Shown one piece after another: positions 1 to 64,000 of a stretch of DNA of 64,000 nt. The first letter of the stretch is position 1. Every line of letters begins with the position of its first letter. This DNA is from Brevibacillus sp. (lineage in GTDB: Bacteria; Bacillota; Bacilli; Brevibacillales; Brevibacillaceae): assembly GCA_017656235.1 (NCBI GenBank), contig JACDOF010000011.1:1-64000 (forward strand), given 5' to 3'. The position numbers were made by a program, and so were the translations under genes. The notes beneath the pieces were generated by a model that had not been told where the DNA came from, did no database searches, and saw nothing but the letters and a program-made list of their open reading frames with translations.

Positions 1-187
1 ACGATCAACTGGAATTCTCTTTAACTACTCAGATGTTAGGCAGGCCTACAATCCCGCAAGATCGCATAGAATGGTACACTCCTTATCCTAGTCGCTATTT
101 TGGATAATACCGATAGTTAAAGGGGATTGCAAGAAAAACAGTCGACCGTTTGTGAAGCCGCGACCTATGTCTGCAATCCAAATGCAA

Positions 188-221
188 TTATCCACATTTT
201 CTGTGGACAAGCTGTGAATAA
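188..221. promoter_or_regulatory. DnaA-box cluster outside oriC
   Basis: Three DnaA-box-like 9-mers lie within 34 bp: TTATCCACA at 188-196 (perfect consensus), TGTGGACAA at 202-210 (inverted, one mismatch) and TGTGAATAA at 213-221 (inverted, one mismatch). The first two also form a small inverted repeat. The site is about 15.7 kb from dnaA. Such clusters can titrate DnaA or regulate nearby promoters; which applies here is not known. The rest of 1-356 shows no gene I can support. Confidence 0.6.
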
Positions 222-356
222 CCTTCCCGTTTTCCTCACCTTTTTCCTCTTTTGTCAACAGCCATTTTTCTTTGGCTGATATAGACACCTGCCCAGACCG
301 CCCTGCCCCACGACACATAGCATAGTTAGTGAATATTGGAGAGGAGGTGTTCATTC

Positions 357-449
357 GTGGGTCTTTTCAACGGCGACTTTTTTGACGATTTTGTGATCGT
401 GTTGGTGCTGTTTATTCTCCTGGTTATCATTGGTGCTTCCAAAGACTAA
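357..449 (+). CDS. YjcZ-like small sporulation-type membrane peptide (30 aa)
   Basis: A GTG start at 357 follows a strong GGAGAGGAGG ribosome site at 338-347. The 30-residue peptide has a short acidic N-terminus, a hydrophobic core (VIVLVLFILLVIIGAS) and the end GASKD. This matches the pattern of the YjcZ/YhzC-type sporulation peptides of Bacillales, in which an aromatic/glycine head is followed by an FALIVVLFILLIIVGAS-like helix. The hydrophobic stretch would span or lie on a membrane. Function in the family is poorly known; some members are spore-associated. The gene stands alone, followed at 470-496 by a weak inverted repeat without a T-run. Confidence 0.75.
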   Translation: MGLFNGDFFDDFVIVLVLFILLVIIGASKD

Positions 450-554
450 TCCCCCACATATCTTCCGGTTTCTTCATTAAGGCAGGAAACCGACTCCCCA
501 CGGGTATGTTTTTGAACATAACCGCGCAGCCCCTCTATCCCTGTTACGCCCCAC

Positions 555-592
555 ACAAAAAGGATGCGGCCTCGCCAGTGGCGCATCCTCTT
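555..592 (-). terminator. Rho-independent terminator after the DUF951 gene
   Basis: AGGATGCG (561-568) pairs with CGCATCCT (582-589). Read leftward the stem runs into TTTTTGTG, and it lies just past the stop at 603. The other flank is pyrimidine-rich, so weak bidirectional function is possible. Confidence 0.75.
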
Positions 593-602
593 CTTTCTTT
601 CT

Positions 603-824
603 TCACCGGTTTTCATCCGATTGCTCGCTCTCTTTCGCCGACACCAGTACTTTTTTCATTTTTTTCTCAAACTCCAACCGCGGCAGCATGACGCTGTGCT
701 GACAACCTGTACACTTAATGCGGATGTCCATGCCCATCCGGATCACCTTCCAGGCGTTGGTGCCGCACGGATGCTGCTTCTTCATCTGCACGATGTCACC
801 TAAACCAAACTGTTTTCGTTCCAT
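603..824 (-). CDS. yyzM: DUF951 family protein (YyzM-like)
   Basis: A 73-residue basic protein of the DUF951 family, found near the origin in many Firmicutes. The conserved core is visible: GDIVQMKKQHPCGTNAW near residues 9-25, then IRIKCTGCQHSVMLPR. The CGTNAW cysteine and the CTGC pair suggest a small metal-binding or nucleic-acid-binding fold, but no function is established. It is the last gene of a leftward operon: its ATG lies 10 bp after the MscS stop codon, and a terminator follows at 555-592. Confidence 0.85.
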   Translation of the reverse strand: MERKQFGLGDIVQMKKQHPCGTNAWKVIRMGMDIRIKCTGCQHSVMLPRLEFEKKMKKVLVSAKESEQSDENR

Positions 825-834
825 TTAATAACTC

Positions 835-1704
835 TCACCCCTGCGCACGTTGTTTTCCCGGCTGGATGTGCACCATTTTTGGATACGGGATCTCGATCCC
901 TCGGGAATCGAACTCTTCCTTGATCATGGCACGCAGTTTGCGCGTGATGGCGTGGTGAGTCATGGGTTTACATTCGGCAATGACGCGGATGACAACTTCA
1001 GAGGCGCCAAATCCTTGTACCCCAAGCACTTCCGGCTCTTTTACGATGTCATCGTTCTCCTGGTCGGCTTTTTTCGCCACCTCACGCAGAACCTGCTGCA
1101 CGTAGTCGAGATCTTCTTCGTAGGCCACTGATACATCTACTACCGCAATCGAGTTTTGCACGGAATAATTGGTCACCTGATTGATGCTGCCATTGGGAAA
1201 AATGTGAACTTCGCCCGTCCAGCTTTTGATTTTGGTGATCCGAAGGCCGATTTCCTGCACTGTGCCTGTCAACTGATTGATCGTCACGACATCTCCTACG
1301 GCAAACTGGTCTTCAAAGATGATAAAAAACCCGGTGATCACGTCGCGTACCAGGCTCTGTGCTCCGAACCCGACAGCCAGCCCCAAAACCCCGGCACTGA
1401 CCAAAACCGGCTGCAGATCGAAATTCAACTCTTTCAACACCAGCAAAATCGCCAAAAAGTATATCGTGTAGCGAGCCACATTGTTGACCAAAACCCGTAA
1501 CGTATCGATCCGACGTTGTTCCAATTGCAGTTTGCCGCCTTTACGCTGTGTAAAGATGCGATTGACGGCAACCGTAATAATGGCAACGGCAATCCGTGCA
1601 GCAATCAGTATGAGGATAATCCTGACCAAAGCAGTCCCTATCGCAACCCATACATCCGGATCGGACACGTAGTTGTATGCCTGCTCTACCAATGCCTTCA
1701 GCAA
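835..1704 (-). CDS. MscS-family small-conductance mechanosensitive channel
   Basis: A 289-residue inner-membrane channel protein that would release solutes on hypo-osmotic shock. Three membrane segments are predicted at about residues 18-48, 75-92 and 98-130. The third contains the glycine/alanine-rich pore helix of MscS (SAGVLGLAVGFGAQSLVRDVITG). The beta domain follows (FAVGDVVTI, GTVQEIGLR, TKIKSWTGEVHIFPNG), then the alpha/beta cytoplasmic domain. Length is typical of the YkuT/YhdY-type Bacillus channels. The start is 12 bp downstream of the DUF3343 gene, so the two are probably co-transcribed with the DUF951 gene. Confidence 0.9.
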   Translation of the reverse strand: MLKALVEQAYNYVSDPDVWVAIGTALVRIILILIAARIAVAIITVAVNRIFTQRKGGKLQLEQRRIDTLRVLVNNVARYTIYFLAILLVLKELNFDLQPVLVSAGVLGLAVGFGAQSLVRDVITGFFIIFEDQFAVGDVVTINQLTGTVQEIGLRITKIKSWTGEVHIFPNGSINQVTNYSVQNSIAVVDVSVAYEEDLDYVQQVLREVAKKADQENDDIVKEPEVLGVQGFGASEVVIRVIAECKPMTHHAITRKLRAMIKEEFDSRGIEIPYPKMVHIQPGKQRAQG

Positions 1705-1716
1705 ATGTTTTCCCTC

Positions 1717-1995
1717 CTACTCCCTACACCGTTGTCCTGTTTCATCAATTGCTTTGTACTGACCGTCAAACAATCGAAAATACCCGCGAATCTCTACCTG
1801 TTGACTGCGAATAATTTCACGGGCTTGACCATATTGTGTAAAAGGAAACTCGATAGAGAGGGCGCACCCTGCGGTGACTTCCTTTGGGGTTGGTCTGGTG
1901 TCAATCTCGATATCGGCATACTCCAGCAGCATTTCGGCCCTTAATGCCTGCTGTGTGGAATCAAAAGCGATCAACACCGTATCCCCTGCTTTCAT
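1717..1995 (-). CDS. DUF3343 domain protein (putative sulfur/selenium carrier-like)
   Basis: A 92-residue protein matching the DUF3343 pattern: an N-terminal LIAFDSTQQALRAEMLL segment, a central EVTAGCALSIEF segment with a conserved glycine-cysteine, and a C-terminal stretch ending QRCRE. The family is annotated as putative Se/S-carrier-like proteins because the cysteine follows a beta-alpha-beta fold like that of TusA/YedF partners; direct functional evidence is thin. It is the first gene of the leftward operon with MscS and DUF951. The 255 bp upstream (1996-2250) holds the divergent yyaC promoter region. Confidence 0.8.
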   Translation of the reverse strand: MKAGDTVLIAFDSTQQALRAEMLLEYADIEIDTRPTPKEVTAGCALSIEFPFTQYGQAREIIRSQQVEIRGYFRLFDGQYKAIDETGQRCRE

Positions 1996-2185
1996 GTTTC
2001 CGCTCCCTCCTCACTGTTGACGACCAGCCTGATCCGCAAGAGTCAAGGAATCCCTATCCGTAAAAGAGTAAGAAAAAAGCATATCCTATTGTAACGCTTC
2101 CTCTGTCTCGACGCCAGTGCCGTACAGGCCGGCAGCCGCTGGTCCCTCACATGTCATCCAGAGGCTGTCCCTTCCATGAAAGCAG

Positions 2186-2214
2186 GTATAAGAACGTGTG
2201 GGCAGACATATACT
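2186..2214 (+). promoter_or_regulatory. Candidate forespore (sigma-F/G type) promoter of yyaC
   Basis: GTATA at 2186-2190 and CATATACT at 2207-2214 with a 16-bp spacer resemble the forespore sigma -35 (GYATA) and -10 (CATNNTA) elements. The match to the -10 is imperfect. The inference rests partly on yyaC being a sporulation gene. Confidence 0.3.
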
Positions 2215-2250
2215 GTGAATACTTTATTTTCTTTTTGTTCGGAGGTATTC

Positions 2251-2886
2251 ATGAGACAAACAGATGACCTTCTCCACTTTTCGCCCCCGCCTTTTAAAGT
2301 TGCCTATCAGGAGGAATCGGCTGTACAGCAGCTATCCCGCCATCTGACTCATCGCCTTCGCTGCAAGCACGATCATCAGGATGCAGTGATTGTCTGCATC
2401 GGAACGGATCGCTCCACCGGTGATTCACTGGGACCGCTGGTGGGCAGTAAGCTGCAAGCGTATTGTCCCAAACATTTACACGTCTACGGTACCTTGCAGG
2501 ACCCCGTACACGCAGTCAACCTGGCAGAAAAGTTGGAGGAAATTGCAGAAAAGCACCCCAACCGGCTGACAATCGCCGTTGACGCCTGTCTTGGCCAGTA
2601 CAGCAATATCGGTTCCATCACGGTAGGGGATGGACCGCTGAAACCGGGTGCCGGTGTGAAGAAAGAGCTGCCTGCTGTCGGTACCTTTCACATCACAGGG
2701 ATCGTCAACGTGGGCGGATTTATGGAATATTTTGTACTGCAAAACACACGCCTGTACGTGGTGATGGAGATGGCAGAAGTCATTGCCAGATCGCTCTTTC
2801 TCGCCTCTACGGTTTGCGCCCTGGAGAAAGGGGATACCGATACCATCCCCTCCAAACTGTCTGTCTTCCAGCAGCAGTCTTGGTAA
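2251..2886 (+). CDS. yyaC: Spore protease-like protein YyaC
   Basis: A 211-residue protein of the DUF1256/YyaC family, related in fold to the germination protease GPR and hydrogenase-maturation proteases. The motifs VIVCIGTDRSTGDSLGPLVG (about residues 48-67), GTLQDPVHAVNL and IAVDACLG are conserved, with acidic residues as likely metal ligands. The ATG at 2251 is chosen because GGAGG lies 8 bp upstream; an in-frame ATG at 2176 lacks a ribosome site. In B. subtilis the gene sits beside spo0J, as here, and is expressed in sporulation. It reads against the local fork direction. Confidence 0.9.
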   Translation: MRQTDDLLHFSPPPFKVAYQEESAVQQLSRHLTHRLRCKHDHQDAVIVCIGTDRSTGDSLGPLVGSKLQAYCPKHLHVYGTLQDPVHAVNLAEKLEEIAEKHPNRLTIAVDACLGQYSNIGSITVGDGPLKPGAGVKKELPAVGTFHITGIVNVGGFMEYFVLQNTRLYVVMEMAEVIARSLFLASTVCALEKGDTDTIPSKLSVFQQQSW

Positions 2887-2950
2887 CTGGCTTTCTCTCT
2901 TTTGCTGCCATTTGCCCGTACTCATCCGGCCCAAACAGATAAACCTTGTT

Positions 2951-3670
2951 CTATAACGAAAACAACCCGTTGATCCATTTCAGCAGTGGAACTGCGGCGG
3001 CGGCCACCACGATGGCAGGCAGCATGTTGGCCACGTTTATTTTACGCAGTTCCAAAATATTGATTCCGATCGCCACGATCAACAGACCACCGGTGGCTGT
3101 TACCTCCACCAGCATCGCATCCAGCAGTTCCTTGCCAAGGAAAACATAGATTTGTGTCGAGAGCAAAGCGATCGCCCCCTGGTACAAAAACACGGGGATG
3201 GCTGAAAAGGCAACACCAATGCCTAGCGTGGAGGTAAAAATAATGGCCGAAAATCCGTCCAGCATCGCTTTGGTATACAAGATGTCGTGATTGTCCCGCA
3301 GCCCGCTGTCCAAAGCGCCCAATACCGCCATGGCCCCGATGCAATAGACCAACGTGGCGGTGACAAAACCGTTGGCAATACTTCCTTCTTTTTTGTCTCC
3401 CCCTACTTTTCTCTCCAGCCACGCTCCCGCCTGCTGCAGGCGGAATTCAATCCGGAGCGCTTCTCCGATCATGGCTCCCAACACCAGACTGGCTACCAGC
3501 AACAGAAAGTTTTGTGTCTGCAAACCCATCTGCAGTCCCAACAAGATTACGGCCAAACCGATCCCCTGCATCACGGTCTGGCGCATGCCTTCCGGAATCC
3601 CTGTCAAAAAACGTCCGATTAACGAACCGGCCAGGATTGCTGCTGCATTGACGATCGTTCCCGTCAACAT
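2951..3670 (-). CDS. DUF554 family integral membrane protein
   Basis: A 239-residue hydrophobic protein with about six to seven predicted membrane segments. The DUF554 signature is clear: MLTGTIVNAAAILAGSLIG at the N-terminus, then GLAVILLGLQMGLQ, GSIANGFVTATLVYCIGAMAVLG, LDGFSAIIFTSTLGIGVAFSA and GINILEL. The E. coli YqgA and Bacillus homologues are uncharacterised, possibly transporters. The start at 3670 is preferred over 3742 because GGAGG lies about 8 bp upstream and the family begins MLTGT. It is convergent with yyaC. Confidence 0.85.
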   Translation of the reverse strand: MLTGTIVNAAAILAGSLIGRFLTGIPEGMRQTVMQGIGLAVILLGLQMGLQTQNFLLLVASLVLGAMIGEALRIEFRLQQAGAWLERKVGGDKKEGSIANGFVTATLVYCIGAMAVLGALDSGLRDNHDILYTKAMLDGFSAIIFTSTLGIGVAFSAIPVFLYQGAIALLSTQIYVFLGKELLDAMLVEVTATGGLLIVAIGINILELRKINVANMLPAIVVAAAAVPLLKWINGLFSL

Positions 3671-3833
3671 CGTTCCACTCCTCCAAAAGAGCTGGTAATT
3701 TTTCTGTAAAGATCGCATTTCCTCAGAACAGCCAGCAAGCATTCCCAGCGGTCAGATCGGCACGCGAACAAGTGCAGCACACATCCTACACCAGAAAAGC
3801 TTACTTTTTATTACTGCTTCTCAATACTGACTG

Positions 3834-4991
3834 CTACGAACGAAAGGCCGATGCAATCTCCTGCATCGCCTGCACGAACTGCTCCACATCCTGATCCGTG
3901 TTAAACACGCCAAAACTGGCTCGGACAGCCCCCCGGTTGATTGTACCGAATGTTTCGTGGCCAAGCGGTGTACAGTGATACCCCGCCCGCGTGGCAATGC
4001 CGTACTGCTGATCGAGAATGAAAGAGACTTCAGAAGCATCGGCCCCGTTGATGTTGCACGCTACTACGCCAACCCGTTCCACGGAAAGATCGGGACCATA
4101 TACCTCCACACCCGGAATCTCTTGCAGAAGTCGAATCGTTTTTTGCGTCAGATTCCACTCGTGCTGGTGGATTTGCTCCACCCCTTTTTCCAGAACAAAT
4201 TCCACCCCGGCCAACAGCCCGGCCAGTCCGACCGTATTTACCGTCCCTGCTTCAAAACGGTCTGGTCTGGTCGCAGGCTGGTCAATCGCTTCCGATTGAC
4301 TGCCTGTGCCACCGTGAATCAGCGGTTCCAGGTCAATTTCACTGCTGACATAGAGCCCTCCGGTCCCTTGGGGTCCGTACAACCCTTTGTGTCCCGGAAA
4401 GGCCAACATGCTAATCCCCATTGCTTCCACGTCGATTGGCAAAATCCCGGCGGTTTGCGAGGCATCCACCAAAAAGGCGATGCCTTTGGCGCGTGCACAG
4501 GCGCCAATCTCTCCTACCGGCAGGATCAAGCCGGTCAGGTTGGATGCGTGACTGGTCACGATCAGCTTGGTATTGGATCGAACAGCCTTGGCAAAATCCT
4601 CCGCGTAAAACAATTGATCCTCTCGCGGCTGAACATAGGTAACCTCGACCTGCTTCTCCCGCCGCAAATACTCCAGCGGCCGCCGTACCGAGTTGTGTTC
4701 GATCGAAGACGTGATGACATGATCCCCTTCATTTACATAACCCTTGATTGCCTGGTTAAGTGCCTGGGTCGCATTCATGTAAAAAAAGAGGTCATTCGGG
4801 TTTTTAATCCCAAACAACCGCGATAGCTGCATGCGTGTCCGAAACAGAATTTTGCTGGCCTTCATTGCCAGCGTATGCCCGCCTCTGCCAGGATTGGCAG
4901 CATACTGATCGATCACTTCCGCCATCATTTGTTTGACGCCCGGAGGTTTGGGCCAAGTGGATGCGGCATTATCCAAATAAATTAACGACAA
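3834..4991 (-). CDS. Cysteine desulfurase-family aminotransferase (class V, PLP)
   Basis: A 385-residue PLP enzyme of the NifS/CsdB-like class V fold. The Schiff-base lysine is Lys202 in FPGHKGLYGPQGTGG; other cofactor contacts are His99 (SSIEHNS) and Asp176 (LVDASQTAG). The C-terminal domain has RAGYHCTPLGHETFGT and VRASFGVFNT, typical of the cysteine desulfurase family protein subgroup. It may supply sulfur for Fe-S or thio-modification, but the specific acceptor is unknown. It starts 25 bp after the spo0J stop and is probably co-transcribed with soj-spo0J. Confidence 0.85.
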   Translation of the reverse strand: MSLIYLDNAASTWPKPPGVKQMMAEVIDQYAANPGRGGHTLAMKASKILFRTRMQLSRLFGIKNPNDLFFYMNATQALNQAIKGYVNEGDHVITSSIEHNSVRRPLEYLRREKQVEVTYVQPREDQLFYAEDFAKAVRSNTKLIVTSHASNLTGLILPVGEIGACARAKGIAFLVDASQTAGILPIDVEAMGISMLAFPGHKGLYGPQGTGGLYVSSEIDLEPLIHGGTGSQSEAIDQPATRPDRFEAGTVNTVGLAGLLAGVEFVLEKGVEQIHQHEWNLTQKTIRLLQEIPGVEVYGPDLSVERVGVVACNINGADASEVSFILDQQYGIATRAGYHCTPLGHETFGTINRGAVRASFGVFNTDQDVEQFVQAMQEIASAFRS

Positions 4992-5016
4992 TGATCGTCC
5001 CTCCTTCCCTTTTCAT

Positions 5017-5853
5017 TTAACTGTCGAGCAGTTCCAGGATCCGTTCCAAATCGTCGTTGGAGTAAAACTCGATTTCAATCTTCCCTTTCCTAGTTCCTGT
5101 TTTGATCTGCACCAGTGTGCCAAAACGGGAACGAAGCCGCTCCTCCATCTGTTGGATAATCGGTTCTTTCTTCACGACTTTTTTTGCCTTTGGTTTTGTT
5201 TCACGTGAAACATACAACTGCTTCACCAGTTCTTCCAGTTGGCGTACGCTTAGCTGCTGGTTGATTACATCGTTGGCCAACTGCCACTGCAGTGCCGGGT
5301 CTTCAATCGGCAAAATGGCTCTGGCATGCCCCATCGACAAAGCCGAGCTGGACACCAGTCCTCGAATCCGGTCGGGAAGCTGCAGCAAGCGCAGCATGTT
5401 GGCCACATGGGGCCGGCTCTTACCCACTTTTCGCGCCAGTTCATCCTGTGTGTAGGAACAGTGGTCAATCAGCTTCTGATATGCTTCTGCTTCTTCGATC
5501 GGGTTCAAATTCTCCCGCTGCAGGTTTTCAATCAAGGCAATTTCCATCAACTGCTGATCCGTGTACGCCTTGATTACGACAGGCACTTTTGCCAAGCCCA
5601 CTTCTTTTGCCGCCCGGAGTCTTCGCTCACCGGCAACCAGCTCATACCCCTTGATGCTCTTGCGGACGATCAGTGGTTGGATAATGCCGTGTACTTTAAT
5701 CGACTCGGCCAACTCTCTCAGCGCATCCGGTTCAAACTCTTTGCGCGGTTGGTACGGGTTGGGACGAATCTCTGCCACTCCGATCTCTGTCACGTGATCT
5801 CCTTCTTCCATCGGAAACAGCGCATTTAATCCCTTCCCCAATCGCTTGCTCAT
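5017..5853 (-). CDS. spo0J: Chromosome-partitioning protein ParB (Spo0J)
   Basis: A 278-residue ParB CTPase clamp that loads at parS, spreads on DNA and recruits SMC, acting with Soj in origin segregation. The N-terminal domain contains IRPNPYQPRKEF (about 29-40) and the CTP-binding GERRLRAA box (76-83). A helix-turn-helix follows near 130-160 (YTQDELARKVGKSRPHVANM), and a C-terminal dimerisation domain ends the protein. Its ATG overlaps the soj stop by 4 bp. A perfect parS site lies inside the gene, as in B. subtilis. Confidence 0.97.
   Translation of the reverse strand: MSKRLGKGLNALFPMEEGDHVTEIGVAEIRPNPYQPRKEFEPDALRELAESIKVHGIIQPLIVRKSIKGYELVAGERRLRAAKEVGLAKVPVVIKAYTDQQLMEIALIENLQRENLNPIEEAEAYQKLIDHCSYTQDELARKVGKSRPHVANMLRLLQLPDRIRGLVSSSALSMGHARAILPIEDPALQWQLANDVINQQLSVRQLEELVKQLYVSRETKPKAKKVVKKEPIIQQMEERLRSRFGTLVQIKTGTRKGKIEIEFYSNDDLERILELLDS
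5197..5212. promoter_or_regulatory. parS: parS site inside spo0J
   Basis: TGTTTCACGTGAAACA is a perfect 16-bp palindrome identical to the B. subtilis consensus for ParB nucleation. B. subtilis also carries one parS within spo0J. Confidence 0.95.
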
Positions 5854-6608
5854 ATCCCGACCACTTCCTTTGCCAAGTCGGTATACACTTCTGCCCCCCT
5901 GGAACGCGGATCATAGCTGATGATTGGCTGTCCATGAGAAGGCGCTTCGCTCAAGCGTACATTTCGCGGGATTATGGTACGGTACACTTTTTCCTGGAAG
6001 TACTTCTTTACTTCCTCAATCACTTGAATTCCCAGGTTGGTGCGTGCATCCAGCATGGTCAGCAGCACCCCTTCAATCGTCAAGGAAGAATTGAGATGTT
6101 TCTGTACCAGACGAATTGTGTTCAGCAGCTGGCTTAGCCCTTCCAACGCATAGAACTCGCACTGAATCGGAATCAAAACAGAATCCGATGCGGTCAGTGA
6201 GTTAACGGTCAAAATTCCCAAGGAAGGAGGACAGTCAATGATCACGTAGTCAAACTTATCCTTAATCACTTCCAGCGCCTTCTTTAATCTGACTTCGCGG
6301 GAAAGGGTCGGGACCAGTTCAATCTCCGCCCCCGCCAGTTGGATCGTCGCTGGAATGATGTTCAGCCCGTCTATTTCCGTAGGTAACGTGGTTTCCAGTG
6401 GGTTAATGTCATTGATCAAGACATCGTAAATGCAGTAACGAACGTCTGCCTTGTTGATGCCAATCCCGCTTGTCGCATTTCCTTGGGGATCCGTATCGAC
6501 AAGCAGCACTTTTTTTCCGAGAGAAGCAAGGCATGCGCTCAGGTTGACGGCCGTTGTCGTCTTACCTACGCCACCTTTCTGATTAGCAACTGCAATAACT
6601 TTCCCCAA
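5850..6608 (-). CDS. soj: Chromosome-partitioning ATPase ParA (Soj)
   Basis: A 252-residue ParA/MinD-type ATPase that acts with Spo0J in chromosome segregation and regulates DnaA at the origin. The deviant Walker A is KGGVGKTT at residues 11-18, followed by LLVDTDPQGNAT and YVIIDCPPSLG. The TTG at 6608 (TTG GGG AAA) is preferred: GGTGG lies just upstream and Soj proteins begin MGKxIAxxNQKGG. Longer versions up to 6662 would add an atypical N-terminal tail. Confidence 0.95.
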   Translation of the reverse strand: MGKVIAVANQKGGVGKTTTAVNLSACLASLGKKVLLVDTDPQGNATSGIGINKADVRYCIYDVLINDINPLETTLPTEIDGLNIIPATIQLAGAEIELVPTLSREVRLKKALEVIKDKFDYVIIDCPPSLGILTVNSLTASDSVLIPIQCEFYALEGLSQLLNTIRLVQKHLNSSLTIEGVLLTMLDARTNLGIQVIEEVKKYFQEKVYRTIIPRNVRLSEAPSHGQPIISYDPRSRGAEVYTDLAKEVVGI

Positions 6609-6743
6609 CTTCTCCACCTCATTTGTCAAATCTCCATGTCTGCACACCCCTTGTACAGACACCCGGCTCTATTTTACTCCAACCACCTGTGAAAAAGTAG
6701 TATGATTCTTCAAAAACAGCCTTCAACCAGCTGCCCTCCCCAG

Positions 6744-6774
6744 CAGAAAAAGAAAGGCGGCGGAGTTCGCCGCG
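6744..6774 (-). terminator. Terminator downstream of noc
   Basis: GCGGCG (6757-6762) and CGCCGC (6768-6773) form a stem with a 5-base loop. Leftward it is followed by CTTTCTTTTTCTG. It lies between noc and soj, about 115 bp beyond the noc stop. Confidence 0.7.
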
Positions 6775-6887
6775 GCAGGGAGTGCCCTCTGCTCATTGCC
6801 GTGAGGACGTCCCTGTTTGCCTTTCGTATACCTTTGCAGTACCAAACAAAGCCATTGAATGAAATGGGAAGAATGGCCCGGCCTGTG

Positions 6888-7733
6888 TTACCTGTTGCGA
6901 CGTTTCGGGATGCGAATGGTAAACTGGTAGTATTCTTCGCAATCCTCCTCGTTTGTCTCCAGCGCCAACCCCGTCTTTCGTACCATCTCAATGGACTGAC
7001 GGACTGTATTGATAGCGATGCGAGCGTCACGGGAGAAAGCTTTCAGCCGCGGTTTGCGCTCCTTTTCCGGCGACTGCTGGTCTTGTTCCAGCAGCTGCTT
7101 GACACGCTGTTCGGTCTGTTTGACGTTCCACTCCCGCTCCAGGAGTTCCTTAAGCGTCCGCAGCTGCAGTTCCTGATCTTTTAGTGGAATCAAAGCCCGT
7201 GCATGCCGCTCCGTAATTGTCCGGTTCAACAGCGCATCCTGAATCGGCTGCGGCAGGCTAAGCAGCCGCAGTTTGTTGGCGATCGTCGATTGTCCTTTTC
7301 CAAGCCGCTGAGCCAAACTCTCCTGCGTCAAGTTGTGCAGTTCAAGCAGCTTCTGGTAGGCCAAAGCCTCTTCGATCGCCGTCAACCCTTCTCGCTGCAG
7401 GTTCTCGATCAAGGCAATCGAAGCGGTCTGCGTATCGTTAAACTCCTTGATGATGGCTGGAATTCGCGACATTCCCAGTTTTTTGCTCGCTCGCCAGCGG
7501 CGCTCTCCGGCGATCAATTCATAGCGATTGTCACGAATACGGACGACGATCGGTTGAATCAAACCATGCGTACGAATCGTTTGACACAATTCTTCCAGCT
7601 TTTCATCGTCAAAAATCGTTCGCGGTTGATAGGGATTAGGCACTATCTCGTCAACAGGTATCTGTCGTATCTCTTCGTTCTCCGTTTTGTCCGTAAAGCC
7701 GAACAAACGAGAAAACTGGTCTTTTACGGCCAT
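6888..7733 (-). CDS. noc: Nucleoid occlusion protein Noc
   Basis: A 281-residue ParB paralogue that binds NBS sites and the membrane to block FtsZ assembly over the nucleoid. The basic, amphipathic N-terminus ([13 protein letters not shown]) matches the Noc membrane-targeting helix. The ParB core follows: [11 protein letters not shown], the CTP-binding GERRWRASK box, and a helix-turn-helix with [20 protein letters not shown]. It is separated from soj-spo0J by a terminator and sits beside mgtC, rsmG and mnmG, in the usual Bacillales order. A parS palindrome lies about 200 bp upstream. Confidence 0.96.
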
Positions 7734-7931
7734 ACCAAATCCCCCACTTCTATTGTTCCGTCTGAAAAGAGATATTCTGCATTTGAGGTAACAAATCCTT
7801 CTATTAAAATGTGTCGGATAAGGGCCGCGATGCGTACAGTCTCAATCAGCGGGAACATGTATCCCTGCCAACTGCCTCCTCACTGCTTTTCGCTGACGAG
7901 CCGCTTCGGCTGACCAACAAATTCCGCATAT

Positions 7932-7947
7932 TGTTTCACGTGAAACA
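7932..7947. promoter_or_regulatory. parS: parS site between noc and mgtC
   Basis: A second perfect TGTTTCACGTGAAACA palindrome, ending 2 bp before the mgtC stop codon and about 200 bp upstream of noc. Confidence 0.95.
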
Positions 7948-7948
7948 A

Positions 7949-8500
7949 CTATGCACCATCCTCTTGTTTCTTCTCTTTTGCCTGCTGCGGTTTTCCTTTC
8001 TCTCCGTTTTCTTCTCCATCCCCATCATCCACATAGTACGAAAAGAAGCGCGGAAAAAGACGGTGAAAGTCAAGGGTAAGGTAAGCAAAAAAAGCGGCAA
8101 TAATGGCCGTTACGTACATGCCGGCGCTGAACAGCAGACCGATGGCAGAGGCCACCCACATGCCGGCGGCTGTAGTCAAGCCTTTCACTTCGCCATTGTA
8201 CTTCAGAATTGCTCCCGCTCCCAGAAAGCCCATACCGGTAACGACCTGCGCCGCCACACGGCCCGGATCATTGTTAACACCTGTGGATGAAAACCCGTAG
8301 ATGGAGGCCAAACCAAACAGGCACGAACCAAAACAGACCAGGCTGTAGGTACGAAAACCCGCTGCTTTCTGACGATGGACATCCCGATAAAACCATTCTC
8401 GCTCCAACCCCATGATCGCTCCCGCAACAAATGCGAGTGACAACCGCAGCAAGATTGTCGGCAGCTCAGGTGGAAAAAACGTTTCGAACAGTGAGTTCAT
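7949..8500 (-). CDS. MgtC/SapB family membrane protein
   Basis: A 183-residue protein with the MgtC signature: FVAGAIMGLEREW, AAGFRTYSLVCFGSCLF, DPGRVAAQVVTGMGFLGAGAIL, and GLTTAAGMWVASAIGL. Five predicted membrane segments are followed by a highly charged tail from about residue 150 (GDGEENGEKGKPQQAKEKK). Family members modulate F-type ATP synthase or Mg-linked stress; the function in Bacillales is unclear. It sits alone between noc and rsmG, an insertion relative to the usual noc-rsmG adjacency. Confidence 0.9.
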   Translation of the reverse strand: MNSLFETFFPPELPTILLRLSLAFVAGAIMGLEREWFYRDVHRQKAAGFRTYSLVCFGSCLFGLASIYGFSSTGVNNDPGRVAAQVVTGMGFLGAGAILKYNGEVKGLTTAAGMWVASAIGLLFSAGMYVTAIIAAFFAYLTLDFHRLFPRFFSYYVDDGDGEENGEKGKPQQAKEKKQEDGA

Positions 8501-8648
8501 CGTTTTCCGGCCTCCTCTCGGCAGTGCAAAGAGTTATCAGTATCTATATGCCGCCGACACTTTCTTCATTATGTACAAAAAGAATACCGGCGGGAGCACC
8601 GGGGGTCGGCGGCTGGCCTGGATACCTCTAAGCGAATGAAAGCCTTCT

Positions 8649-9365
8649 TTAGCGCAGCGGCTTTTTCGCCGGAACGCCCGCTTTTCGCGGATACGCTCTG
8701 GCCGTACTTGTCACCTTTTCGATGATGACGATGTTTCGCTCCCCGGCACCGTCCGGCAGCTCAAACGACTCCAGCCTGTCTGTTTTGCCGCCAAGCTTCT
8801 TGATGGCCTGCTTTGCCTCGTTTAGTTCGAAGGAGATGTTTGCCCCTTTCATCGCCAAAAAGTAACCGCCGACACGTACGAAAGGCAGACAGTATTCGGC
8901 CAAGACGTTGAGCCGGGCCACGGCACGAGCCGTCACCAGCTCAAACGTCTCACGCAGCTGCGGATCATGACCGGCATCTTCCGCCCGGGCATGCACAGCC
9001 GTCACGCCATCCAGACCCAGCTCTTTTGTCAATAGTTCCAAAAAGCCGATCCGCTTCTGCAGCGAGTCAATAATCGTCACCTGCAGATGAGGAAAGCAGA
9101 TTTTGAGCGGCAAACTGGGAAAGCCGGCTCCGGACCCGATGTCAGCCAGATTGTTGATGCCGGCAAGCGAAACGAAAAAGGCAGCCGTCAGCGAATCGTA
9201 AAAGTGCTTCAAATACACTTCATCCTCGTCGGTGATCGCTGTCAGATTCATTTTGTTGTTCCATTCCACGAGCAGGCGATAGTACGTATCAAACTGCTCC
9301 ATTTGTCCCGGCTCAAGCGCAATTCCCCGCTCTGCCAGTCGCAACGCGAATTGCTCTTTGCTCAT
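8649..9365 (-). CDS. rsmG: 16S rRNA (guanine527-N7)-methyltransferase RsmG
   Basis: A 238-residue class I SAM methyltransferase modifying G527 of 16S rRNA; its loss gives low-level streptomycin resistance in other bacteria. The N-terminal helical cap contains LLVEWNNKMNLTAI, the SAM loop is LADIGSGAGFPSLPLKI (about 72-88), and VTARAVARLNVLAEYCLP follows. Length is typical. It begins about 40 bp after the mnmG stop and probably shares its transcript. Confidence 0.96.
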   Translation of the reverse strand: MSKEQFALRLAERGIALEPGQMEQFDTYYRLLVEWNNKMNLTAITDEDEVYLKHFYDSLTAAFFVSLAGINNLADIGSGAGFPSLPLKICFPHLQVTIIDSLQKRIGFLELLTKELGLDGVTAVHARAEDAGHDPQLRETFELVTARAVARLNVLAEYCLPFVRVGGYFLAMKGANISFELNEAKQAIKKLGGKTDRLESFELPDGAGERNIVIIEKVTSTARAYPRKAGVPAKKPLR

Positions 9366-9404
9366 TTATGCCTCTCCTTGTCCAAAGTGCCGCTCGCTGC
9401 CGCG

Positions 9405-11306
9405 TCAATCGGCTGTGCTGGCGACCACGCGATTGTAGTGTTCCAGATAAACCATCAGCACCGAGATGTCGGCAGGGTTTACACCGGAGATCCTCGATGC
9501 TTGGCCGATGTTGAGCGGCCTGATCTTATCCATTTTTTCACGCGCTTCTTTGGACATACCGGTGATCTGGTGGTAGTCGATGTCGGGCGGAATTCGTTTC
9601 TCCTCCACCTTTTTCATCTTTTCCACCTGCTGCAGTGATTTGCGGATATACCCGTCGTATTTGATTTGAATCTCCACCTGCTCGGCTACTTCCGGCGGGA
9701 TCTCTGTCGGCGGTGGTGCAATACGCCGAATATGCCCATACGTAAGCTCCGGACGGCGCAGCAGCTGAGCCAGTTCGATTACTTCGGTCAGCTCGGGCGT
9801 TCCAGCTTCCCGCAAAACCTCTTGTACCACCGGATTGTCAGGGCGGACACGGATGTTCATGATCCGTTCCTTTTCCTGTTCGATCATCTCCCGTTTTTTG
9901 CAGAAACGTGCATAACGTTCTTCACTGATCAATCCGATCTCGTAGCCGATGTCAGTGAGCCGCAGGTCGGCATTATCGTGCCGAAGCAAGAGTCGATACT
10001 CGGCACGCGACGTAAGCAGCCGATACGGTTCATTGGTCCCTTTTGTCACCAGGTCGTCAATCAGCACGCCGATGTAGGCCTGCTCGCGTCCCAGAATGAT
10101 CGGGGGCTTGCCCTGCACTTTGCGGGCGGCGTTAATCCCGGCCATCAAACCTTGCCCCGCCGCTTCCTCATACCCGGACGTGCCGTTGATCTGGCCGGCC
10201 GTAAACAGTCCTTCAATCAGTTTTGTCTCCAGCGACGGCCAAAGCTGGGTTGGGACGATTGCATCGTACTCAATGGCGTAACCCGGGCGCATCATCTCTA
10301 CCTGCTCCATCCCGTTCATCGTGCGCAGCAAGGATAGCTGGACGTCCTCCGGTAAACTGGTGGACAACCCCTGCACGTACATCTCTTCGGTGTGGCGCCC
10401 TTCCGGTTCCAAAAACACCTGGTGGCGCGGCTTGTCGTTAAAGCGTACCACCTTGTCTTCAATCGACGGACAGTAGCGCGGTCCCGTCCCTTCAATGATG
10501 CCGGAATACATCGGTGCCCGGTGCAAATTGTTGTTGATAATCTCATGTGTCTGCTGATTGGTATAGGTCAGCCAGCAGGGGAGTTGGTCCATGATAAACT
10601 CCGTCGTCTCGTAAGAGAAAGCACGCGGTACCGGGTCCCCCGGCTGTATCTCCATCTTGGAAAAATCAACCGTGCTCTTGTGTACGCGCGGTGGCGTTCC
10701 GGTCTTGAAGCGAACCATTTCAAAGCCCAGTTCCATCAAATGATGAGCGAGACGGATCGATGGCCGCATGTTATTGGGGCCGCTCTCGTACTGCAGTTCG
10801 CCGAGAATGATCTTGCCCCGCAGGTACGTTCCGGTGGTCAGCACCACCGCCTTGGCCTTGTAGCGGGCACCGGTTTGCGTAATCACCCCTTCACAGACGC
10901 CGTTGTTGACGATCAATTCTTCCACCATTGCCTGGCGCAAGATGAGATTGGGGGTACTTTCAATCGTCCGCTTCATCTCTCGCGAATAGGCGTGCTTGTC
11001 AGCCTGCGCCCGCAGGGCATGCACAGCCGGCCCCTTGCCGGTATTGAGCAGACGCATCTGGATATGTGTCTTGTCCGTATTCTTGCCCATCTCGCCGCCC
11101 AACGCGTCGATTTCGCGGACGACGTGCCCTTTTGCCGGTCCGCCAACCGACGGATTGCACGGCATGTACGCGACCGCATCCAGGTTGATCGTCAACAGCA
11201 GCGTGCTCAACCCCATTCGTGCCGCCGCCAGTGCCGATTCACAGCCCGCATGTCCGGCGCCGATCACGATCACGTCAAATGAACCGGCATCGTATGTCGA
11301 TTTCAT
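9405..11306 (-). CDS. mnmG: tRNA uridine 5-carboxymethylaminomethyl enzyme MnmG (GidA)
   Basis: A 633-residue FAD protein that with MnmE modifies the wobble uridine of several tRNAs. The Rossmann motif [12 protein letters not shown] is near residues 13-24, MnmG signature 1 ([17 protein letters not shown]) near 55-70, and the C-terminal helical MnmE-binding domain ends in [17 protein letters not shown]. The ATG at 11306 follows GGAGG. It lies 12 bp after mnmE, a standard mnmE-mnmG-rsmG operon. Confidence 0.98.
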
Positions 11307-11318
11307 GCTTGTTCCCTC

Positions 11319-12695
11319 CTATTTACCCAGACAAAACTGGGAGAAAATCTGGTCAATCAGATCCTCGCCGACACTCTCCCCGATAACTTCGCCCAACAGC
11401 TCCCAAGCTCGCTTGATGTCGATCTGCACCATGTCAATCGGCATCTGCTGTTCAATCCCGTTTTTGGCATCCACAATTGCCTGCCGAGCCTGCCGCAGCA
11501 GATGAATATGACGGGCATTGCTGACGTAGGTGTAATCGTCCTGCTGTACCTGGCCGCTAAAAAACAGGCGGGCAATCGCCTCTTCCAAACGGTCAATGCC
11601 GGTCTGATCCTTGGCCGACGTCATCACGATCGGATGACCGGCAAAACGACGCTGAACCTCTTCCAACTCCAGCTTTTGCGGCAGATCCGTCTTATTGATA
11701 ATCACGATCACCTGCAAGCCTTTGACCATCTCAAAAAGCTGGTAGTCATCTTCATGCAGCGGTTCGTTGTAATTGAGAACCAACAGCACCAGGTCAGCTT
11801 CTTTTAAAATCTTTCGCGATTTATCCACGCCAATCCGCTCGACCAGATCGTCCGTTTCACGGATACCGGCCGTGTCTACCAGCCGCAGCGGTACACCGCG
11901 CACGTTAACATACTCTTCGATCACGTCACGCGTTGTGCCGGCTATTTCGGTGACAATCGCTTTTTCTTCCTGTACCAGGCTGTTCAACAGAGACGATTTT
12001 CCCACATTGGGGCGCCCGACGATTGCCGTGGAGAGTCCCTCCCGCAAAATCTTGCCCTGCTGTGCTGTCTGCAAGAGACGCCCAATCTCCTGCTCGACCT
12101 CTTTGCATTTGGTCAATAGCAGGTTCTGCGTGACCTCTTCCACATCGTGCTCCGGGTAATCCAGCGTCACCTCGATGTGGGCCATTGCCTCCAGCAGGTT
12201 TTGCCGCAGCGAACGAATCAGCGTGGACAGTTTCCCCTCTACCTGGGAGAGCGCCACTTTCATCGCCCGATCCGTCTTGGAGCGGATCAGGTCAATCACC
12301 GCTTCCGCCTGGGCCAAATCAATGCGTCCGTTAAGAAAAGCGCGCTTGGTAAACTCACCCGGTTCCGCCAGGCGAGCGCCATTCTCCAACAGCAGATCAA
12401 GGACCCGCTGTACGGAAATAAATCCGCCATGGCAGTTTACTTCCACCACGTCTTCCCGCGTAAAGGTACGCGGCGCTTTCATGACGGAAACCAGCACTTC
12501 TTCCACGCGTTCACCGTTCTTGGGATCTATCAACATGCCGTAGTGAATGGTATGTGTATCCACAGCGGATAACGAATGCTTTCCCTTGTACACCTTATCC
12601 ACAATCGGAATCGCATCAGGGCCGCTGATGCGTATCACGGCAATGCCGCCTTCCCCCATCGGCGTGGCGACGGCGGCAATTGTATCCATGTCCAC
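11319..12695 (-). CDS. mnmE: tRNA modification GTPase MnmE (TrmE)
   Basis: A 458-residue G protein partnering MnmG. It has the N-terminal formyl-THF-binding domain ([21 protein letters not shown]), a helical domain, the G1 loop [16 protein letters not shown] (G3), NKTD (G4), and the obligatory C-terminal C-x-G-K motif (FCLGK). The GTG at 12695 is well spaced from GAGGTG; the ATG at 12689 would give the more usual MDTIAAV start, so two residues are uncertain. A short perfect inverted repeat (ACTCCG-TAC-CGGAGT, 12714-12728) lies just upstream in the leader. Confidence 0.97.
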
Positions 12696-12822
12696 TTTCT
12701 TTTCACCTCGAAAACTCCGTACCGGAGTAATCCTCTAACTATCTAGAATAGCACACTGACAATATAAATAACAGGTAAAGAGAACAGCAACCGCGTTGGT
12801 GCAGGTTGCTGTACACATGTAA

Positions 12823-12887
12823 TTATCCACAGTATGTTCTTGTTTACACGGAAAGAAACGGGCAGTCCGATTATCCACTGTGGAAAT
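12823..12887. promoter_or_regulatory. DnaA-box pair between mnmE and jag
   Basis: The 12696-13009 interval holds no supported gene. It contains a perfect DnaA box TTATCCACA (12823-12831) and TTATCCACT (12871-12879), the latter overlapping an inverted TGTGGAAAT. It is about 2.7 kb from the main origin box cluster. A role in dosing DnaA or in controlling mnmE is possible but unproven. Confidence 0.5.
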
Positions 12888-12990
12888 CTGCTTTATTCCC
12901 TCCCTCAGAACCGCAAGCCCGAGATCTGTACCGAGGTCGCAACTCGTAAATGCGGGAGGAAGTCTAAACATCATTCTCGAATGAAACAGT

Positions 12991-13020
12991 AAAAAAAGAA
13001 GCCTGAAACTCAGACTTCTT
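12991..13020 (-). terminator. Terminator overlapping the 3' end of jag
   Basis: Read leftward, AAGAAGTCTG pairs with CAGGCTTCTT (one G-T pair) and is followed by seven T residues. The upstream arm includes the jag stop codon. It ends the rpmH-rnpA-yidD-yidC-jag transcript. Confidence 0.8.
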
Positions 13021-13633
13021 TTGGTGCAACCACGATATATCGGTTAGGTTCTTCACCTTCGCTGTAGGTGACAACATCCTCCCGATTTTGCAAAAACGAG
13101 TGAATGACTTTACGTTCAGCTGCCGACATTGGCTCCAACCGGACGATTCGGCCCGTCCGCATCGCCTTTCGGGCGATCCGCTCAGCCAGGTTCTCCAGCG
13201 TTTCTTTTCGCCGGCTGCGGTAATTCTCGGCATCGAGCGTGATGCGGACGATCTGATCCGCTCCCTTGTTGCCGACGAGGTTAACCAGGTACTGCAGCGC
13301 ATCAAGGGTTTGACCGTGGCGGCCAATGACCATTCCCAGGTTTTTGCCAACGATCTCAAACAAGACGCCTTCATCCCGGGAATGAACCTCAATCTGTGCA
13401 TTCACGTTCATCTTATGCAGTACATCTGTCAGGAATTCACGAGCTGCCTCCACCGGATCATGGCGATACTCCACTTCCACTTTGGCATCCCGTGAGCCGA
13501 TCAGCCCAAACAATCCTTTGCTGGGTTCCTCCAACACGCGGATCGTCACCTTGCTGCGCGGTACGTTTAGCTCCTTTAGCGCCTTTTCGACAGCCTCGTC
13601 AATCGTTTTTGCCGTGGTTACCACCTTTTTCAC
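13010..13633 (-). CDS. jag: RNA-binding protein Jag/KhpB (SpoIIIJ-associated)
   Basis: A 207-residue protein with an N-terminal Jag domain (about 1-50), a KH domain (about 80-140, VIGRHGQTLDALQYLVNLV) and a C-terminal R3H domain with the ERKVIHSFLQ region. The family binds RNA with KhpA and is linked to cell elongation and sporulation. The GTG start overlaps the yidC stop (GTGA) and has GGAGG upstream, so translation is coupled. Confidence 0.96.
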   Translation of the reverse strand: MKKVVTTAKTIDEAVEKALKELNVPRSKVTIRVLEEPSKGLFGLIGSRDAKVEVEYRHDPVEAAREFLTDVLHKMNVNAQIEVHSRDEGVLFEIVGKNLGMVIGRHGQTLDALQYLVNLVGNKGADQIVRITLDAENYRSRRKETLENLAERIARKAMRTGRIVRLEPMSAAERKVIHSFLQNREDVVTYSEGEEPNRYIVVAPKEV

Positions 13634-14388
13634 CTGGCGGTTCCTCCTTTAGGACTGGACTGCTTGTTTTTGTCCCGATAAAGGAAATAGGTCTGGATAA
13701 TCGTAAAGATGTTGCCGTATACCCAGTACAAGGACAGAGCGGACGGCAAGGTTACCGCAATGGCCAGAATCATGATCGGCATCAGTACGTACATCATCTG
13801 CATCTGCGGATTATTCTGGACCACAGCCCCCATCACCTTGGACTGCAGGTAGGTGGTGACAGCCGCCATGATTGGCAGGATGTAATACGGGTCAGGTTGA
13901 CCGAGCGCCATCCAGAGGAAGGTATGATCCTTGATCTCCGGTGCCCTGATAATCGCGTGGTAAAAGGCGATCAAGATGGGCATTTGGACAAGCAGAGGCA
14001 GACAGCCGGCAAGCGGGTTGATATTGTGCTTCTGGAACAGCATGAGTGTTTCCTGCTGCGCCTTTTGCGGATCGTTCTTGTACTTTTCGCGGATCTTCTG
14101 CATCTCCGGCTGCAGTTCCTGCATCTTCTTGGAACTTTTGATCTGCTTGACCATCAACGGCAGGACGAGCAGACGAATGATAATCGTCGCTACCAGAATC
14201 CCCAGACCGTAGTTATCGCCAAGCAGCAAAGCAGACTCCTTGATCAGCCAATACAGCGGCCAGACGAAGAATTGATCCCAAATGCCTTCTGATTCAGCGC
14301 TAATCGGGGGGGGATCAGTCACATTACATCCCGCCAGAAGCAGCATCAGCGCCCCGAGCAGGATCAGGTTGCGAATCCGTTTATTCAA
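13630..14388 (-). CDS. spoIIIJ: Membrane protein insertase YidC1 (SpoIIIJ)
   Basis: A 252-residue YidC/Oxa1 insertase. The N-terminus is a lipoprotein signal (LLGALMLLLAGC). Conserved membrane segments follow, including ESALLLGDNYGLGILVATIIIRLLVLPLM with the functional groove arginine, and GCLPLLVQMPILIAFYHAI. The start is set at the TTG at 14388: a near-perfect AAAGGAGG lies 8 bp upstream, whereas the in-frame ATG at 14418 lacks one and overlaps yidD. In B. subtilis this paralogue is required for sigma-G activation in sporulation. Confidence 0.95.
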   Translation of the reverse strand: MNKRIRNLILLGALMLLLAGCNVTDPPPISAESEGIWDQFFVWPLYWLIKESALLLGDNYGLGILVATIIIRLLVLPLMVKQIKSSKKMQELQPEMQKIREKYKNDPQKAQQETLMLFQKHNINPLAGCLPLLVQMPILIAFYHAIIRAPEIKDHTFLWMALGQPDPYYILPIMAAVTTYLQSKVMGAVVQNNPQMQMMYVLMPIMILAIAVTLPSALSLYWVYGNIFTIIQTYFLYRDKNKQSSPKGGTAR

Positions 14389-14417
14389 AGGAATGCTCCT
14401 CCTTTTGAGCAAAGTCA

Positions 14418-14651
14418 TTAGCTATTACACTTGCCTATTTTATCGGGAACCGGATCGATGCCGCCCGGATGGAAGGGATGACATTTGAGGATGCGTCGTA
14501 CTGCCAAAGCTCCCCCCCGCCAGACGCCATGTTTGTGAATGGCTTCCAACGCGTAATGGGAACACGTCGGCGCAAAGCGGCATGTTGGCGGTTTCAATGG
14601 AGAGAGAAACAATTGATATCCCCGAATCAACCAGATCAACAGTTTACGCAT
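14418..14651 (-). CDS. yidD: Membrane protein insertion efficiency factor YidD
   Basis: A 77-residue protein with all YidD hallmarks: [30 protein letters not shown] and [18 protein letters not shown]. The conserved cysteines and the amphipathic N-terminal helix place it at the inner membrane face, helping YidC. The ATG at 14651 has AAAGG 9 bp upstream, and the gene overlaps rnpA by 8 bp. The rnpA-yidD-yidC order is standard. Confidence 0.95.
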
Positions 14652-15024
14652 CTCTATCAACCTTTTTTTCCTGATGTGAGGAAAACCTCTTGATCACGTT
14701 CGCCCGTTTCAAGGCGTGAAACAGCGATTGGCGCAGCTCGTCGTACTTCATGTCCTCTGTCCCCTGCCGAGCGATAACCACCAAGTCGTACGTGTCGGCA
14801 ATCTTTTCTTCCAGGCTGGCGATCGCTTCGCGAATGTAGCGCTTCACCCGGTTGCGGATGACGGCATTCCCGATTTTCCTGCTCACGGAAATCCCGACCC
14901 GGAACGCCGCTTGTCCCTCTTTTGGCAGCACGTAGACGACGAATTGTCGGTTTGCCGAGGAAGTCCCCTGTTGAAACACGATCTGAAACTCTTCGTTTTT
15001 TTTCAAACGATGAGAGCGATGCAA
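14644..15024 (-). CDS. rnpA: Ribonuclease P protein component
   Basis: A 126-residue basic protein subunit of RNase P, needed for tRNA 5' maturation. It has the [14 protein letters not shown] start, an [15 protein letters not shown] segment and the RNR signature [10 protein letters not shown] (57-66). The TTG at 15024 is chosen because AGGGGG lies upstream and the family begins M-x-R-x-x-R-L-K-K. An upstream TTG at 15042 would include the ribosome site in the coding region. Confidence 0.96.
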
Positions 15025-15172
15025 GGCGAATCCCCCTAACAACTAAATTATAGTAAAAAAAAGGAGCGGCATCCACCCAGTATGCCCTAGATTCGCCCTC
15101 TTTTTTCCTCTTAGCAAGGGAGCCGCAGTTGCCCTTCCGCCGCAAATCACAAGGCTTACGACCAGAATCAAT

Positions 15173-15203
15173 AGAAAAAAAAGGCCACGCGATTCTGTGG
15201 CCT
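15173..15203 (-). terminator. Terminator overlapping the rpmH stop codon
   Basis: GGCCAC (15183-15188) pairs with GTGGCC (15197-15202). Leftward it runs into eight T residues. The stem begins within the rpmH TAG, so it probably attenuates rpmH relative to rnpA. Confidence 0.85.
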
Positions 15204-15336
15204 AGGCGGAAAGCACCTTTCTTCCTTTGCGACGGCGGGCCGCTAAGACCTTACGACCGTTCTTCGTGCTCATGCGCTTGCGGAATCCGTGGTCTTTCTT
15301 GCGCTTCCGGTTATTTGGATTAAACGTTGGCTTCAT
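15202..15336 (-). CDS. rpmH: 50S ribosomal protein L34
   Basis: A 44-residue, very basic protein beginning [20 protein letters not shown] and ending [11 protein letters not shown], an unambiguous L34. It is the first gene left of the origin, with an ATG at 15336 preceded by GGAGG. Divergence from dnaA across oriC is the classic arrangement. A terminator overlaps its stop codon, and rnpA follows about 180 bp later. Confidence 0.98.
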
Positions 15337-15430
15337 TCTTCATTACACCTCCGTCCTGCTATCAATCATCAAGCCTCTCCATAGGTTGAGGAAGCCATGA
15401 CACAGCTTCACTCGATAGGCATTCTTTCGC

Positions 15431-15459
15431 ATTATAAAAAGGATTGGCCAAAAAGTCAA
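15431..15459 (-). promoter_or_regulatory. Sigma-A promoter of rpmH
   Basis: On the minus strand TTGACT (15459-15454) and TATAAT (15436-15431) are separated by 17 bp, a near-consensus promoter about 95 bp upstream of rpmH. Confidence 0.8.
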
Positions 15460-15487
15460 GAGACTCCCCATGAACCAACCCGGCAGC

Positions 15488-15851
15488 TTATCCCCATTGT
15501 TTCATTTCCCGAAACTGTGGACAAAAAATTATTCACAATTCACATTTCGACACACCTATCGACAAATTATGCACAAAATCTGGGGGTGTGGATTCCTGCA
15601 TTACACAAGTGGTTGTGTTTGTGGATAACCGTTAAAAAACCATTGATAACGCTCGTTTTATTTGATATGATGTTTGTGTTTTGAACCGTGTATAAGTGTT
15701 CCAACTCCATTAACTTTTCCACAACTTGTGGACAATATTGTGGACAGTTATTGCATCTTGTGTATGAATTATTCACATGGTTGCGAATACATGTCTTATT
15801 TTTTTCGTCTTTTGCGCCGATACCATACTTGTACGGGTCTAGTTATCCACA
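15488..15851. other. oriC: oriC, upstream DnaA-box region (incA/B-like)
   Basis: The rpmH-dnaA interval (15337-15917) has no gene but many DnaA boxes. Perfect TTATCCACA occurs at 15620-15628 (inverted) and 15843-15851. One- or two-mismatch boxes lie at 15488, 15516 (inverted), 15529, 15567, 15727 (inverted), 15739 (inverted) and 15769. They overlap the dnaA promoter, so DnaA probably also represses its own transcription. Together with 17312-17410 this forms a bipartite origin like that of B. subtilis. Confidence 0.92.
15643..15671 (+). promoter_or_regulatory. Candidate sigma-A promoter of dnaA
   Basis: TTGATA (15643-15648) and TATGAT (15666-15671) are separated by 17 bp. The implied leader is about 240 nt and is flanked by DnaA boxes. 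Confidence 0.6.
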
Positions 15852-15917
15852 TCCCTTGTTGAAGAGGGCGCAATCGTTGATGGGGGAATTACATGCTGGC
15901 AGAAAGGAGGGAGCTTC

Positions 15918-17279
15918 GTGGACTCCGCCGTTAGCGAACTTTGGCGAAAAGTGCTTGCAAAAATCGAAAAAACACTTAGCAAACCCAGCTTCGATACCTG
16001 GCTTAAGGCGACCAAGGCAACCACTCTGGAAGATGATGCTCTGATCGTGGCTGCTCCCAATGAATTTGCACGCGACTGGCTTGAATCCCGGTATTCGTCC
16101 CTGATCATTGACACATTATATGAGACCACGGGAATCAATATGAAAGTAAAGTTTGTCGTCCCTCAAAATCCCGACCATGGATTGGCGGATGAAGTTCCGG
16201 TTCCCCATCCCAAGACACCGGTTCAGCCGTCAGCGGGAGACGACCAGCCACCAAGCATCCTAAACCCAAAATACACGTTTGACACGTTCGTCATCGGTTC
16301 CGGGAACCGCTTCGCTCATGCCGCATCGCTCGCCGTGGCGGAAGCGCCGGCCAAAGCGTACAACCCGCTGTTTATTTACGGCGGCGTAGGACTTGGCAAA
16401 ACCCACTTGATGCATGCAATCGGTCATTACGTGTTGGAGCACAATCCTTCGGCCAAAGTGGTCTATCTTTCTTCTGAAAAGTTTACAAACGAGTTTATCA
16501 ACTCGATCCGCGACAACAAAACCGTTGACTTTCGCAACAAATACCGAAGTGTCGACGTGCTGCTGATCGATGACATTCAGTTCCTGGCTGGAAAAGAACA
16601 GACGCAGGAGGAATTTTTCCATACCTTCAATGCTCTGCATGAAGAAAGCAAACAAATTGTGATTTCCTCTGACCGGCCGCCGAAAGAGATACCGACCTTG
16701 GAGGATCGCCTTCGTTCGCGCTTTGAATGGGGCTTGATCACCGACATTCAGCCGCCCGATCTGGAGACGCGCATCGCCATTTTGCGAAAAAAAGCAAAAG
16801 CGGAAAACCTGGATATTCCCAATGAAGTGATGATCTATATCGCGAATCAAATCGATACCAACATTCGCGAACTGGAAGGTGCCCTGATTCGCGTCGTCGC
16901 CTATTCTTCCCTGATTAACCGCGATATCGACGCCAATCTGGCAGCGGAGGCGCTCAAAGACATCATTCCTTCTTCGCGCCCCCGCGTCATTACGATCATG
17001 GATATTCAACGCGCTGTCGGTGAAGCGTTTGGGCTGAAACTGGAGGATTTTAAAGCAAAAAAGAGAACCAAATCGGTTGCCTTTCCACGGCAGATCGCCA
17101 TGTATCTCTCGCGCGAGCTGACAGACGCCTCTCTTCCCAAGATTGGCGATGAATTCGGCGGTAGAGACCATACCACCGTCATCCATGCGCACGAAAAAAT
17201 CTCGAAAGCCCTGCTTACGGATCCTCAGTTGCAGACGACCATCCAGTCCCTGATCGAAAAACTGAAGAGCGGTAACTAA
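15918..17279 (+). CDS. dnaA: Chromosomal replication initiator DnaA
   Basis: A 453-residue AAA+ initiator that binds the origin boxes and unwinds DNA. Domain I spans about 1-85 ([20 protein letters not shown]), followed by a short proline-rich linker. Domain III has Walker [10 protein letters not shown] (155-163), Walker [10 protein letters not shown] and the sensor II region. Domain IV ends with the DnaA signature [15 protein letters not shown]. The GTG at 15918 follows AAAGGAGG. Confidence 0.99.
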
Positions 17280-17311
17280 CCTGTGAACATCTTGGGAAGC
17301 CTGTACACAAC

Positions 17312-17410
17312 TTACTCACATGTGTATAGGCTCTCTTTATCCACCTGATCGGGATTATCCACATACTCACAGCGCCTATTACTGCTTCTGTTGTGTTTTA
17401 AAAAAATAAT
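17312..17410. other. oriC: oriC, dnaA-dnaN unwinding region (DnaA boxes, DnaA-trio, AT-rich DUE)
   Basis: The 227-bp dnaA-dnaN gap contains TTACTCACA (17312-17320), TTATCCACC (17337-17345) and a perfect TTATCCACA (17355-17363). Twelve bp beyond the last box is a run of triplets CTA-TTA-CTG-CTT-CTG-TTG (17376-17393), all with a central T. This is the same register as the B. subtilis DnaA-trio, which positions DnaA on single-stranded DNA. An AT-only tract (17396-17415) follows as the likely unwinding element. Confidence 0.85.
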
Positions 17411-17506
17411 ATAAATCCTAATTAAGCTCATTATGCTCATGCCGCACCGGTTACATACCGCAGGTGACTTTTTAAAACAACCTTCTCGATACTGGGGGTA
17501 AACAAC

Positions 17507-18646
17507 ATGCACATTACCGTTCAACGGGAAAAGCTCTCGAACGCAGTATCTCACGTGATGAAAGCAGTTTCAGCCAGGACGACGCTGCCAATATTGACAG
17601 GTATCAAAATAAAGGCTGACGAGGATGGACTGACACTGACCGCAAGCGATTCCGACCTCTCCATTGAGGTGTACATTCCGACTGAAGAAGCAGGTGAATG
17701 GGGCGTAACCGTTCATCGGCCGGGCAGTGTCGTACTGACAGCGCGTATCTTCAGTGAGATCGTGCGGAAACTGCCAAACGACGAGATTGAACTTGAAGTA
17801 GACAATCGCCTGGTGACCTTGATTCGTTCCGGCCAGTCTGAATTCACGATCAACGGCATGAATGCAGACGAGTTTCCACAATTGATGCAGTTGGAAGAAG
17901 AAAAAGTGCTGAGTATTCCTGGCGACCTCTTGAAAGCAATGATCAGACAAACGGTGTTCGCCGCCTCCACTTCGGAAATGAGGCCGATCCTGACCGGAAT
18001 CATGTGGTCTCTGGAGCAGGGACAGCTCACCTTTGTATCAACGGACAGCCATCGTCTGGCCAGCCGCAAAGCGATGGTGGAGTGTTCACCTGAACTTTCC
18101 TTTCACAATGTGGTGGTACCGGGTAAGAGCTGCAATGAATTGGTTAAAATTTTGGATGACAGCCAGGATCCAGTCGATATTGTAGTCGGCGAGAATCAAA
18201 TCATGGTAAGGGCCAAGCATATTCTGTTTTATTCCCGCCTGTTGGAAGGGACCTACCCCGATACGTCCCGGATTATCCCGCAAGGCAGCAAAACCGACAT
18301 GGTGGTGAATGCCAAGGAATTCCTGCAGTCGATTGAGCGCGCTTCGCTGTTGAGCCGGGAAGGGAAGTCCAACGTGGTGCGCCTGGTCACCATGGCGAAC
18401 AATACGGTCGAAATCTCCTCCAACGCGCCGGAGATCGGAAAGGTAATCGAAATCGTACATCCGCAATCGCTGAGCGGCGAGGAACTGAGGATTTCGTTTA
18501 ACGCCAAGTACATGATCGACGCGCTGCGTTCAATGGAAAGTGCCGAGATCAAAGTCAGCTTTACCGGGTCGATGAGCCCGTTTGTATTGAAGCCGACCGA
18601 AAATGATTGGATCTTGCACCTGATCCTGCCAGTACGCACCTACTGA
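17507..18646 (+). CDS. dnaN: DNA polymerase III beta sliding clamp
   Basis: A 379-residue clamp subunit tethering DNA polymerase to DNA. The three-domain beta clamp is recognisable from MHITVQREKLSNAVSHVMKAVSARTTLPILTGI through SGGLR-equivalent segments to the C-terminal FVLKPTENDWILHLILPVRTY, the hydrophobic partner-binding end. The ATG at 17507 follows a weak GGGGG. It is immediately after the origin unwinding region, as in other Bacillales. Confidence 0.98.
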   Translation: MHITVQREKLSNAVSHVMKAVSARTTLPILTGIKIKADEDGLTLTASDSDLSIEVYIPTEEAGEWGVTVHRPGSVVLTARIFSEIVRKLPNDEIELEVDNRLVTLIRSGQSEFTINGMNADEFPQLMQLEEEKVLSIPGDLLKAMIRQTVFAASTSEMRPILTGIMWSLEQGQLTFVSTDSHRLASRKAMVECSPELSFHNVVVPGKSCNELVKILDDSQDPVDIVVGENQIMVRAKHILFYSRLLEGTYPDTSRIIPQGSKTDMVVNAKEFLQSIERASLLSREGKSNVVRLVTMANNTVEISSNAPEIGKVIEIVHPQSLSGEELRISFNAKYMIDALRSMESAEIKVSFTGSMSPFVLKPTENDWILHLILPVRTY

Positions 18647-18666
18647 TGCCCGGAAAGGAGTATGAG

Positions 18667-18882
18667 ATGAGACAAGTTCCAATCCGAACCGATTACATTA
18701 CGCTGGGCCAGTTTCTAAAACTGGCCGGCGTCGTTGATACCGGGGGAATGGCAAAAGCCCTGCTCGCCGAGGTGCCGATTCGCATAAACGGCGCCTTGGA
18801 CAACCGCCGGGGTCGCAAGCTCTACCCGCAAGACCGTGTGGAAATCGAGGGTTTCGGCACCTATCAAGTAACCCGCCAGTGA
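18667..18882 (+). CDS. yaaA: S4-domain protein YaaA (RlbA)
   Basis: A 71-residue S4-like RNA-binding protein; the B. subtilis homologue is implicated in 50S ribosome assembly. The S4 core [25 protein letters not shown] and the [12 protein letters not shown] strand are intact. The ATG at 18667 has AAAGGAG upstream; an upstream in-frame extension into dnaN is not supported. It lies between dnaN and recF, its conserved position. Confidence 0.95.
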
Positions 18883-18895
18883 GAGGGGAGCCACT

Positions 18896-20014
18896 TTGTT
18901 TTTACGGGAGTTATCGCTGACCAACTACCGCAATTACACGTCGCTTTCCCTGTCGTTTGATCATCCGATCAACCTGTTCATCGGAAACAACGCGCAGGGA
19001 AAAACCAATGTCCTGGAGTCGATGTACGTTCTGGCGCTGGCCAAATCGCACCGCACGTCCAGAGACAAGGAACTGATTGCCTGGGATGCGGAATATGCCA
19101 CAATCCGCAGCGAAGTGGAACGGCGCTACGGATCTGTTCGTTTGGAGATACAGCTGACGAACAAAGGAAAAAAAGCGAAGATTAACGGGCTCGAACAGCG
19201 GAAGTTGAGTGAATACGTCGGAGCGATCAACGCTGTCATGTTCGCTCCGGAAGATCTGGCGATCGTCAAAGGGGCACCGGCCCAACGTCGGCGGTTTCTT
19301 GATATGGAAATCGGTCAGGTTTCCCCCACATACCTGTACTACCTGACCAACTTTAACAAAGTGCTGGCCCAGCGGAACCAACTGCTCAAAGATCTGGCCG
19401 CGAAAAAAAGCGACTCCAAAGAGATGATTTCAATTTGGAATACCCAATTTGCCGATTTAACGGTAAAATTATTACAAAAGCGGTTTGAGTTTCTACGAAA
19501 ACTGGAGATGTGGGCCAACAGCATTCACACAGGCATCACCGATGGAAGGGAAAATCTCAGCCTGCATTACGAAAACACCTCGCCAATCGTCGAAGGAATG
19601 GATCCCGATCAGGCCCGTGATGTGATGCTGGCCTCGCTGGAAGAGCTGTTTGAACGGGAGAAAATGCGCGGCAGCACCCTGATTGGTCCGCATCGCGACG
19701 ACTTTTCTTTGCGCATCAACGATGTGGATGTTCAGGCTTTCGGTTCCCAGGGACAGCAGCGGACAACAGCGCTCTCGCTGAAGCTGGCCGAAATAGAATT
19801 GATTAAAGAAGAAGTGGGGGAATACCCCATTCTCCTCTTGGATGACGTATTGTCCGAACTGGATGAGCACCGGCAGACGCTGCTGCTGGAGACGATTCAG
19901 ACGAAGGTACAGACGTTTGTCACCAGCACCGGTGTGGAAGGATTAAAGCATCAGGTGCTGAAGCAGGCGGCCCGTTTTCACGTGCATGCCGGCACGATTT
20001 CAACGGAAAGGTAG
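18896..20014 (+). CDS. recF: DNA replication/repair protein RecF
   Basis: A 372-residue SMC-like ATPase that loads RecA at gaps and stalled forks. Walker A is GNNAQGKT (30-37), the signature region is near [20 protein letters not shown], and Walker B is [11 protein letters not shown]. The start is a TTG at 18896, preceded by GAGGGGAG at 5-bp spacing and matching the family start [14 protein letters not shown]. It is 13 bp after yaaA. Confidence 0.97.
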
Positions 20015-20025
20015 GGTGATGTGGG

Positions 20026-22244
<2,219 letters not shown>

Positions 22245-22256
22245 GTTGCATGGAGA

Positions 22257-22318
22257 AAAGCTCAGCCAATGGAGGTGTTGCGATTTGATCAACCTGCAAT
22301 GCGGCTGAGCTTTTTTTG
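22257..22318 (+). terminator. Long-loop terminator between gyrB and gyrA
   Basis: AAAGCTCAGCC pairs with GGCTGAGCTTT, followed by a T-run to 22318. The loop is unusually long (about 35 nt) and includes GGAGGTG. It separates gyrB from gyrA, which has its own promoter. Confidence 0.8.
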
Positions 22319-22358
22319 TTTACCGGAAGATAGGGCTGACCAGGGACCAAGCCCGATT

Positions 22359-22389
22359 TTGGACGTGTTCACGTTATTTGTGGTATAAT
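22359..22389 (+). promoter_or_regulatory. Extended -10 promoter of gyrA
   Basis: TATAAT at 22384-22389 is preceded by TGG, giving an extended -10. TTGGAC at 22359-22364 is a weak -35 with a 19-bp spacer. Confidence 0.7.
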
Positions 22390-22426
22390 TACATATTGTT
22401 GAAAACCAGTTGGAGGGTTATCGTCT

Positions 22427-24940
22427 ATGGCAGAAGCTACCTCTCAGTTTCCGAAAGTAGATATAAGCCAGGAGATGCGCAACTCGTTCATCGACTATGC
22501 GATGAGCGTCATTGTCAGCCGTGCGCTTCCGGATGTACGGGACGGTCTAAAGCCGGTTCATCGTCGCATTCTGTACGCGATGCACGATATGGGCCTTACA
22601 CCGGACAAGGCGTTTCGTAAATCGGCCAACGTCGTTGGTGAAGTAATGGCCAACTATCATCCGCACGGTGACGCTGCCATATACGAAACCATGGTGCGTC
22701 TGGCGCAGGACTTCAACATGCGCTACATGCTGGTCGAAGGACAGGGCAACTTCGGCTCGATTGACGGCGACCCGGCAGCGGCCATGCGCTATACCGAATC
22801 GCGCCTCTCGAAGCTGGCTCTGGAGCTTTTGCGTGACATTGAGAAGGATACAGTTGATTTTGTCCCCAACTATGACGGACACAAGGAAGAACCGGTTGTC
22901 CTGCCTTCCCGTTTTCCCAATCTGCTTGTAAACGGCGCAGCCGGGATTGCGGTTGGAATGGCGACAAACATCCCGCCGCACAATCTGGGTGAGGTAATTG
23001 ACGGGATTACCGCGATGATTGATAACCCTGACATCACGGTACAGGAACTGATGAAGATTATCAAGGGGCCGGATTTTCCGACTGCCGGAGAGATCCTCGG
23101 CTACAGCGGGATTCGCCGGGCTTACGAAACCGGCCGCGGCTCCATCGTGATGCGGGCCAAGACGGTCATTGAAGAGCACAACGGAAAATCCAGCATCATC
23201 GTGACGGAAATCCCGTATCAGGTAAATAAAGCCAAACTTGTGGAGAAAATAGCTGAACTGGTTCGCGAGAAAAAGATCGACGGCATCACCGATTTGCGCG
23301 ACGAGTCGGACCGCAAAGGCATGCGGATTGTAATTGAACTGCGTCGCGACGTGATTCCCAAAGTGGTGCTGAACAACCTGTTCAAGCAGACGCAGATGCA
23401 GAGCACTTTTGGCGTCAACATGCTGGCGCTGGTCGACGGTCGGCCGCGCGTGCTCAACCTGCGCGATCTGGTCTTCCACTATCTGCAGCATCAGCGGGTC
23501 ATCATCCGTCGTCGTACCGAATACGACCTGCGGCATGCGGAGGCGCGCGCCCACATTTTGGAGGGCCTGCGCATTGCCCTGGATCATATTGACGAGATTA
23601 TCAGCCTGATCCGCGGGTCGCAGACGACTGAGGAAGCGCGCGAAGGGCTAATGAACAGGTTTGGCCTCAGTCACGATCAGGCACAGGCAATTCTGGACAT
23701 GCGTCTGCAGCGCTTGACCGGTTTGGAGCGGGAAAAGATTGAAAACGAGTACCAGGAGCTGCTTGCCAAAATCGCCGAGTACCGGGCTATTCTTGCCGAT
23801 GAAAGCAAAATCTATGCGATTATCCGGGAAGAACTGAGCGAAATCAAGGCAAAGTTTGCTGACGGGCGCCGCACGGTGATCACGGTCAACGAAGAAAATA
23901 TCGAAGATGCTGATTTGATTCCGGAAGAAGATGTGGTCGTGACACTGACTCACAGGGGCTACATCAAGCGGTTGCCGGTTTCCACCTACCGCAGCCAGAA
24001 GCGGGGCGGGCGAGGCGTGCAGGGGATCGGGACGAAAGACGACGATTTTGTCGAGCACCTGCATATTGTCAACTCGCATGACTACATCATGTTTTTTACC
24101 AATAAAGGGAAAGTGTACCGCATGAAGGGATACGAAATCCCCGATCTCGGTCGGACGGCCAAGGGTACTCCGATTATCAATCTGATTCAGATTGAAAAAG
24201 GGGAACATGTCAGTGCCGTCATTCCAGTGAAGGAGTTCCGCAAGGACTGGTACCTGTTCTTTGCAACCAAACAAGGTGTTGTGAAGAAGACGGAGCTTTC
24301 CGCCTATGAGAATGTGCGCAAAGTCGGTCTGTTTGCCATCAATTTGCGGGAAGATGATGAACTGATCGGCGTGAGGCTCACCGACGGTCACCAGGAGATC
24401 ATCATGGGCACAAAATCAGGTATGTCGGTTCGGTTCCGCGAAGAAGATGTGCGGACGATGGGCCGCGGCGCTACCGGTGTAAAAGGCATCACGCTGGACG
24501 CTGGTGACGACGTAATCGACATGGATGTAGTCAAAGAGAACGCTGACGTGCTGATTGTTACCGCCAAGGGGTACGGCAAGCGGACACCCATCAGCGAGTA
24601 CCGGCTGCAGAGCCGCGGCGGTAAGGGAATCAAGACACACAATGTAACGGAGCGAAGCGGTCACGTGGTAGGTCTGAAAGTAGTGGAGCCGAACGAAGAC
24701 TTGATGATCGTGACCACGACCGGGATCATCATCCGGCTGGAGGTTAAAGGCATTTCGACGATGGGACGTTACACGCAGGGCGTCAAGCTGATTCGCCTTG
24801 CCGATCATGAAGAAGTAGGCTCAGTGGCCAAAGTTCCGGCCAACGAAGAAAACGAAGGGGATGAGCCGGATAGTGCCGTGCAGCGCAATGAAACCGGCGT
24901 GGGACAGGCCGGTGACGAAGGGGAGGAAGACAAGTCATAA
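22427..24940 (+). CDS. gyrA: DNA gyrase subunit A
   Basis: An 837-residue DNA-cleaving subunit of gyrase. The catalytic tyrosine is Tyr122 in [11 protein letters not shown]. The C-terminal beta-pinwheel carries the GyrA box [11 protein letters not shown] charged tail rich in glutamate and aspartate ends the protein. In the quinolone-resistance region the sequence is [13 protein letters not shown]: the position equal to E. coli Ser83 is Ala, as in mycobacteria, and the acidic residue is Glu87. The ATG at 22427 follows GGAGG. Confidence 0.99.
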
Positions 24941-24949
24941 GCAATCAGG

Positions 24950-24990
24950 AGGAACAGGGATTCCCCGGTGGGACCTTGTTCCTATTTTTA
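24950..24990 (+). terminator. Terminator after gyrA
   Basis: AGGAACA (24950-24956) pairs with TGTTCCT (24977-24983), extended by an inner GG/CC pair, and is followed by ATTTTTATT. Confidence 0.75.
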
Positions 24991-25076
24991 TTGGTTTTCT
25001 ACATGGATGATTGTCACATATTTGGGAGCAAGGTACTATGAAGACAAGAACGTCTTTTTATTCGGGAGGTTTGCCG

Positions 25077-26171
25077 ATGCCCATCGTCTCTGTAAAACAG
25101 TTGTCTCTGGGGGCTAAACTGGCAGAAGATGTACACACGCCGCTTGGCGGACTGCTTTTTCCAAAAGGCACGGTCATCGAGGAAAAAGAGCGTGAGTTTT
25201 TGCTGGCCTTTCAGATTATCGACGTTTCCATTGACGAGGAACGTGAAGAAAAACCATCCGTCAAGGCGAGGACTGGCAAACGAGACGAGCAGCAGGACTC
25301 GACAGCCCCTTCGGCTGCCAGGAATGTGGAGAAGACCGATATTATCAGGATCTACGACAAGGCAGTCGAGAAATTTCGCAGCCTGATGCTGAATGTACAG
25401 GCAGGAGCGGATGTTCCGGTTCTCGAAGTGCGGCAGACGATCACCCCGCTCCTGGAAAAAGTAAAGGAACGCCCGGACATTGCGATTACGATGCGCAAAG
25501 TGACCAATGCAGAACAATATCTCTACGAACACGCAATCGCGGTCGGTCTGATTTCGTTCACCCTGGCAAAATGGTTGAATCTTCCGGAAAATGAGTGGAT
25601 GCAGGTGGCCTTGGCCGGGACGCTGGTTGACATCGGCAAAACCAAAATCGATCCACGGATCTTGTGGAAGCCCGGCAAACTGACGGCCGAAGAGTTTGAA
25701 GAGATGAAGCGTCACACGATATACGGCTACCAATTAATCAAGCAAGCAAAAGGGGTAAACGAGGGAGTGGCGTTGGCCGCGCTGCAGCATCACGAGCGGG
25801 AAGACGGCTCCGGTTACCCGCTTGGTCTCGTCGGCAAGAAACTGCACTTGTACAGCAAGATTGTGGCGGTGGCCGACGTATATCACGCGATGTGTTCCAA
25901 TCGGCTGCATCAGGAAGCAATCTCGCCATATCTGGTAGTGGAGCAGCTCATTACTGACAGTTTTGGCAAACTGGACCCGACGATTGTGCATACGTTTGTC
26001 AGCGGCATTACTCGTTTTTCAGTCGGAACTGTCGTAGAATTAAGCGATGGGAGAATTGGAAAAATTGTCTATGCCGATCGAAACAATCCGACCCGACCGA
26101 TGGTCGAAACAAACGACGGCGTTGTGAATCTGCAGGAGGCCAGACATTTGTTTATCAGACAGGTGATGTAA
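25077..26171 (+). CDS. HD-GYP domain protein with altered HD motif
   Basis: A 364-residue protein with an HD-GYP domain (about 145-320), a family that degrades cyclic-di-GMP. The GYP signature is intact (HHEREDGSGYPLGL, about 238-251), as are other expected histidines at 152 and 213. The central HD pair, however, reads Val184-Asp185 (GTLVDIGKTKI, codon GTT). Loss of this metal-ligand histidine may reduce or abolish catalysis. A small KOW-like segment ends the protein (VVELSDGRIGKIVYAD). The ATG at 25077 has GGGAGGT upstream. It follows gyrA but has a terminator between. Confidence 0.85.
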   Translation: MPIVSVKQLSLGAKLAEDVHTPLGGLLFPKGTVIEEKEREFLLAFQIIDVSIDEEREEKPSVKARTGKRDEQQDSTAPSAARNVEKTDIIRIYDKAVEKFRSLMLNVQAGADVPVLEVRQTITPLLEKVKERPDIAITMRKVTNAEQYLYEHAIAVGLISFTLAKWLNLPENEWMQVALAGTLVDIGKTKIDPRILWKPGKLTAEEFEEMKRHTIYGYQLIKQAKGVNEGVALAALQHHEREDGSGYPLGLVGKKLHLYSKIVAVADVYHAMCSNRLHQEAISPYLVVEQLITDSFGKLDPTIVHTFVSGITRFSVGTVVELSDGRIGKIVYADRNNPTRPMVETNDGVVNLQEARHLFIRQVM

Positions 26172-26204
26172 AACCGTCGAACTGAACAGCAGGGGGACTG
26201 GACG

Positions 26205-27452
26205 ATGACCGCGAACAGAAGCAGGCCGCAAAGACTGATTGCAATCACGCTCTCCCTTGTCCTTGTACTTGGACTGGCAGGGTGCACCTTGGGTCCGGCC
26301 GCAACCGAAGAAATGGCGGATCCTTCGCAGCAGGCGGCATCAGGGGAAGAGGAAACCAAGCATGCGAATAATCTGTCATCAGCGCTTCCTGCCGAAGAGT
26401 GGAGCGAAGATGCTTTGCTTTCCTCACCAACTCAGGTGGAGCGGATGAAGATCCCGGTGAAAGCAAAAGGAATCTACCTAACCGGTTGGTCGGCTGGTAA
26501 CAGCAATTTTCAAAAGTTGCTGAGACTGGTTAATGAAACGGAATTGAACGCCATGGTCATTGATATGAAGGAAGACGAAGGAAGAATTACGTACCGTTCG
26601 ACGGTCCCGCTGGTGAAAGAAACCGGAGCAGACGGAACAACGTTTATCCAGGATGTGGACAAATTGGTGCATACGCTCAATGAGAACCACGTCTACTCAA
26701 TTGCCCGCATCGTCTGTTTTAAGGACCCGTTTTTGGCCGGGAAAAAAACGGAATGGGCGATGCAGCGTAAAACGGGCGGCATCTGGCGTGACAAACAGGG
26801 TGTGATGTGGATTGACCCGTACCGCAAAGAGGTGTGGGACTACAATATTGAGATAGCCAAGGAAGCAGCCCAAAAGGGATTTAAAGAGATTCAGTTTGAC
26901 TACGTCCGCTTTCCGTCCAGCGGCAAGCAGGTGGATCTGGAAGTGGCTTTTTACAACCAGAACGGGAAACCAAAGCAGCAGGTGATAGCCGATTTTCTGG
27001 CCTATGCCAAGAAAGAGCTGGAACCCTACAACGTGTACGTGTCCGCAGATATATTCGGACTGGTACCGTCTGTCACCGATGACATGGGTATCGGCCAGAA
27101 GTGGGAACTGATTACACCGATAGTCGATTATATCAGTCCGATGATGTACCCGTCTCACTATGCCAACGGGACGTATGGGCTGTCTGTTCCTGATGCGTAT
27201 CCGTACCAGACCATCCGCCATGGACTGCTTGACGCGCAGAAGAAAGATGAAGTGCTGCGGGCCAATAATCAGCCAACGGCGATCATCCGCCCGTGGTATC
27301 AGGATTTCACGGCTACGTGGGTGCGCGGACATATTCCTTATGGTCCTCCTGAAGTGCTGGCACAGATACGGGCAGGCGTCGAACTGGGCATTGATCAGTA
27401 CTTGATTTGGGACGCCGGCAATACTTACAGCGAGGGCGCCTGGAGGAAATAG
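26205..27452 (+). CDS. Putative glycoside hydrolase lipoprotein (DUF4015)
   Basis: A 415-residue secreted lipoprotein. The N-terminus is a lipobox signal peptide (LVLVLGLAGC, lipid Cys27). After an acidic linker comes the DUF4015 putative glycoside hydrolase domain: VKAKGIYLTGWSAG, LNAMVIDMKEDEGRITY, ARIVCFKDPFLA, FKEIQFDYVRFPS, VSADIFGLVPS and DYISPMMYPSHYANG. The family has a TIM-barrel-like pattern with acidic residues in QFDYVRFP and SADIFG; its substrate is unknown. It is convergent with yaaC, overlapping it by 28 bp. Confidence 0.85.
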   Translation: MTANRSRPQRLIAITLSLVLVLGLAGCTLGPAATEEMADPSQQAASGEEETKHANNLSSALPAEEWSEDALLSSPTQVERMKIPVKAKGIYLTGWSAGNSNFQKLLRLVNETELNAMVIDMKEDEGRITYRSTVPLVKETGADGTTFIQDVDKLVHTLNENHVYSIARIVCFKDPFLAGKKTEWAMQRKTGGIWRDKQGVMWIDPYRKEVWDYNIEIAKEAAQKGFKEIQFDYVRFPSSGKQVDLEVAFYNQNGKPKQQVIADFLAYAKKELEPYNVYVSADIFGLVPSVTDDMGIGQKWELITPIVDYISPMMYPSHYANGTYGLSVPDAYPYQTIRHGLLDAQKKDEVLRANNQPTAIIRPWYQDFTATWVRGHIPYGPPEVLAQIRAGVELGIDQYLIWDAGNTYSEGAWRK

Positions 27453-28447
27453 CTGTCCTGTCCGGCAAGCCACTCATAGATGTATGACGGAAACCGCTGC
27501 TGGTGCAGTTTGAGCAGTCGTTCAACCAGGTACACCTCTGCCATCGTGCGCGACAGCACCAATTCGCCCCACCATTCCGTTTCATAGCGGCACAGCATGC
27601 TCAATACGTACAACAACAAGTAATGGGCGGCCCAGGCGGGGAGTGGAGGTTCATCGGCGGAGCCGTTCCAAAACAGAAAACAGTCGGCAGAATGGCGAGC
27701 GAAGAGAGGGTGCTGCCGTAAATCCGTTCCCTTTTCTTCCCGAACCGTAATCACTCTTGAGTCCGCCTTTGTTTGATTATCAGCGGTCGGCGTTTCTTCC
27801 GCTTGTACAAAGCGGACGCCTGCTGGTGCCAAACGATTCAAGTAAGACAGCAGAGTCTCGTTGGAATAGGCAAGAGGCCCCTCTTCCAGGCGGTGAAACA
27901 GAAGCTGTCGGCCGTCCGGGACACTACACGACTGTATGGTTTGCCAGCGGCTGCTTCCGGCAATCCGCGCATAATCGGCCGCCAGCTCTGGCATGACAGC
28001 AAAAAGCTGGGCCAGCGTATAACGGCTGCAAAGCGGCCGCAAGTGCAAACAGCCAACCAAACGGGCAAACAACCCCTCTTTTTGCGGGCGCACTTCATCC
28101 TCAAGCAGTTGATAGGTGGTTTTCTTGATCTTGCGGGTGGTTACGCCGTGCTGCAGCTCACGACTGTTTTGCGGATAGTCGGGCTGCCGCGTGATCAACA
28201 GGGCTTTTAGCAGATTGACACAGCCGTAATACAACAACAGTGGCTGGATCAACAGGCTGCTCTCTGCTGCTTCAGTGTAGCAGGCACGTGCCTGGATTAA
28301 GGTATAGAGAAAACGGTGGCTTTGTTGATACGCCAGCCGTTCCGGGTTCTCCAGCCCTGCGTCGGCGTACGCTTCGGCCAGAAACCGCCGCGCTGTCGGT
28401 TCTGTCTCCAGGTACTGAAACGGGTCCCATCCAGCGTGCAAAGACAA
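27425..28447 (-). CDS. yaaC: YaaC family protein
   Basis: A 340-residue protein of the YaaC family, found between gyrA and guaB in Bacillales. The N-terminal WDPFQYLETEPTARRFL and SHRFLYTLIQARACYTEAAESSLLIQPLLLYYGCVNLLKALL segments and the C-terminal LLLYVLSMLCRYETEWWGEL segment are family-typical. It is largely helical with no signal peptide; function unknown. It reads against the replication direction and against its neighbours. Its end overlaps the DUF4015 gene. Confidence 0.85.
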   Translation of the reverse strand: MSLHAGWDPFQYLETEPTARRFLAEAYADAGLENPERLAYQQSHRFLYTLIQARACYTEAAESSLLIQPLLLYYGCVNLLKALLITRQPDYPQNSRELQHGVTTRKIKKTTYQLLEDEVRPQKEGLFARLVGCLHLRPLCSRYTLAQLFAVMPELAADYARIAGSSRWQTIQSCSVPDGRQLLFHRLEEGPLAYSNETLLSYLNRLAPAGVRFVQAEETPTADNQTKADSRVITVREEKGTDLRQHPLFARHSADCFLFWNGSADEPPLPAWAAHYLLLYVLSMLCRYETEWWGELVLSRTMAEVYLVERLLKLHQQRFPSYIYEWLAGQDSYFLQAPSL

Positions 28448-28553
28448 TCACCCTTTGTTGTGACAGAATATTCGTTATTATGAATCAAATGCAAGCGATT
28501 TCATCCTGCACAACCAATATTATCCCCCTAATTCCGAATAATATAAGCGTTTC

Positions 28554-30084
<1,531 letters not shown>

Positions 30085-30090
30085 TGCGAT

Positions 30091-30128
30091 CAACTCCTTT
30101 TCCGGGTAACGGGAAGGGAGTTGTTTTT
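30091..30128 (+). terminator. Terminator after guaB
   Basis: CAACTCC (30091-30097) pairs with GGAGTTG (30117-30123), with inner CTTTTCC/GGGAAG pairing, followed by TTTTT. Confidence 0.85.
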
Positions 30129-30266
30129 GTAAAGAAATCCCATGGGAGAAATACTCTGACGCAAGAAAGTTTTGTGGTAAACTTATGGTTGTGTCATGCG
30201 TCCAAGATACTGGAAAGATGTAGAGATAAAGATCGCAGAAAGCGAACGACCGGGAGAGTGATACTG

Positions 30267-31568
30267 ATGTTGCACAAATGCGCAAAGCGACTTGCCCTGT
30301 ATTGTCTGGCCGTCGCCCTGCTTTGTGCCTCGATGTTGTCGGGGATGACTGTAACCGTATCGGCCGAGACTGCTCAGGCCCAGCCCAACCTGCAGCTTGA
30401 AGTAAAATCGGCGATTCTCGTAGAAGCGTCGACCGGCAAAATCCTGTACAAAATGAACGAAAATGTTCCACTGCCGCCAGCCAGCATGACCAAGATGATG
30501 ACGGAATACCTGGTATTGGAGGCGATCAAGGAAGGAAAGATCGGGTGGGAAGAAAAAGTTCCCGTAAGCGAATACGCCTTTTACATCGCCCGCATCAGCG
30601 ACTCGGCCGGTGTTTACCTCAACATGGGAGAAGAACATACGGTCAAGGATCTGTACAAGGCGATGGCAATTGTCTCGGCCAATGACGCGACCGCATTGCT
30701 GGCCGAAAAGGTGGCCGGCAGCGAACGGAACTTTGTCGACATGATGAATCAGAAAGCAAAAGAACTGGGGATGAACAACACCCACTTTGCCACGTCGACC
30801 GGATTGCCGGCCAATGAATTGGGACCGTATTCTCCGGATACGAAGCAGGACAACATGATGTCGGCCCGCGACGCGGCGATCCTGGCCCGGGCGCTGATCC
30901 GCGACTTCCCGGAGGTACTGGAGTACTCCAAGATTCCCCGCCTCAAGTTCCGTGAGAACTTTGAAAAGGCCAACTACAACTGGATGCTGCCCGGCCTGCC
31001 CAGCGAGTACCCTGGCGTGGACGGCTTGAAGACCGGGTATACCAGCGCGGCCAAACACTGCTTTACCGGTACGGCCATGCGTGACGGAATGCGTTTGATC
31101 AGCGTGGTGATGGGGGCAGACGGCGAATTGAAACGATTTGCCGAGACCAAGAAGTTGTTTGACTACGGATTCAGCAATTACAAGCTGGTGAAAAAACACG
31201 ATAAAGATCAGGCAATCAAAGGCTTTGAAACGGCCGAAGTGAAGAAAGGCGTCGAGCTGACGGTACCGGCCGTGACGGCTGACAGCGTCTCGATACTGGC
31301 CAAGATTGGCGAAGAAGAGAAGCTGACGCCAACCGTTACCTATCAGAGCGACTTGACGGCTCCGATTCAGCAAGGACAGGTTGTCGGCAAAGTCGTCTAC
31401 CAGGCGCCGGGCGTAACCGAGGCGGATTTTCTCCAGCCCGAGGATTTCAAAAACCAGGGTGTGGATCTGGTAGCGGCAGAGGAAGTGGAAGAAGCAAGCT
31501 GGATTCGCCTGCTGTTTAGAAGCATTATCCAGTTTATCAGCAATATTTTTCAGAATGTGCTTGGATAA
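30267..31568 (+). CDS. dacA: D-alanyl-D-alanine carboxypeptidase DacA (PBP5-type)
   Basis: A 433-residue low-molecular-weight penicillin-binding protein that trims pentapeptides in peptidoglycan. A signal peptide (about 1-33, ending TVSA) is followed by the SxxK motif SMTK (73-76), the SAN motif in AIVSANDATALLA and the KTG motif in VDGLKTGYT. The PBP5 C-terminal domain and an amphipathic membrane-anchoring end (WIRLLFRSIIQFISNIFQNVLG) complete it. The ATG at 30267 has GGGAG upstream; the longer reading lacks a signal peptide. Confidence 0.97.
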   Translation: MLHKCAKRLALYCLAVALLCASMLSGMTVTVSAETAQAQPNLQLEVKSAILVEASTGKILYKMNENVPLPPASMTKMMTEYLVLEAIKEGKIGWEEKVPVSEYAFYIARISDSAGVYLNMGEEHTVKDLYKAMAIVSANDATALLAEKVAGSERNFVDMMNQKAKELGMNNTHFATSTGLPANELGPYSPDTKQDNMMSARDAAILARALIRDFPEVLEYSKIPRLKFRENFEKANYNWMLPGLPSEYPGVDGLKTGYTSAAKHCFTGTAMRDGMRLISVVMGADGELKRFAETKKLFDYGFSNYKLVKKHDKDQAIKGFETAEVKKGVELTVPAVTADSVSILAKIGEEEKLTPTVTYQSDLTAPIQQGQVVGKVVYQAPGVTEADFLQPEDFKNQGVDLVAAEEVEEASWIRLLFRSIIQFISNIFQNVLG

Positions 31569-31624
31569 AATGATGCAAAGATGAATCCTATTCCATAATC
31601 GGGGAGTAATTCCTAGTATATTGG

Positions 31625-31654
31625 TTGTCATTTTTGCCATCCGTGGTTTACAAT
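31625..31654 (+). promoter_or_regulatory. Promoter of pdxST
   Basis: TTGTCA (31625-31630) and TACAAT (31649-31654) are 18 bp apart, 70 bp upstream of pdxS. Confidence 0.7.
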
Positions 31655-31723
31655 AAGCATATTCAAAAGGATCTGGTTGATCCGCACAAGAGTATAGAAC
31701 ATTCCGGTGGGAGGCTAACATCA

Positions 31724-32608
31724 ATGGCAGAAACAGGTACGCAACGAGTAAAACGTGGCATGGCGGAAATGCAAAAAGGCGGCGTTATCATGGATGTGGT
31801 GAACGCCGAGCAGGCGAAGATTGCGGAAGCGGCCGGTGCAGTAGCGGTGATGGCCCTGGAGCGGGTTCCGTCCGACATCAGGGCTGCCGGCGGTGTTGCC
31901 CGCATGGCTGACCTGAGCATCGTCGAGGAAGTGTTGAAAGCGGTCTCGATTCCGGTAATGGCCAAGGCACGGATTGGCCACTTCGTGGAAGCGCGTGTAC
32001 TTGAATCGATGGGTGTCGACTACATCGATGAAAGCGAAGTGCTTACCCCTGCTGATGATCTGTATCACATCAACAAAAAAGACTTCACCGTGCCGTTTGT
32101 CTGCGGAGCGCGCGATCTGGGCGAAGCCCTGCGGCGCATCGGTGAAGGAGCTTCCATGATTCGGACCAAAGGGGAACCGGGAACCGGCAATATTGTGGAA
32201 GCGGTTCGCCACATGCGCACCATGCAGGCGCAGATCCGCAAGGTACAAAGCATGTCTTACGACGAATTGATGGCGGAAGCCAAAGCGCTCGGGGCTCCTT
32301 ACGAGCTGTTGGAATACGTGCACAAAAACGGCAAGCTGCCGGTTGTCAACTTTGCCGCTGGCGGTGTGGCAACGCCGTCCGACGCAGCATTGATGATGCA
32401 CCTTGGCGCAGATGGTGTCTTTGTCGGTTCCGGAATCTTCAAGTCGGAGAATCCGGAAAAATACGCCCGCGCCATCGTGGAGGCGACGACTCATTACACC
32501 GACTACGAGTTAATCGCCCGCGTCTCCAAAGGTTTGGGTGCGCCGATGACGGGGATCGAAATTTCCAAACTGGCCCAGGCAGAACGCATGCAAGAGCGTG
32601 GCTGGTAA
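31724..32608 (+). CDS. pdxS: Pyridoxal 5'-phosphate synthase subunit PdxS
   Basis: A 294-residue synthase subunit that builds PLP from ribose 5-phosphate, glyceraldehyde 3-phosphate and ammonia supplied by PdxT. The (beta/alpha)8 barrel carries Lys81 in [11 protein letters not shown], the residue forming the first covalent intermediate. [32 protein letters not shown] forms the phosphate site. Length equals the family norm. It is followed closely by pdxT. Confidence 0.99.
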
Positions 32609-32618
32609 GGTGAGCACG

Positions 32619-33194
32619 ATGAAAATTGGCGTTTTGGCCCTGCAAGGAGCGGTGGCAGAGCATCTCCGCATGCTGGAACAGGCAGGAGCGGAAGCTGTCG
32701 CCATCAAAAAACCGGAGCAGTTGAAAGAACTGGACGGGCTGGTGATTCCAGGCGGGGAAAGTACGACGATCAGCAAACTGATGCACAAGTACGGATTCAT
32801 GGAGGAAGTGCGGAAATTCCCTTCTGAACGGAAGCCGCTCTTTGGCACCTGCGCCGGAGCGATTTTGCTGGCCAACCGGATCCACGGACAGGATGAAGCT
32901 CATTTGGCCGTGATGGATATGACAGTGGAGCGAAACGCCTTTGGCCGGCAGAAAGACAGCTTTGAAGCGGTACTGCCAGTCGCTGGCGTGGCACCGGATT
33001 TTCCCGCTGTCTTTATCCGTGCGCCCTACATCAGGGAAGTAGGCGAGTCGGTTGAAGTACTGGCCAAGTACGATGAAAAGATCGTCGCCGCCCGTCAAGG
33101 AGCGTGTCTTGCCTGCGCGTTTCACCCTGAACTGACGGAGGATCACCGTTTTCACAAGTATTTCCTTGACATGGTACAGGAGTACCGCGCATAG
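32619..33194 (+). CDS. pdxT: Pyridoxal 5'-phosphate synthase glutaminase PdxT
   Basis: A 191-residue class I glutaminase that delivers ammonia to PdxS. The triad is Cys78 ([12 protein letters not shown]), His169 and Glu171 ([11 protein letters not shown]); the oxyanion segment is [10 protein letters not shown]. The ATG at 32619 is 10 bp after pdxS, with AAGGTGAG upstream. Confidence 0.98.
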
Positions 33195-33218
33195 GTGAGA
33201 GTTTTGGCTCTTATTTGG

Positions 33219-33248
33219 AAAACCCGCGGCAAACGGCTGCGGGTTTTT
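33219..33248 (+). terminator. Terminator after pdxST
   Basis: AACCCGC (33221-33227) pairs with GCGGGTT (33239-33245) and is followed by a T-run. Confidence 0.8.
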
Positions 33249-33313
33249 GACCATTTCCTGTCTGTCCAGCCCTTTGCCAGGTGGCAATCACAGAGAAGGG
33301 CAGCTGCTTCACC

Positions 33314-33343
33314 TTTACACCTGTATAAGATAAGTAGTATAGT
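33314..33343 (+). promoter_or_regulatory. Promoter of the serS leader
   Basis: TTTACA (33314-33319) and TATAGT (33338-33343) are 18 bp apart, placing the start of transcription near 33350, just before the T-box leader. Confidence 0.6.
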
Positions 33344-33349
33344 TAAAGA

Positions 33350-33618
33350 ATAAGAGAAAAGAAAATCGAGAAAGCGTGGACGAGAAAAAGTACTCCGCAT
33401 TTTGTCTGGTGTAGAGAGTCGGTGGTGGGTGCAAACCGATCCGGCGGGCGGAGGAATCCATCTCTGAGCGGTGAGGGAAAGAACTTCACCCGGCAACGTG
33501 CCGTTAACGCGAGAAGAGGGCAGACGGTGCATGCTCTGACGTGCAGGTGAATCGTCTGTCAAGAAGGGTGGCAACGCGGGTTCTCACACTCGTCCCTTGC
33601 GAGGGATGAGTGTTTTTT
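33350..33618 (+). ncRNA. T-box riboswitch controlling serS
   Basis: The leader contains the conserved T-box sequence AAGGGTGGCAACGCGGG near 33564-33580. It is followed by a terminator: CACTCGTCCCT (33587-33597) pairs with AGGGATGAGTG (33602-33612) and then T6. In Stem I, AGAGAG pairs with TCTCT, leaving the specifier loop GAATCCAT. The specifier codon is therefore TCC (33457-33459), serine, matching the downstream gene. Uncharged tRNA-Ser would favour antitermination. Confidence 0.95.
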
Positions 33619-33636
33619 ATTTTTAGGGATGTGTAG

Positions 33637-34944
<1,308 letters not shown>

Positions 34945-35050
34945 CCGGAACGCGTAATGCAAGAATCGTTCTCGTCTCCAAAGAAGATACGTCGCTTCTC
35001 ATGTCCATGCGTTGACGGCTGGCATGACGGAATGCGATTCAAACAGATGC

Positions 35051-35080
35051 TCCCCTGACCCGCTTGTCAGGGGATTTTTT
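35051..35080 (+). terminator. Terminator downstream of serS
   Basis: CCCCTGAC (35051-35058) pairs perfectly with GTCAGGGG (35065-35072), followed by ATTTTTT. Nothing recognisable lies between the serS stop and this stem. Confidence 0.85.
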
Positions 35081-35110
35081 ATTGTCTATTGCAAAAAGTC
35101 AAAAAATAGG

Positions 35111-35140
35111 TTGAACAATTCTGGAAATGTGTTATATAAT
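35111..35140 (+). promoter_or_regulatory. Sigma-A promoter of the CxxCxGxG mini-protein gene
   Basis: TTGAAC (35111-35116) and TATAAT (35135-35140) are 18 bp apart. The implied leader is about 85 nt. Confidence 0.75.
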
Positions 35141-35230
35141 AAAAACACAAAAATAAATGATGTATTAATACAGAAAGAAACAGAAGGAGCAAGGAGTGGC
35201 GGAAACACTGGTCGGAAGGGGGGAGTGGAA

Positions 35231-35383
35231 ATGAATTGTGTCAGGTGCAACGGCAATGGGGAGACGGATTGTCCCGGCTGCCGGGGAATGGGGTACGATC
35301 AGAATGGTCGACCTTGTCCGGACTGCGGAGGACATGGTCATCAGAATTGTCCTCACTGCAGCGGAACCGGACTGTTAGACTAA
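35231..35383 (+). CDS. 50-residue DnaJ-type cysteine-rich zinc-finger protein
   Basis: The ATG at 35231 follows a strong GGGGGGAG. The 50-residue product consists almost entirely of four CxxCxGxG motifs: CVRCNGNG, CPGCRGMG, CPDCGGHG and CPHCSGTG. This is the DnaJ zinc-binding module without the J-domain or substrate domain, so two Zn ions are expected. Such orphan modules occur in Bacillales as anti-TRAP-like or tryptophan-RNA-binding-attenuator-inhibitor-like proteins, or as unassigned proteins; which applies here cannot be decided. It has its own promoter and lies between serS and aceA. Confidence 0.85.
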   Translation: MNCVRCNGNGETDCPGCRGMGYDQNGRPCPDCGGHGHQNCPHCSGTGLLD

Positions 35384-35448
35384 TCATAACGCAGCTCGTC
35401 GGACGCCCATGGAATGAAGGAAGAGGGCGATTATTTTCTGCTGTTTTT

Positions 35449-35494
35449 CCTGTTATAATACAATATTAGAATTAAAGAATAGTTTTATAACAGG
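35449..35494 (+). promoter_or_regulatory. aceA promoter with flanking perfect inverted repeat
   Basis: An extended -10 (TGTTATAAT, 35451-35459) lies 86 bp upstream of aceA without a clear -35. The left arm of a perfect 10-bp inverted repeat, CCTGTTATAA (35449-35458), overlaps it. The right arm, TTATAACAGG (35485-35494), lies 26 bp downstream. Because the left arm would not be transcribed, this is more likely a DNA operator than an RNA hairpin. Confidence 0.6.
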
Positions 35495-35544
35495 AAGGGA
35501 GAATTACGCTCATCCTATACACATAAAAAGGAGAGGAATCAAAA

Positions 35545-36825
35545 ATGGTGAAAAGAGAAGAGATTTTGCAGTTGGAGGAAAGCTGGAAGGCGGATCGCTG
35601 GAAGGGAATTATCCGGCCGTACACAGCGGAGGATGTCATCAGACTGCGCGGTTCCGTACAGATTGAGCACACGTTGGCACGGATGGGGGCGGAGCGACTG
35701 TGGCATCTGCTGCACACGGAACATCATATCAAAGCACTGGGGGCACTTACCGGGAACCAGGCTGTCCAACAGGTGAAGGCGGGCTTGAAAGCAATCTACC
35801 TGAGCGGATGGCAGGTTGCCGCTGACGCCAACCTGGCCGGACAGATGTATCCTGACCAAAGTCTCTATCCGGCCAACAGCGTACCGCATGTGGTGAAGCG
35901 GATCAACCAGGCTCTGCAGCGTGCCGATCAAATCCAGCACGCGGAAGGTTCGGGCGACATCTATTGGTTTGCGCCGATTGTGGCGGATGCGGAGGCAGGA
36001 TTCGGCGGACCGCTCAATGTCTTCGAGATCATGAAGGCGATGATTGAAGCAGGTGCTGCCGGTGTACACTTTGAGGATCAACTGGCTTCCGAGAAAAAGT
36101 GTGGACACATGGGCGGCAAGGTGCTGATCCCGACACAAGCTGCCGTCCGCAACCTGACGGCAGCAAGGTTGGCTGCCGATATCATGGGCGTTCCCACTGT
36201 GATCATCGCCAGGACAGACGCCAACGGTGCTTATTTGATTACCAGCGACATCGACGAACGGGATCGGCCGTTCCTGACCGGTGAACGTACCTCCGAAGGC
36301 TTCTTCCGGATGCGCGGTGGATTGGATGCAGCCATTGCCCGCGGCTTGGCATATGCACCGTACGCCGATCTGATCTGGTGCGAGACTTCGGAGCCAAATC
36401 TGGAAGAAGCGAGACGGTTTGCCGAAGCGATTCACGCAGAGTTTCCCGGCAAACTGTTGGCATACAATTGCTCTCCATCCTTCAACTGGAAAAAGAAACT
36501 GGATGAGCAAACGATTGCCCGCTTCCAGGAAGAGATCGGAGAGATGGGCTACAAGTTCCAGTTCGTTACGCTGGCCGGGTTCCACGCCCTTAACTACAGC
36601 ATGTTTGAACTGTCCCGCAAGTATCGGGATCACGGCATGGCAGCCTACTCCGAATTGCAGCAGGCGGAGTTCGCCAGTGAGGTGTACGGCTATACGGCAA
36701 CCAGACATCAGCGTGAGGTAGGTACGGGCTACTTTGACGAAGTCGCACAGGTAATCGCTGGCGGCAGTTCGTCAACCACCGCACTGACCGGGTCGACGGA
36801 GGAAGAACAATTCACACATTCTTGA
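35545..36825 (+). CDS. aceA: Isocitrate lyase
   Basis: A 426-residue enzyme cleaving isocitrate to succinate and glyoxylate, the first step of the glyoxylate shunt. The catalytic signature KKCGHMGGK (near residues 189-197) is intact, with [10 protein letters not shown] before it and the [10 protein letters not shown] metal-site segment after. The ATG at 35545 follows GGAGAGG. Malate synthase (aceB) lies 2.2 kb downstream but is a separate transcription unit. A terminator follows at 36843. Confidence 0.97.
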
Positions 36826-36842
36826 ACGTGAAATGAATGCGC

Positions 36843-36891
36843 GGCGATCGCTTCCCGGTACTTGATCGGAGGGCGGTCGCCCGTTTTTTTG
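36843..36891 (+). terminator. Terminator after aceA
   Basis: GGCGATC (36843-36849) can pair with GGTCGCC (36875-36881, one G-T); the right part alone also folds as GGGC/GCCC. It ends in CGTTTTTTT. Confidence 0.75.
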
Positions 36892-36919
36892 AGACACTTC
36901 CCCGATTGTCGATAAGCAT

Positions 36920-36948
36920 TTGCGAAGATCGCCAAATCTCATTATAAT
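36920..36948 (+). promoter_or_regulatory. Promoter of tRNA-Arg
   Basis: TTGCGA (36920-36925) and consensus TATAAT (36943-36948) are 17 bp apart, 43 bp upstream of the tRNA. Confidence 0.75.
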
Positions 36949-36991
36949 AAGAGAAGTTGGTTTTTGCCTGCATGCGGATGTCAGCCAATCT

Positions 36992-37068
<77 letters not shown>

Positions 37069-37094
37069 TTGATAACAGGATATCGATCCAACAC

Positions 37095-37122
37095 ACGGCC
37101 TTTTTCAGCGGGGCCGTTTTTT
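37095..37122 (+). terminator. Terminator after tRNA-Arg
   Basis: ACGGCC (37095-37100) pairs with GGCCGT (37112-37117) and is followed by T6. Confidence 0.8.
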
Positions 37123-37176
37123 CATGGGCCCCTGGAGAAACCATGGGGCAGGATGACGGATAAACAGGAAGGACGG

Positions 37177-37665
37177 ATGGTAGCCGTGACGGAAACAGAG
37201 GCAGCCAGACAAGAACAGGACGAACGGTTTATGCAGGAGGCTCTGGTGGAGGCGCGCAAAGCGATGGATATCGGAGAAGTGCCGATTGGAGCGGTGGTGG
37301 TAAGAGGGGGAGAGATTGTCGGCCGGGGGCACAATTTGCGGGAGACCCGCAAAGATCCCACTTTGCACGCGGAGATGATCGCCATCCGGGAAGCAAGCGC
37401 CAGACTGGGGGGGTGGCGGTTGATCGGTTGTGAATTGTACGTCACGCTTGAACCGTGTCCGATGTGCGCCGGAGCCATCGTACAGTCCCGAATTGAACGG
37501 GTGGTATTCGGCGCTGTCGACCCGAAGGCGGGCTGTGCCGGCACCTTGATGAATCTGTGCGGTGAACCGCGTTTTAACCATCAGGTGCCGGTTGTGGCAG
37601 GCGTGCTGGCAGAGGAGAGCAGCCAGCTGCTGAAGCAGTTTTTTCGCCGTCTGCGGAGCAAGTGA
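37177..37665 (+). CDS. tadA: tRNA-specific adenosine deaminase TadA
   Basis: A 162-residue zinc deaminase converting A34 to inosine in tRNA-Arg(ACG). The catalytic motif is LHAEMIAIREA (His and Glu), followed by the zinc cysteines in LEPCPMCAGAIV; DPKAGCAGTLMNL is family-typical. The start at 37177 has AGGAAGG upstream, but the ATG at 37153 or a GTG at 37186 cannot be excluded. In B. subtilis this gene also precedes the scRNA and dnaX. Confidence 0.95.
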   Translation: MVAVTETEAARQEQDERFMQEALVEARKAMDIGEVPIGAVVVRGGEIVGRGHNLRETRKDPTLHAEMIAIREASARLGGWRLIGCELYVTLEPCPMCAGAIVQSRIERVVFGAVDPKAGCAGTLMNLCGEPRFNHQVPVVAGVLAEESSQLLKQFFRRLRSK

Positions 37666-37716
37666 GTGTTTTGTCGGGGGGTGGTCATGGCATGCAGAAA
37701 AGCTGGCGTAAACCGT

Positions 37717-38454
37717 CTATTCGCCGGTCTTCTCTTTTTCCTCTCCTTTTAAGGAGGCCAATTCATCTGCGGTCAGTTCCCGGTACGCACCCGGAACGAG
37801 CGATTCATCAAGCACCAGCGACCCCATCCGCAGCCGTTTCAGATAGGTGACACGCAGACCGAGAGCCGTAAACATTCGCTTGACCTGGTGAAACTTTCCT
37901 TCGGTAATCGTGACCTTAACCTCCGACGCCGGGCCGGAGGAGAGAATCTCCAATTGAGCTGGCTGCGTGGTATAGCCGTCGTCCAGCGTGATGCCTGCGG
38001 CAAACTGGCGAACATGGTCGGGCAGGACGCGCCCCTCAATGCGGGCAAAGTATTCCTTGTCTACTTTCTTCTTGGGAGCGAGCAGGTTGTGGGAGAGCTG
38101 TCCGTCATTGGTGAGCAGCAGCAATCCTTCCGTATCAACGTCCAAACGGCCAACCGGATGGACCCTGTTGGCCCACTCCAGGGGGAGCAGATCGACGACC
38201 GTTCGGTGTCGTGTGTCCTCGGTTGCGGAGATGACACCCGGCGGTTTGTTCATCATGATGTAAATCCAACGTTTGTAGGCAAGCGTATGACCGTCTACCA
38301 CGATTTCGTCCTGTTCAGGAATGACGTGCATGCCAGGATCAGTGGCAGTTACTCCGCCTACAGTGACCAGACCATGTTTAATCAACTGCTTTACTTCTTT
38401 ACGTGTTCCGACGCCCATGTGGGCCAGTACTTTATCCAGGCGTTCCCGTTTCAT
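37717..38454 (-). CDS. rsuA: RsuA-family 16S rRNA pseudouridine synthase
   Basis: A 245-residue enzyme with an N-terminal S4 domain (RERLDKVLAHMGVGTRKEVKQLIKHGLVTVGG) and the catalytic RsuA/RluB core. The catalytic aspartate lies in VGRLDVDTEGLLLLTNDG, followed by KFHQVKRMFTALGLRVTYLKRLRMG. The short 16S-type linker favours RsuA (Psi516) over RluB. The start at 38454 has GAGGGTGG upstream. It reads against the neighbours and the fork, convergent with tadA, 51 bp apart. Confidence 0.9.
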   Translation of the reverse strand: MKRERLDKVLAHMGVGTRKEVKQLIKHGLVTVGGVTATDPGMHVIPEQDEIVVDGHTLAYKRWIYIMMNKPPGVISATEDTRHRTVVDLLPLEWANRVHPVGRLDVDTEGLLLLTNDGQLSHNLLAPKKKVDKEYFARIEGRVLPDHVRQFAAGITLDDGYTTQPAQLEILSSGPASEVKVTITEGKFHQVKRMFTALGLRVTYLKRLRMGSLVLDESLVPGAYRELTADELASLKGEEKEKTGE

Positions 38455-38555
38455 CGTCCACCCTCGTTTCTGTCGATTCTGTTGAGAGATCGTTAATGTC
38501 TCTCTCATCTTGACGGAAACACCGGGGAAAATCAAGAATTGGTCAAAGATAACAC

Positions 38556-38584
38556 TTGCTTTTGATTAAGGGTTTTGCTATATT
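38556..38584 (+). promoter_or_regulatory. Promoter of tRNA-Ser
   Basis: TTGCTT (38556-38561) and TATATT (38579-38584) are 17 bp apart, 20 bp before the tRNA. Confidence 0.65.
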
Positions 38585-38604
38585 TAGTGTTGCTTGACTC
38601 ATAT

Positions 38605-38696
38605 GGAGAGATACCCAAGTGGTCATAAGGGGACGCACTCGAAATGCGTTAGGCGTCGTGAGGCGTGCGTGGGTTCGAATCCCACTCTCTCCGCCA
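38605..38696 (+). tRNA. tRNA-Ser (anticodon CGA)
   Basis: A 92-nt class II tRNA with a long variable arm (GGCGTCGTGAGGCGT region). The acceptor is GGAGAGA/TCTCTCC, anticodon loop CTCGAAA (CGA, reading TCG), T-arm GGGTTCGAATCCC, and CCA is encoded. Confidence 0.97.
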
Positions 38697-38718
38697 CTTA
38701 CATATGTGTGTGACAGGG

Positions 38719-38763
38719 AGCATGTCTTTGCCGAAAGGGCAGGGGCGTGCTTTCTTTATTTTA
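38719..38763 (+). terminator. Terminator after tRNA-Ser
   Basis: AGCATG (38719-38724) pairs with CGTGCT (38746-38751, one G-T), with an inner TGCC/GGCA stem, followed by TTTCTTTATTTT. Confidence 0.7.
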
Positions 38764-38810
38764 ATTTTATTTTCAAGCTGATTTTTGTTTGCAAGCCATA
38801 AACACTGAAA

Positions 38811-38837
38811 TATTATGTCCTGAAGAAGTATTATGTC
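38811..38837 (+). repeat. TATTATGTC direct repeat upstream of aceB
   Basis: TATTATGTC occurs at 38811-38819 and 38829-38837, an 18-bp period. A related inverted TAATA motif lies nearer aceB (about 38968). It could be an operator. No convincing promoter was found in 38764-38996. Confidence 0.35.
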
Positions 38838-38996
38838 GAATCTTGAAACTCTTTCCACGGTACAGCCCAAGCAAAGGAGATCACCTGACAGAAAGAAGAA
38901 AGTAGTTGAAATTTTGAATATTGTGTGTTATCGCTTTAATTATAAGCACATTAAGAAACAGTGTTGCATAATAAGAAACAATAGAAAGGATGTTGG

Positions 38997-40604
38997 ATGA
39001 TGAAAAACAGTAAAAATTCCACAATGGTAGACGGAGTAAGCATTACCGCTCCGATGCATCCGGGGTACGAGGAGATATTGACAGCGGAGGCGCTGCAGTT
39101 TGTAGCCACCCTGCAGCGCACATTTGGCAGTAGGCTGGAATGGCTGCTGCAGCGCCGTAAAGAGCGGCAGGCGGAAATCGATAAGGGCATGCTGCCGGAT
39201 TTCCTGCCGGAAACGGAACATATCCGCAATAGTGATTGGACAATTTCGCCGGTCCCTCAGGATCTCCAGGATCGCAGGGTGGAAATCACGGGCCCGGTCG
39301 ACCGAAAAATGATCATTAACGCGCTCAATTCCGGTGCCAAAGTATTTATGGCGTGTTTTGAAGATGCGACTTCACCAATCTGGGAGAATATCATAGAGGG
39401 TCAGATCAACCTGCGGGACGCGGTGAACCGCACCATTACGTATACGAACGAACAAGGGAAAAAATACGAGCTGAAGGAGCAGGTGGCCACGCTTATTATG
39501 CGACCACGCGGCCTGCACATGGTAGAAAAACACGTGTTGGTGGACGGTGCCCCGGTCTCAGCCAGTTTGTTCGATTTCGGGCTTTACTTCTTCCACAATG
39601 CCAAACGGCTTATCGAAAACGGTTCCGGCCCCTATTTCTACCTGCCCAAACTGGAGAGCCATCTGGAAGCTCGCTTCTGGAACGACGTGTTTGTCTGGGC
39701 TCAGCAGGAATTGGGGATACCACGCGGCACGATCAAGGCGACCGTCCTGTTGGAGACGATTCTGGCCTCCTTTGAAATGGACGAAATACTTTACGAGTTA
39801 AGGGAACATTCGGCCGGTCTCAACTGCGGAAGATGGGATTACATCTTCAGCTATATTAAAAAATTCCGCAATGTGCCTGAGGTGATTTTTCCCGATCGCT
39901 CGCTCGTGACGATGACTGTTCCGTTCATGCGTGCCTATTCGCTGCTTGTGATCAAGACCTGCCATCGCCGCAAGGCACACGCCATTGGCGGCATGTCCGC
40001 GTTCATTCCGGTAAAAGGGGATCCGGAAAAGAACGAAAAAGCGATTGAACAGGTTCGCGCTGACAAACTGCGCGAAGTAACAGACGGTCACGATGGAACA
40101 TGGGTAGCCCATCCGGCTCTTGTGCCGGTGGCAATGGAATGTTTCGACAAGCACATGCCACAGCCGAACCAGATAGACAAGCAGCTTGATATCGACATCT
40201 CAGCAGCACAACTGCTGGAGATTCCGGATGGAGCGATTACGGAAGCAGGGCTGCGCAACAATATCAGCGTCGGGATTCAGTACCTCGAAGCATGGTTGAG
40301 CGGGCGGGGTGCCGTGCCGATTTTCAACCTGATGGAAGATGCCGCAACCGCAGAGATTTCACGTGCACAGGTCTGGCAGTGGATTCGCCACCCGAAGGGG
40401 ATCCTCGAAGATGGGCGCAAAGTGACGTTTGAACTGGTTGAACAATTGATCGAGGAAGAACTGGAACAAGTCAAACATATGCTGGGAGCAGAGAGGTTTT
40501 CTGCAGGAAAGTTTGATACGGCCAAGCAGCTGTTTATCGACTTGACCAAAAGTGACGAGTTCATTGAATTTTTGACGACACCGGGTTACGCATATCTGGA
40601 CTAG
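38997..40604 (+). CDS. aceB: Malate synthase A
   Basis: A 535-residue enzyme condensing glyoxylate with acetyl-CoA to malate. Conserved parts include [13 protein letters not shown], the [12 protein letters not shown] loop with the catalytic arginine, [55 protein letters not shown] and [12 protein letters not shown]. Length fits the A isoform. The ATG at 38997 (or 39000) has AAAGGA upstream. It lies upstream of the glycolate oxidase genes, suggesting joint glyoxylate handling. Confidence 0.97.
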
Positions 40605-40662
40605 TCGCTTCACCCCCAGGACGATTGTTCCATCTTTTATGCCGATGCTGGAGGGGAAGGAA

Positions 40663-40779
40663 ATGAACTTGCGTGAAATGGCGTTAGAGCTTCATCGCAG
40701 AAACAAAGGGAAATTGAAAACAAAAATGACACATGGTGTCGTGGGTACAGTCAAGAGCGGGGGTGAAGATCTCTCGTGA
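40663..40779 (+). pseudogene. 38-codon ORF resembling the N-terminus of malic enzyme
   Basis: An ATG at 40663 with a strong GGAGGGGAAGG opens a 38-residue ORF that ends in TGA overlapping the glcE GTG (GTGA). Its first 22 residues (LREMALELHRRNKGKLKTK) closely resemble the start of YtsJ/MaeB-type malic enzyme (from memory: LREEALHLHKVNQGKL). The rest of that enzyme is absent. It may be a decayed malic enzyme gene now acting as a translational leader for glcE. The resemblance is remembered, not computed. Confidence 0.45.
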
Positions 40780-42098
40780 AACCGACCAGCATGGAGCAAA
40801 TCAAGCAGGGAATCCTTCAGATCCTGGGCAGTCGGCTGCCGGAAGGGGAAGTGATTCACTGCGCAGGTAACCATGATGAAAACCTGTTGGGAAACAGCGG
40901 CCGACTCGTCGTATATCCGCGAGATGAGAACCAGATTGGAGCCATCCTCCGTTTTGCCAACGAGCATTCCCTGACGGTGATCCCGGAAGGTGGCGGGACG
41001 AAACGGGGGCTTGGCGGTACCCTTGAACAGGCTGATATTCTCTTGTCGATGCAAAAGATCAAGGGAGTGGTCGAACATTCTGTGGGAGATCTGATCATGA
41101 CCGTAAAAGCGGGAACCACTCTGCAGGAGATCCAATCCGTTCTTGCCAAAAACGGGCAATTCCTTCCCCTCGACCCCCCGTTTCCGGAGCGGTCGACAAT
41201 TGGCGGGATCGTTGCGAGCAATGCGAGCGGGCCAAAACGGTTGCGCTACGGATCCTGCCGGGATCTGGTAGTCGGTTTGCGTGTGGTCACAGCAGATGGA
41301 ACAATCATTCGCACCGGGGCAAAAGTGGTAAAAAACGTAGCGGGCTACGACATGACTAAGCTCTTTGTCGGTTCGATGGGAACGCTTGGCATTATCACGG
41401 AACTTCACCTGAAACTGAAACCGCTTCCGCCTAGAAGGAGTTTGATGCTTCTGACGAGTCCGGGAGGAACAGAAGAGATTTGGGACTTTTCCCGCCGTAT
41501 CATGGATTCCGGCATGGAGCCGCTTGCTCTGGAAGTCCTGAATCCGGGGATGGCGGAAAGATTGGCGGGCGTATCCCGTTACCTGCTGGCTGTCGGGTTT
41601 GAGGATGTACCCAAAGCTGTTGACGCTCAAGAGGAATGGGTCCGTCAAAATCTGGGGCAGCTGCGGAAAACAGATATGCTGCATGATGAGGAAGCGGAAG
41701 CATGGTGGAACAGGTTCGCAGCCGTTGGCACGGCACCATTCGCCCTAAAGGTGGGAAGCCTGGCTACCGATGTCATTCCCGTGATGGAGGCAGCGGAACA
41801 AGCCGCAAACAATCTGGGACTGAGCATCATTTGCCACGGGGGAACGGGCCTGGGGATTTCCCGCATTTATGTGGAAGATCACGACATGCGGAAGTTTCAG
41901 TCGTTTTATCAAACGATGCAAACGTTCATGGCAGAGCGGGAAGGGTACGTGATCATCGAATCAGCTCCGTACACGGTACGGAGGGGAGTGTCCGTCTGGG
42001 GCGACAAACCGTCTTACCTCCGTTTGCTCGAAGGCATCAAGCAGAAGTTTGATCCGCGAAGAGTGTTAAATCCCGGCAGATTTGTAGGGGGGATATGA
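40776..42098 (+). CDS. glcE: Glycolate oxidase subunit GlcE
   Basis: A 440-residue FAD-binding subunit of glycolate oxidase, which oxidises glycolate to glyoxylate at the membrane. The PCMH-type FAD domain shows VYPRDENQIGAILRFANEH, VIPEGGGTKRGLGG, STIGGIVASNASGPKRLRYGSCRDLVVGLRVV and GYDMTKLFVGSMGTLGIITEL. The C-terminus (FDPRRVLNPGRF) is conserved. The GTG start overlaps the 38-codon ORF stop. glcF begins 1 bp after it. Confidence 0.93.
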   Translation: MKPTSMEQIKQGILQILGSRLPEGEVIHCAGNHDENLLGNSGRLVVYPRDENQIGAILRFANEHSLTVIPEGGGTKRGLGGTLEQADILLSMQKIKGVVEHSVGDLIMTVKAGTTLQEIQSVLAKNGQFLPLDPPFPERSTIGGIVASNASGPKRLRYGSCRDLVVGLRVVTADGTIIRTGAKVVKNVAGYDMTKLFVGSMGTLGIITELHLKLKPLPPRRSLMLLTSPGGTEEIWDFSRRIMDSGMEPLALEVLNPGMAERLAGVSRYLLAVGFEDVPKAVDAQEEWVRQNLGQLRKTDMLHDEEAEAWWNRFAAVGTAPFALKVGSLATDVIPVMEAAEQAANNLGLSIICHGGTGLGISRIYVEDHDMRKFQSFYQTMQTFMAEREGYVIIESAPYTVRRGVSVWGDKPSYLRLLEGIKQKFDPRRVLNPGRFVGGI

Positions 42099-42099
42099 G

Positions 42100-43428
42100 A
42101 TGAGTAGACTGGTGGCTGCCGAACCAGAGACGAGAAACAGCAACTATATCTTTGAAGATCCGCCGGATGAGGATAAATTTTCAGCTTGTGTACACTGCGG
42201 CATGTGTCTGGAAGCGTGCCCGACGTATCAGGAGACCGGTCTTGAACAGCATTCTCCGCGGGGGCGTGTCCACTTGATCAAATCTGTCGCAGAAGGGAAG
42301 ATGACACTGGGGGAAGTATTTTCAGACTCCGTGTTTCAATGCCTCGATTGCCGGGCATGTGAGACGGCATGCCCCGCCAATGTTCAGGTCGGGACGTTGA
42401 TTGAGCAGGCACGAGGCCAGGTTCGTCAGGCAATGCCTCTTCGCGGTTGGAAGGGGCTGCTCAGCCGGATATTTTTACGCGGCATTTTCCCTTATCCGCG
42501 GCGGCTGTTTTTTCTCGGTACGTTGTTAAAGTTCTACCAGAAATCGGGTCTGCAATGGTTCTGCAGAAAAACCGGATTGCTGCGAATCCTGCCAGATCAC
42601 CTGCGACAAATGGAGGCGGTTTTGCCCAAGGTGAACAAACCCGTCATCACCCGCTACCCGGCTGTTGTTCCGGCAGAAGGCGAAACGCGCAAAAAAGTAG
42701 CCATGCTGACCGGCTGTGTGATGGATGTGATGTTCAGCGACATCAACGAAGCGACCATCCGTGTCTTGACCAGGAACGGGTACGAGGTTCACCTGCCGCG
42801 CCAGCAAAAGTGCTGCGGAGCCTTGCAGCTTCACGCAGGTGACAGGGAGAAAGCAAAACAGTTGGCCCGCCAGAATATTGACGCTTTTTTGGCGGCTGAT
42901 GTTGATCATGTCATCGTGAACGCCGCCGGCTGCGGCGCCGCCCTGCGTGAATACGGGGAATTGCTGCACAACGATCCCGAATACAAGGAGAAGGCGAAGA
43001 ACTTTTCGGAGAAAGTGGTCGATGTCGCCAAATTCTTGCATGACAACGGATACCGGAAGCCAACAGGACGGGTGGAGAAACGCATCACCTACCATGACGC
43101 CTGCCATCTTGCCCACGCTCAGGGAATTCGCTTTGAACCCCGCAAACTGTTAAAGGAGATACCCGGGATCGAACTGGTCGAACTGCCGGATGCGGACCGC
43201 TGCTGCGGCAGCGCGGGTATTTACAACATTACCAATCCGGAGATGGCTTCACGCCTGCTTCAGAAAAAAATCGCCAGCATTCCGGATCAGGTCGAACTGG
43301 TGACGATGGGGAATCCCGGCTGCATGCTGCAGATGGCCATGGGTGTCCATCAACACCACCGCAAAGAACAAGTCGTGCATACGGTACAGGTACTTGATTG
43401 GGCTTATCAGAGGGAAACGGAGCAATGA
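42100..43428 (+). CDS. glcF: Glycolate oxidase iron-sulfur subunit GlcF
   Basis: A 442-residue electron-transfer subunit. Two 4Fe-4S clusters are bound by Cys30/33/36/40 (CVHCGMCLEACP) and Cys81/84/87/91 (CLDCRACETACP). Two CCG domains follow, with cores QQKCCGALQLHAG and DRCCGSAGIYN, the latter resembling heterodisulfide-reductase subunit B. A basic hydrophobic stretch (about 120-150) may contact the membrane. It belongs to the glcEFD operon. Confidence 0.95.
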   Translation: MSRLVAAEPETRNSNYIFEDPPDEDKFSACVHCGMCLEACPTYQETGLEQHSPRGRVHLIKSVAEGKMTLGEVFSDSVFQCLDCRACETACPANVQVGTLIEQARGQVRQAMPLRGWKGLLSRIFLRGIFPYPRRLFFLGTLLKFYQKSGLQWFCRKTGLLRILPDHLRQMEAVLPKVNKPVITRYPAVVPAEGETRKKVAMLTGCVMDVMFSDINEATIRVLTRNGYEVHLPRQQKCCGALQLHAGDREKAKQLARQNIDAFLAADVDHVIVNAAGCGAALREYGELLHNDPEYKEKAKNFSEKVVDVAKFLHDNGYRKPTGRVEKRITYHDACHLAHAQGIRFEPRKLLKEIPGIELVELPDADRCCGSAGIYNITNPEMASRLLQKKIASIPDQVELVTMGNPGCMLQMAMGVHQHHRKEQVVHTVQVLDWAYQRETEQ

Positions 43429-43494
43429 CAATGCGGATCTGCAATTGGCAAACGGCCTCCGCCGATTGCGGCTCAACCGGAAGGAGGGACAGCG

Positions 43495-44961
43495 GTGTTT
43501 GGGAAGCGGCTGAAGATGGCAGCCAAAAAAGCCAAGAGAAAAAAAGATAAGCTGATAGAATCGCTGATCGCTGTTGTCGGCGAGGATGCAATCTATTACG
43601 AGCATGAGGATCTGCTTGCTTATGAGTGCGACGGATACGTGATTCACAAGGGCCTTCCTCGTGCCGTTGTGTTTCCTTCAACAACGGAGGAAGTATCGCA
43701 GATTGTAAAAATCCTGCACGCTCAAAAGATCCCGTTTATCCCGCGGGGAGCTGGGACCGGATTAAGCGGCGGAGCGACTCCGATGGGGGGAGAAGTGATC
43801 ATCAGCCTGGTACGGATGAAACAGCTGCTGGAAGTGGACTTTGAAAACCGCAGAGCCGTTGTTCAGCCGGGTTTTGTCAATCTGAAGCTGACCAATGCGA
43901 TTGCGGAAAAAGGTTATTATTATGTGCCCGATCCTTCCAGCCAGCGAACCTGTACCATTGGGGGAAATGTGGGGGAAAACGCAGGGGGAGCCCACTGCCT
44001 CAAGTACGGGGTGACCACGAACCATGTGCTCGGTCTGGAGGTGGTTCTGCCGGACGGCGAGATTGTCAACATCGGGGGAATTCCCGATATGCCCGGCTAC
44101 GATTTGCTCGGATTGTTGACGGGTTCGGAAGGCACCCTTGGGATCGTCACCAAAATTACCGTAAAGATTTTGAAACAACCGGAAGCGCAAGAGACGGTTT
44201 GCGCGCTGTTTGACCGTGTGGAAGATGCAAGTCATACGGTTTCGGACATTATTTCTGCGGGGATTATTCCGGCTGCTCTTGAGATGATGGATAAAATCGC
44301 GATCGAAGGGGTGGAAAAAGGGAATTATCCAGTCGGTTACCCGAAAGACCTTGCTGCTGTATTGCTGATCGAGGTGGACGGCATCAAGGAAGGGATTCCG
44401 GAACAGATCGAAAAAATCATACAGATTTGTCAAAACAGAAATGTGCGGGAGGTTCGGGTAGCGTCCAGTGAAGCAGAACGGCAGGCTTGGTGGAACAACC
44501 GCAAACAGGCGTTTGGCGCAATGGGAACGATTTCACCCGATTACCTTGTTCAGGACGGAGTGATCCCCCGGAGCAAACTGCCGGAAGTATTGGAAAAGGT
44601 GGCACAGATCAGTTCCAAATACGGCCTGCGTATCGCCAATGTGTTCCATGCCGGGGACGGCAATCTCCATCCCTTGATTCTGTTTGATTCCCGCGTACCG
44701 GGAGATACAGAAAAAGCGGTCGCGGCAGGATCGGAAATATTAAAGGTTTGCGCTGACGTGGGAGGTTCGATTACGGGAGAACACGGGGTTGGCATTGAAA
44801 AAAAAGAGGAAATGCGCTTTATCTTCAATGATGAAGAGATTGCACTGCAGGTAAGCATCAGGGATGTGTTCAATCCGGAGAATTTGTGTAACCCTGACAA
44901 GCTGTTTCCGACAGCCAGCCGCTGTGCCGAGGTGAAGGCTGTCAAACGTGCGAGCGGGTGA
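43495..44961 (+). CDS. glcD: Glycolate oxidase subunit GlcD (FAD-linked)
   Basis: A 488-residue flavoprotein of the D-lactate/glycolate dehydrogenase family, the catalytic subunit. The FAD site is FIPRGAGTGLSGGATPMGGEVIISL, with CTIGGNVGENAGGAHCLKYGVT and LLTGSEGTLGIVTKIT. The C-terminus has the FHAGDGNLHPLILFD histidine motif and GGSITGEHGVGIEKK. The GTG at 43495 has GGAGG upstream. The E-F-D order differs from the D-E-F order of E. coli. Confidence 0.94.
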   Translation: MFGKRLKMAAKKAKRKKDKLIESLIAVVGEDAIYYEHEDLLAYECDGYVIHKGLPRAVVFPSTTEEVSQIVKILHAQKIPFIPRGAGTGLSGGATPMGGEVIISLVRMKQLLEVDFENRRAVVQPGFVNLKLTNAIAEKGYYYVPDPSSQRTCTIGGNVGENAGGAHCLKYGVTTNHVLGLEVVLPDGEIVNIGGIPDMPGYDLLGLLTGSEGTLGIVTKITVKILKQPEAQETVCALFDRVEDASHTVSDIISAGIIPAALEMMDKIAIEGVEKGNYPVGYPKDLAAVLLIEVDGIKEGIPEQIEKIIQICQNRNVREVRVASSEAERQAWWNNRKQAFGAMGTISPDYLVQDGVIPRSKLPEVLEKVAQISSKYGLRIANVFHAGDGNLHPLILFDSRVPGDTEKAVAAGSEILKVCADVGGSITGEHGVGIEKKEEMRFIFNDEEIALQVSIRDVFNPENLCNPDKLFPTASRCAEVKAVKRASG

Positions 44962-45161
44962 GGCTGACACATCAAAGGAAAAAAAGGATCGGTTGGCCTG
45001 GCAGCGCGGCCGTAGAGACGAAGATACTTTGTCAGCAGGTAAAGATTGTGAGAAGTTTTTGTTGATTCCGAACGTTTTCTTGTCCGGTGGTATATCATAG
45101 TGGTAAGCACTTCTATCTTGTGATCCTGCCCATATATTTTAGGGAAGAGGGAGGGATGTAG

Positions 45162-45665
45162 GTGGGAGGTACCACAGCCAGGCAAGAAGCTCAAGCGGTC
45201 TATTTCTGCAGCCCAACCAAAGGGTTGATGGAGAAGGGCCAGGTTTTTGCCGATATTGAACAGGCCGTCTCGTCAATGCCAAGGGGGTATGAGATCGTCG
45301 TCGGAGCCGACTCGCAGATACGGAACCGGCAAACATCGTTTGTGATCGCCATCTCGGTCATTCGCATCGGAAGTGGCGGAACCTTTTTCTATTACCGGTT
45401 TCAAGAGCAGCACGTTTCGTCTTTGCAGCAGCGGGTTTACATGGAGGCCTTCCATGCCGTCTGCCTGGCCGCAGAACTGCGTGAGTATCTGAAGGACCGC
45501 ATGCTGCCCGTACCAATCTGCTTGCATTTTGACATCGGACCCAACGGGCCGACGAACAAATACGTCAAACTGCTGTTGCAACTGGCCAAAGCCAACGACT
45601 TTGAGGCTCATGTCAAACCGAACTCATTTGGAGCTTCTTCGGTAGCCGACAGGTTTACAAAGTGA
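45162..45665 (+). CDS. ykuK: YkuK family ribonuclease H-like protein
   Basis: A 167-residue DUF458 protein with a predicted RNase H-like fold. IVVGADSQIRNRQTSFVIAISVIRIG supplies the first acidic residue, RVYMEAFHAVCLAAELREYL the second (Glu), and HFDIGPNGPTNKYVKLL and KPNSFGASSVADRFT the last acidic positions. Activity has not been shown. The GTG start has GGAGGG upstream. No neighbour shares its function. The 200 bp between glcD and this gene holds no feature I can name. Confidence 0.88.
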   Translation: MGGTTARQEAQAVYFCSPTKGLMEKGQVFADIEQAVSSMPRGYEIVVGADSQIRNRQTSFVIAISVIRIGSGGTFFYYRFQEQHVSSLQQRVYMEAFHAVCLAAELREYLKDRMLPVPICLHFDIGPNGPTNKYVKLLLQLAKANDFEAHVKPNSFGASSVADRFTK

Positions 45666-45755
45666 TCAGGTTGTGGGCCGGGATGTGACCAACAGGTATG
45701 CACCTCATCCGTTCATTCAGAGGAGATGTTTCCCTGCTTTGGTGGGGGTTGTGAC

Positions 45756-45785
45756 TTGCGATTGCTCTTTTCTTTGTGATATGCT
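45756..45785 (+). promoter_or_regulatory. Promoter of the SRP RNA gene
   Basis: TTGCGA (45756-45761) and TATGCT (45780-45785) with an 18-bp spacer; TGA before the -10 gives an extended -10. Transcription would begin with the GGCAGC/GCTGCC hairpin (45791-45812), probably removed during maturation. Confidence 0.6.
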
Positions 45786-45832
45786 AAAAAGGCAGCTTCT
45801 GATGGGGCTGCCTGTGTTTGTTGATAAAGTTT

Positions 45833-46100
45833 GCCGTGCTAGACGGGGAGGTTGCGGTGCCCTGTAACCTGCAATCCGCAATAGCAGGGTTGAATTCCTG
45901 TACGAGGCCGTGTCATGTGAGGCTGCCTTATGCGGAGCGGTGCTGATGCTTGGGTCCTGCGCAACGTGAACCCATGAACCTGGTCAGGTCCGGAAGGAAG
46001 CAGCCATAAGTGGAACTTCGCGTGTGCCGCAGAATCGCCTGGGCGGAGCCGAGCCCATGAGTAACGCTTGGATGGCACGTGTCGAATACAGGTGCACGGC
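45833..46100 (+). ncRNA. scr: Signal recognition particle RNA (large, Bacillus-type scRNA)
   Basis: About 268 nt, closed by GCCGTGC (45833-45839) with GCACGGC (46094-46100). It contains the Alu-like 5' domain with GGGGAGGTTGCGGTGCCCTG and the universal SRP apical loop GGTCAGGTCCGGAAGGAAGC (about 45983-46002). The large form with an Alu domain is typical of Bacillales, and the site between tadA and dnaX is the B. subtilis position. It scaffolds Ffh for co-translational targeting. Confidence 0.97.
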
Positions 46101-46178
46101 ATCCCTTACATATTGCTGGTTTTCACCAGCAGTTATCATGCCGCGTTTTTCAAAACGAAAGTGGAAAAAACAAAGCAG

Positions 46179-46212
46179 CGGTTTGCCCGATGGGCGAGAC
46201 CGTTTTTTTTTT
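46179..46212 (+). terminator. Terminator of the SRP RNA transcript
   Basis: CGGTTTGCCC (46179-46188) pairs with GGGCGAGACCG (46192-46202) and is followed by about ten T residues. A smaller hairpin, TGCTGG/CCAGCA (46114-46131), precedes it and may be a processing site. Confidence 0.85.
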
Positions 46213-46218
46213 ATGAAA

Positions 46219-46469
46219 ACGAGTGGGGCGTTTTCCGCGCTCACTTGCGGTGGCCAACCAGCGAAGAAGCAGCCCATGACCGCTTCACGACGATCCGCTG
46301 GGGCAGCGTCAAAACGATGTCCCGCTGCCGAGGTGAAGCTGCTGCCGCTGCGAATTCCCTGCGGATACGCCGTTTCGCTGGCAGGTTGGCCAAACCGTTC
46401 GCTGGCGAAAAACCGCCCGCACTCGTCATCCTGCAGATGGAATACAGCGAGTGAGACAGGAGAGCGGCC
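46219..46469 (+). repeat. 251-bp duplicated element, copy 1
   Basis: This stretch recurs almost exactly at 46689-46940; the only difference I see is one extra G near the left end of copy 2. It begins 7 bp after the scRNA terminator. Internally, TGGCCAACCAGCGAA is mirrored by TTCGCTGGCAGGTTGGCCA with a short insertion. CTCACT near the left end is answered by AGTGAG near the right. Reading frames change between copies, so it is probably not protein-coding. Unidentified. Confidence 0.9.
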
Positions 46470-46528
46470 AATTTCCGCACGAACGACTTTGCCAACCATC
46501 CAAGCGGAGCAAGGCCGAAGCGGGGAAT

Positions 46529-46577
46529 GCGGGCGCAACTTGAACAAAGGGCGGAGCAGAGCTGCTTTTGCGCCCGC
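46529..46577. repeat. Perfect inverted repeat in the spacer between the duplicated elements
   Basis: GCGGGCGCAA (46529-46538) and TTGCGCCCGC (46568-46577) are perfect 10-bp arms, with an inner GCAG/CTGC stem. It lies in the 219-bp spacer (46470-46688), which also holds a CCGC-TCC/GGA-GCGG hairpin (about 46650-46670). No T-run follows, so it is not an ordinary terminator. Confidence 0.7.
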
Positions 46578-46688
46578 CCGCTGCGGGATGGCGAAGCGGA
46601 CAGTCTGGCTTCACTGGTGGTTGGCAACGGAGTGAGGAGGAAAATGGCCGCCTCCCTCAGAGGAGCGGTGTTCAGGCTGCACGTGCCC

Positions 46689-46940
46689 ACGAGTGGGGCG
46701 GTTTTCCGCGCTCACTTGCGGTGGCCAACCAGCGAAGAAGCAGCCCATGACCGCTTCACGACGATCCGCTGGGGCAGCGTCAAAACGATGTCCCGCTGCC
46801 GAGGTGAAGCTGCTGCCGCTGCGAATTCCCTGCGGATACGCCGTTTCGCTGGCAGGTTGGCCAAACCGTTCGCTGGCGAAAAACCGCCCGCACTCGTCAT
46901 CCTGCAGATGGAATACAGCGAGTGAGACAGGAGAGCGGCC
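46689..46940 (+). repeat. 252-bp duplicated element, copy 2
   Basis: A direct repeat of 46219-46469, offset by 470-471 bp, with one inserted G at about 46701. The two copies plus the spacer make up most of the non-coding tract from 46213 to 47070. A short hairpin, CGGAGC-TTC-GCTCCG (46942-46956), then GGTTTTCTTC, follows directly and could terminate any transcript from the element. Confidence 0.9.
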
Positions 46941-47070
46941 TCGGAGCTTCGCTCCGGGTTTTCTTCTGCCCAGAGATGGCGGTATTTGTTAAATCCTGAC
47001 GAGATAGCACGAAAGATATTTATGGAAAAGTAGCCGGTAAGAGCAGGGCATCCTCCGCTGTCTGCCGAAC

Positions 47071-48564
47071 TTGTTTGAGGAAAGGAGATCTGCGTCAAGT
47101 CGGACCGTATGCGGATGGTTAGGGGGGAGCAACGGTGGGATAACCTTTCCTTTGGACCTTTGGGGCTCGTTTTCGAGACTGAAGCATTTCATGGAATACT
47201 TGCCTCATTCAGTTTTTGCTGCAGATCGTACCGGACGCATTGTCGAAGTAAATGAAGTACTGCTTCGAGCCACTGGATATGCACGTGAAGAGCTGCTGAA
47301 CCGCCCCTTTTTCCATATTATTCCCTATCGTGGGACCATTGGACAGCTCCATTCGGAACTGAAGGCCATCGAAGAGGAGAGCAGCGGGCTGGCTGAAGTG
47401 GAATATTGCAGCAAGGAGGGCAAACTGGCCAAATCAAAAGCAATGATCGTCATACCGCAAGCAGAACCTCCTTTGTACATGGTAAACTTGTTCGATTTAA
47501 ACAAATGCGTGTACTACAACCTGCTGGAAAAAGTGCTGGCGCAGATTATCGCGGAGGCCAACCTGGGCTTCGTTGTCGTCAGTGCTCAGGGCACTATCGT
47601 TGAAATCAGCCAGATGGCCTGCAAACTGCTCGGTCTTGAACGAAGCCGTATATTAAACCTCCATCTGGATCAAGCGTTTGCCGGTGTTCCGGAAGAGCAT
47701 CGCCTCATTAAACGGGAACTGCTGGAAGGGGTAAAGATGCAGAATAAAGCGATGTCCTGGACAAACAACAGCCAGCGCTACGAACTGCTGGTCGACTCCG
47801 AAACCCTGTACGACGAGCAGGGTCAGGTGATGGGAGCGTACGTTCTGTTTAAAGATGTAACCAACATGCGTTCGTTCGACCAAAAGATTGAACGCAACGA
47901 CCGACTGGCGATGATTGGGCAGATTGCGGCGGGAACGGCACATGAGATTCGCAACCCGCTCACTTCAATCAAAGGATTCCTGCAGATGTTTCAGCAGTCG
48001 TTTGCGGAGAGCGGGATGGAACGGGAGCGGGCGTACACGGAAATCATGCTGACCGAAATTAACCGGATCAATGCACTCGTCAGCGAGTTCCTGTTGTTGA
48101 GCAAACCCCGGGACGTACAGTACCGGATGGTTGATCTGAATACGGTGTTTGAGGAAATCCTGCCGATTGTAGAGAGTCAGGCGCTGCTACACGGTATCGA
48201 CCTCGATTATTCGTCACGCGGACAATTGCCGATGGTGGTGGGAGACGCGGAACTGTTGAAGCAGGTCTTCCTCAACATCTGCAAAAACGGGATTGAGGCC
48301 ATGGGCAGTGAAGGTACGCTCTCCATTCACCATCACATCGACGAGGAAAGAGACATGGTTAGTATCGACATTCACGATACCGGACCAGGTATACCGCTGT
48401 ATGTGATTGATAAAATCTTCGATCCGTTCTTTACGACCAAGGAAGAGGGAACGGGCCTGGGATTGGCCGTCTGTCAAAAAATTATCCATGACGTCGGCGG
48501 ACAAATTCGCGTATCCTCCAAAGGATACGGTACAACTTTTCACATCCTGCTGCCGTACATTTAA
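47071..48564 (+). CDS. PAS-PAS sensor histidine kinase (sporulation-kinase type)
   Basis: An approximately 470-497-residue soluble kinase. PAS1 (about 35-140) starts LPHSVFAADRTGRIVEVNEVLLRATGY; PAS2 (about 155-275) starts IIAEANLGFVVVSAQGTIVEIS. HisKA has the phospho-acceptor AAGTAHEIRNPLTSIKGFLQM. The HATPase domain carries N (NICKNGIEAM), G1 (DTGPGIP), F (FDPFFTTKEEGTGLGL) and G2 boxes. No membrane segment or response-regulator gene is nearby, resembling the KinA/KinE phosphorelay kinases. The start is uncertain: a TTG at 47071 or 47152. Confidence 0.88.
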   Translation: MFEERRSASSRTVCGWLGGSNGGITFPLDLWGSFSRLKHFMEYLPHSVFAADRTGRIVEVNEVLLRATGYAREELLNRPFFHIIPYRGTIGQLHSELKAIEEESSGLAEVEYCSKEGKLAKSKAMIVIPQAEPPLYMVNLFDLNKCVYYNLLEKVLAQIIAEANLGFVVVSAQGTIVEISQMACKLLGLERSRILNLHLDQAFAGVPEEHRLIKRELLEGVKMQNKAMSWTNNSQRYELLVDSETLYDEQGQVMGAYVLFKDVTNMRSFDQKIERNDRLAMIGQIAAGTAHEIRNPLTSIKGFLQMFQQSFAESGMERERAYTEIMLTEINRINALVSEFLLLSKPRDVQYRMVDLNTVFEEILPIVESQALLHGIDLDYSSRGQLPMVVGDAELLKQVFLNICKNGIEAMGSEGTLSIHHHIDEERDMVSIDIHDTGPGIPLYVIDKIFDPFFTTKEEGTGLGLAVCQKIIHDVGGQIRVSSKGYGTTFHILLPYI

Positions 48565-48627
48565 GGAGGCGCCCCAGGCATGGAAGGGGCGTTTCGTTGT
48601 CAGGACGGCGTTTTCCATGAACCCCTT

Positions 48628-48656
48628 TTGGAAAAGCCCGAACAATGTAGTATAAT
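48628..48656 (+). promoter_or_regulatory. Sigma-A promoter of dnaX
   Basis: TTGGAA (48628-48633) and consensus TATAAT (48651-48656) are 17 bp apart, 53 bp upstream of dnaX. Confidence 0.8.
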
Positions 48657-48709
48657 AAGCAGGATAGAGATCGAGGAGAAAGCGACCCGATCGGTTGGGA
48701 GTGGCAAGG

Positions 48710-50455
48710 ATGGCTTATACGGCGCTCTATCGTGTCTACAGACCACAAACCTTCGGTGATATTGTTGGACAGTCGCATGTAACAACGACGCTGCGCAATG
48801 CCCTGCGGGAGGGACGGCTTTCCCATGCCTATCTGTTCAACGGACCGCGCGGCACAGGCAAAACCAGTGCGGCCAAGATCATGGCCAAGGCGGTCAACTG
48901 CGAACATCCGCAGGATGGGGAACCCTGCAACACGTGCAGTTCCTGTCAGGCAATCAGCAGCGGAGTCGTCACGGACGTTTTGGAGATTGACGCCGCTTCC
49001 AATCGCGGAGTGGAAGAAATCCGCGACATACGCGACAAGGTAAAGTTCGCGCCGAGTGACGTAAAGTACAAGGTGTACATCATAGACGAAGTGCATATGC
49101 TGACCACGGAGGCCTTTAACGCACTTTTGAAAACGCTGGAAGAGCCGCCGCCGCACGTGATGTTTATCCTGGCCACGACCGAACCGCACAAGCTGCCGGC
49201 GACAATCATCTCCCGCTGTCAGCGGTTTGACTTTCACCGAATTGCTCTGCCGGAGATGATCACGCGCTTGAAACAGATCTGTACGGCGCAGCAGGTGGAA
49301 GTGGAAGAGCAGGCATTGTTGATGGTGGCCAAGATGTCGGAAGGCGGGATGCGCGATGCGCTAAGCTTGCTGGATCAAGCGATCAGCTACAGCAGGGATC
49401 GTGTCACCGCCGATGACATTTTGCAAATAACCGGCTCGGTGTCACAAACCTGCTTTTCGACGATTGCCCGCATGATTGCCGAACAAGATGTGGCCAGCGT
49501 TCTGGAACAGTTTCATCAGGTGATGACACAAGGAAAGGACGCAGAGCAGTTTTTGCAGGACTTGATGCATTACTACCGGGACATGCTGCTGCTCAAGACG
49601 GCTCCGACACTGCAGGAAGCCGTCGAGCGCACGCTGCTTGACGATCAGTTTGCTGAAGTGGCCGAACGTTACGAACTGCCCGTTCTGTACGAGGTCATCG
49701 AGTCGCTCAATCAATCGTTGGCCCAGTTGAAGTGGGCCAGCAATGTCCGGGTATTGGCAGAGCTGGGGCTGGTCAAGCTGTGTCAAACGGCAGGCGGCAG
49801 CCAACCAGCATCAGCAGCGTCTGCCGGAACCGCCGGGCAGCAGGAACAAATACAGTCAATCCAGGCAGACGAACTGCAAAAATTGATCAACCGCGTACGT
49901 CAGCTGGAGGAAAAACTGGAACGAATCAGTAAAGAACAGCCGACGGCGGCAGCCAGTTCGGGATTTGGCGAGCCGCGTTCACGCGAGCCGCGCAGGCCGC
50001 ATGCAGGGGCAGGAGGTCCTGCCCACGCCTCCCTGCAAAAACTGCGCAAACTGGCCGCTGCTCCTGACCAGGCGATGACGCAGCGGATTCACAGCGCCTG
50101 GGCAAACATTCTGGCCGAGATCAAAAAAATCAAGATTCAGTACCAGGCCTGGTTGGTTGGCGGCCAGCCCGAGATCGTGAGTCATGACACGCTGATTGTT
50201 TCCTTTAAGAGTGCGATCCACTGCGAAAAGACGATGGAACCTGAACTGAAGAACGTCGTCGAACGTGTGCTGCACGACCTGACCGGCAGGCCGCTGCAGC
50301 TCTTGTCCGTAATGGAAGAGCAGTGGCAGAGTGTGGAGGCTGACGCCTCGTACACGCCTGAACAAGAGTCAGACAATCAGGCGGAGGCGGACGATCCCTT
50401 TGTCAGCGAAGCGATCAAACTGGTGGGCGAGCAGCTGGTGGAAGTAAAAGAATAA
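48710..50455 (+). CDS. dnaX: DNA polymerase III subunits gamma/tau
   Basis: A 581-residue clamp-loader ATPase. Walker A is GPRGTGKTS (near 45-53), the zinc module is CEHPQDGEPCNTCSSC, and the DEAH-like Walker B is IIDEVHMLT; the SRC motif is TIISRCQRFDF. The C-terminal tau region is rich in Ala/Gln/Pro then folds again near FKSAIHCEKTME. The ATG at 48710 has GGGAGTGG upstream. It heads the dnaX-ebfC-recR operon. Confidence 0.98.
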   Translation: MAYTALYRVYRPQTFGDIVGQSHVTTTLRNALREGRLSHAYLFNGPRGTGKTSAAKIMAKAVNCEHPQDGEPCNTCSSCQAISSGVVTDVLEIDAASNRGVEEIRDIRDKVKFAPSDVKYKVYIIDEVHMLTTEAFNALLKTLEEPPPHVMFILATTEPHKLPATIISRCQRFDFHRIALPEMITRLKQICTAQQVEVEEQALLMVAKMSEGGMRDALSLLDQAISYSRDRVTADDILQITGSVSQTCFSTIARMIAEQDVASVLEQFHQVMTQGKDAEQFLQDLMHYYRDMLLLKTAPTLQEAVERTLLDDQFAEVAERYELPVLYEVIESLNQSLAQLKWASNVRVLAELGLVKLCQTAGGSQPASAASAGTAGQQEQIQSIQADELQKLINRVRQLEEKLERISKEQPTAAASSGFGEPRSREPRRPHAGAGGPAHASLQKLRKLAAAPDQAMTQRIHSAWANILAEIKKIKIQYQAWLVGGQPEIVSHDTLIVSFKSAIHCEKTMEPELKNVVERVLHDLTGRPLQLLSVMEEQWQSVEADASYTPEQESDNQAEADDPFVSEAIKLVGEQLVEVKE

Positions 50456-50482
50456 GCGGAAAAACGCAAGGAGGGTACGCCG

Positions 50483-50794
50483 ATGAAAAACATGCAGCAA
50501 ATGATGAAACAAGTGAAAAAGATGCAGCAGGAGATGCAAAAGGCACAGGAAGAATTAAAAGAAAAAGTAGTGGAAGGATCAGCAGGAGGCGGTGCTGTCG
50601 TCGTCAAGGCCAACGGGCACAAACAGATCGTCGACATTGCCATCAAGCCGGAAGTAGTGGATCCGGATGATGTGGAAATGATCCAGGATCTTGTGCTGAC
50701 CGCCGTCAATGACGCCCTGCGTAACGCGGATGAGCTGATCGCCAAAGAGATGGGCCGATTTACAGGTGGCATGAACCTGCCTGGTCTGTTCTAA
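50483..50794 (+). CDS. yaaK: Nucleoid-associated protein EbfC (YbaB/YaaK)
   Basis: A 103-residue YbaB/EbfC-family DNA-binding protein. A methionine-rich helical N-terminus ([25 protein letters not shown]) precedes the conserved strand region [26 protein letters not shown] and the C-terminal helix. The ATG follows GGAGG, 27 bp after dnaX, with recR next: the standard trio. Confidence 0.96.
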
Positions 50795-50822
50795 TACCTC
50801 TTGAGCTAAGGAGCAGAACGAC

Positions 50823-51419
50823 ATGTTTTATCCCGAACCAGTGTCCAAGTTGATCGAAGGGTTCATGAAGTTGCCGGGTATAGGCCCCAAGACAGCGGGC
50901 CGCCTGGCGTTTTTTGTCCTGGGGATGAAAGAAGACGACGTCCTGGATCTGGCCAAAGCGCTGGTTAATGCCAAGCGGCAGTTGTCGTATTGTTCTGTCT
51001 GCAACAACATTACCGATGTGGACCCTTGTCATATCTGCCGGGACAAGCGGCGTGACGGTTCTGTCATTTGTGTCGTACAAGAACCGAAAGACGTTGTTGC
51101 GATGGAGAAGACGCGCGAGTACGATGGGTACTATCATGTCCTTCACGGGGCGATTTCGCCGATGGACGGAATCGGGCCGGAAGACATCAAGATTCCCAAC
51201 CTGCTGAAGCGGCTGAGCGACGAACGGGTGAAGGAAGTTATTCTGGCCACCAATCCCAACATCGAGGGAGAGGCCACTGCCATGTACATCTCCCGTCTGG
51301 TGAAGCCGTTCGGCATCCGCGTTACCCGAATCGCGCACGGTCTGCCGGTTGGCGGCGATTTGGAATACGCGGACGAGGTGACGCTGACCAAGGCGTTGGA
51401 AGGACGACGAGAACTGTAG
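50823..51419 (+). CDS. recR: Recombination protein RecR
   Basis: A 198-residue ring-forming repair protein acting with RecF/RecO at gaps. The HhH motif is [18 protein letters not shown] (about 16-33). The zinc finger is [16 protein letters not shown] (57-72), and Toprim follows ([33 protein letters not shown]). It is 28 bp after yaaK and ends the operon at the terminator at 51422. Confidence 0.98.
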
Positions 51420-51421
51420 CC

Positions 51422-51459
51422 AAAGGAAGGAAAAGGGGGAGGTTTCTCTTCCTTTTTTT
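51422..51459 (+). terminator. Terminator after recR
   Basis: AAAGGAAG (51422-51429) pairs with CTTCCTTT (51448-51455) and runs into TTTTTTT. Confidence 0.7.
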
Positions 51460-51570
51460 CGTGCCAATCAAGGTATGAGAAGGAGGACATGAGAGGTGCG
51501 GCATTGTTGAATATTTTATATGACTTTTTCCAGTGGACGAGACATAGAGTGAAGATAGGAGTGTGAGGCG

Positions 51571-52545
51571 ATGTTTACAGGGCCGGGAATTGAACCTGAC
51601 CTTGGAACCGTGCCGCGCCGTTCGAAACGATGGGCCATTCTGCTGCTGTCGGGATATTTGTTCCAACTCGCTTTTGAGCTGTCACTAATTCGCTTTACGC
51701 CGGGTGGAGACGGGCGGTGGGTCGCCTATCTGCTCGATGAGCCGACCCCGCTGATGATGGTCCTCCTGCTTGCAGTGAGCGTCGTCAGTCTGTTTGCCGG
51801 GATACAGTTCGTTATCCACCTGTACAGGGAAAAAGCGAGCGGGAAATGGATGCGGTTTTCGACGGACGTGGATGGTACGGATGTTCTGTACGTTCTGGCC
51901 TGGCTGCACATCCTCAACACCCTTCTGCTGTTTCTCTATGGCTTCTTCCTGCCCTACCCGCTCTTTCCCGACGGCACGATTGGCGGACTATTGGAATCGG
52001 CGTCCCTGCAGTTGTTTATCCTGCTGATTGCTTTTTTCTGGTTTAGGGGGCGGGGAGAGTCGATCGGTTTTCGGCGGCCAAGCCATTTGGGACGCATGCT
52101 GGTTATGCTGACCGCAATGTTTCTGTTTATCGTGGTGGCGTTGGATGCTCTTGTGACCGATCCGGTAGCCGATTTTTTTCAGCTTTCGCTGGAATCTGAG
52201 CGGGAAAAAGGGATAGAAAACGAGATATTGCAGGCGAAAGAAACAAACTGGCTGAACGGCGTGTGGGCAATAGCCGTCATCGGGGTGATGGTGCCGATTG
52301 CCGAGGAGATCATGTTTCGCGGCGTCATCCAGACCTACCTGGTCAAGCGGTGGGGAACAATTGCCGGGATTGTTTTGACCAGTTTCTGGTTCGCCCTGAT
52401 CCACATCGACATCGCTTTATTTGTACCGCTGTTTGCCATTGGAGTGGCACTGGGAGTAATCCGTCATCGGTACCGGTCGCTGTGGGGGCCCATCTTGCTT
52501 CACAGTCTGAACAATCTGACCAGTATGCTGTATTACTACTCCTAG
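51571..52545 (+). CDS. CPBP-family intramembrane metalloprotease
   Basis: A 324-residue protein with about seven to eight membrane segments. The Abi/CAAX protease motifs are all present: EEIMFRGVIQTYLV (about 246-259, EExxxR), FALIHIDIALFVP (FxxxH, His about 278) and LLHSLNNLTSMLYYY (HxxxN). Such proteases process prenylated proteins or bacteriocin-related targets, and some regulate sporulation or stress. It stands between recR and yaaL, not usual in B. subtilis. Confidence 0.9.
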   Translation: MFTGPGIEPDLGTVPRRSKRWAILLLSGYLFQLAFELSLIRFTPGGDGRWVAYLLDEPTPLMMVLLLAVSVVSLFAGIQFVIHLYREKASGKWMRFSTDVDGTDVLYVLAWLHILNTLLLFLYGFFLPYPLFPDGTIGGLLESASLQLFILLIAFFWFRGRGESIGFRRPSHLGRMLVMLTAMFLFIVVALDALVTDPVADFFQLSLESEREKGIENEILQAKETNWLNGVWAIAVIGVMVPIAEEIMFRGVIQTYLVKRWGTIAGIVLTSFWFALIHIDIALFVPLFAIGVALGVIRHRYRSLWGPILLHSLNNLTSMLYYYS

Positions 52546-52639
52546 GATGCAGGAGACAACTCTTGTAAAACAGGAGAGATCGCGGAACGAGCAGGCTTGC
52601 CGTCAGGATAAAATCAACTGACAGGGGTGTGACGATGCA

Positions 52640-52873
52640 ATGAGATGGTTTACGCGAAGCAAAAAGCCGGCGGCTGCTCTCGATGAGTGGACATGGCTGA
52701 TTCAGTCGATTGAGCGGGCCAGGCAAGATTGGCAGCACGCACAACATCTGGTCAGTCAGTCGGAGCAGAAGGAGGCGATTGACGACGCCATCTACTACCT
52801 GCGGTTGACGGAAAAAAGGTACATGTTCTTGCTGAACTGCGCTCGCCGCTGCCAGCTTCGCCGGGAAGCATAG
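52640..52873 (+). CDS. yaaL: YaaL family protein (DUF2508)
   Basis: A 77-residue helical, charged protein of the DUF2508 family. LDEWTWLIQSIERARQDWQHAQHLVSQS and DDAIYYLRLTEKRYMFLLNCARR are typical. Function unknown. It always lies just upstream of bofA in Bacillales, here 11 bp away. The ATG at 52640 is preceded by a weak GGGGTG. Confidence 0.88.
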   Translation: MRWFTRSKKPAAALDEWTWLIQSIERARQDWQHAQHLVSQSEQKEAIDDAIYYLRLTEKRYMFLLNCARRCQLRREA

Positions 52874-52884
52874 GAGGGTGCCAG

Positions 52885-53151
52885 ATGCCAATTGAATACG
52901 TGGTTGCGATTGTCATTGTCGGCTTTTTGTTTGTGGTCGCCGCCAGCAAGTCGGTCATGACCCCGCTTCGGTGGGCGGGCGTGGCCGCACTCAATCTGGT
53001 GATCGGTGCGGTCTTGCTGTTTTTTGCCAATCTGTTGGGCGAAATGGCCGGTTTTCGTGTTCCCATCAATCCGGTTACGGCGCTGATTGCCGGCTTTTTG
53101 CGGCTGCCCGGGCTGATCGCATTGGTAATCATCAAGCTGCTCGTCATGTAA
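52885..53151 (+). CDS. bofA: Pro-sigma-K processing inhibitor BofA
   Basis: An 88-residue mother-cell membrane protein that holds SpoIVFB inactive until the forespore signals. Two to three hydrophobic helices are seen (IEYVVAIVIVGFLFVVAASK, ALNLVIGAVLLFFANLLGEM, LPGLIALVIIKLLVM). The invariant PINPVTALIAGFLRLPG loop is intact. It is co-transcribed with yaaL and shows this is a spore-former. Confidence 0.95.
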   Translation: MPIEYVVAIVIVGFLFVVAASKSVMTPLRWAGVAALNLVIGAVLLFFANLLGEMAGFRVPINPVTALIAGFLRLPGLIALVIIKLLVM

Positions 53152-53155
53152 ACCA

Positions 53156-53671
53156 TCAGCCGTCGGTTTGCAGAAAGGCAAGGCTGTTGCGTTCGTACCG
53201 TACGCGGCAGTGATGGGGCTGGCGATACGAAAGAACCAGGCCGAAAAGTCGTGGTATGGCGAAGACAACCGCGCCGGCCGCCAGTGTAACCCCGTAGGAA
53301 AATGGGAGCCAGGCAAACAAGAACAAAGAGATGAACAGGCTCCCCAGACTAACCGTCCACTCGGCCCGGCGGAAAAACGTGAGGGAGACGGGGTAGAGCG
53401 TCCCCGCTCCCCACCAGACCGAAAAAAGGCCGTCAGGTGTCGTCTTTACCTGTTCTGATGCGGTGTAGACGTAAAAACGGAACAGCAAGTGGTGGATGAT
53501 CGGCAGGACAGCCAGAATGGACAGCGAGGTCAGCAATTGCCATGATTTCCCGGACGGCAGGGCGGAGAAGAGCAGCCCGGTCAGAAAGCAGCCAAGCTGC
53601 AGCAGGAAGCCGGGCCACCGCCAGCGAAATCGCAGCAGCAGCTTATAGCTGTAGATGGTCTGTTCTTTCAC
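53156..53671 (-). CDS. Unidentified membrane protein (171 aa)
   Basis: I do not recognise a family. The protein has a basic N-terminus with aromatic residues (YKLLLRFRWRW), then about four membrane segments (PGFLLQLGCFLTGLLFSAL, LLTSLSILAVLPIIHHLLF, SLGSLFISLFLFAWLPF, GVTLAAGAVVFAIPRLFGLVL). An ATG at 53671 has GGAGG upstream, supporting translation. It reads leftward, converging on bofA (stops 4 bp apart) and diverging from the epimerase operon. Confidence 0.7.
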   Translation of the reverse strand: MKEQTIYSYKLLLRFRWRWPGFLLQLGCFLTGLLFSALPSGKSWQLLTSLSILAVLPIIHHLLFRFYVYTASEQVKTTPDGLFSVWWGAGTLYPVSLTFFRRAEWTVSLGSLFISLFLFAWLPFSYGVTLAAGAVVFAIPRLFGLVLSYRQPHHCRVRYERNSLAFLQTDG

Positions 53672-53841
53672 GGGCAGACCTCCTTTTATTGGTTCGGTTC
53701 ATTGACAGAGGGATGGGGTTGTCATACACTATCTACGAGAATGATTCTCATCTTCGTTTAGCATGGTCCATCCAGATTCTCTACCAAATCTGTACTCAAT
53801 TATACGACCTGTTTTGTATGTGGTACAAGGAGTTGGCCCTG

Positions 53842-54795
53842 TTGAGGAAAATCGTGGTAACCGGCGGAGCGGGCTTTATCGGCTGTCATCTCTGCCGTTC
53901 GCTGGCTCGATCAGGTCTGAGCGATGAAGTGATTATCGTAGATTCGCTCCATCCCTATTACGATCCGGCCCTGAAGCGGAAACGGCTGGATGAATTAACC
54001 AAACTCCCTGGTATTTCTTATTATCCTGGCGACATCCTGGATGCAGAGCAGATGGACAAGCTTTTTCAAACCGAACGGCCTGAAGCCGTTATTCATCTGG
54101 CCGCCATTCCCGGTGTCCGCCGCTCACTGGCTGAACCGCTCCTCTACATCGATGCCGATGTGAAAGGGACGGTGCAGCTTTTGGAATTGTGCCGTCGCTA
54201 CAGCGTACCCCGATTTTTGTTCGCCTCGTCTTCATCGGTGTATGGAGAAAAAAAGGCAGATCGTCCGTTTCGCGAAGAGGAGGCGGGGTTAGCTGTGGTC
54301 TCTCCCTATGCAGCCAGCAAATTGGCTGCGGAAGTGTTCTTGAGAACGTACGCTGATCTGTACGGACTGAATGTCACCGTTCTGCGCTTTTTTACCGTCT
54401 ACGGACCTGAACAGAGGCCGGATATGGCCATCTCTCGCTTCGTATCACAGTTAACAAAAGGGGAGCCGCTCACGCTGTACGATCCGGGTTCGTTACGGGA
54501 TTATACCTATGTCGAGGACATCGTGCGGGGAATTGAGGCAGCCCTGATCCATTCGGCAGGCTGGCAGGTGTACAATCTGGGCAGCGGTCGGCCCACTTCC
54601 CTGGTTGAACTTGTTCGACTGCTGGAACAGGTGAGCGGGCAAAAGACCTCAACGGTTGTGCTGGGAAAGCAGCCGGGTGATGTAAGCGGCACATGGGCTG
54701 ACATCAGCGCCGCCCGTCACAGGTTGAATTGGGCACCAGTGGTATCGCTGGAGGAAGGACTTGCCCGCTTCTGGAAGTGGTGGCAGACGAAATGA
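53842..54795 (+). CDS. NAD-dependent sugar-nucleotide epimerase (UDP-glucuronate 4-epimerase-like)
   Basis: A 317-residue extended-SDR enzyme. The NAD motif is TGGAGFIG (7-14), the catalytic motif SPYAASKLAAE (Tyr/Lys), with FASSSSVYGE before it. RFFTVYGPEQRPDMAISRF is the pattern typical of UDP-glucuronate epimerases. Exact substrate is not certain. The start is a TTG at 53842 with AAGGAG upstream. It heads a five-gene run; its stop overlaps the next ATG (ATGA). Confidence 0.88.
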   Translation: MRKIVVTGGAGFIGCHLCRSLARSGLSDEVIIVDSLHPYYDPALKRKRLDELTKLPGISYYPGDILDAEQMDKLFQTERPEAVIHLAAIPGVRRSLAEPLLYIDADVKGTVQLLELCRRYSVPRFLFASSSSVYGEKKADRPFREEEAGLAVVSPYAASKLAAEVFLRTYADLYGLNVTVLRFFTVYGPEQRPDMAISRFVSQLTKGEPLTLYDPGSLRDYTYVEDIVRGIEAALIHSAGWQVYNLGSGRPTSLVELVRLLEQVSGQKTSTVVLGKQPGDVSGTWADISAARHRLNWAPVVSLEEGLARFWKWWQTK

Positions 54796-55724
54796 AAAGG
54801 ATGCTCCTGGTGGCGGTTGGATGGGCGCTTGTTGTCGTCATGTTTTCCTGGACGATCGCCCATCTGGAGGTGGCGCCGCTCCTGACGTCCATCGGTGCGC
54901 TTGCCTCCGATTGGCCGCTCCTGATTCTGATGACCATCAGTTACGCCTTCGCCTTCTGGCTCCGCAGCTTCGGTTGGGCCTTGCTGATGGAACACCCAGA
55001 CATCAGCGTGTACAGGCTCTGGCTGTATCATCACATCGGTCTGTTTCTCAATCACGTCCTGCCGGTCAAAGCCGGGGAGTTGGCGCGTACGGCTCTTCTG
55101 CATGAAAGAGAAGGGATGAACTGGAGTACATCGCTGATTTCGGTGGCACTCAGCCGGTTTGTGGACATGGCCGGTCTGTTGACGATCGCCCTGATTGGCG
55201 GCGCCTGGCTGATTCCACCGCAAATGTACCGCCTGTTGGTGGAGCGGGCGGGGCTTTTTTTGCTTCTGACCCTGCTTGGAGCACCTGTTATTTTTCTTCT
55301 ATGTCGGAAGCTTGTGGGCCGGGCAGGTATCCATCACGTGAAGCCGCGCAGATGGTGGTGGGCCTACTTGCTCGTCACCATCGGCTGGATGATGGAGGCG
55401 GCGGTGCTTCTGGGTGTGGTTCATGCACTTGGCGGACAGCTTGACGCTGCACAGGCACTGGTTGTTCATGCCTTGACCATCGTCGGGCAGACGTTTCACG
55501 TTACGCCAGGTGGGGTGGGAACCTACGAAGCCGTCATGTCCACTTTGCTGGCACAGACAGCGGCTTTTCCGCTGGGGCTGGCACTGCAAGTGGCCATCCT
55601 CACGCACGTTTTCAAGTTTGTTTATTCGTTTGCACTCGGTGCCTGGGCAGCCTGGTCTTTGTCGCTTTCTCCGTTTGCCGTCTACCGGCGGGCGAGACAG
55701 CAAAGAAAGGAAGAAAAGGGATGA
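54792..55724 (+). CDS. YbhN-type flippase-like membrane protein (LPG synthase TM domain)
   Basis: A 310-residue protein with about eight membrane segments, matching the lysylphosphatidylglycerol synthetase TM-region/UPF0104 family. Conserved parts are LWLYHHIGLFLNHVLPVKAGELARTALL (family LP-GR-GE-R region), SVALSRFVDMAGL and TFHVTPGGVGTYEAVM. Relatives move or hold lipid-linked molecules. The catalytic aminoacyl-transfer domain of MprF is absent. Start and stop both overlap neighbours by 4 bp. Confidence 0.87.
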   Translation: MKRMLLVAVGWALVVVMFSWTIAHLEVAPLLTSIGALASDWPLLILMTISYAFAFWLRSFGWALLMEHPDISVYRLWLYHHIGLFLNHVLPVKAGELARTALLHEREGMNWSTSLISVALSRFVDMAGLLTIALIGGAWLIPPQMYRLLVERAGLFLLLTLLGAPVIFLLCRKLVGRAGIHHVKPRRWWWAYLLVTIGWMMEAAVLLGVVHALGGQLDAAQALVVHALTIVGQTFHVTPGGVGTYEAVMSTLLAQTAAFPLGLALQVAILTHVFKFVYSFALGAWAAWSLSLSPFAVYRRARQQRKEEKG

Positions 55725-57235
55725 AAAAAGCGTCCAAACTGGAAAAAGCAGCGGCACGTTGTTGGAACGTGCTCAATGAGGGAAAACCGTTCACCCCCGT
55801 TTTTGTACTGGGGATGTTTGCCTTGTATCATATCTCCCTGTGGGATCAGGGCGCGTTCTGGGTTAACTTGCTGCTCACCCTGTTCGTGGTGCTGCCGGTG
55901 TTCGCGATTTGGTTTCATTACGATTATCCGCTTCATTTGCGCTGGTTTTTGTGGCTGCCGTTTGCGGTCGCTTGCCGACTGTGGTATCAGCCGGAAGACT
56001 GGTCGCTGTTTGCCCTTGCCATCGCGGCCTACTTCTTTTTCACCGTCATTTTGTGGGGCACAATCTATTACCATTTGCGGATTGGCACCAGCTTGTTAAA
56101 TTTTACCCGCTTTTGGAAGCTGGTACTGAAAAACAGTGATTCCACCAGCGGCAACGCCCAAGAGCAGCTGCCCAAGGTACTGACGCTGCTGTTGGTGATG
56201 GAAACGGCTTACCGGTCCTTGGGCGAACAACTGACCGGGTTTGCGCTTCCGTACCTGCTGTTTGCCGCGGGGCTGTTCGTGTACAGCTACGTGATTCACC
56301 GGCTGCTGTTTACCTGGAAACCCAAAGAGATCGCTGCCTATACAACCGATCCAAAGCCGGATGGAGCGCGGGCGGATAAAGTGTACGTGATCGTGATTGA
56401 TGGCTGCAACAAGGAGCGGCTGGCTGCGGCAGAGACCCCGTTTCTTGACAGATTGAGGGCCGATGGAACCGAGTATCTGACGATGGAGACGGTCTATCCT
56501 GCGCGGACGGTTGTCTGCTTTTCCTCCATGTTTACCGGCACCTATCCACGTGAACACGGGATCACCAGCAACATGGTGTACAAACAGGGGATCAGGACGG
56601 AAAGCATTTTCGACAGCCTGCGCAAAGTGGGGAAAACCGGTGTGATGTTGGCTGTAGCTCACCTGGTCGATGCCTTTGGACGGGATGTGGAGACGTTTAC
56701 CGCTGTGATGAAAAACGATGTGGTCGACCGAAAGATCTTGGAGCGGGCCAAGCAGATTGTCGAGGAACAGGATCCTGACCTGTTGATTGTGCAGCTGATC
56801 AGTACGGATCAAACCGGGCACAGCAGGGGCGTGTATTACGACGAGTACCTGCAGAAGATCGCCGAAGCGGATGCGCTGATTGCCGGGTTTTACGAATGGT
56901 TGGAAGCGAGAGGGAAGCTGCACAACGCTGCCCTGATCGTGTGTGCCGATCACGGACAGTCAGACGGGATCGGCGGACACGGCCACCTGGATGAAGGGGA
57001 GCGGTTCGTGCCGTTTATCATGCACGGTCCGATGATCAAACGGGGGCTGCGGGTAAAAGAGCATCGTTCGCTCGTCTCTGTCGCCCCAACGATCAGCTGG
57101 CTGATGGGAGCGCCTTATCCCGCATGTTCGCGTGGACCTGTGCTGATGGAAGCGATGACGTCGGAGAGAGTGCAGATGGGAGAGGAACGAAATGGGACAA
57201 AAGCTGCTGTATATCGTCATTCCGGCCCGCAATGA
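55721..57235 (+). CDS. Membrane-anchored alkaline-phosphatase-superfamily phosphodiesterase
   Basis: A 504-residue protein with about five N-terminal membrane segments (26-66, 73-115, 172-196). A C-terminal type I phosphodiesterase/nucleotide pyrophosphatase domain starts near 220. Metal/catalytic residues are visible: Asp227 (VIVIDGCN), Thr263 as likely nucleophile (YPARTVVCFSSMFTGTYPREHG), the STDQTGH motif, ADHGQSDG and GHGH. The active site probably faces outward. It overlaps both neighbours. Substrate unknown: a glycolipid or phosphodiester headgroup is plausible. Confidence 0.87.
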   Translation: MKKASKLEKAAARCWNVLNEGKPFTPVFVLGMFALYHISLWDQGAFWVNLLLTLFVVLPVFAIWFHYDYPLHLRWFLWLPFAVACRLWYQPEDWSLFALAIAAYFFFTVILWGTIYYHLRIGTSLLNFTRFWKLVLKNSDSTSGNAQEQLPKVLTLLLVMETAYRSLGEQLTGFALPYLLFAAGLFVYSYVIHRLLFTWKPKEIAAYTTDPKPDGARADKVYVIVIDGCNKERLAAAETPFLDRLRADGTEYLTMETVYPARTVVCFSSMFTGTYPREHGITSNMVYKQGIRTESIFDSLRKVGKTGVMLAVAHLVDAFGRDVETFTAVMKNDVVDRKILERAKQIVEEQDPDLLIVQLISTDQTGHSRGVYYDEYLQKIAEADALIAGFYEWLEARGKLHNAALIVCADHGQSDGIGGHGHLDEGERFVPFIMHGPMIKRGLRVKEHRSLVSVAPTISWLMGAPYPACSRGPVLMEAMTSERVQMGEERNGTKAAVYRHSGPQ

Positions 57236-57917
57236 ACAGGATGCGATCGGGAGTGTGATCAGCAGGATTCCGCGCCGCTTTCATCCGGATGTAGACGTGA
57301 AGGTGCTGGTCGTAGATGACGGATCGACCGATCGCACAGTGGAGGTGGCGCTGGCAAGTGGTGCAGACGAAATCTACACCATGCCGGTTCATAACGGGCT
57401 GGGTGCCGCCGTTCGGGATGGCCTGAAACAGGCGTACCGGCGCGGCGCCGATTACGCTGTCATGATTGATGCTGACAATGAGTACCCGCCTGAGCAGATT
57501 CCCGATCTGGTGGAACCGCTTCTTTTAGATCAGGCTGATTATGTAATGGGCTCCCGTTTTATGGGAAAGATTAAAGGGATGAAGTGGCACCGCCGCATCG
57601 GCAATTACCTGTTTACGGCTCTTCAGATGATCTTGCTCCGCCGCTGGATATACGACGGACAATCGGGGATGCGCGCGTTCAACCGTGCCGCACTGGCTGA
57701 TCTGGAAATCATTCACGATTACAATTACGCGCAGGTAATGACGCTCAATCTGGTGCGCAAAGGCTACCGTATGCTGGAAGTACCGATCCGCTACCAAGTG
57801 AGAACCACTGGCAGGTCGTTTATCCGCTTTATTCCTTACATGACCCATGTGATTCCGGCAATATACCAGGAGATGAGACGGTCTCCGCGGTCCAACAGGC
57901 AGACATCAGGCAGTTAA
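57192..57917 (+). CDS. Family 2 glycosyltransferase (DPM1-like)
   Basis: A 241-residue GT-A enzyme resembling dolichol/polyprenyl-phosphate mannosyltransferases. It has LYIVIPARNEQDAIGSVI, VLVVDDGSTDRTVEVA (first Asp pair), GLGAAVRDGLKQAYRRGADYAVMIDADNEYPPEQIPDL (DxD) and GSRFMGKIKGMKWHRRIGNYLFT. QSGMRAFNRAAL is also typical. There is no C-terminal membrane pair, so the lipid contact may be peripheral. It overlaps the phosphodiesterase gene by 44 bp. Confidence 0.9.
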   Translation: MGQKLLYIVIPARNEQDAIGSVISRIPRRFHPDVDVKVLVVDDGSTDRTVEVALASGADEIYTMPVHNGLGAAVRDGLKQAYRRGADYAVMIDADNEYPPEQIPDLVEPLLLDQADYVMGSRFMGKIKGMKWHRRIGNYLFTALQMILLRRWIYDGQSGMRAFNRAALADLEIIHDYNYAQVMTLNLVRKGYRMLEVPIRYQVRTTGRSFIRFIPYMTHVIPAIYQEMRRSPRSNRQTSGS

Positions 57918-57935
57918 AAGGAGGGATGACGGCCC

Positions 57936-58985
57936 GTGCTTGCGGATGAGCTTCCTCTGCAGTTCATTCCAAGAGAAAATCCGGCCCGGGATAGTCAGCG
58001 TGAGCAGCTGCTTCAGATGGGGTTGTTCTGCGCGGCAGATGATCGGAATGATATGGCTATGGGCCTGTTGATAGACGGACCGGCCGAACTGACTGACGTC
58101 ACCAGGGAGGCTGAGCACCTGGCTGAACACAGGCCTTCCGCTGATCTGCCGCTGCTTTTGCTCGTCTGCGGCCACAGGCTTCCCTTTGGCTATGTTGATC
58201 AATTGCTGGGGAGTGTCGGTTTTCTGCCGGTCGAGGCGGTTCGGCTGGTTGTGTTGGCGAGCGGCGAGCGGGCCGTACTGGGGGCCAAACCGGGAACGGT
58301 CTGGCTTAACCGGCTGCGCAAACGGTTGGCAGACTGCGGCGTCCTCTCGCTGGTCTGCCGCCCGGTTGAAGCGGAAGAGGTATCCCGTGCGCTCATGCAG
58401 CTGCTGGAACTGAAACAGCAGTTTTTCTATCATTTGGCTGAGCACTGTGACCGCATCGGTGCCTGTTTTGAGAGTGTGGCGCAAGGCATCGGCATGGACA
58501 GTCGTGTCGGACAGGGGTGGCTGCTGGACGCGCCGTCTCGCTCCAGCCAGTTTTTGGTGCGAGTGGATCGCTGGTTGACGCGCCAACTGCAGGAAGTGAT
58601 GAAAAACACGAACATCGATCAGGTGGCAATCTGGGGGAATCCGTCACCTTATCACCGATTGACAGCGAGACTGGAAGGGATGAAACAGGTGCGGATCAGT
58701 TTGCCGGGCCGGACAGGAAACCCGAACATTTCCGCCAGCGGCTGGCGATGGCTGACTGATCCGTTGGAAGCTCTTGAACAGGCTGATCTGCTGGTTATTC
58801 TGGAAGCGGATGCGGCTGTCTGCGAGTTGGACCTGGGAGAGCTGGTCCGGCGCATGAAGCAGCCGATTGTACTGGATACCCGGGCCTGTTACCCCCTTTC
58901 GGAAGCAGAGGCGTACCAACTGATGTACCGTACGTTTGGGCAGTACACGAACGTTTGGAATGCATTTGCTTATAATAGGATATAA
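57936..58985 (+). CDS. Degenerate UDP-glucose dehydrogenase-like protein (likely pseudoenzyme)
   Basis: A 349-residue protein with no clear family at first sight. Residues about 145-205 (VEAEEVSRALMQLL then HLAEHCDRIGACFESVAQGIGMDSRVGQ) align by eye with the central dimerisation domain of UDP-glucose dehydrogenase. About 225-325 (VAIWGNPSP, DPLEALEQADLLVILEAD, QPIVLDTRACY) align with its C-terminal domain. Missing are the N-terminal GxGxxG, the active-site lysine of AEliKYa and the GGSCFPKD cysteine. GTG 57936 follows GGAGG. It ends the operon. Confidence 0.65.
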   Translation: MLADELPLQFIPRENPARDSQREQLLQMGLFCAADDRNDMAMGLLIDGPAELTDVTREAEHLAEHRPSADLPLLLLVCGHRLPFGYVDQLLGSVGFLPVEAVRLVVLASGERAVLGAKPGTVWLNRLRKRLADCGVLSLVCRPVEAEEVSRALMQLLELKQQFFYHLAEHCDRIGACFESVAQGIGMDSRVGQGWLLDAPSRSSQFLVRVDRWLTRQLQEVMKNTNIDQVAIWGNPSPYHRLTARLEGMKQVRISLPGRTGNPNISASGWRWLTDPLEALEQADLLVILEADAAVCELDLGELVRRMKQPIVLDTRACYPLSEAEAYQLMYRTFGQYTNVWNAFAYNRI

Positions 58986-59019
58986 TGATTGGTAGATTAC
59001 GGAAGGGTGGACGGAATTG

Positions 59020-59202
59020 ATGGATCGATCAAGTCGGCGCTGTATCGTCTGCGGAGAAGAACGGGCTGTTGGCATCGCCATCTGGGATCAGTTCATATGT
59101 CATCCATGTGAACAGGAAATGGTCAACACAGACGTTCTGGATGAGAAGTACCCCTTCTTCATCAAACAAATGCGCCAAATCTGGCTAAAACAGAATGCCT
59201 GA
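59020..59202 (+). CDS. csfB: Anti-sigma-G factor Gin (CsfB)
   Basis: A 60-residue zinc-binding inhibitor of sigma-G (and sigma-E) that delays late forespore transcription. The four-cysteine pattern CIVCGEE...FICHPCEQEMV is complete, followed by the family tail TDVLDEKYPFFIKQMRQIWLK. The ATG at 59020 is preceded by GGAAGGGTGG; a TTG one codon earlier is possible. In B. subtilis csfB also lies between bofA and the tmk operon. Confidence 0.93.
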   Translation: MDRSSRRCIVCGEERAVGIAIWDQFICHPCEQEMVNTDVLDEKYPFFIKQMRQIWLKQNA

Positions 59203-59232
59203 ACAAACTTTTATGAAGAGGCAGCAGAACGA

Positions 59233-59270
59233 GGCATCCGCTTTCGGGGCAGATGCCCTTTTGCTTTTTT
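59233..59270 (+). terminator. Terminator after gin
   Basis: GGCATC (59233-59238) pairs with GATGCC (59252-59257), followed by CTTTTGCTTTTTT. Confidence 0.8.
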
Positions 59271-59325
59271 CCATCCATGTTACAATAAGAGATAGATGCA
59301 AAGAGGACAGGACGTGAAATGACGG

Positions 59326-60798
59326 GTGGAACGAGGAGCTGCTTTTTGGAACAGACAGCGGCGTGCGCCGCTGTACGAAGCGCTGATAAACCATGCCCGA
59401 CGGCGGCCGCATCCTTTTCACGTGCCCGGTCACAAGATGGGACGCAGCTTTGATCAGGAGGGCAAAGACCTGTTTCAGTCACTGCTGGCGATCGATCTGA
59501 CAGAGATCTCCGGACTGGATGATCTGCATCAGCCCGAGGGTGTCATCGCTGAGGCACAAGCATTGGCCGCTGAAGCATTTGGGGCAGAAGAGACGCGCTT
59601 TCTCGTCGGTGGGACGACCGCGGGGAACCTTGCTTTGGTGCTGGCCGTTTGCCGTCCGGGTGAGAAGATTATCGTCCAGCGCAACTGTCACAAGTCGGTT
59701 TATCACGGCATCATGCTGGCGAGAGCCGTACCGGTGTTCGTCGTTCCGGCCATTGATCCGGTGACGGGTGTGGCGGCAGGACTGCGGCGGGAGGATGTGG
59801 AGCGGGCGCTGAACCTTCATCCGGACGCGAAGGCCGTATTTCTGACGAATCCCACCTACTACGGAATGGGCATTGATCTGGCCAAGATGGCGGCGGTTGT
59901 ACACCGCTTCGGGATTCCCCTGCTGGTAGATGAAGCACACGGCAGTCACTACGGCTTTCACCCTGAACTGCCGCAATCGGCGATGCGCTGCGGTGCGGAC
60001 GCTTCTGTACAGTCCACACACAAGACGGGAGTGGCCATGACGATGTGCGCGATGCTGCACCTGAAGGGTGAACGAATCGATCGCAGCCGCCTCTATCAGG
60101 CACTCGGCATGATTCAGTCTTCGAGTCCCTCTTATCCGCTGATGGCTTCACTAGATTTGGCCCGCAGACATATGCTGACAGAGGGGACGCAAGAACTGGA
60201 GCGGGTTCTTGCGCTCATGAAACGATTGCGCGAGCGGATTGCGACCTTGCCTTGGCTGCTTTTTCCGGAACTTGCGGAAAACAGTGTCTACACGACACTG
60301 GACCCGCTCAAACTGATGCTTTGCCTGCGGACGTCTTCGCTGTCCGGATTTGAATTAAAGCAGGTGCTGGAACGGCACGACATTTATCCCGAATTGGCCG
60401 CACCCGATCACGTGTTGCTGGCTTCTTCGACAGGAACTTGTCCCGAGGACGTCGAAAGAGTATGGCAAGTACTTGAGCGTTTGGCTCCGCCGTCTGCAGG
60501 AAGTGCCAATCTGCTTGCCCGGACCGGGGCCGTACTCTCTTCCTCCTTTGTGCGGGAGCAGGTGATGGCCATGCACGAAGCACTCGCGTCCCGCAGGATC
60601 GCCGTCCCGCTGGAGGAGGCGGAAGGCCGCATTGCCGCCGAGATGGTCATTCCCTACCCGCCGGGCATACCGCTGCTGGTACCGGGTGAACGGATTGATG
60701 CGCAGGTGCTGCAGCGTCTTGTCTTTATGCGAGATCAAAAGCTGCACGCACACGGGGTTCACGACCCGGACCTGGCAACCATTCAGATTGTCACTTGA
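59326..60798 (+). CDS. yaaO: Orn/Lys/Arg decarboxylase-family protein (YaaO-like)
   Basis: A 490-residue fold-type I PLP enzyme. HPFHVPGHKMGRSF (29-42) and DLTEISGLDDLHQPEGVI are decarboxylase family signatures. The cofactor lysine is Lys233 (QSTHKTGVAMT), with Asp202 and His205 in LLVDEAHGSHYG. A C-terminal OKR domain follows (PPGIPLLVPGE). The likely reaction is lysine or arginine decarboxylation to a polyamine; substrate is not settled by sequence. The GTG at 59326 is the best in-frame start. tmk follows 13 bp later. Confidence 0.88.
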   Translation: MERGAAFWNRQRRAPLYEALINHARRRPHPFHVPGHKMGRSFDQEGKDLFQSLLAIDLTEISGLDDLHQPEGVIAEAQALAAEAFGAEETRFLVGGTTAGNLALVLAVCRPGEKIIVQRNCHKSVYHGIMLARAVPVFVVPAIDPVTGVAAGLRREDVERALNLHPDAKAVFLTNPTYYGMGIDLAKMAAVVHRFGIPLLVDEAHGSHYGFHPELPQSAMRCGADASVQSTHKTGVAMTMCAMLHLKGERIDRSRLYQALGMIQSSSPSYPLMASLDLARRHMLTEGTQELERVLALMKRLRERIATLPWLLFPELAENSVYTTLDPLKLMLCLRTSSLSGFELKQVLERHDIYPELAAPDHVLLASSTGTCPEDVERVWQVLERLAPPSAGSANLLARTGAVLSSSFVREQVMAMHEALASRRIAVPLEEAEGRIAAEMVIPYPPGIPLLVPGERIDAQVLQRLVFMRDQKLHAHGVHDPDLATIQIVT

Positions 60799-60811
60799 GG
60801 AGGTACCTTTT

Positions 60812-61465
60812 TTGACCGGTTTGTTTATCACCTTTGAAGGACCAGACGGAGCAGGTAAAACGACACAGGTGGAGGCTTTTTCCCGGACGCTGCGGCAAAA
60901 AGGGTACGATGTACTGGTAACCCGTGAACCTGGCGGAACCCCCATCAGTGATAAAATCAGGGCCCTGTTGCTTGATCCCGCCCACACCGAGATGGCCCAT
61001 GCGACGGAAGTGCTGCTCTACGCTGCTTCTCGGGCGCAGCATGTGCAGCAGACGGTCATTCCCGCCCTGAAAAGGGGCAAAATCGTCATCTGCGACCGTT
61101 TCGTTGACGCCAGCATCGCTTATCAGGGATACGGCCTGGAGCTGCCGCTTGAGACAGTTGTGGAGATTAATCGGTTTGCCACAGCGGGACTTGTCCCGGA
61201 TCGGACGTATTTGCTTGACATTCCGGTTTCCCGGGGGCGGGTGCGCCTGGGACAGCGGGACGGGCTGGATCGAATTGAACAAAAGGGTGAACATTATCAC
61301 ACGCGTGTTCGCAACGGTTTTTTGGAGATCGCGCGCCAGCAGCCAGAGAGAGTTCGGCTGATTGACGCCGATCGTTCCATAGATGAAGTACATGAGGAAA
61401 TCGTGGCAGATTTTTTGGCGTGGCAGAGTGCAAATCCAATCAGGAGAAAGGGTGAGATAGGATGA
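60812..61465 (+). CDS. tmk: Thymidylate kinase
   Basis: A 217-residue kinase making dTDP from dTMP. The P-loop is EGPDGAGKTTQ (9-19), the DRF motif is VICDRFVDASIAYQGYG, and a TREPGGTPISDKIR loop binds dTMP. The start is TTG 60812, with GAGGAGG upstream; the longer ORF reads back into yaaO. Its stop overlaps the darA ATG by 4 bp. Confidence 0.97.
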   Translation: MTGLFITFEGPDGAGKTTQVEAFSRTLRQKGYDVLVTREPGGTPISDKIRALLLDPAHTEMAHATEVLLYAASRAQHVQQTVIPALKRGKIVICDRFVDASIAYQGYGLELPLETVVEINRFATAGLVPDRTYLLDIPVSRGRVRLGQRDGLDRIEQKGEHYHTRVRNGFLEIARQQPERVRLIDADRSIDEVHEEIVADFLAWQSANPIRRKGEIG

Positions 61466-61791
61466 AAATGATTGTCGCGGTGGTGCAGGACAAAGACAGC
61501 GGCCGGCTGTCGCAAGCATTGGTCAAAAAAGGGTTTCGGGCAACCAAGCTGGCCAGTACCGGCGGTTTTCTCCGGGCGGGAAACACCACTTTTTTGGTCG
61601 GGACTGCGGATGAACAGGTGCCCGAGGTGCTGGACATCATCAGCCAAAGCTGCAAGTCGCGCAAACAGATGGTCACACCCGTATCTCCTCTCGGCAGTGC
61701 GGTGGATTCGTTCCTGCCCTACCCGGTAGAGGTACAGGTAGGCGGTGCTGCCGTATTTGTATTGGATGTGGAACAGTTTCATTCCTACTAG
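61462..61791 (+). CDS. darA: Cyclic-di-AMP receptor DarA (YaaQ/PstA)
   Basis: A 109-residue PII-like trimeric protein that binds c-di-AMP. MKMIVAVVQDKDSGRLSQALVKKGFRATKLASTGGFLRAGNTTFLVG holds the binding loop, followed by the DIISQSCKSRKQM and VQVGGAAVFVLDVEQF strands. It sits between tmk and yaaR as in B. subtilis, with ATGA overlap. No enzyme activity is expected. Confidence 0.96.
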   Translation: MKMIVAVVQDKDSGRLSQALVKKGFRATKLASTGGFLRAGNTTFLVGTADEQVPEVLDIISQSCKSRKQMVTPVSPLGSAVDSFLPYPVEVQVGGAAVFVLDVEQFHSY

Positions 61792-61814
61792 GTGGACGGG
61801 ACAGGGGGATTCAC

Positions 61815-62261
61815 ATGAAAATCGGTGAACGGTTACGACCGGCGTTTGACCCGTTAAGAGGAGCGGACGCCCGCAAGGCTCCGCAGGTGGACAAACTCTC
61901 ATTTGGAGAGATTGTCAAAAATGAAAGTCAGCGACTGTCAGAGGAACGGCTGACGCAGCTGCTGCAGGAAATCGATAAACAGGCCCAATTGCTGGCCCGC
62001 TCCCGGTCCGTGCGCGATTATTATCTGTATAAAAACCTGGTCAAGCGATTTATGGAAGAAGCGGTGAAGTACGGGGTGGCGCTGGAGGACCGCCGCGGCA
62101 TCAATCGCCGGGGCAGAAGCCGGCTGTACAAGATCATCAAGCAGGTGGACGAGCAGCTTCTCAAACTGGCCGACGAGCTGATTGAAGAGCAGAGTGCGAC
62201 CATCGACCTGCTGGCCCGCATCGGGGAAATCCGCGGACTGTTGATCAACCTCTACTTTTAG
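61815..62261 (+). CDS. yaaR: YaaR family protein (DUF327)
   Basis: A 148-residue, mostly helical, basic DUF327 protein. SFGEIVKNESQRLSEERLTQLLQEIDKQAQLLARSRSVRDYYLYKNLVKRFMEEAVKYG matches the family. The C-terminal SRLYKIIKQVDEQLLKLADELIEEQ region is coiled-coil-like. Function unknown, conserved in position between darA and holB. Confidence 0.92.
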   Translation: MKIGERLRPAFDPLRGADARKAPQVDKLSFGEIVKNESQRLSEERLTQLLQEIDKQAQLLARSRSVRDYYLYKNLVKRFMEEAVKYGVALEDRRGINRRGRSRLYKIIKQVDEQLLKLADELIEEQSATIDLLARIGEIRGLLINLYF

Positions 62262-62270
62262 GTGACGCGT

Positions 62271-63263
62271 ATGACATGGAGTGAAATCACCGAACAACCA
62301 CGCGTCACCAAGCTGCTGGCGGCCAGTCTCAAAAACGATCGGTTGGCCCACGCCTACCTGTTTACCGGCCCGCGGGGGACGGGCAAGAAGCGCATCGCAC
62401 TGCACCTGGCGAAGGCACTTTTCTGCCGCGAGTACCCTTGTGACGCGTGTGGTCGGTGCGTCAACTGCCAGCGGATTGCGGCCGGCAATCACCCGGATGT
62501 GTACGTGATTGCGCCCGACGGTGCCTCGATCAAGATCGATCAGATCAGGACGCTGCAAAAAGAGATGGCGATGCGTTCCATGGAATCCGTGCACAAGGTG
62601 TATGTGATCGAGCACGTAGACAAAATGACCGTCCAGGCGGCCAACAGCTTGTTGAAGTTCCTCGAAGAGCCACCCAAAGGAGTGGTTGCTGTCCTGCTGA
62701 CGGAAAACAGCCACGCACTGCTCCCTACCATACTGTCCCGCTGCCAGATTATCCCGTTTTCCCCGCTTCCTGCTGAGGTCCTGGCTGCCCGCCTGACTGA
62801 CGAAGGGATCCCGGCAGGTTTGGCCCATTTGGCCTGCCAGATTACAACACATTTGGACGAAGCGCGGGAAATGAGCCAGTCAGATTGGTTTGCACAGCTC
62901 CGAAACGAAGTGATACAATTGGTGCAGGACCTCAAACAACGCGGCTCGTACGCGCTGTATTCGATACAGGAACTGTTCAACAAGAATGAAAGACTGAAAG
63001 AGGAACTGCCACTTTTTCTGGATATGCTCATCCTATGGCTGCGCGACGTTCTCCATGTCCAGGCAGGCCGACGCGCGCAGTTGACATACAGGGATCAACA
63101 AGATTTGCTGGAGCGTCAGGCTTATGTTTGGACCCAGGCGGAACTGATACAGGGGATCGGACTAGCCATGGATACGAGAAATCGGATAGAGCGTAACGCT
63201 AATCCGCAGTTGGCGTTGGAACGGCTGGTTCTTCGACTCCAGGGGGGATATACCTTTGTATGA
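62271..63263 (+). CDS. holB: DNA polymerase III subunit delta'
   Basis: A 330-residue clamp-loader subunit. GPRGTGKKRIALHLAKALFC holds the P-loop, CDACGRCVNCQRI the zinc module, and VQAANSLLKFLEEPP and LPTILSRCQIIPF the sensor/SRC region. The start is ATG 62271, with AGGTGA upstream; the GTG at 62262 would overlap the ribosome site. Confidence 0.96.
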   Translation: MTWSEITEQPRVTKLLAASLKNDRLAHAYLFTGPRGTGKKRIALHLAKALFCREYPCDACGRCVNCQRIAAGNHPDVYVIAPDGASIKIDQIRTLQKEMAMRSMESVHKVYVIEHVDKMTVQAANSLLKFLEEPPKGVVAVLLTENSHALLPTILSRCQIIPFSPLPAEVLAARLTDEGIPAGLAHLACQITTHLDEAREMSQSDWFAQLRNEVIQLVQDLKQRGSYALYSIQELFNKNERLKEELPLFLDMLILWLRDVLHVQAGRRAQLTYRDQQDLLERQAYVWTQAELIQGIGLAMDTRNRIERNANPQLALERLVLRLQGGYTFV

Positions 63264-64000
63264 AGTGGTAGGTGTTCGCTTTAAGAAAGCAGGGAAGATC
63301 TATTACTTCGATCCGGCTGGGCTGCCTGTAGAGAAAGATTGTCACGTCATAGTGGAAACAGCCCGCGGGATTGAGTATGGCAAAGTGGTCATCGGCAGAA
63401 AACTGGTGAACGAGACAGATGTCGTTCTCCCGCTGAAAAAAGTCATCCGCGTGGCGAACGAAGACGATGCCAGGCAGGTTGAAGACAACAAACAGGCGGC
63501 AAAGAACGCGTTTAAAATCTGCCAGACCAAGATACAAGAGCACAATCTGGAAATGAAGCTGATCGATGTGGAGTACACCTTTGACCGGAACAAGATCATC
63601 TTTTACTTTACCGCCGATGGTCGGGTCGATTTCCGGGAACTGGTCAAAGATCTGGCTTCCGTGTTTCGCACGCGTATTGAGCTTCGCCAGATCGGCGTAC
63701 GGGATGAAGCCAAGATGTTGGGTGGAATTGGCCCGTGCGGTCGGCTCCTCTGCTGCTCCACATTTCTCGGTGACTTTGAACCAGTCTCGATCAAGATGGC
63801 CAAGGATCAGAGCTTGTCTCTCAACCCCGCCAAGATTTCCGGGCTGTGCGGCCGATTGATGTGTTGCCTCAAGTACGAGAACGACAACTATGAAAGCGCA
63901 AAAGAAGAGCTTCCTGACATCGGAACCTACGTCATGACACAAATGGGTTCAGGCCGGGTGGTCAGCGTCAACCTGCTCGACCGTCTGGTTCAGGTGGAAC
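63256..64000 (+). CDS. ricT: RicT/YaaT (PSP1 domain), truncated by the window end
   Basis: A partial gene: at least 248 codons, with no stop before the edge. It begins at a TTG (63256) with GGGGGG upstream and overlaps the holB stop. LYEVVGVRFKKAGKIYYFDPAG is the YaaT start. The PSP1 domain has the cysteines GPCGRLLCCSTFLG and GLCGRLMCCLKYEN, which in the Ric complex bind 4Fe-4S clusters. The Y-complex partners with RicA/RicF to guide RNase Y maturation and affects sporulation and competence. Confidence 0.95.
   Translation, partial: MYEVVGVRFKKAGKIYYFDPAGLPVEKDCHVIVETARGIEYGKVVIGRKLVNETDVVLPLKKVIRVANEDDARQVEDNKQAAKNAFKICQTKIQEHNLEMKLIDVEYTFDRNKIIFYFTADGRVDFRELVKDLASVFRTRIELRQIGVRDEAKMLGGIGPCGRLLCCSTFLGDFEPVSIKMAKDQSLSLNPAKISGLCGRLMCCLKYENDNYESAKEELPDIGTYVMTQMGSGRVVSVNLLDRLVQVE

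Follow-up and report, generated by a model that had tools for sequence, protein, structure and literature searches.

Iron uptake in Gram-positive bacteria is usually described via siderophores, haem, or EfeUOB/FTR1. Among the pathways of sugar transfer, ArnC-ArnT handles L-Ara4N and RgtE-RgtABCD puts galacturonic acid on rhizobial LPS.

Multi-component transmembrane glycosylation systems, typified by CsbB/GtcA/YfhO and GtlA/GtcA/GtlB, consist of a GT-A enzyme that makes a polyprenyl-phosphate sugar at the cytosolic face, a flippase, and a GT-C enzyme that transfers the sugar outside (PMC8035078). In the Chlamydomonas FOX1/FTR1/FEA1 system, iron deficiency induces an FTR1 permease along with FEA1 proteins that are secreted, and an algal Fea1 was purified with ferric iron (PMC3759009, PMC7676907); the iron role of algal FEA1 is treated as a suggestion and not as demonstrated (PMC7676907).

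The present analysis concerns five genes of a Brevibacillus contig (the window is the whole stretch of 64,000 nucleotides that was analysed). We consider it likely that genes 1–4 make up the half that provides the sugar donor in an iron-acquisition system repressed by Fur, a system with an extracytoplasmic glycosylation branch of its own. Among the matches listed in the open-licence PMC literature no described instance of this gene combination was found.

Organization of the Locus

The preliminary description had placed five tightly packed reading frames between bofA and gin, and both the list of open reading frames and the sequence of the window bore this out (Table 1), the flanking genes corresponding to PF07441 and PF10764. 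Gene 1 runs from a TTG at 53842, preceded by AAGGAG, to 54795; the likeliest start of gene 2 is the ATG at 54792, which gives a 4-bp ATGA overlap with gene 1, the mechanical start of this frame being a TTG at 54729. Gene 3 overlaps gene 2 by 4 bp (ATGA) and gene 4 overlaps gene 3 by 44 bp, while gene 5 follows after a gap of 18 bp and has its own AAAGGAGGG.

Table 1. Features of the five-gene locus and its flanks (positions in the window)
Feature	Position	Strand	Assignment or remark
orfX	53156..53671	-	Divergent conserved ORF, no family assigned; flanking; in 38/39 loci of the order
Fur-box-like palindrome CGAGAATGATTCTCA	53736..53750		Differs from TGATAATNATTATCA at 3 positions; some 90 bp before gene 1
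Gene 1	53842..54795	+	NDP-sugar 4-epimerase, UDP-glucuronate-4-epimerase type; predicted UDP-GlcA to UDP-GalA
Gene 2	54792..55724	+	YbhN/AglD-type (PF03706) membrane protein; predicted polyprenyl-P-sugar flippase
Gene 3	55721..57235	+	Membrane-anchored type I phosphodiesterase (PDE), NPP/alkaline phosphatase superfamily
Gene 4	57192..57917	+	DPM1-like GT2; predicted polyprenyl-phosphate sugar synthase
Gene 5	57936..58985	+	UDP-glucose-dehydrogenase-derived pseudoenzyme; gin neighbour order-wide
gin	59020..59202	+	Flanking, sporulation; outside the system

Families and Residues of Genes 1–4

In profile searches gene 1 matched Epimerase (9e-61), gene 2 LPG_synthase_TM (3.6e-31), gene 3 Phosphodiest (8.5e-31), and gene 4 Glycos_transf_2 (4.4e-25). 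The predicted type of gene 1 agrees with the alignment, where the SDR residues Y156 and K160 and the carboxylate-binding T185 and R192 are kept in 34/34 sequences. T185 is the equivalent of Thr178 of UDP-glucuronic acid 4-epimerase, which we take to be its carboxylate-binding threonine. Gene 1 has the residues of this enzyme and is predicted to have its activity; R192 is the equivalent of Arg185, whose role is treated in PMC12338863.

All predicted catalytic and metal-binding residues of gene 3 are kept (D227, T263, D363, H367, D410, H411, and H422). The NPP-type Thr nucleophile and six metal ligands, all seven together, are present in 45 of 48 PDE sequences, three of them being lost in three orphans (L071–L073). 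The NPP-type site of gene 3 is intact and catalysis is predicted, the headgroup hydrolysis of the preliminary description being a putative activity. The AlphaFold2 model of the PDE, built from a three-sequence alignment, was poor (mean pLDDT 44.8). For gene 4 the best NCBIfam matches (AglJ, dolichyl-P-hexose transferase) were all below the cut-off, and no membrane helix was found in it by hydropathy.

The Wider System in Bacilli

Gene content and order, co-occurrence, Fur-type boxes, and active-site residues were all established by computation. The first wide scan with back-translated peptides returned two relatives only, and six-frame genome searches did better. Neighbourhoods were fetched for 40 of the 50 genomes outside the order that have a PDE of at least 53% identity, the ten omitted all belonging to genus g48; together with locus L150 of genome G171 (PDE 39%) they make up the 41 loci outside the order.

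Genes 1–4 are half of a system scattered across Bacilli. In other genomes the same cluster usually also contains genes for an iron permease (FTR1), a lipoprotein related to FEA1, a "YSYG" protein with an anchor (SEC), and a glycosyltransferase resembling PMT (GT-C). In the window genome the SEC, FEA1-like, FTR1, and GT-C genes stand side by side on another contig, C2. In the 41 loci outside the order PDE was found in 41, GT2 in 40, GT-C in 40, SEC in 38, FTR1 in 36, the lipoprotein in 33, the epimerase in 30, and the flippase in 28; the last two are absent from 11 and 13 loci, respectively, and thus are not obligatory. UDP-glucose dehydrogenase (UGD) lies within the stretch in 8/41. FTR1 stands away from the locus in L106, L112, L113, and L133, being elsewhere in all four genomes, and was not found at L150. 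Around the second locus of G026 and G033, two of the four split-type genomes, the stretch fetched contained no recognisable FEA1-like protein, and in four genomes of genus g154 PDE alone was recognised nearby. Outside the class the module is accompanied by ABC-importer genes.

Of 26 lipoproteins, 25 matched the FEA1-related model, at best with E 4.5e-13, a likeness far under the NCBI cut-off (47 bits for L116 against the 250 needed). GT-C proteins gave weak PMT_2 or TMEM260-like matches and carry the motif HFPGYP in 45/45, and the transferase role is predicted. Neither one lipoprotein nor the SEC profile, when searched against PDB sequences, returned anything useful.

In the class sample of 398 Bacilli genomes, 54 have both PDE and SEC, none has PDE only, one has SEC only, and 343 have neither; six low-identity PDE matches (G029, G030, G031, G039, G171, and G264) were set aside here, leaving 54 of 60, and G033 lies outside this sample. 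In total the carriers are 55 genomes of 29 genera.

Conservation within the Order and Gene 5

All of genes 1–4 stand between the divergent orfX and gene 5 in only 3/39 genomes of the order, and genes 2–4 in one more. PDE is absent from 31/39, while bofA and gin are kept in all 39. GT-C with an adjoining short FTR1 was found in exactly the five of 39 genomes that have a PDE of at least 59% identity. In G003 the split form is lost and a whole cluster is present instead, its PDE grouping with family f12.

The five-gene set as a conserved unit was rejected by these neighbourhoods (3/39 with genes 1–4 versus 39/39 with gene 5, which adjoins gin with or without them). Genes 1–4 are conserved as a group far outside the order, mostly in another context.

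Gene 5 matches solely the C-terminal and central UDPG_MGDP_dh models, both below the Pfam cut-off (27.6 bits with 30 needed; 13.8 with 25.4 needed). It would be very improbable that gene 5, its motifs merely having diverged, continues to act on a UDP-sugar in the pathway. In the protein the central and C-terminal domains of UGD do follow in their usual order, and many invariant residues are retained; however, KxTVPxG, E-[MLI]-IK-Y, GGxCxPKD, and the FK...D.R segment were found in none of the 39 gene 5 proteins, versus 13 or 14 of 14 UGDs, GxGxxG was found in 1/39 versus 13/14, and gene 5 exists in genomes without genes 1–4. In the comparison set, for which 14 UGD ORFs were kept and the other ORFs beside them as well as L102 (no recognisable UGD frame) were dropped, GGxCxPKD is present in 13/14 and E[MLI]IKY in 14/14, L106 being the one without two of three motifs. 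The 50 Foldseek matches listed for the moderate AlphaFold2 model of gene 5 (pLDDT 64.7) are UDP-glucose dehydrogenases and their relatives, with low query-normalised TM-scores of 0.28–0.37; they back the sequence result and add nothing beyond it.

Since the UGD catalytic motifs are missing and the gene is kept beside gin without genes 1–4, gene 5 does not provide the pathway with its working UDP-glucose dehydrogenase, and the joint action of five genes assumed before does not hold; an intact UGD is present elsewhere in the window genome. Gene 5 is apparently a retained, dead enzyme, separate from genes 1–4. It is probably a former UGD of the module, catalytically dead by now, that the whole order has retained next to gin, presumably for a role without catalysis, and as such is a case of an enzyme turned pseudoenzyme.

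The slot of gene 5 beside gin holds an intact homologue in L112 and an apparently decaying one in L106.

Fur-Type Boxes

The consensus used was TGATAATNATTATCA, which we take to be the 7-1-7 Fur operator. A box with at most two mismatches stands before 33/48 cluster first genes versus 0.26 expected by shuffling; none of 124 control ORFs has one, although the cluster value in that test was the best over several genes and the controls were single ORFs, so that the first-gene count is the fair comparison. L150 was excluded from the Fur tests and from the PDE residue counts, and the upstream region of L134 was too short for the first-gene test. Fur came out best in 49/49 sites, a count biased by the picking of sites by Fur score.

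At the C2 operon a box without mismatches lies 23 bp from the start of SEC, and the box of the window operon is weaker; TGAGAATGATTATCA, with one mismatch, is present in the same interval of L068, L070, and L075. All four loci of the order that have genes 2–4 carry a box in the interval from orfX to gene 5; among the other 35 solely L062 does (three mismatches). Candidate 7-1-7 operators are thus found near the promoters, the window's own site included despite its mismatches, and they suggest that Fur may control genes 1–4 and the C2 operon.

The Sporulation Question

The preliminary description had suggested an envelope role in sporulation, a tempting reading drawn from position alone, in which the five genes make a spore glycoconjugate. 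Besides the place between bofA and gin, the module stands beside gin in 4/41 loci outside the order, and Spo0A_C is present in 54/55 carrier genomes. Because Spo0A_C does not discriminate, SpoIVA was used as the marker: it was matched in 38/55 carriers, and the 17 without a match all belong to one genus, 17/17 sampled genomes of which keep PDE and SEC (full cluster read in seven), which argues against sporulation. The Fur-type boxes at the promoters, the 37/41 outside-order loci without gin in the stretch (FTR1 being present in 36/41), and the genomes of the order that have bofA and gin without PDE also speak against a spore pathway, and we consider it highly unlikely. The reading is corrected here: in all probability genes 1–4 belong to a surface system linked to iron, of which they form one half, and do not constitute a spore pathway.

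Proposed Function

The earlier scheme of sugar supply, transfer to a lipid carrier, flipping, and a surface product fits the anatomy of the locus and holds across relatives, without the sporulation setting and the joint action of five genes. Most likely it is a Fur-controlled polyprenyl-phosphate-hexuronate glycosylation serving iron capture, for which we infer the sugar, its acceptor, the direction of flipping, and the role and substrate of the PDE as follows. A chromosomal UGD would supply UDP-GlcA, which gene 1 would epimerise to UDP-GalA; gene 4 would put the uronic acid on undecaprenyl phosphate, and gene 2 would flip the lipid-phosphate sugar to the outer face. There the GT-C of C2 may transfer the sugar to an acceptor at the surface, for which the anchored SEC and the FEA1-related protein would be the simplest candidates and a membrane glycolipid or wall polymer the alternative, and gene 3, as an outer-face metal-dependent phosphodiesterase or phosphotransferase, may trim or decorate the product. 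Situated beside SEC, FTR1, and the FEA1-like protein, the acidic metal-binding surface would accumulate Fe(III) that is then imported.

A general remodelling under Fur control, in which uronic acid is put on teichoic acid or a glycolipid in iron starvation, the PDE turns over lipoteichoic acid or phospholipid headgroups, and the iron importer is linked by co-regulation without a shared product, appears rather unlikely. GT-A, flippase, and GT-C do form the architecture of wall-polymer glycosylation systems (PMC8035078), and the PDE has an intact NPP-type site; however, NPPs lead the PDB matches listed for the PDE with no LtaS named among the 60 listed, and the near-perfect PDE-SEC co-occurrence over the 398 genomes together with FTR1 in the same stretch of most outside-order loci argues for a shared product.

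Protein O-glycosylation of SEC only, with GT-C as a PMT-like O-glycosyltransferase and the SEC linker as its substrate, we likewise consider rather unlikely. It agrees with the weak PMT_2 and TMEM260-like matches of GT-C and with the Ser/Thr/Pro/Ala-rich linker of 79–146 residues before the SEC membrane anchor in the four split-type genomes (L160–L163), but this linker is as short as 20–23 residues in the three other SECs measured, and the phosphodiesterase would be left unexplained.

If the iron-linked hexuronate pathway is true, a Fur-linked glycosylation machine tied to an importer would add a glycan step to iron capture and assign a function to genes whose present names go no further than epimerase, flippase, alkaline phosphatase-like protein, or glycosyltransferase. 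As a tentative extension, this may be a widespread undescribed form of bacterial iron acquisition, in which a starvation-induced polyprenyl-phosphate hexuronate pathway coats the FEA1-like protein and SEC, partners of FTR1 or an ABC iron importer, with acidic sugar as a glycan-based ferric-iron collector at the Gram-positive surface, while a dead UDP-glucose dehydrogenase that the module left over may have been recruited as a non-catalytic, order-wide companion of gin.

Comparison with Described Systems

With EfeUOB/FTR1 the system shares an FTR1-family permease (PF03239), placed at the second locus in the window genome, extracellular partner proteins, and a Fur-type box. Scanning of cluster proteins against Pfam and NCBIfam gave no match to EfeO/M75 or EfeB/DyP, and, unlike EfeUOB, a FEA1-related protein, SEC, and the glycosylation module are found in place of EfeO/EfeB. 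ArnC-ArnT and RgtE-RgtABCD resemble it, as predicted here, in the UGD/epimerase supply of uronate, the GT2 polyprenyl-phosphate-sugar synthase, and the ArnT/PMT-like GT-C, whereas here the setting is Gram-positive and free of lipid A, with a link to iron uptake and an extra phosphodiesterase.

The Chlamydomonas system is similar in combining an FTR1 permease with a FEA1-related extracellular protein; it differs in that the likeness of the lipoprotein to the FEA1-related model is under the NCBI cut-off and that no FOX1-like ferroxidase was recognised in the scanned cluster proteins. CsbB/GtcA/YfhO and GtlA/GtcA/GtlB have the same set of GT-A, flippase, and GT-C that is predicted here. Unlike their GtrA/Wzx flippase, gene 2 belongs to PF03706 (YbhN) and would be a functional analogue at most, and in GT-A hydropathy gave no membrane helix; the present system regularly comes with an iron importer, a phosphodiesterase, and two surface proteins of the iron locus, and has Fur-type boxes at the clusters.

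Organization of the Operon between bofA and gin

The five-gene run flanked by bofA and gin is two separate things, genes 1–4 and gene 5. The tight five-gene operon of the preliminary description was confirmed, its ORFs, their order, and the overlaps all being real, and the family matches agree with the assignments given there for genes 1–4. Of the UDP-glucose dehydrogenase (UGD) likeness ascribed to gene 5 there remains a match to the UGD model in the C-terminal and central parts only, below the Pfam cut-off. The divergent orfX is without Pfam match and is kept in 38 of the 39 loci of the order Brevibacillales.

Coordinates of features in the window
Feature	Position	Strand	Description
orfX	53156–53671	minus	hydrophobic, 171 aa; divergent; between bofA and gene 1
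Fur-type site	53736–53750		CGAGAATGATTCTCA; 3 mismatches
gene 1	53842–54795		epimerase family
gene 2	54792–55724		ATG start; 4-bp overlap with gene 1
gene 3	55721–57235		4-bp overlap with gene 2; NPP-like phosphodiesterase (PDE)
gene 4	57192–57917		44-bp overlap with gene 3; DPM1-like
gene 5	57936–58985		18-bp gap after gene 4; UGD-model matches below Pfam cut-off
T-box leader	33368–33600		ordinary feature of the window
large SRP RNA	45834–46099		ordinary feature of the window

When the five genes were checked for conserved neighbourhood within the order, the part that stood was the gene 5–gin pair, since gene 5 was found in all 39 genomes of the order and gin directly follows it in 39/39 neighbourhoods, while only three genomes (the window's, G026, and G033) have genes 1–4 complete in the interval from orfX to gene 5 and a fourth, G028, has genes 2–4 there. 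PDE matches at 1e-10 or better were obtained in 9 of the 39 genomes, that of G010 being weak (29% identity). The seven predicted catalytic/metal residues of the NPP-like gene 3 are all kept in 45 of 48 sequences; the orphan PDEs of G029–G031 (L071, L072, and L073; 40–41% identity) are without three of the seven (D to N, D to Y, and H to I/M) and are apparently a second pseudoenzyme at this locus.

Because gene 4 survives in fragments in four loci (L045, L063, L067, and L076), and complete but alone in L062, the module of genes 1–4 was probably present in the ancestor of the order and then lost repeatedly. In G003 only a remnant of gene 4 is left at bofA-gin and a whole cluster is located elsewhere (L081, G003:C1:3894000-3906000), the flippase not being recognised in it; its PDE groups with family f12 and is 77% identical to that of L139. 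The remnant at the native site together with the f12-like cluster suggests that a foreign complete system probably replaced the native one by transfer.

Gene 5 as an Apparent Pseudoenzyme

In an alignment with UGDs the KxTVPxG, E[MLI]IKY, GGxCxPKD, and FK...D.R motifs are present in none of the 39 gene 5 proteins and GxGxxG in one, each UGD catalytic motif being found in 13 or 14 of 14 UGDs. Gene 5 keeps G186, D188, R190, and G192 in 39/39 proteins, and a new C-terminal motif G[QE]x[TPA]N[VID] occurs in all 39 and in 0/14 UGDs; this invariance over the 39 genomes speaks for a function that is retained but non-catalytic. Also seen in many of the gene 5 proteins (57936–58985 and L043–L080) is a segment rich in Cys, D-x-C-x-C/S-[YF]-P.

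In family f27 the slot beside gin is occupied by an intact UGD in L112 and by a UGD whose NAD, Cys, and FK...D.R motifs are gone in L106; in the tree a branch with SH-aLRT of 97% separates these two and gene 5 (13 of the 39 used), on long branches, from the rest. UGDs were first among the matches listed by Foldseek for a gene 5 model of moderate quality. An intact UGD is encoded on contig C1 of the window's genome.

Second Half of the Proposed System and Its Distribution

The PDE was detected at 1e-15 in 60 of 398 Bacilli genomes, in 54 of them with at least 53% identity. Neighbourhoods were read in 40 of the 50 such genomes outside the order and in G171 (39%), the ten carriers left out all belonging to genus g48. 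In these 41 loci a strikingly uniform cluster with some reordering was found, which includes a lipoprotein (33 loci), epimerase (30), flippase (28), PDE (41), GT2 (40), the anchored secreted “YSYG” protein SEC (38), the iron permease FTR1 (36; PF03239 at 2e-44 in L116), and the PMT-like transferase GT-C (40; weak PMT_2 match), with UGD in 8. Outside the order SEC is a secreted protein of about 250 aa with a C-terminal membrane anchor and without Pfam match. Of the 398 Bacilli genomes, 54 have both PDE and SEC, 343 have neither, none has PDE alone, and one has SEC alone (G116, whose contig ends 314 bp after SEC).

The NCBI model of FEA1-related lipoprotein was matched by 25 of 26 lipoproteins with E-values down to 4.5e-13, the scores of 47.3 bits (L116) and 19.7 bits (the window genome's protein) both being below the curated cut-off of 250. 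According to two reports (PMC3759009, PMC7676907), Chlamydomonas FEA1 proteins are secreted and induced together with the FTR1 permease under iron deficiency, and ferric iron accompanied an algal Fea1 on purification, the role of FEA1 in uptake being hypothesised and not demonstrated.

In the window's genome SEC, an FEA1-like protein with a Cu_amine_oxidN1 domain, FTR1, and GT-C (372, 501, 309, and 570 aa) adjoin on contig C2 (L160 9039–14513). The second site of G028 has the same content; in G026 and G033 it holds SEC, FTR1, and GT-C, the FEA1-like protein not being recognised there. Within the order GT-C is present in exactly the five genomes whose PDE has at least 59% identity, and a short FTR1 adjoins it in all five.

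In the phylum sample the PDE was detected at 1e-20 in 13 of 398 genomes, eight of them outside the class; G449 has a weak match (27%), and all neighbourhoods of the other seven were fetched. In L181–L183 PDE, GT2, flippase, SEC, lipoprotein, and GT-C are accompanied by importer genes, FTR1 not being recognised within the fetched stretches. Pfam identified a solute-binding protein in L181 and L182 and an ABC permease and ATPase in L182; the importer set of L183 is assigned by resemblance of its ORFs to those of L182 in size and start, Pfam having been applied, of these two loci, to the three L182 proteins. In genus g154 (four genomes) no cluster gene besides the PDE was recognised in the 14 kb around it, which counts against universal linkage.

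Fur-Type Operators

Operators were scored against the 7-1-7 Fur consensus. A perfect Fur-type match, TGATAATCATTATCA, precedes the C2 operon at a distance of 23 bp from the start of SEC. When the region before the first gene of each cluster was scanned, 33 of 48 loci had a site with at most 2 mismatches (shuffled-base expectation 0.26) and 44 one with at most 3 (2.43), control ORFs outside the clusters giving 0/124 and 3/124, respectively. In three of the four loci without such a site UGD had been treated as the first gene, the box there standing before the lipoprotein; the fourth is the window, whose mechanical ORF begins 300 bp too early. Five sites as good as the window's own occur in the 64 kb; in the corresponding interval three relatives with the operon carry TGAGAATGATTATCA (1 mismatch), and among 35 loci without genes 2–4 at bofA-gin a Fur-type site was found only in L062 (3 mismatches). 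Outside the order the module adjoins gin in four genomes (L106, L112, L113, and L133, with bofA also found in L106 and L112), in which FTR1 lies elsewhere with a 1-2-mismatch site within about 70 bp upstream. A 2-mismatch site is also located just upstream of the PDE in L184 and L186 of g154, where other cluster genes were not recognised within 14 kb.

Most of the evidence says that genes 1–4 are half of an iron-responsive glycosylation-plus-importer system, a combination for which no description was found among the papers listed by searches of open-licence PMC literature. The role in sporulation suggested earlier is not supported: 17 of 55 PDE carriers tested, all of g48, gave no SpoIVA match, and all 17 keep PDE and SEC, the full cluster being read in seven fetched g48 genomes. 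Spo0A_C, present in 54/55 carriers, is non-discriminating; among the 41 non-order stretches gin was found in 4 and bofA in 2.

Predicted Roles and Comparison with Known Systems

The surface glycoconjugate proposed previously is likely the product. Among the best solved relatives of gene 1 are the B. cereus UDP-glucuronic acid 4-epimerase (6zl6, among other entries) and MoeE5. Thr178 is a carboxylate-binding residue of such epimerases. Arg185 holds the product carboxylate (PMC12338863). Since the equivalents of both residues are invariant in 34/34 cluster epimerases, and UGD genes lie in eight of the 41 stretches, six of these eight being stretches where the epimerase was not found, the sequences point to a hexuronic acid as the sugar. 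By family, gene 4 would be a DPM1-like polyprenyl-phosphate sugar synthase, gene 2 (PF03706) is taken as the flippase, and GT-C is the predicted outer-face transferase. SEC as the sugar acceptor is a guess, because its Ser/Thr/Ala/Pro-rich linker is long (79–146 residues) only in the four split-type genomes, where SEC, FTR1, and GT-C stand at a second site, and short (20–23) in three others measured. The multi-component transmembrane glycosylation systems, as outlined in PMC8035078, have a common logic with genes 2 and 4 and GT-C, while their flippase family differs from the PF03706 of gene 2.
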